This document shows positions 1 through 64,000 of a stretch of DNA of 64,000 bases, in pieces. The stretch's first letter is position 1. Every line of letters begins with the position of its first letter. Source of the DNA: Larus michahellis (taxonomy: Eukaryota > Chordata > Aves > Charadriiformes > Laridae); NCBI RefSeq assembly GCF_964199755.1, contig NC_133914.1:1984001-2048000 (forward strand), in the 5' to 3' direction. Position numbers and translations under genes: made by a program. The notes under the pieces are model-generated. The model made no database searches. It had not been told where the DNA came from and saw nothing but the letters and a program-made list of their open reading frames with translations.

Positions 1-28
1 CTCCCATGGCCCTTCCTTCCCTCTGCAG

Positions 29-8015
<7,987 letters not shown>

Positions 8016-11000
8016 AAGCCTAACTTTTGTTACCTCACTCAAGAAAGCTTTCAGATTTGTAGGAGCCATACAAAAAAGGAAGCATTGGGACACCTTGTTT
8101 TTTTTCCAATGAGAAATCACTGCAGGGCAGGCAGCGTCGATTCGAGGCAGGAGACCAGCACCACGGGACAGAAAGATCCAACACCTTTGTAGGATTGGAA
8201 GAGACTGATGATTATTTTTTTAATTTTTCTGGCTTTGCAAAATTTTGACCTGACCAAACACATGAAGGCATTCAAGGAAGGGATAAAACTCCCAGGAGGC
8301 GGAAGCAGGTTTTCATTTTTAAGATGCAATACTATAGACTCCTGACTGTGAAATGGCGGATTTGGTCCTCCGTTGCCCACCAGGCGCTGGTAGGTATTTT
8401 TTGTGGGGGTTGGGGGGAGGGGATTTTTAGAGCCTTAAAACAGAAGACTAGATTTATAAAACTAATATTTTAGAATATGAGATGCTTTAATGGGTTAAGG
8501 GGAAAAACAACTAGTTTATAGGAGAATTCTAACACTAACAGTTCCCCGCCCCCGAATAATTCCCCCCCATATAATGTAAGGCACCCTAGCACTTAGCTCA
8601 GAACTGAAAACTGTCTTCCTTGTGTTAAAAGCTAGTTAGCTGCTGCCATTTGAAGCAACAGTCACAGACTTTTCCATGGGTGAGTGCCTTACTATGATGC
8701 TGCAAAATTTCAATGTTTTTAATCTTGTAAGGAAAATAGTAATCTTGTCTTGATGGTGGTCCATATTTCCATCGGAAGGAGTTAATTTCTATGGTCCTAA
8801 GTTGCAGTTTGTGTTAGATCACGACCTCATGGTGGTTAAACTCCATTGAAAGATGTGCACTTTCATACAGGACACGTTTAATGGCTGCTGACCCATTTTT
8901 GTTTCCAATGTACTACTTGTTATTTAAAACTGTTTCTGACAAATGGGGGCGTCTTCATCCCATGAGGACAGAAATTGCTATCAATTTTTTCTTTTTTTTT
9001 TTTTTTCCTGAATTTTTGTGATGGACACCGGGATTTTTTTACTAAGCATTATTTTTATACGATACTGAGTCTGTTGCCAAAATACATGAGTCATTAACAC
9101 GCTCAGAGTTTACATCACCACACTTCCCGAGGCTGTGCGCTCACGCCAGAGATTTCTAATGTTTCCTGTCCGATGAGCGTTACCGACCGCAGTCCGTGCA
9201 GCGCCAGGTACTGCTCAGCGCCCGTCTCCCGCGTGCGTTCGGCACGCGTCTGCCCGGGTCGGCTGCTTTCTGAAGTACCACGTACCCCAACTCCGGCACC
9301 TCCAAACTGCCCCCCCTCTCTGCTGCTAGGTTTTGCTGCTCTTTGTGTCATGGTATCACCGATCTCATGCACGGGGTTGTTTTGTTTTTTTTTTTTATTC
9401 TGAAAGCACACCAGATTTGTTCCTTAGTCAGATTGATGAAATCCTTATTATTGTCATGGAGGAAACTCCAACTGATTTGTGTTTTTAACAGGAAAAAAGC
9501 CTTTTTCCCAACAGTAACATAGGGACTGCTTTTCAGGCTCATTTTGCTGCACAGAATGACCGTTATGCACAGCGGGGCAGTAGTAGCAACTCATTACCAA
9601 TATCGTATGGGCAGTTTATTTGGGTTTTTTTAAATACAAGTGTGCACGGTGCTTCCTTCAGGAGAGAAAATGACGCGCACGCTCTTACCAAGCTCTTAAA
9701 GGGAAGAGCTCTGTTATCATTTCACTGCCAAACGTGAATGTGTTTCCGAGGCAGATCACCACGAGCGCTGCCCCTTGCCAGGACGCGTGGATAGAAGCAC
9801 ACCTTTTTTTGTTTTGTACTTTCTGACGTTTAAACTTGCCTTGCCTTCATGAAAACCACACTGGTCATGTTGGCCCGTTGATCTGTCCTGCCACCGGGAA
9901 TTCACTCTACCCGTTTTCTTTTTGGGCAACGTGTTTGTGAAAAATGAAGACATCAATATGCTATGCAAACTTAAGTGCTGAGCCCACTGATGTCACGTTT
10001 TGTGAAGATCCTACGTTTAGCACAGTCCTGTTTTTCCTCAAGACTACAGTATTTGGTTCATATTCTCCTTTGCACCTTGTGTCAACCTCCACTGCTGTAT
10101 ATCCGCAAGGTGACGGGGAGGAGACCCGGAACTAGTCGTGGTCAGTAGGGTAGGGAACTCAGAGGAAGGCTTTAAGAGAGCAGGGAATGCATCAACACTA
10201 AGTGTCAACATGAGAAGCCTACATTCCTATACACAAGTGCCTGCATCGTGACACAAATTCAGCACCTCTCCATCTCACCCTCAGAACTCTGGCTTGTGCT
10301 CATGGGAAGCGAAATGCTCTCAGGGGGGCTGCACCCGCTCACCTTGCGTTAGAAAGCCCCTCGCTGAGAATAAGGTCGGGGGTAAGGTCAAGGTTCTCTC
10401 TGCAAATCAGTTTGTTCACCAGCATTACAACAGAAAGCACCTGGCTGCTGCTCTGCAGCGAGGGGCAAAGGTATTTTGGTTTCTAGTTTTTATTTTAGTG
10501 TTTTAGTTGGGTCTAGAATTCTGAAATGTCTTTTAGTAGCTGTGGCATAGCACGTGCCATTTTTAACCATTTGAAAAGAGATAGTTGTGGGCATTTACAG
10601 AAACAGCTTGTTGCTCTGTAACAATTTTTTTTAACCTTGAGACTTGAAATGTAAAATGGACCTTTAAGATTTGCACTCATTTGTAAGGTGGCTGTTCATA
10701 GAAAACTATGAATGAAGACTTGCTGATGTAGCACCTACTTTTAACAGCAATTTTAACTACACAAAAGCTTCACAGCTTCTGAAACTCTCAGCTGTTGACT
10801 TGCAGATCGTGTTCTGCCCTTATTTCAACTTCTGCGTTGGGTTTTCATGGTTTTGAATAAATAAAAAAGCCAAACTCAGTAGCTGCTGTGCCCTTTAAAC
10901 CCTATTTCCATTTTGAAGAAATTTAGAAGGGGTTTGAGTTACCCGCATGTTTTCTATAATGGACTATGCACTGTACCTTCGATGCAGCTCCAGCATTCAG

Positions 11001-11985
11001 CATTTCTACCCTTTTCTTGTCCGAGATGCAAACGAATAACTGCATGTTGAGGTGCTGTGCATTTTGCTACCCGTAGCAGATAGGCGTTACCCCCGATACA
11101 TATCAGGATTTGTAGTTAGCCACAGCCCCCACACGGACATCCCCAGTGGCTCCCCAGTCTCTGCCTTCTCCACGGGCACGTGTTCCTTCTGCAGCTGGAA
11201 ACACGGCCGGGTGCACGCAGTTTTGTGGGAAGAGGAGTGACTTCCATTTACCTGTCAGTTGTTGAATGCTGTTTGTTTCTCTTGTCTCATACCTGAGCGT
11301 GACGGGGGGCGAGAGGGCAGAGCACCCTCTGCCCAGCGGTGGTGGGGGTGCTCTAGTGTCCCAAACCTATGACCTGATGTCTAGTGTCAAAAAGCCCAAG
11401 CATTCAACGTTGCCTCGCGGAAGGTTTTCTTCTTGGAAAATTAGCGTGAAATAAAAAGAATGTGATTGTTTCAGGAAGGGAAGCCAGACAGCAGGACAGC
11501 AATAAACAAGTGAAATTCATATCTTGCCTGAGTGATTTGCACTTCAATAGTTGTGAAAGAAAATGTACGGGACTCCAGTGCTTTTGTGTTTGATTTCTAG
11601 CCCCTTTCGTACCTCCTTTATACGAGCAAGTGTTGAACTGTACATAGGGTGTTTTCAAGACACTCTCTTTGGGTTATTTTTCTTGTGGTTTTTTTTTTTG
11701 TTTTTGCTTTAGCTTGAACTCTGTATGGTCCATTTGTTAAATAGACGTGAACAGTTGATGTACAGTGCTTACTAAACAAGCAGCAGCACAAAACTTATTT
11801 TATTAAGAAAATATGGCTTATATTTTAAAGGTTGAGTATCAGTTTTTTTTTGTATGCGTGGAATTAAGACTGAGAAAGAGTAACAAAATCCTTGGATTAG
11901 GCCAAAAGAAAATACTGTAAGATCATAACCACCTCTTTATTAAAGAAAATGGTATGATTAAAGAGCTCCAGAACATTGTATTTAT

Positions 11986-12008
11986 ATTTGATTTGATTTG
12001 ATTTGATT
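11986..12008 (+). repeat. ATTTG pentanucleotide microsatellite
   Basis: Four full tandem copies of ATTTG plus a partial copy, inside the AGO1 3'UTR about 110 bases before the distal poly(A) signal. Confidence 0.9.
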
Positions 12009-12118
12009 GCCTTTGTGGATTTTTTTATTTTTCTTTGCCTTGGTCCTGATTTTTGCTTGCAACTTTGACTTTGCAGTCCCAAGTGTCTGTTACCCTGTAA
12101 CTGTTGGCAGAAGACCTA

Positions 12119-12124
12119 AATAAA
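12119..12124 (+). terminator. AGO1 distal poly(A) signal
   Basis: AATAAA followed within 25 bases by a GT-rich element. It is the last canonical hexamer before the CR1-containing spacer, so it is chosen as the main AGO1 cleavage signal. The earlier hexamers at 10856 and 11450 could give shorter forms. Confidence 0.6.
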
Positions 12125-12251
12125 AGCAATGTGAATATGTTGGGGTGACACTCCTGCGTCAGATTGCGTGGGGAAGGGGCGGCGCAGTCCTGGCCGCTCG
12201 CTTGAGAGGGGCTCGGGGAGAAATGGCGAAATGCCGACCAGCGCGGAATTG

Positions 12252-12345
12252 CATCACAGAATCACAGAATCCTCTTCATGGTTGGAAAGGGCCCTTAAGA
12301 TCATCGAGTCCGACCAAACAACCTACAATTTCTGCCACTAGAGCA
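12252..12345 (-). mobile_element. CR1-type LINE 3'-end fragment
   Basis: It begins with two copies of the octamer ATCACAGA, the reverse complement of the terminal octamer repeat of CR1. A core follows (GGTTGGAAAGGGCCCTTAAG, then ATCATCGAGTCCGACCA) that is typical of the CR1 3' region. The 3' end points left, so the element lies on the minus strand. Only about 90 bp are recognisable and no reverse transcriptase coding remains. CR1 is the dominant retroposon family of birds and other reptiles, so this is the main clue to the host group. The right boundary is approximate. Confidence 0.85.
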
Positions 12346-13800
12346 GATACTGTGGAGGATCCAAACCCCCTCACTTTCCAGATTTCAATTTAATGAAACA
12401 CTGAAATGAACAAATCGATGCCTAAAACTTCTTGGAATATGGTAGCCAATTCTGCTTTTTATTAGTGTCACCCATCTGAGAACTGACGGGTTCATTTGAG
12501 CTCCTTGGCTTATTAGATGTCAGCGTACAGCAAAATACGCTGCTTCTCCAGCTGCCTTATGTGGGGCTAGCAAAGGCCACTGGCTCCAAGGTGCTTTAAG
12601 GACAGATTTCGGACTCCTTTTGGATCGGGGTTAAACTCGATCCTCTGCGTTTCTGTGCTGCGTGTCACGTTTTATATTTCCCAGCTTTGGAATTCCTTGA
12701 ACGTCCTACGGCTCATGGTTGTGTCTTAGGGCCCAGCCCTGGGGGTTGTTTGCCATCCTCAGACTTCTTCAGATCTGCTTGTGCTTTAAGTTGCAAACGT
12801 GTATTGACATACCTTTAGACGATGAATTATTTAGCAGTTGAGCTGTAACTGCGGGTTTTTGAATAGTGCTAAGCAGTTTTAAGGAAGTGCTTGCTAATGG
12901 CATGCACGTACTCGTTAGCTAATTTACTTGACCTGTAGCATGCAGAATCTGAACTGAGCATCTGTGCAGATTCTGCACACATCCTCCTGCCGTTTCTAAT
13001 GTTATAGCACCTTTTCTTTAAATCCTACTGTATAATAGAAATCTTTTGCAGTTTCCAGGGCACTATGCCTTGTGGGTCTGGGTCTGAAGTCCTGGAAAAC
13101 AGGTCGGGCTCCTTGGTTTCGAATGCGAGATGGGCATTTGAGCCCTGGCCCTCGGTTCTGGTTACCTTGTCCGCAGCTGTGGGAGCAGAGGTGCTCGCAC
13201 ACCTCTAACGTCTGTGCATTTTGCAGAGGTCTCCCTTCCTCCGCCGTATCTGCTTGATCTTGGTGATCACGTTTCCCCTTCCCTCTCAGGCTGTCAGTTA
13301 AGGAAATATTCTAATAGTTTACTTTTAATTTGCATGGGTTTAGAGTCCTTACTGTGTAGCTTGCCTGATAACTAAATTTACACTCTTTAAGACTAATTTA
13401 GCTGGCAGTCTCCAGGATTCTTAATAATGATTCTGAAATCTGGATTAAGAATCTCCTTTTCTGCTGGCCCAAAATTCCAGTTCTTCACTACCTCCCTGGC
13501 TGTTTGGCTGGGGAAGTGCCCCTCACAACCAGGAAAGGTGACATCATTTCTTCTTATCGACTAGCAGGCTCAAACCTGCTTGGACAACTCTCACTGTACT
13601 GTTCTTACCAAAAAATGGTCTTTTGGGGAAGAGGAAGTAAGAGATAAAGGTGCCACTGCCCGGCCCAGCTGAGCCCGGTATCTCTGAGTCGCTTCCCCAC
13701 GTGCACAGAGCTGCTTTGCTCCTTTCACCTTCTGCTGCTTTGTGACAATTTGGGCACCACATCTCTAACAAAGTGGTAGCAAAGACCGTTAAAAACACCG
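12346..13800. other. AGO1-AGO3 intergenic spacer
   Basis: AT-rich sequence between the CR1 remnant and the AGO3 CpG island. I see no reading frame with protein-like character, no RNA gene and no clear repeat. GC content rises from about 13830 into the promoter island. Confidence 0.6.
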
Positions 13801-14557
13801 CCAAAACCTGAGAAAAGGGCAGACATACGCTCTAAGTTTATGCCGTCGTACGTGACGGCTGCAGCGTGCTCGGGAGGCTGGGGGAGGGAGACCACAGGGC
13901 AGCTGCGGGCTGAGGCGGCTGAAAATCCTGAAGTAACGGGAAACCCGGGCCCTGTGACCCCCGCGGGCGCCCGCCTTCGGCCCCTCCGGTGGGGACGGGC
14001 CCGGTGTCCGGCCGCGGGGCCGGCTCACGGCCGGCCCCATCCCTCCCGCCCAGCCCCGCTCCGCGGGAGCTACCGCTGACTGACGGGCCCGGGCCCCGGC
14101 CCGGCCCGGCCCAGCCCCGCCGCCGCTCCCGCCGCCCGCTCCGTTGCCCAGCGACCACACCGGCCACTTCCGGTCCCGCCTCAGTCCCGCGCGCTCACCC
14201 GCCCGGAAGCCACGCCCCCGGAAAGGGCGCGCGGCCCGGCGTGCGGGGGTGGGACTTCCGGCGGTTGGGGCGCGCTTGCGGCGGGGCCAGAGCGGCAGCG
14301 CGAGCCGGGGCTGCGGGCGGCCACGCAACTTCCGTCCGGGGGGGGGGGGGTGTCTCCGGTTGCCGCGCGCCGCCGCCTCAGGGGCTGGGCCGCGCTGGGC
14401 CGGGCCGGGCGCTGCGGGCGGCCGAGGCGACGCGCCGGGCCGCGGCCTGCGGGGGAGCGGGGCGAACCGGGCCGCCGCCCAACCCAGCCCAGCGCAGCCC
14501 CGAGCCCGGCCGAGCGGCGGAGCCCGCAGCCCCGAGCGGCTGCGCCCAGCTCCATGA

Positions 14558-42033
<27,476 letters not shown>

Positions 42034-43565
42034 GTCAATAAAACGGGAGCATACTCACTGACAGGAAGAACTGAAAAATTAAGCCACATACAATGTATGT
42101 TTCCAGTGGGGTTGGTTTATGGGGTGTGCCTCCGATCATGCTGACGGCGACACTGTGCAGGGCGAGAGGCAAACCCTTAAATTGACACAAGGAAGATTGT
42201 TTACTTCATCGAGGAACACAGCACTATTATGCAATATGAAACCAGCCAACTGCTTTTTTGGCGCAGGCTCCTGTAGGAAGCACCGCCATCATTATTATTT
42301 TTTTTTTAATTTCTCGTAGTTTAACCCTCTTATGCCTTTACCTCAAGTTGCTCGGCAGCACAACTATCTTTGCAAAAAAAAAATTAATAATAATAAAATA
42401 AAAAAAATCAATGGTGTAATTTAAAAAAATAAAAAGCAAACCACCTTTATAGGAACAATCACAATGATTGTTTGGGGGACGGAAGTGTGCAAAAGAAAAA
42501 TTAAGTTTTTTACCCCACTGCATTGAGGAATCTTTCTCCCAATATTGCCATCAAGCATTCGAATGTGAACATATCCAAGTTCATTTGAATGTACAGCACT
42601 AGCTAGAGAAAAATTGAGGGGGTGGAAGAGGTTTTTGCACACTAATCCGATAATTTGAACATAATTCAGCCAACTGCTGCCTTTGTGTCTTTCTTCACAG
42701 CTTTGGAGTTCTCGGCTCCAATAGTTCCCTTTGAAAAAGCAAACACAGAAGCTCGTGGTATTGTGTGCAGGCAGTAGTGACCCAAACTTCTCGCTCCCTG
42801 GTGAATTTCCTAAAGCTGCTGTTTTACCTAGTCCAAAAGTTTCAATTGTTTTCTATCTGGCAAGGCAAATACGCTGAAGCTTCACGTGAGATCAGATGCC
42901 CCAGGTTTTCTGGGATTTCCTGTAGTAAACACCAGAACTGAAACTTTAGAGCTAAGGTCTTTTTGGAAAAATGCTAGTTTACTTGCTGCCTCTCACACCT
43001 TAATGTGATTTCATACGTATGTGTTTTTGAAGTTTAGCTTCCTTTTGTTTCTTTTATATTTATTAGAGTAATAATAATGCTTTAATTTAATTATTACAGA
43101 ACATATGGTCAACATCAACTTTTATTTTTTAGAAATGTAACCATGTTTATTTTTAAAAAAAACTGACAACTTGTTTTGCTATCTTTTAGTGCAATAAGCG
43201 TTCTAAAGGAAAACTGTGTCCATTGAGCTGTACTAAAGCAGTGTTCGTACCACTAACTGTGGAAGAATGGACACCTCCATGATTTTAAAAGGACAAAGTA
43301 AAAGCCTTAATTTTGAAAGGAAAGTTTTATAGTCAGAAGGAATCTTGAATTTTCCTTTTTTAAATCAAAAAATAACAAAAATGCTTCTAGAATTCTGCAA
43401 GCTTTACTTGTCACTGCAGTATTTTGATTTAACAAAGGAATTGGCCATATTTTTGGCTTTGGAATGTGGAGGATATTTGAATTAAATGGAAAAAGTTTTT
43501 TATTACGATCTAAGTTTTTACATGCTTAGTTAAATCTATTTGACATCAGTAAAATGTGTGGGATT

Positions 43566-43655
43566 AATAAAAGTTTTTAGGCTTTTTTCCTCTTTGATAA
43601 TGACTTTCCTTTTAAAATTAAGTTATTGGTAACTTCATTTCACTTTGCAAATAAA
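43566..43655 (+). terminator. AGO3 proximal poly(A) signal pair
   Basis: Two AATAAA hexamers (43566-43571 and 43650-43655), about 1.5 kb after the AGO3 stop, in strongly AT-rich sequence. They are likely candidates for a shorter AGO3 mRNA form. A further hexamer only four bases after the stop (42037-42042) is probably too early to be the main site. Confidence 0.4.
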
Positions 43656-46600
43656 GAGGGCTGGGATAGTTCTAACATGTTAAATCACTGAAATGTGAAA
43701 CAAATTAATGGGACTCTTTCATTCCACTTTAAAGGTAAAACAATATTTAAGATGTCAGAGACGAGCATTTATTCAGTGAGGGGGACTGGGGAGTTTTGCA
43801 CTTTGTAAACTCGTGAACTGCATTTTTGACTGTTTTTATTTGCACTGGTTCATAGTATATATACTGCAGATCGTTTGTATGGGCATTGCTGTTATCCCAG
43901 CCCTTCCGCGCTCCACCTGCTCTCCACATGAAAACCGGGGCTTGGTATGAGTAGCTTATCTCCTGTCACTCTCACGAAATCCGCTGTTTTGCCAATATAC
44001 TGTATTTTGAGCCTAAAATCTGAGCCCGTTTTGCTTCAACAGGCATGACTTTCCCCCCCCTTTTTTTTTTTTCTGCCAGAAAACAAAGTACTGTATTTTG
44101 TGCATTTGTATATTGTCTTGAAACGTCCGTATGCTGTTCACAACACTGCCTCAAAGAGCTTTACTAAACACCCGATAGACTTATCTCCCAATATCAAGGA
44201 AGATAATATAAAAAGACTGCCTTTGTGAAGTTCAGCTTGCCCTGGACTAGTCGCGATGGCGGGCGGTTGGCTGGTGGCTCGTTGTCGCGGTGGGAGGGGA
44301 CGGCGGGCAGCTGTGGGTGTCCCCGGCGCGGTGCCGAGCCCCCGCGGCCGCCCCAGGGGTCTCCAGTGCCTCCCCTGGTCCCTGAGCCCGCGGCTTTCTC
44401 TCCAAAGCACTCCAGCTTGTAGTTCCGTTTATAAAAGGTTCGGGTTAGGCTTTTTACACAAAATTGTTTTAAAATGGATAATTTTTTAAAAAAAAAACCA
44501 AACTATTTTACAAAGGTTTCTTGTGGATTTCTGGCCTTTAGATGAAAATTCCTGTTTAAAGTCTTCTTTCAAAGATGCCGTGTGCTTCTCATCATGCCCA
44601 GCTCAGTGACTGTGATTTGAGAAGCTTTTTTCGCTTGCTACTTTCACCAAAAAATAAAGAAACTTCATTGGGAAAGTGACTTAAATTACTTGCTGAGCTA
44701 GCGTTCTACCTGGTTTTCATGTGAAGAGTATTTGGGAGTTTTAATCTCTGTTCTTGGTTTTGCAAATATCTACGTAAAGTGCCGATACTTATTTGTATTA
44801 CGATATCAAGTTACTGGCGTTGTGAGGGCCACACATTTATGATGCTGTAGCTGCTATATTTATTTAAATGGAGATGGACAATTACTGCACTAAGGAACGA
44901 GGAGATAAGCAAGGAATCAAGGTTAGTTAGATATCTTGGTTTTTTTCAAAAGAGAATTAATGGTGTGAAATATCAAGTGTAACAAAGGGTGCTGTCATTT
45001 TAACTGAGATTAAATAGCCAGATATTCTTCCTTTGTTTAAAAACATATATATTTTGATGTTTGCAGTTTGGGGGTGGGGGGGTCGGGATAAATGGTACCT
45101 CATCTGTGGTGGCAGTTTCCAGTATATTTTCAGAGTATATGGATTTCTTTTATTTTTGTACCTGCTCTCCTTTAAAAAGAAAAAAAAATAATCTCAAATT
45201 TTATGTGCTGTTTGGGGAAATCTCGAGTGGCATACCAGACCCCCCCTCCCTCGCTGGGACCCCAAAGAGGGCCATGGGCGAAGGCTGACAGTTCTCCTTA
45301 CTTTGCAGATAGACTGGCTGCGGGTTTATGCCTGTCTAGAAAAATGGTTCCCATCTCCTAAGACACTGCACCGAGACCTCGCTTGTACTTAACAAGTGCC
45401 ACTAATTGCTCCCGTGGCGGGAGCAGGCGCAGGGCCGGGGGCTGGAGCAGCCGTGGGTATGTCCCTGCAGCCCCCGTGCCGTCCCAGCCCAGCGGAGAGC
45501 CCTGGGACTGGGAGCTCCAGACTCGGAGAGAAGTAGAGCATTTTCTAGCTGAGGCGTTAAACTCGCAACATCTGCGAACAGAGTGACTGACTCCACTGTA
45601 AGTAGCTTTTTTTTCCGTTGTAGGGCACTTCAGCTGTGGCCATTTTACTCAGGATCGCTGTGTTGCTGTTCAATGTGTGATCTGGTTAAACGCCTCAAAG
45701 TTATTTTTATAGGGTTCATTCTGGCATCCTTTTTGGAAGTTTGTTTGGCCATAGAAATGGTGTTCAGGAGTAAAATGGGTTTCTGGGAGTTGTCAGTCAA
45801 ATTATTTCAAGATGCTATTGGTCCTAAACTATTTTCACTACTTCATTTTTGTCCTGTAAAATGCTCAACGTAAGACAGCAGATAGTCATCTTCTGGACAA
45901 ATTCCAGCTGTCAATACTGGTTTTCTACTAGTCTTGAAGTTCACTCTGGTGAAATTCCAAGCTCAGCCTACACTTAAAAAAGCTTGAGGCCTTTTTTTTA
46001 CACTTTCGTCATATCTTGTCCTCTTTTGATATTTTCCCAGTTTTGTGAACTGAGGGTTTAGAACCTTACTCAAAGCACTTTTATAACCGAGGAATCAAAA
46101 GCTCAGATTATGTACATTGAAACTATAAATTCAGTTTTCGGAGATCGTTCTTTCTAAATGGCCATCGTAGTCTCTGGTCACGCTGGGCAGACACTTCTCC
46201 CTTCCAGTGCTGTGGAGTTTTGTGGCTGCGACTGGTGGGTTGGTTGGAACCGGTGAAACAGTCCGTAGGGATGTCAAAGGGAAAGATCCCTGTCTGTCTT
46301 TTCTACCCAAAGATGGTACTTTAGATCGATATGGGGTATTAGGGTATCATTTTTGTTTTGGCACATGTTTAAATAAAACTTCACGTAGCCAATTCACTCA
46401 TCATTTTTTGTACACCTGAAGAAATCGCGGTTAGAGCTTGAGCTAATTGATGCTTTCTGCTAGTCAAAGATTTTTGTACTTTTGGTAGTTGAGGTATGAA
46501 GGAGGTGGGTACAGGATCCTGCATTTTACCTCCCTAACAGAGTCTCTGGAATCCTGATCTCTAGAACACTAAACCAAAACCAAATTGTTGTCCCTGAGTA

Positions 46601-49092
46601 GGCAAAGGTGCGTATGGCGGGGAAGGGATTGTGAGGGAGAGCCTTGCAAAGGGAAACACTGAAGCATCAGTTTTATGGAAACAAGGGTGTTGGTGGAGAG
46701 ACTCCATCCACTCCCATCCCACGCACCCCGGCCATCCGAATCTCGGCGGAGGTACCCCCTCATCTAACACGGGTAGTTACCATAGGGTCCTTTTAAAACA
46801 AAGCAGTTTCACTGTTTAGAACTTGGAGTGACTTTTTTTTTAAGCAAGACAGTCCTCAGAAAGTGCCTTTTTAGAAGATGGTGCTGTAGATTTTTATTTT
46901 CCAGTTGTACGTGGCTGAAAATTTAAGATAAATTATTGAAAATGCCAAGTGTTTGATGGTATCTTTCAGGTACTTTCAAGCATCAGCTTCTCTGAGTCAG
47001 GACCAAGAATAACCAGGAAGGTGTTTCCATTTGGAGGGAGAGGCGTTGAGGAGCGATCACCAAATTCCGCTGGTAGGCTAGAAGCAGTTTTGATGTAGTT
47101 CATGCAATTTACCTCTTCACATTGAGGGGGTACGTGGCGGGTGGGTGTAGGAGAAGCAACAGCCCGGGAATCCTGGGGCAATGGGCCTTGTGCCGACGGG
47201 GATCCCATGGCTGTTGAAGGATGTTGTCTCTGAGATGTAGCGAGCTCCCAAAGATGAAGTAGCCAAACTGAGAGCTGTCTGAAGACTTAGGAGGTGGTCG
47301 GACCTGCTGGGAGCAGACCTGGTGTGGCGTGGGTGTTGGAGGGGTGATGCACGTGTGGTCCCAAGCTGGGAGCCGAGGTGCTCGGGACGGGAGCAGCTCG
47401 GTGGGGTGGGGGGTGCTGCCCCCTCAGACGGTGCCAGAGGCTCTGGGTCCACGGAGAGTTTGGTGAGCGTTCCTCCGGGCAGGAAAAGCTGTAGACTAGA
47501 CTATGAAACACTGCACCTCAGTAACCTTGTAATGCTGCATAAAGTAATAATAATAGCAAAGTTCTGCTTTGATTACACTGTAATGTGCTTGCACATGCCT
47601 GCAAAAAATACACACTTAACTTTCATTTTTGTAATGGTCTTAATAGCAGTTATCGGACTTTTTTCTTTTACGATGAACCTTGTCCTTTGCTGTGGTGTTT
47701 CTGTATATTTATTGGTAATCTGTGTGCAGCGCATAGGTCTGTGTGTCTGGTCTGTATGTTGCTTTTAACACTTATTTTTAGGTGGGAGGAGTTTCTGAAT
47801 GTTCTGTTTTTTCTTCTCCAAAGTCAGCTTAACTAGTCACGTTTGAGAGGAGACTGAATAAAACACCGTGACAGACAGACTACTTTAATTGGTACCTTTT
47901 TTCTTTAAGTTCAAAACTAAAATGAGTTTGTGTTCATTTTATTACTGTTCATACAGTATTGGGCATTTAAGATGTAGATAACTTGATGTCAGTCAGGATA
48001 TTTTTGAATATAAGGAGCTTAAGCGCAAAACTCCCACTTGAATTGGAAGTGGGTATCATTGCAGGAATATGTTCGTGTCCAGCCTTTTTCTAGCAGTAAG
48101 CAGAGCTTTTTGACACCTACTAATTTGGACGCGAGCAATGAAATATTTTGGGTTTACAGTCCCGGAGCGGGGCAGTGACGCCTGGTTGGAGTTGCCCTCA
48201 CTTCTTTGTTGAAAGGGACGTCGTCGCATTAATTTGCAATATCACACTCCCGCTCGCGCTACCCACGGAGACTATGAATCGCGTATCTCTCTGCTGTGTA
48301 GATTTCTTCCGAGTCAAGTTAAAGGAATGAGCTGATGTTTCTTGTAGTTTGTTACCAACTTTCTTGTCTTACTACAGTGCCCAATGCCACTTAGTTGGTA
48401 TTTAAGCTTGCAAAGATGTTAAGTTATTTTATATTCCCAGTTTCTTAATGTTGTTAGGCTAGGATTTAGAAAGCATTTTTTCAGTCTAAATTCTGAGCCA
48501 AAACTGTGTCTTCTATCCCTTTTAGTAGTAGGCGTTTTTATCTTTTAGACTAAAAAGGGCCAAAAATCTCGCACCATCAGCTTGTTTGCAGCAATACTCT
48601 CCATCTCTTCCCTTGCCCATCAACCAGTTTATTTTCTATCTACGTTTAGCTAATACTGAAGCTGTTGAGATTTAGAAGGAAGTTGCTGCCTCCTCTTTCT
48701 GTCAAAAGAAATGAAATGCTGGTTTCTGTTGGGCAGAGGCCTCTTCCTAGAAGTCTTGCCTTGGTGGTGGTGAACTGTAGCACATGGGTTTCTTTACAGT
48801 AGAAATGTTCTGTATGTTTCTGTTGCATTCACTGGAGGGTGCATGATGTTTTATAGTATCCAATTTAAATACCACTGAACATGTAGACACTCCATTAAAA
48901 TACTTTAAATTAAAAAAAGAAAACAAACCACAAACCAAAAAAACCCAACAACCTACTGCTCATGGGTAAGTTTTAATTCATCCTCCTTCCTGACAAAGTT
49001 TGAGACTGAAGATTTGCTGTAATTGATGCTACTCATAGTAAATCGTGCTGGGATTAATCCTAAAACTGAGCTGATTTAACTGCACGTTTTAT

Positions 49093-49110
49093 GAGGAGGA
49101 GGAGGAGGAG
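49093..49110 (+). repeat. GAG trinucleotide repeat
   Basis: Six perfect tandem GAG copies inside the putative AGO3 3'UTR. Confidence 0.9.
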
Positions 49111-52100
49111 TGGTGGTGACTGTGCTATTAAATGGTAGAAAGCTCTAAAAAAATGTAAGGAGGAAACTTGTCTTCATATTGAAAAAGCTGAATATACTGA
49201 AAAAAATCTCATGCTGCTAGAGCCTTGTGAACGTGTCTCTTTGCATCCACAGTTTACCCCAAAAGACCCCACATGACTACTTCAAAAACTAATACGCAAG
49301 GGGGAAAAGCATTTTCCCATGTTTTTTTAAGAGTGCCTGTTCACCTCCTAAAAGGCCCACGCTCAGAAGCTGGTGGCAGTGCCTGTAACAGCTGTATACT
49401 TAAATCAAACTGTGTTTTCTATCTAAACCTTGAAGCTACCTTACTTGCTTCAAAACAGATACAAGTTCCAGTAGATCGGTGCTATTTGAAACAACGGAGC
49501 CAAGGGGTTTTGTGAGCAATACCTGACCCCTCCATCAGATGTAGATGCTCTGATAGATTTCTGGTTGCGGTTTTCATGCAGTTCATGCTCCAGGGTGCCT
49601 GGCCACCAGGACAAACAGCAGCAGGCAGTTGTAGAGTTAATTTTGCTGTAGCACTACAGTTGCTCTGCGCTTCCTCAGCTCTTACCTACCTCCCTGTTCC
49701 TGCTCACTCTCCCTCCGCTGCCGACACGGAATGAGCCACGCTGAGGATGCTGTAGCTGTGGGGAAGGTTGAACCGGCTCAGTGGGAGGGTGGTGGGAATG
49801 CGATGGTGGCAAAAGCAACTGCCTGTGGAAATAAAGGACTGGGTAGGAGTTGGGTGGATGTCAGGTGAGCTGTGGTCAGCTCCAGCCCTTCAGGGAAATT
49901 GTTGAGAACGTCAAACATTAGCTTAGGTGTCCTGAACTGTTTGTGTCGGACTTGAACTCCTTGAGAGCAAGCATGTGCCTTTTTCTGATCAAGAACAGAA
50001 GCTGGGAAAACTTGGGTTTGCATTGGTATAGTATGGTTAGTGTTTTTCTTGAACTGTTTTTAAAGCTTGAAGTCCTTGGTCAGAATGGAGTTGGGTTTGT
50101 GTTGAATTCCTTAACCGAAGTGAGCCCTGAATTATATGTGAGTTAGAAGTACCCAGAGAGGAGAAGCTTTTAAAATAAGTGGTTTCTGGAGAGTAATGTC
50201 ATCCAACAAACATGCTTCCTGGTAGACTTGCAATTTTTAAAATAAAATTTAACCTTGACATGTTTCTCTGTCTTATGAGAATCATGAATTTTGCCTTTAT
50301 TTGAATGTTGCCTGTCCAGTAATGTCTTCACCCTTTGCTGTGCTCCTGCAGCTTTCCATACACTCCATTGCTTCTTCCCCCTTACCCCTTTTGGTGGCTG
50401 TAAGGACACGAAGAATGTTGTCCAGTGAATGTCGGGGAGCAGTGCAGAGGTCTGATTAAGTGGGAACGTGGAGGTGAGGATTTAACATCACAGAGAATTC
50501 TTCAAGAACCAGTTTGCCGGCAGCTGAGGGCAGTGATGTCCGTGGACAAACTCGCGTAGTCTCCTGGCTATGGGAGGAGTCGGTGGAGAGGTACGAGGGG
50601 AGAGAAGATGCCTCTCCTCTGACAGCAGGGTACTCCGAGAGGAAAGGCTGGTGTAGACTGTGTGCTGCACAAAAGTAGACGCCCATGTCTTAGATGCTAG
50701 TTTGGGCTTAAAGCTGCTAAAAAAGTGGATTTTTCAGACCAAAATGGAAGAGCTTTTCAGATAGATTATATTTTATTGCAGTATTGAGATATTGGTGAGT
50801 TACCCAGCCAGGAGCTCCGGTATCGGCGCTGGCTCTGAAATGGGTTCCCTCTCTGACCTTGGTAAATGAGTCTGCCTCGTTTTTTCACCCTATCTAGAAA
50901 ATATTTACGATGATTCACTTCGCCTTACGAGAGCTAACTATTAGGTGTTCTGAGGATGACCCACGTTGTGGAAGTGCTAAACTCTTGATACGAACCTGTG
51001 CACCTTTTTGCAAGTGTGTGTCTTCGATTAATGCGGTTCTGTTTGGAGCCTGTCCCTGCCGCGAGCCTGGGCTCTTTCCTTCCGTCTCACGGCAGCTCTA
51101 CTCCAGGAAGGCGGTTGGGATTGCTCCCGTGATGTTTACCTGCTGCTTTCTTTGAAGATAATCCATGTGTTGCAAAACAGACTGTCAGAGGGCAAGTTTA
51201 TTTAAATGAAATTTGGGGTTTTTTTTTTTTCATTGCTGAGAATTACACAGATCTTTCAAACACATTTGGCAGTTGGAAAATCAATACCTACTGTAATACT
51301 ATCTAGCAACACAGAAAACTATGACTGTATGTTGAGTTTAGGGCTGCGCTAGCCCATTAATCATAGGTCCACAACCCATTTAAGTACAGGTGTGCAAAAA
51401 TTAGCTATTGAAATAGTTACTAATAAACTTTCATTATGCTTACACTTGCAGATCTCTTAAATATATTCACAACCAGTTTCTTTGATAGAAAATCCGTGTC
51501 TTGCCGGTTAGTGTTCACTCAAACATAATAGCAAAGTAATACCCACTGGAGCAATGCTAAATTTAAAGAACCTTTTGAAGTTTTTGAACCTGATGGTGTG
51601 CCAGCAAAGTGGAAACTTGAGTAGTGCTCTTAACTGGTGAGGAAAATTGATTGCCAGAAAAACTCGGTGAGAGGAAAACTGCTAGAGGTGAAGTTTGTCT
51701 TCTGACTTCTGGCAACTTTGCAGTGCAGAATGGCTTCTTTTGGGTACTTGGTTTTGTACATCACTTTCCTCCTGTGGCTATAGTTTTTAGTTTTCTTTGA
51801 ACTTGATTTTTATTCTTCAGTGAAATGTTCTCATTTCTGTAGTTTTCAGTGTTGAATCTAGCCTTGAGACAACTTAAAGTTGTTTTCCTGTAGAAAAACC
51901 TGCTTCTAGAAAGCTGCGTTTTGTGTCTGTTTTGCAGGCAGTTTCTAAAAGCTAACCTCAGCACAGCAATAGAGTTGGCAGAACGAGTTTTTGGTCTGAA
52001 ATGTTGATTTTACAGGCTCGTTTCCCAGCCCCAGCTGCCACGACCAGCGACACCGGTGTACTGATCTGCGTTTCATGGGTTAGTGATGCACTCTGGGCTC

Positions 52101-53141
52101 GCAGGGTACAGGTTCTCCTCTCTTATATTCTTGTTTCTTCCCTTGGTGTAAGCAGTTCAGCTTCCCCAGGTAGCCTGTTGGTGGATTAACAGCGTTGTTG
52201 CTTGTCATGGGGAAAAACTAGGCTGTTTACCTGGCCTGGAGGCATGTGATCAAAGATAAGAACATTGTCTATCAGCAGGTATTACTTTAAAGCTTTCACA
52301 GTAATTGGTAGCATTCGGTTATGAGCCAGTATGGGAATTAAAGTATCTTCGGGAGAACGTGGCTCAGGTGGCATCGTGTGTGCCATAAACATTGCTAGTG
52401 ATCAAGCTGTATTTGTTTAGGAGACTGCTGGAAGCAATGTCGTGCATATAAATTTTGCGTATTTAATACCGTATGTTTAAATCGAAAAAGAAAAAATAAT
52501 ATTGTGCTGTTTGGGATTCCTTTTCAGAATAAAATTCTAATAAAGCAGTCCGGTGGATTGAGATTCCCTTCTATGTGTATGTCTCGCTCTTTCTCACACG
52601 CTGGTAACTGCTCCCCCCTCGTTTCGGTGTTCCTGTAGCAGAACTGGAGCGTTTTCCCACCGTGAAGGTACTGGGGGCCTTCAAAGCAAAAGGGAATTGT
52701 TTCAAGAATAAAGTAGAGCTGTGACTTGAGACATTGCACAAATAAGATTGTAGATGGATGGCAAACAAACTGGTAAAAGCCTTTATTTTTACTTAACCAT
52801 CTTGACCATGTGTGCCTATTTGTACTGCGGATGTGGGCTGCGGCCGGGCGGGCGGGGGGGGCCGTGTGGGTGTGTGTTGAGATGTCCTCGCTGCGCAGAA
52901 GCGGTGTCCTCTGCCCCTTCTCCCTCTCCAGAGAAATTGTTCTTGCCAAAATTTTCTACCTGTTGCAAGAGTTGCTTTCTTTCCAGCACAGTAAAACGTC
53001 AACTTCACTGTTCCTTCCCTCTCTTAGGCATCTGTAACCTCTGTACGACTCTGTATAGTACACACAACAGTCATCCGATCTCTGCTGGCTTTAGATGCCA
53101 TCCAGTTGGGTGTATTGTAAACGAACCGTATTCATTTGAAA

Positions 53142-53147
53142 AATAAA
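53142..53147 (+). terminator. Candidate distal AGO3 poly(A) signal
   Basis: AATAAA followed by a T run and a TG-rich stretch. It is the last canonical hexamer before the GC content climbs into the TEKT2 promoter, so it is the most distal plausible AGO3 end. Confidence 0.4.
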
Positions 53148-53185
53148 TTTTTTTTGAAATGCAGTTGTGATACTTTTAATTTTTT

Positions 53186-53212
53186 TATATATATACATAC
53201 ATATATACACAC
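53186..53212 (+). repeat. TA/CA dinucleotide microsatellite
   Basis: Alternating TA steps passing into CATA and ACAC steps, just after the last AGO3 poly(A) candidate. Confidence 0.8.
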
Positions 53213-53559
53213 TTGCATCATTTTTATTTCTTCCCACAGCCCTGTCTGCAGGAGTGGATGGAGGTGGAGGTGGGTGGCATCTGGAGGGAGGTACCAGGCA
53301 TGGCTCCACACCTCTGCTGGAAAACGACTTTACTTCTGGCCTTTTCTGTTTGATGTAATGCCATTTAAAGTAACGGGGAAGAGCTTTGTGAATTGCTCTG
53401 GTGGGTGTTGTGCTGCCCCTGCAGCCTGCGGGCCGCAGCTGTGGTGGGGGCGCAGTGGACCCACTCCCTGCCGGGGGGGGCACCCCATCCCACGGCGTTA
53501 TTGGTTATTTGTTTGGGTTTTTTAAAAGATAACGATGATAATAGCTGTTTTTGGTGTTG

Positions 53560-54060
53560 CTTTGCCCCAGTTTGCGGTGTAACTGCAGCAGACACAGGCC
53601 GCGCTGGCGCCCCCGCTCCCCGTCCCGTCCTCCTCCGCGGCCGAGGACGCCCGAGGCGGTGGAAAGCGCCGCCGCTGGGCAACGGGCCCGCGCGTGCCTG
53701 GCAACCGGCCCTGAGGCGGCGGGGCCGGGCCTGAAAGGTGACGGGAGAGGGCCGGGACCGGGGCTTAAAGGTGACGGGAGAGGGCCGGGACCGGGGCCGG
53801 GGCCTGAAAGGTGATGGGAGAGGGCCGGGCCCGGGGCTTGGTGGAGAGGGGAGAGGGCCGGGAGCGACCCTGAGGCCGGGCGGGGAGCGAGCCTGGGCCG
53901 CGCCGGGCCGTGAGGGGAGAGGGCTGGGGCTAAGGCCGACGGGAGGGAAGGCCCCAGAGAAGCGGGGCCGAGCTCGGGATGAGCCCCGAGAGAGCAGCAG
54001 GGCCCTGGCACGGAGGAGCTGGGTCACCCTGCTCAAGGCCGCCCGCGCCCTGCCGAGGTG
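53560..54060 (+). promoter_or_regulatory. TEKT2: TEKT2 CpG island promoter with RFX-like X-box
   Basis: GC- and CpG-dense block upstream of TEKT2. GTGCCTGGCAAC at 53694-53705 resembles the X-box bound by RFX factors, which drive ciliary genes. A second GGGCAAC half site lies at 53677-53683. A donor-like GAG|GTGAGA at 54057/54058 could end a non-coding first exon that splices to the acceptor at 54880 just before the TEKT2 start. Promoter role and exon are inferred; the X-box lacks one base of the ideal spacing. Confidence 0.6.
53731..53870 (+). repeat. GC-rich minisatellite, 33-39 bp unit
   Basis: Three clear tandem copies start at about 53731, 53764 and 53803. Each carries GGTGACGGGAGAGGGCCGGG or a one-base variant, and a fourth, more diverged copy follows to about 53870. 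The repeat creates a long proline/arginine-rich open frame on the minus strand that should not be taken as a gene. Confidence 0.85.
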
Positions 54061-54896
54061 AGAGGCCCTCCTCGCTGCGGGCTGAGCCCCTTCCCTGTTT
54101 GCCCCTGCCACCTGTGGGGTCAGGCCCTGAGCCCTCTGTGCCTTCTCTCTGGCTCTGCAGCCCCAAGTCCTGCCCGCAGAGATTCCTTCCCCTCAGGAGT
54201 TCCCCGGCTTCTCTTCCCCAGCCGCCTTTGGAGCAGATGGCTGTGCTCAGGGAGCTCTGTCCCAGCTACCTGTGCCTGGGAAGGCTGGGGGACAGGCATG
54301 GGATGTACCGGAGCCAGGGAAACTGTCTGCCCCGGAACTCTACCTGACTCTGGGTTTTTTGGGACCTGCAGTCTCCTCAAGGAGCTGCTCCGATCCTGTT
54401 GAGTGGTCTCTGTGATTCCCACTGGTTTTGCAGGGATATGCTGGGTAGCAAGGAAGATGGCTGCAAACTGTACTGTTCCTGCAAAGCCTTTGAGTCCCCT
54501 GAGACTGCAGCCCTGGGCTGAGCCTAGGCAGCTGTAACAAAAGCAGAATCAGTAATATAATCAGCCGTTTTGTCCAAGCTCAATAAATAGTGTGTGAGAG
54601 ATGGCACTGTGAGGGGCTCCTTGTCTCTCCACAAATAGCGCTGCTCTCCAGGCAGAGAGAGGTGGACAGGGCTTTCCTCCCAGCCCAGGGGCAGAGGGTA
54701 GCTCCGATCGCCCACCCTTGTGCTTCCCTGCTTGTGTGGACATGTGTGTCTGTATTAGACGAGGTGCCAGGATAGAGCTTGCTAATGCTTTTCTCTTGAA
54801 GAGGTTCCCAATTTGTGGGTGCATCTCCATTTCTGGTGTATTTTCATGAATAAACATGAAAATCTTGCGTTCCCTTTTAGTCACCTGTTTAGCAAG

Positions 54897-57800
54897 ATGG
54901 CCACACTGAGTGTAAAGCCAGGACAGCGGTTCACTGTGCCGGATTGGCACACCAACTCCCATCTCATCTCAGCCGATGCTGAACGCCAGCGCTCTGCTTC
55001 CCACCTAGTCCGGCAGGAAGCCCGAGCTCTCCGCAACGAAACCAACAACCAGGTGGGCCTTCTGGCAGGTTGGCTGCTCCCAGGTTTGTCAGAACCATGG
55101 GCTGAGGAGTGTGGGAGAGTGTCTAGATCCGGATGTGTGGATGAGGGAATAGAAGAAGGCTTTACCTCTATAGAACCTGATAAAAATGTACATTTACTTC
55201 CTGTAAACCCGTGTGCAATGATGCGTATTTACTGGCGTGAAATCCCTGGGTGTGATTCTTGTGTCTGTTGCAACTTGTGTGTTCTGTGCTCTCCGTTTGC
55301 ATAGATGACTCTTAGACCAAATGGCAATGTCTTATACTCCTGTGAGGGGTCAGTCAATGCTGAAAGCAGGGAAAGGCTTCAGCAAGATTCAAAACTGCAA
55401 TTCAGAAAAGAGTAGTGGCATTTCTCCTCTAATTTCAGGCAAAATGGGATGAGCACGACAACCAAACCCGCCTGACTGAACGTATCAGCAGCGTGAACAG
55501 ATGGAAAGAGACCCTGGACAAATGCCTCGCAGACATAGATGCGGAAATCGATGCCTTAGCCAAAGTATGTTGGGAAGACAGATGGCTGGAAATCAACTTA
55601 CACTCTCAACATGGGATGTTAAATAATTTAGGCTTCTCTTCTGCAATGGGCAAGCCCGTATGGAGTTTAAGGGGGGCTTATCACAGGTATACTGAGATCC
55701 ATACCTGATGAAATGGCTTCCTGGAAAGCAAGCCACTGTGTTCTTGGCTAAGCCAAGCCGTTTTACGGAGCTGCGCATTGTACGCTCGTGTTTGAGTTTA
55801 TGGGTGTTTTTTGTTGGTTTCGTTTTGGGGTGTTGGTTGTTTGGTTTTTTTAAAGCTCTGAAGGATAATGAGAAATATGTTAACATCATCATTCAAAAAT
55901 GTTTGATTTTTAGAGAATAGCAATGGGACATCTCTCTAATTCTTTCAGTTCTAAACCCAGAGGCTGCTGCTCCTGGAGTTGTTAGCCCTCAGCGAGGTGT
56001 GATTTCCAATGCAAAAAGCAGATGTAGAGGACTAATGTCCTTGGCTCTCAAAACTTTCATTCCAGACTTGCTAAAAGGTTTTGGAACTGCAAAGGCAGGC
56101 AGTGTGAGACCCTCTTAACGAGGGTATCGCTCGATTCCCCTTCCTTTCTTCCTCCCATCCCTGAAGGAGACTCCTCCTACACCCAGATGGCTTCTTCCTA
56201 CAGGTGAAGGAAGCAGCAGAATGTGCTCTCCAGGCAAAGAACTTGCCTTTGGATGTTTCCATTGAGTGCCTGACGCTCCGGGAGAGCCGCCGTGCTATCG
56301 ATTTGGTGAGGGACCCTGTGGGCGAAGAACTGCGCAAGGAGGTGAAGGTGATCGACAAAGCCAAGAGAGAACTGCAGCAGAGAGTGCGTGAAGCCTTCGA
56401 ACAGCTATGGTGAGGCACATGACACAGCTTTGGACCGGACTCTGCCCTCCTTGCTTGGCCCCGGCAGTTTAACGTGCCTCTAATGCCACACTGAGATGGG
56501 CAAGCAGGCCAGGCGTGGTTACCTCGGGGCAGTGGGCCTCGCAGAGGAGCCTTTGGTGATTATCGTCAAGGTCTATGGAGCTTGGGAGTTTGTAGGGGAG
56601 AGCAGGTCAAGGGAGACTTCCTAAGCATCCTTGGCCCACACAGATATCTTGTGCCACCTGTCTTGGTTCATGACCAGTGACCTGGAGGCGTTGAAGCTCC
56701 CAGACCCTAATCCCTCATGGGTCACTGCCCCGCTGCAGGAGGGCAGGCAGCTCAGTCCCCACGGTGCTCCAGAGCAAAGCACGGAGGGAGCCAGGCAGGG
56801 GGTACAGCAGGTACGCCGGAATAGCCGGTCAGGCTAAGTTCCCTGCCATCAGGGAGGGCAGGAGCTCATCTCTCATTTTAAAAAGATGACTGAGGTGGTG
56901 ATGAAAGCTTTGGAAATTGGGAGCTGCCTCTCCCCTATGCGTGCCCCCTGCTTACTCCAGCCCTGCTTTCTGCAGTCTCTTACAGGAAGCTCGCCAGCAG
57001 CTGAGCTGTGACCATCGGTGCAAGATGGAAGCATTGGAAATAGATCGCATGTGCTTATCCCTCAGCGTCAACTCTCCCAACATCTCCTTCAAGGTCAACC
57101 CAACCCGCGTCCCAGATGGGTAAGGAAAGAGCCTGCCCTTGTGGGGCCAAATCTGCGCTGGTGCTCGAAAGAGCCCTGGGCTGATTTTTCCATCCATGTT
57201 ACGTCCTGGCTTGATGGTGCAGTTTTTGAGAGATGTCAGAACAGGAGGTGGCTGTTGGGATTTGTTGTGGCTCTTGAATTTTGAAGGCACAGACCTTTGG
57301 GAGTTATCTAAATTGTCACTGCAAAACCGGAGAAGCTAGCTGCCCTGCCTCCCTCGTGTGTGGCTGGAGGTGACTCAGTAGTGGTGTAGTATCGGCCTTT
57401 GGCACGGCTTATGAGAGAGTTGCTGCACATTTTCACTTGCTTGGCATTTCATAGCATGGTTTGGATGTGTCCCCGGTTTGAGCAGATGTTGGGCTCGGTG
57501 CAGGAGCCACGGGGTAACAATCTCCAGCTGGTGCAGTGAGGAGATCAGACAGGATGTGACCTCCAGAGTTCCTGAATCATTTCATACTGCACAAAGCCTT
57601 CTCGGCCTGCAGCAGGTGGTTCCTTTTCAACAGTCTTGCAAACATTTGACTTATTTTCATAACTGCTGACTTGTTCACAGATCAACTGCACCTGATGAGT
57701 GGGAACGGAATAGCCAATGTAACAAGGAGCACGCTGAGGCAGAAATGAAAGCCTCGACTGAGCTCCGAGAAGCCGCACTGCTTACCATTGCACAGGTAGG

Positions 57801-60004
57801 TCAGTCCCTTGGCTGTGAATCGGTGGTGCGGTTCTTTATGGGGAGAATGGGCTGGCATGTGCTGTGGCCAGGGGATGGGAGCCTTTGAAAAGACAGCATT
57901 GGCCCATGGCCCTCTCCGAGAGCAGCTGCCCTCCTGGTTTAAAAGAGGCGCTTGGTTACGCTGCGGAGCTTGCAGCAGTCTCAGCAACCTGGAAGACACG
58001 TACCTGTCCATCGCTCCCGGCCCCCTGGCTCCAGGGGGGTGCGTGACCCCCTGCTCAGGCTTGTCCCAACCTCCCAGGCAACAGCTGGGAGAGAGACACC
58101 TTCTAGAGGTGTGTGACCGGAGCCTGTTCTCTCCTCAGACAAACAACGAGCTGGAGGCTCAGCGTGTAGCTACAGAGTTTGCCTTGCGCAAGAGGATTAG
58201 AGACCTGGACAGAGCCTACGATGAGCTGAAATGGCAGGAGCAGAATGTAAATGTTGCTTCCTTGGTTATCGAACACAGCCTTGGGTGGGAATCGAATCCA
58301 AAAGGCTCTTTGTTATGTGGAAAGCTACTTGGCCTGAGCATGGTTTCCACGTGAGAGCTGTTAAGTGGCGCATGTATGATCCCTGCAACATCCTACCTCT
58401 TTGTGCCATCACAGCTGCTGCTCTGGCATTTCCCAGCAGCAGTGCCAGGTTTTGGCCTTTTTATTTCACCCCTGGGCTCAACCGCTGTGGCCATGAAACA
58501 CCGGCAGCACCATGCCTGGTCTGTATGAAAAGCCCAGTCTGTGAACAGAGGGGTTCAGTACTGAGAAGCCACCAGCCCTTGTTTAAAATCCATTCCCAGC
58601 ACAGTAAAATCCCAGGACGCATGGGGGCTGTTTTCCAGTCTGTATCCCTGTCTGTCCTTCAAGACACATGTCTTTTATCTGTAGACCTTGGAGGAAATTA
58701 CTGAGATGGAGGAGGACATCCGACGCTTGGAGGAAGATCTTAGAAGGAAAATGCAAGATCTGAAAGTGGCACACACCCGCCTGGAGACCCGCACGTATCG
58801 GCCCAATGTGGAGCTCTGTCGGGATCAGGTACCAGCCTCACCTGGCAGCTTCCTGGAGGAGGGACAGGGGGAACTGACTGGGATGGGGGCTTGCGTGGAT
58901 CTGGAAAATCTGGGTGCGCTTTGGAGAAAACTACAGAGGGGCTGAGCAGCGAATCCTACAGTCATCTAGCACAGCAAGGAAATAAACGTCATAGCTGGGC
59001 TAGAAGGGGAGCGAGAGAACCGTGGCCTCTGTAAAACACCACTTCAGCTCCGTTAACTGCTGTGCCCTTCTCCCTCCCCATCTCGCAGGTCCAGTATGGG
59101 CTCACAGATGAGGTCCACCAGCTGGAAGGAACGATCCGCGCACTCAAACAGAAGCTGGCAGAGTCACAGTAAGTCTCCTGCTGCTGCAGAGCAGTGGCCC
59201 AGCATTGCCCACATGAAGAACAGGGCTATGTGCAGCCCTGGGCCTGGCACGCTTCCAGAAGCGGCATTTTGGAGCTCGGATCTGCTCGGATCAGGAGTGG
59301 AAATAGTCTTTGGGCTTGGTGGCGAGCTGGACTGGGCAGCAGAGTCTGGGCAAGGCACGAGAGGTCTGTGTGGTGGGACGGTGAATGGGGTTCCCACGGT
59401 CCCTGCTTGACTCTGACTTCAACCAGGCACAGACGGTTCTAAAAGGGAAAGAGAAAAAAGGGTGAAAAGTAAAGGAAGAAACAGAAGAGCTGCTTTGGGC
59501 TGGCGTGGGCTCCCGGGGCGCACATCTCTGCGCTGCGCTCCGGGAGCAGCGTGTGGGCTTGCTATTCACAGCCCCGAACAATGCTGCTGCTGTGTGCCGA
59601 GAAATACCCGATGCATTCGTTCTTCCTGCAAAGGCCAATGCTGCGCTGAGATTTCTGCTGCCAGAAAGTGGGAAGTTGGGTGTTTTCTGTCCAACTTGGG
59701 AAGTGAATGCAGTGCTTGAACCCAACTGCTCTCACCTCTGCTTGTTCCCAGGGACGCCTTGGACGCTCTTTACAGACAACTTTACTGCGTTCAGACAGAT
59801 ATCGGCTACAAAGCCAATTCCCTGCTGCTGGACAACAAGTGCTTGGAGAGCCGGAGAAGGCTCGTGGTCCCCGCCGAGAAATTTGTGCCAGAGCTCGACA
59901 CTTTCAACCGGACCACGAACCGCGCGCTCTCCCCACCGAAGAGCGGGCAGCTGGAGCTGGCTCGGTGCGCCGGGGAGAAAGCTACCGGTGACTCAGTTCC
60001 GTAG
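54897..60004 (+). CDS. TEKT2: TEKT2, tektin-2, complete (9 coding exons, 443 aa)
   Basis: Coding segments: 54897-55052, 55439-55564, 56204-56409, 56976-57119, 57681-57795, 58139-58246, 58685-58828, 59089-59168 and 59752-60004 (TAG 60002-60004). The coding exon 1 acceptor is at 54880 and the start MATLSVKP matches known TEKT2. Tektins are coiled-coil filament proteins inside the doublet microtubules of cilia and sperm flagella. The sequence is mostly heptad-like helix with the conserved stretches LPLDV.IECLTLRESRR and ELEAQRVATEFA. The tektin signature nonapeptide RPNVELCRD is in exon 7. At exon 4 the acceptor at 56975 is used; an AG ten bases later would shift the frame. The C-terminus runs 13 residues past the human end (after SGQLELA), explaining 443 versus 430 residues. 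The gene follows AGO3 and precedes ADPRS, as in mammals. Introns hold nothing else recognised. Confidence 0.97.
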
Positions 60005-60131
60005 CAAGGAAAGCGGACATCTGTGTCGTGTTAGGATAATGCAATTCTCCCTCCTCCTAGTTTGTTGTATAACTGTCTGTCCCCCTTATATGATGTTTAT
60101 GGCCTCTTGCACTCGGAGGAGCGTTATAAAC

Positions 60132-60137
60132 AATAAA
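60132..60137 (+). terminator. TEKT2 poly(A) signal
   Basis: AATAAA 128 bases after the TEKT2 stop, followed by GTCTGT and further G/T-rich sequence. It gives a short 3'UTR. Confidence 0.8.
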
Positions 60138-60717
60138 AGAGTCTGTCCCCAAGAGCAGTTGTCATCCCGACGGCGTTGGAAGCGTTTTCGCGGTGATTGA
60201 ATCCATCTGGGCTCTTGGGTGTTTTTAAGTCCTTTAAAGTGCAAGGCGAGCGCGCTGAAAAGGGACTGTGTTAATGGTGGCGGCGGGCCAGATCCTGCCT
60301 CAAATCTGCTCGCTTTAGTGATTAAAGCGAAGTTTGGGTTGGGGTTTCCCCTTGCCCGCTGGCCCTGCCGAGGGAGGGCAGCCACGAAAGCAAAAGCTTG
60401 GAGAAGCCTGTTCTGGCTCTTGTGGGCGCAGACTCGTTAAAACTCAATTGCAAATTGAATTTGCGGCGCTCGCCTTCTGCCGGGAGTTTATTAATTTCTC
60501 TTCCAGGCGACGCTCTCCGCGCGTCCGAACTGGATTATTGCCCCGCGTGACGGGACCAGAACTTGGTTTCTTCATCCCCGAGGTGGGTGACGATGAAAAG
60601 CAGCCTGGGTTTCGACTCCTGTCCTCTCGGACTAAATTTTTATAATGAGAAATTGAGGGGAAAAAGATAAAATAATCGACGCTTTTGCCTTCCTGTAAAC
60701 GGGGAAACGAGGCGACA
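60138..60717. other. TEKT2-ADPRS spacer
   Basis: About 580 bases of mixed composition with rising GC towards ADPRS. No reading frame or repeat is recognised apart from the foldback that follows. Confidence 0.6.
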
Positions 60718-60740
60718 GGCGCCGCCGCCGCTCTCCTCCG

Positions 60741-60759
60741 GGCCGCCAGGGGGCGCTGT
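60741..60759 (+). promoter_or_regulatory. CTCF-like motif, left arm
   Basis: GGCCGCCAGGGGGCGCTGT closely matches the CTCF core consensus (GGCCACCAGGGGGCGCTA type). The orientation is forward, pointing to its mirror copy. Confidence 0.6.
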
Positions 60760-60771
60760 GCGCGGCGGCGC

Positions 60772-60790
60772 ACAGCGCCCCCTGGCGGCC
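60772..60790 (-). promoter_or_regulatory. CTCF-like motif, right arm (mirror copy)
   Basis: Exact reverse complement of the motif at 60741-60759, so the two CTCF-like sites face each other with 12 bases between them. Two proteins could hardly bind both at once at this distance. Confidence 0.6.
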
Positions 60791-60816
60791 CGGAGGAGAG
60801 CGGCGGCGGCGCCGGA

Positions 60817-60828
60817 GAAAATGGCGGC
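60817..60828 (+). promoter_or_regulatory. YY1/TISU-like start element of ADPRS
   Basis: GAAAATGGCGGC contains the start codon and differs from the TISU consensus (SAASATGGCGGC) at one base. It also matches the YY1 core AANATGGCGGC. Such elements mark genes with very short 5'UTRs that initiate without scanning. If that holds here, transcription may start inside or after the foldback. Confidence 0.5.
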
Positions 60829-63626
60829 GGCGGCGGGTTCGGGTTCAGGCACCGGGCGAGCGACGGCGCGGCCTCGGCCGGGAGCCGCCCGGTTCCGTGG
60901 CTGTTTGGCCGGGGCTTTGTTGGGTGATTGCCTGGGCGCCGTCTTCGAAGGCAGGAGCGTGGTGAAGCTGCCCGACCTTCTACGCTTCCTCCGAGGCCTG
61001 GAACCGGCCTCCGAGCCGCCTGAAACGGCGGAACCGGCCGGTAGCGCCCGTAGAGGTAGGAGGGGGGACGGGACGGGACGGTCCCCGGGAGCGGGATGGG
61101 GGTCAGGCCCGGAGCACACCCCCTACCCACCGGGTCGGGCCCGGCCCCCCCGCAGCCCCAGGATCGGGCTTTGGGTTGCGTGTCCCCCCGGCCCCGTCCT
61201 CACAGCCCCGGGGCCGCTGCCCCTCTGACTGGGTGCCCCCAGTCCTGAGGTGAGGGGCGTCTCCCTTGGGACACCCCTGGCTGTCCCCATTCCCTGCGGT
61301 GGTTTGGGGGGTGTTCCGGTCCCCCCCGGGGTGAGGGTGACCTTCTTGTCTCCTCATGTGCAGGGATGAGGGGTTTGGTGAGCTCGGCCTCAGCTCCTCC
61401 TCGAGCGGGGTCCGGCTGTGGAGTGTGCAGGGAACCGGCATATTGCAGTGCAGGGAGGAACAGATGTACCAAAAATCGATGAGGAGTAGAGTAAGAGAAG
61501 CACAAGACCGGTTATTTAACTCCTAGCAAGTGACGATGGATTCATGTTGGGGTTCTGAGCTGTGCCGTGCAAACACTTATAGTAGGCTCTTAAAAGGACT
61601 TGATTTTGTTGTGGTCTTGTCCAAAAATGCAACTGTGCTTTCTTTTTGCTTGTCAGTGTACGTCGTAAACTCCTTGAGAAGTAGGCTTGTCTCTCACTTC
61701 TCTGTATGTGCTTCTGTATATCAAACCTTTTTCTTGGCTCTTACTAATCTTGAGATGCTTTTTGTCTCATTCTTGCTGTGGATGCATCTCTTGCTCTGCA
61801 CCTTCTTACTGTGGTGACCAGGGCTAGCGATGAGCTCAGAGTGCTGGGGAGCTCCTGGTGATGTTTTAACTCCAGCTATACAGATAACAAGGCCTTGGAG
61901 AGTAGGGAAGTGCTGGCAGGGGAGAAGGACAGGAGGAGAGTGAGTTTGTCTCTGGATGGTCACATTATGTTTTGACCTTCTGTTTTAGAGACGCTTTCGT
62001 ACACGGACGACACGGCCATGAGCAGGTCGGTGGTGCAGTCCCTGCTAGCCAAGCGAGAGTTTGATGAAGTTGATATGGCCAAGAGGTAAGGACTGCAGAC
62101 AGCTTCAGAGGGCAGGGTGTTGACATTTACTAGCGATGGCAAAACTTTCTTAAGAGTCAGCAATCGCTGTAATTTTCCGTGAAAGGGGGCAGGGGGTAAG
62201 GCAAAATCATTGTTAATTTGTGGAGGAAAAAAATCAGAAAAGCTGTGGCTAATTCTGTAATTTATTATGCACTTTGCACTGTCCTGGAACGTGCAGCAGC
62301 ATTAGCTTTCATGTGGGTTCAGAGTCTGCTTGGAAATGAAGCAGGATGGGACGTGCTGTATTGCAGCCATGTATGTGTATTCACCTTTGAGGAAGATAAA
62401 GTGCAGAAATTTCAGAAGCATTTCCTTTCATGTTTTATTTGTTGCTATTTATGTTTGTACTTCCCTTAATTTAGTTAGTGAATATTAGTGAGGTCAGCTT
62501 CAGTTTGTTTATGATCTGTTTCCCTTTTGAATCCGCAGGCCTGGTAGCATTTGGTTCCACTTAAGGGAGAACATTTATTTGTTTAGAAAACTCTTCCACT
62601 GAACTTGAACAAAAGACTTTCTCTGTGGTTGTGACCCACGGAAACGTTTCCAGTTTGCTTCTATTTTAAGGCAAAGTTGAGAGGGAAGCAAGTGGGTTGA
62701 GAAAGGTGATGTTTAGACACCCTTTCCTCCTTTCACACCAGTTTTTGGGAATCAGATTCTTTCCCTACAGAACTGAATCACTTGAACCCTGGCTGTCGCT
62801 GAGTGATCCATGTGTTATTAATTCACTTCATCAAGTGGCTTTATGCAGCCTCTTTACAAACTTTAATAATGGACCAAATATCCCATGTATTTTTTCTCAC
62901 CTGCATAACCGCCGCTCTCTTGCCCATGCCAGGTTTGCTGAGGAGTACAAGAAGGAACCCAACCGGGGCTATGGGATGGCCGTTGTCAATGTCTTCAAGA
63001 AGCTCCTGAGCCCCAAGTGCAATGATGTGTTTGAACCAGCAAGAGCCCAGTTTAACGGGAAAGGCTCCTACGGCAATGGCGGTGCCATGAGGGTGGCAGG
63101 CATCTCACTGGTGTATTCTGATGTCCAGGATGTTAAGAAGGTACTGTTCATGGCTGTTTTGGGCTCCTCGGCTCTTAGAGTCCCTGCTGTCAGGCAAGTC
63201 TCACCGTGATCTCTCAGGCAGGTTTGCTAACGGCGTGTTTTCATTCGCAGTTTGCAAAGCTGAGTGCTGAGTTAACCCATGCCAACTCCTTGGGCTACAA
63301 CGGGGCCATCCTGCAGGCCCTGGCTGTGCATCTGGCCCTGCAGGGAGAGCTCAGCAAGGAGACCTTCCTGGAGCAGCTCATTAGCCACATGGAAGACGTA
63401 GAGGCAGATGATAAGTCTCTTACTGATGCCCGAACGTAAGTAGCTGTGAGGAGCACTAACTCTGCTGTGTACAGTTTATTGTGGCTCTTCACGTTCTCTC
63501 TTTTTCATTGTACTCTTGTTTCCAGGCTGGGATTTGAAGATTTACCGTTTTCGAGGCGTCTAAAGAAAATAAAGGAATTCTTGGAACTCAGCAGTGTTCC
63601 CAAAGCAGATGTGTTGTTTGAATTAG
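60821..63626 (+). CDS. ADPRS: ADPRS (ARH3), ADP-ribosylserine hydrolase, 5' five exons
   Basis: Coding segments are 60821-61055, 61989-62085, 62933-63140, 63251-63435 and 63526-63626, all GT-AG and in frame, giving about 275 residues. The last exon or exons fall beyond the right edge; human ARH3 has 363 residues. The enzyme removes ADP-ribose from serine on proteins, acting after PARP signalling in nucleus and mitochondria, and uses two magnesium ions. Family motifs seen: FRGCLAGALLGDCLG with the following Glu (GAVFEG), the metal-binding YTDDTA, VFKKLLSPKC.DVFEPARAQ, the glycine-rich FNGKGSYGNGGAMRVAGI and LGYNGAILQALAVHLALQGE. The second metal motif (GGDTDTIA in human) would be in the missing exon. 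The start is the first in-frame ATG after the foldback and sits in a TISU-like element. It follows TEKT2 as in mammals. Confidence 0.96.
61056..61988 (+). other. ADPRS intron 1
   Basis: The first 300 bases continue the CpG-rich promoter block and the rest is AT-richer. Nothing else was recognised. Confidence 0.7.
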
Positions 63627-64000
63627 GTAAGTACCTTTCTTACTGGAAGCATGAGGAAAGAAAGCGCTGGAAGCAGGGCTAACTCAGCAAGCCTGGCTGA
63701 TGTGTCCTCCCCCAGAGGCCACATCGACCTCTGCTGTCTGTCAGGCAGAGAAGGTGCTGGACAGGCTGCCTGTGCTCACCAGTCAGTAATTCTCTTGATC
63801 TTGACCCTCTGTATTGGTGGGGGAAAAAATGTCCTGCTAAGAAAAACTTATCATGAGTAGTGTTTCTTAATATTCTAAGATTTCTTGTTTGTCTTAACGG
63901 CTATTGGATCTTAATGTTGGATGGGAACGGTTAGATGTGTATTGCCAGAGGGGACTGGTGTAGCTGGGAGTTGATCTCCAGGTGTGAGTAGTACTGGGGA
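63627..64000 (+). other. ADPRS intron 5, cut by window end
   Basis: Donor GTAAGT starts at 63627. No acceptor leading into the expected terminal ADPRS exon was found before the right edge, so the intron continues outside. Confidence 0.8.

Follow-up and report, generated by a model that had tools for sequence, protein, structure and literature searches.

A perfect palindrome before the ADPRS start codon of Larus michahellis, and further long palindromes of two narrow sizes in GC-rich DNA of the same assembly

Perfect hairpins are reported to be made by template switching in one event, and one hairpin class is described as enriched in four-base loops (PMC8794818). Great-ape template-switch events are reported to be enriched in transcription factor sites and to favour AT-rich tracts (PMC7954356), and palindrome-perfecting switches in yeast are described as favoured by GC-rich templates and high transcription (PMC8191807; PMC3820800). 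In foldback (snap-back) priming at breaks, according to a review, self-copying can be primed by inverted repeats of 5-9 bp with spacers of 3-12 bp (PMC7999016). A cross-genome survey of perfect inverted repeats reports enrichment upstream of transcription starts and, for eukaryotes, AT-rich arms (PMC13155455).

The palindrome described here, which lies directly before the start codon of ADPRS, resembles the products of the four-point model of short-range template switching, by which one event yields a perfect inverted copy of a neighbouring sequence, a short loop, and a return to the strand (PMC7954356, PMC8794818). The template switches described there were read against ancestors and favour AT-rich tracts, whereas the members of the present class are GC-rich (having been found with GC-rich words), fall into two length classes, and are known from the sequence of one genome. 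Self-copying primed by short inverted repeats would be shared with foldback at breaks, for which the review describes large palindromic duplications as products, whereas copying here would halt after 31-50 bases (PMC7999016). The position of the palindrome recalls the surveyed enrichment upstream of transcription starts, whereas the class as a whole, being GC-rich and narrow in size, is unlike the AT-rich eukaryotic repeats reported there (PMC13155455). Among the titles and abstract openings listed in literature searches, none described such a palindrome class, which does not prove its absence.

The palindrome before ADPRS

The window, i.e., the whole 64-kb stretch that was analyzed (C23:1984001-2048000, from the 8.98-Mb C23), belongs to an assembly of 1,405,500,149 bases in 616 contigs. 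It contains one long palindrome of the kind considered here (Table 1), identified by sequence inspection and an inverted-repeat scan: 96 bases (60718-60813), with 46-nt arms that are 100% complementary around a 4-base loop, and a spacer of 7 bases (60814-60820) to the ADPRS ATG at 60821. The perfect foldback proposed in an earlier, sequence-only reading is thus confirmed in each of these respects. The runner-up perfect inverted repeats in the window (n = 5; loop up to 60) have 11-bp arms. Because three local Markov models, each run for 300 sequences of 2 kb (900 in all), gave no perfect arm longer than 15, a chance origin of the ADPRS palindrome is excluded, its arms being far beyond the simulated ones.

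As DNA, the 96-nt strand folds with -80.8 kcal/mol (z -15.7; 0/200 shuffles as good), and 60700-60860 as RNA has a folding energy of -139.4. A DNA similarity search of the assembly with 60600-60900 matched all 301 bases at one place, hit the palindrome a second time on the opposite strand, and gave two weak partial matches besides; this search showed no further copy of the ADPRS locus.

Table 1. Features at and around the ADPRS palindrome (positions in the window).
Feature	Position	Strand	Remarks
Tektin-family gene upstream of ADPRS	56204..60003	+	Pfam Tektin in two exons; borders approximate
Left arm of palindrome	60718..60763	+	46 bp, GC 0.87, 8 CpG
CTCF-type core CCGCCAGGGGGCGC	60743-60756	+	Forward relative to ADPRS
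Loop GGCG	60764..60767		Separates the two arms; no strand
Right arm of palindrome	60768..60813	-	Exact reverse complement of the left arm
Second CTCF-type core CCGCCAGGGGGCGC	60775-60788	-	Faces the first core
Predicted transcription start zone	60788..60813	+	Inside the right arm, if the near-TISU acts like TISU (+5 to +30)
Near-TISU / YY1-type element GAAAATGGCGGC with start codon	60817..60828	+	11/12, one mismatch
ADPRS (ARH3) exon 1, coding part	60821..61054	+	3' border approximate; human ARH3 match

ADPRS is identified by the match of exon 1 to human ARH3 (E 2.6e-12) and of a later exon to Pfam ADP_ribosyl_GH (E 3.1e-07). The tektin-family gene upstream is presumably TEKT2, judging by synteny, and an argonaute gene lies at the beginning of the window. 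Between the argonaute and tektin genes there is a GC-rich minisatellite (53720-53907; periods 33-73), and a TISU-like CAAGATGGCCAC is situated at 54893-54904, close to the apparent start of the tektin gene. The ADPRS frame is open upstream across the entire palindrome (60671-60820), with a stop at 60668-60670 and no upstream ATG. Prokaryote genome contigs scanned with ADPRS exon 1 gave 597 pattern stretches and no relatives, and viral contigs scanned with a word from the palindrome arm gave no match.

Further palindromes in the assembly

GC-rich DNA of this assembly contains at least 25 long palindromes, most of them with short loops, of which the ADPRS palindrome is one; the other 24 were found by inverted word-pair searches and one chance match. 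The weak match on C4 (L003) contains a perfect palindrome with 48-bp arms and the loop CGA (L003 1349-1447; C4:26880874-26880972), which stops 81 bases before an ATG whose product matches FKBP3. In a scripted test, 4/44 strings from one word-pair search paired perfectly inward to a loop of <=8, compared with 12/8800 shuffled interiors; 6/42 strings from another search did so, compared with 12/8400 shuffled interiors, and 4/38 strings from a further search formed perfect inward pairs. None of 25 inverted GCCGCCCCG..CGGGGCGGC pairs was palindromic, and neither, by eye, were the five places with ETS-type inverted pairs. Raw totals against the reversed-pattern control are mixed: 63/44 (44-string search), 97/40 (42-string search), 216/187, 78/33, and 74/44, but 38/88 (38-string search), 25/85 (GCCGCCCCG..CGGGGCGGC), and 5/11 (ETS-type pairs). 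Raw pattern counts alone therefore show no excess; the pairing of interiors does. For the searches with raw totals of 216/187, 78/33, and 74/44, candidates were chosen by eye among the matches listed, as were two more from the 42-string search; L101 and L106 looked symmetrical and were rejected as long palindromes on measurement. The matches listed also include a GGCCCCGCCC..GGGCGGGGCC repeat within ~0.2 Mb of the ends of C2, C3, C4, C9, C12, C14, C16, and C17, a distribution as would be expected of a subtelomeric repeat.

The control set comprised 60 of the 67 AAAATGGCGGCGGC sites in the assembly, fetched as 814-base stretches. These 60 comparable start regions contain no long palindrome (1/61 with FKBP3, ADPRS aside), the longest of their perfect arms measuring 16 bases around a loop of 86. 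The sole near-perfect case (L047; C4:20353748-20354561) has 20-bp arms with one mismatch and a loop of 7 (total 47); it lies 47-93 bases before an ATG and contains GCGCATGCGC. Shorter hairpins thus do occur in this genome. A sample of 200 kb, drawn from 20 places on C23, contained no long palindrome, its longest perfect arm being 14, in A/T runs. Members of the class are uncommon and found mainly in GC-rich DNA, as seen with search words that were all GC-rich and that AT-rich members would have escaped. Most word searches were sensitive to arms from about 12-15 bases, and one (raw 216/187) only to arms of at least about 30; the measured arms of the 25 palindromes are never shorter than 31 bases.

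The 25 palindromes, measured with their flanks, fall into a short class (n = 15; total lengths 70, 72, 72, 72, 73, 73, 74, 74, 75, 76, 76, 76, 78, 80, and 81) and a long class (n = 10; 96, 96, 96, 99, 99, 100, 101, 101, 102, and 102), with no total length between 81 and 96. For the first 23, the class means are 74.8 and 99, and an inner gap of 15 occurred in 6/20,000 normal and 0/20,000 uniform draws, the distributions having been fitted to the same data. Later lengths were predicted beforehand to be 72-82 or 95-103; L109 (101) and L110 (99) agree with this, and L108 (70) narrowly misses it. We know of no template-switch model that predicts two narrow length classes, and these sizes of ~75 and ~99 are the most interesting and least explained part of the class.

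Outside the loop, 14/25 palindromes are perfect, and the other 11 have mismatches or an indel: one mismatch each in L087, L089, L096, L099, L105, and L108; two each in L092 and L100 (the weakest member, with a loop of 11); four in 49 in L110; and a single-base difference within a run of G, perhaps a sequencing error, in L104 and L109. The single mismatches of L089 and L099 are CpG transitions. Mismatched members look like ageing DNA, suggestive of real DNA of different ages.

Origin of the palindromes

We consider it probable that the ADPRS palindrome arose in the germ line as a real mutation, through foldback (snap-back) copying or a short-range template switch, and that it is one of a class of such events in CpG-rich DNA. 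A 3' end of DNA within the GC-rich promoter would anneal to itself at a short inverted repeat around GCGC-GGCG-GCGC, copy its own strand for about 46 bases, and rejoin the original sequence; this would leave a second, inverted copy of the CTCF site beside the first. On either side of each palindrome lies unique sequence, different on the two sides and unlike a continuation of the arms. As the two flanks differ, copying ended on both sides, which is expected of turning back and then rejoining. ADPRS itself has the hallmarks of a template switch, namely a reverse-complement copy of neighbouring sequence and two junctions. The direction of copying, the polymerase, the germ-line origin, and the effect on ADPRS are inferred.

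For L086 the order of events can be read from a 21-bp tandem array, which begins within the right arm (208), continues past the end of the palindrome (239), and extends to 282. An array that spans this right-hand boundary marks the right arm as the old one and the left arm as its copy. At ADPRS, the GC content of the 50-bp flanks is 0.46 on the left and 0.72 on the right and changes only at the left end, which weakly suggests that the right arm may be old there too, as in L086. A possible direct repeat linking the ADPRS right arm to the region of the ATG falls short of significance (0.13), and flanking direct repeats or microhomology gave no signal beyond chance (observed mean 6.24, null 6.23). 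Several members have zero-length loops, because of which a simple one-strand hairpin would need an extra step. The contrast between GC-rich promoters here and the AT-rich tracts of great-ape events would also argue against template switching.

A systematic sequencing or assembly artefact, in which a fixed-reach reverse complement entered the consensus at GC-rich promoters through foldback reads, chimeric reads, or gap filling, is unlikely, and of the alternatives it is the one that best survives. In its favour are the perfect arms, the GC-rich, hairpin-prone sites, and the narrow size classes (70-81 and 96-102), which resemble short-read lengths, common ones being near the class means of 74.8 and 99. 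A plain foldback read, however, never returns to the other flank, whereas both flanks here are unique and different, and 11/25 members carry mismatches or an indel, one of them four substitutions. There is also only one such palindrome in the 64-kb window and none in the 200 kb sampled. Library artefacts involving inverted repeats, and likewise foldback reads, have been described (PMC10908179, PMC12870357), but the former source reports low-frequency calls, and the latter gives foldback reads as ~0.6% of nanopore genomic reads and virtually absent from PacBio HiFi; such rates would normally not dominate a consensus. The sequence-only reading had offered a template-switch foldback or an artefact. 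That pair of alternatives stands, and the at least 24 further palindromes, which it had not seen, together with the imperfect members, tell against a plain artefact, while the two length classes leave that side of it some weight.

A recent origin of the ADPRS palindrome is suggested by arm identity, which repeated homogenisation of the arms would likewise preserve. Assuming neutrality, no arm-to-arm correction, and 2e-9 substitutions per site per year, the lack of differences among 46 pairs would date the palindrome to less than about 16 million years. It is quite improbable that it is an old quasi-palindrome whose arms have been corrected against each other repeatedly and so stayed perfect, and which was perhaps retained for useful paired CTCF cores. 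Template switching is reported to maintain hairpins as well as create them (PMC8794818), and the arms hold a strong CTCF-type core, paired sites <100 bp apart being described as a class at active promoters (PMC5973138). Against arm correction, strongly diverged intermediates are rare (one "near" case among 86 strings tested), and CTCF-like cores (<=2 mismatches) are no general feature of the class, with 4/17 palindrome loci having one compared with 19/60 control promoters; given this lack of enrichment, CTCF was also rejected as the cause of the class.

A small transposable element or functional hairpin RNA gene is most improbable: the 70-100 nt short-loop hairpins are similar in size to microRNA precursors, but the loci have only GC-rich motifs in common, their flanks (17 loci) carry no target-site duplication signal, and the window has zero Rfam families at gathering score.

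Consequences for the ADPRS promoter

CTCF-type matches in the window (<=3 mismatches) number 25; the two arm cores, on opposite strands, are the only ones with 0 mismatches (the count for CCGCCAGGGGGCGC depends on the consensus, being 0 with one version and 1 with another), and the other 23 have three. The facing CTCF-like motifs of the sequence-only reading are thus recovered, one per arm. A facing pair CAGGGGGCGC..GCGCCCCCTG with a gap of 8-38 occurs once in the 1.4-Gb assembly, compared with zero for the reversed control. The two cores are 32 bp apart (centre to centre), well below 100 bp within a promoter, as in the paired sites (2xCTS) of PMC5973138; unlike 2xCTS, the ADPRS pair would have arisen as an exact inverted copy, and its cores are predicted binding sites. 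In another member (L093 150-251; 49-bp arms), the loop and right arm jointly make a CTCF-like core, CCGCTAGGTGGCGC.

The ADPRS ATG lies within ATGGCGGC, which agrees with the TISU consensus SAASATGGCGGC at 11/12 positions, as the earlier reading of a TISU-like start element had it; position 4 deviates and positions 5-12, said to be essential for transcription (PMC2518114), are exact. TISU matches with <=2 mismatches number 15 compared with 12.1 expected, and the ADPRS match, not significant alone, takes its weight from its position at the ATG. In its near-match around the ATG, the locus partly resembles TISU short-leader promoters, for which a position of +5 to +30 and a median leader of 12 are reported (PMC2518114), whereas the upstream palindrome is no part of the known TISU element. 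Because TISU sits at +5 to +30 and the ADPRS ATG is in a near-TISU, the start is predicted at 60788-60813. A start upstream of 60718 would load the leader with a hairpin calculated at about -128 to -140 kcal/mol, whereas starts from 60788 onward give leader energies of -9.6 or weaker. ADPRS transcription thus probably begins inside the right arm, such that the mRNA would escape the hairpin and likely hold at most a right-arm fragment. The short leader put forward from sequence alone agrees with both the published TISU position and the folding energies, and the start site itself is a prediction.

CTCF in forward orientation, at a median of ~79 bp upstream of the start, is reported to activate, and in the core promoter to repress (PMC12695661). 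Relative to the predicted start, the forward core would lie 38-64 bp upstream; the distance for the reversed core would be 6-32 bp, which places it in the core promoter. The palindrome could therefore have made a forward CTCF site at an activating distance plus a second site in the core promoter.

More broadly, we tentatively suggest, as a possibility short of an even chance, that CpG-rich promoters here undergo fixed-reach foldback insertion (~75 or ~99 bp), which repeatedly duplicates and inverts factor sites, at ADPRS giving the facing CTCF pair with its forward site at activating distance; the sizes would then reflect an undescribed physical limit, such as overhang or nucleosome geometry. 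If the palindromes are an artefact, it is a systematic one, from C1 to C23, which writes false promoter sequence of ~75 or 99 bp into the assembly, and this matters to assembly users. If they are real, a regulatory site of a housekeeping promoter was duplicated and inverted in a single mutation step, and such events form a class across the genome, its two sizes pointing to a previously unrecognised limit on foldback copying.
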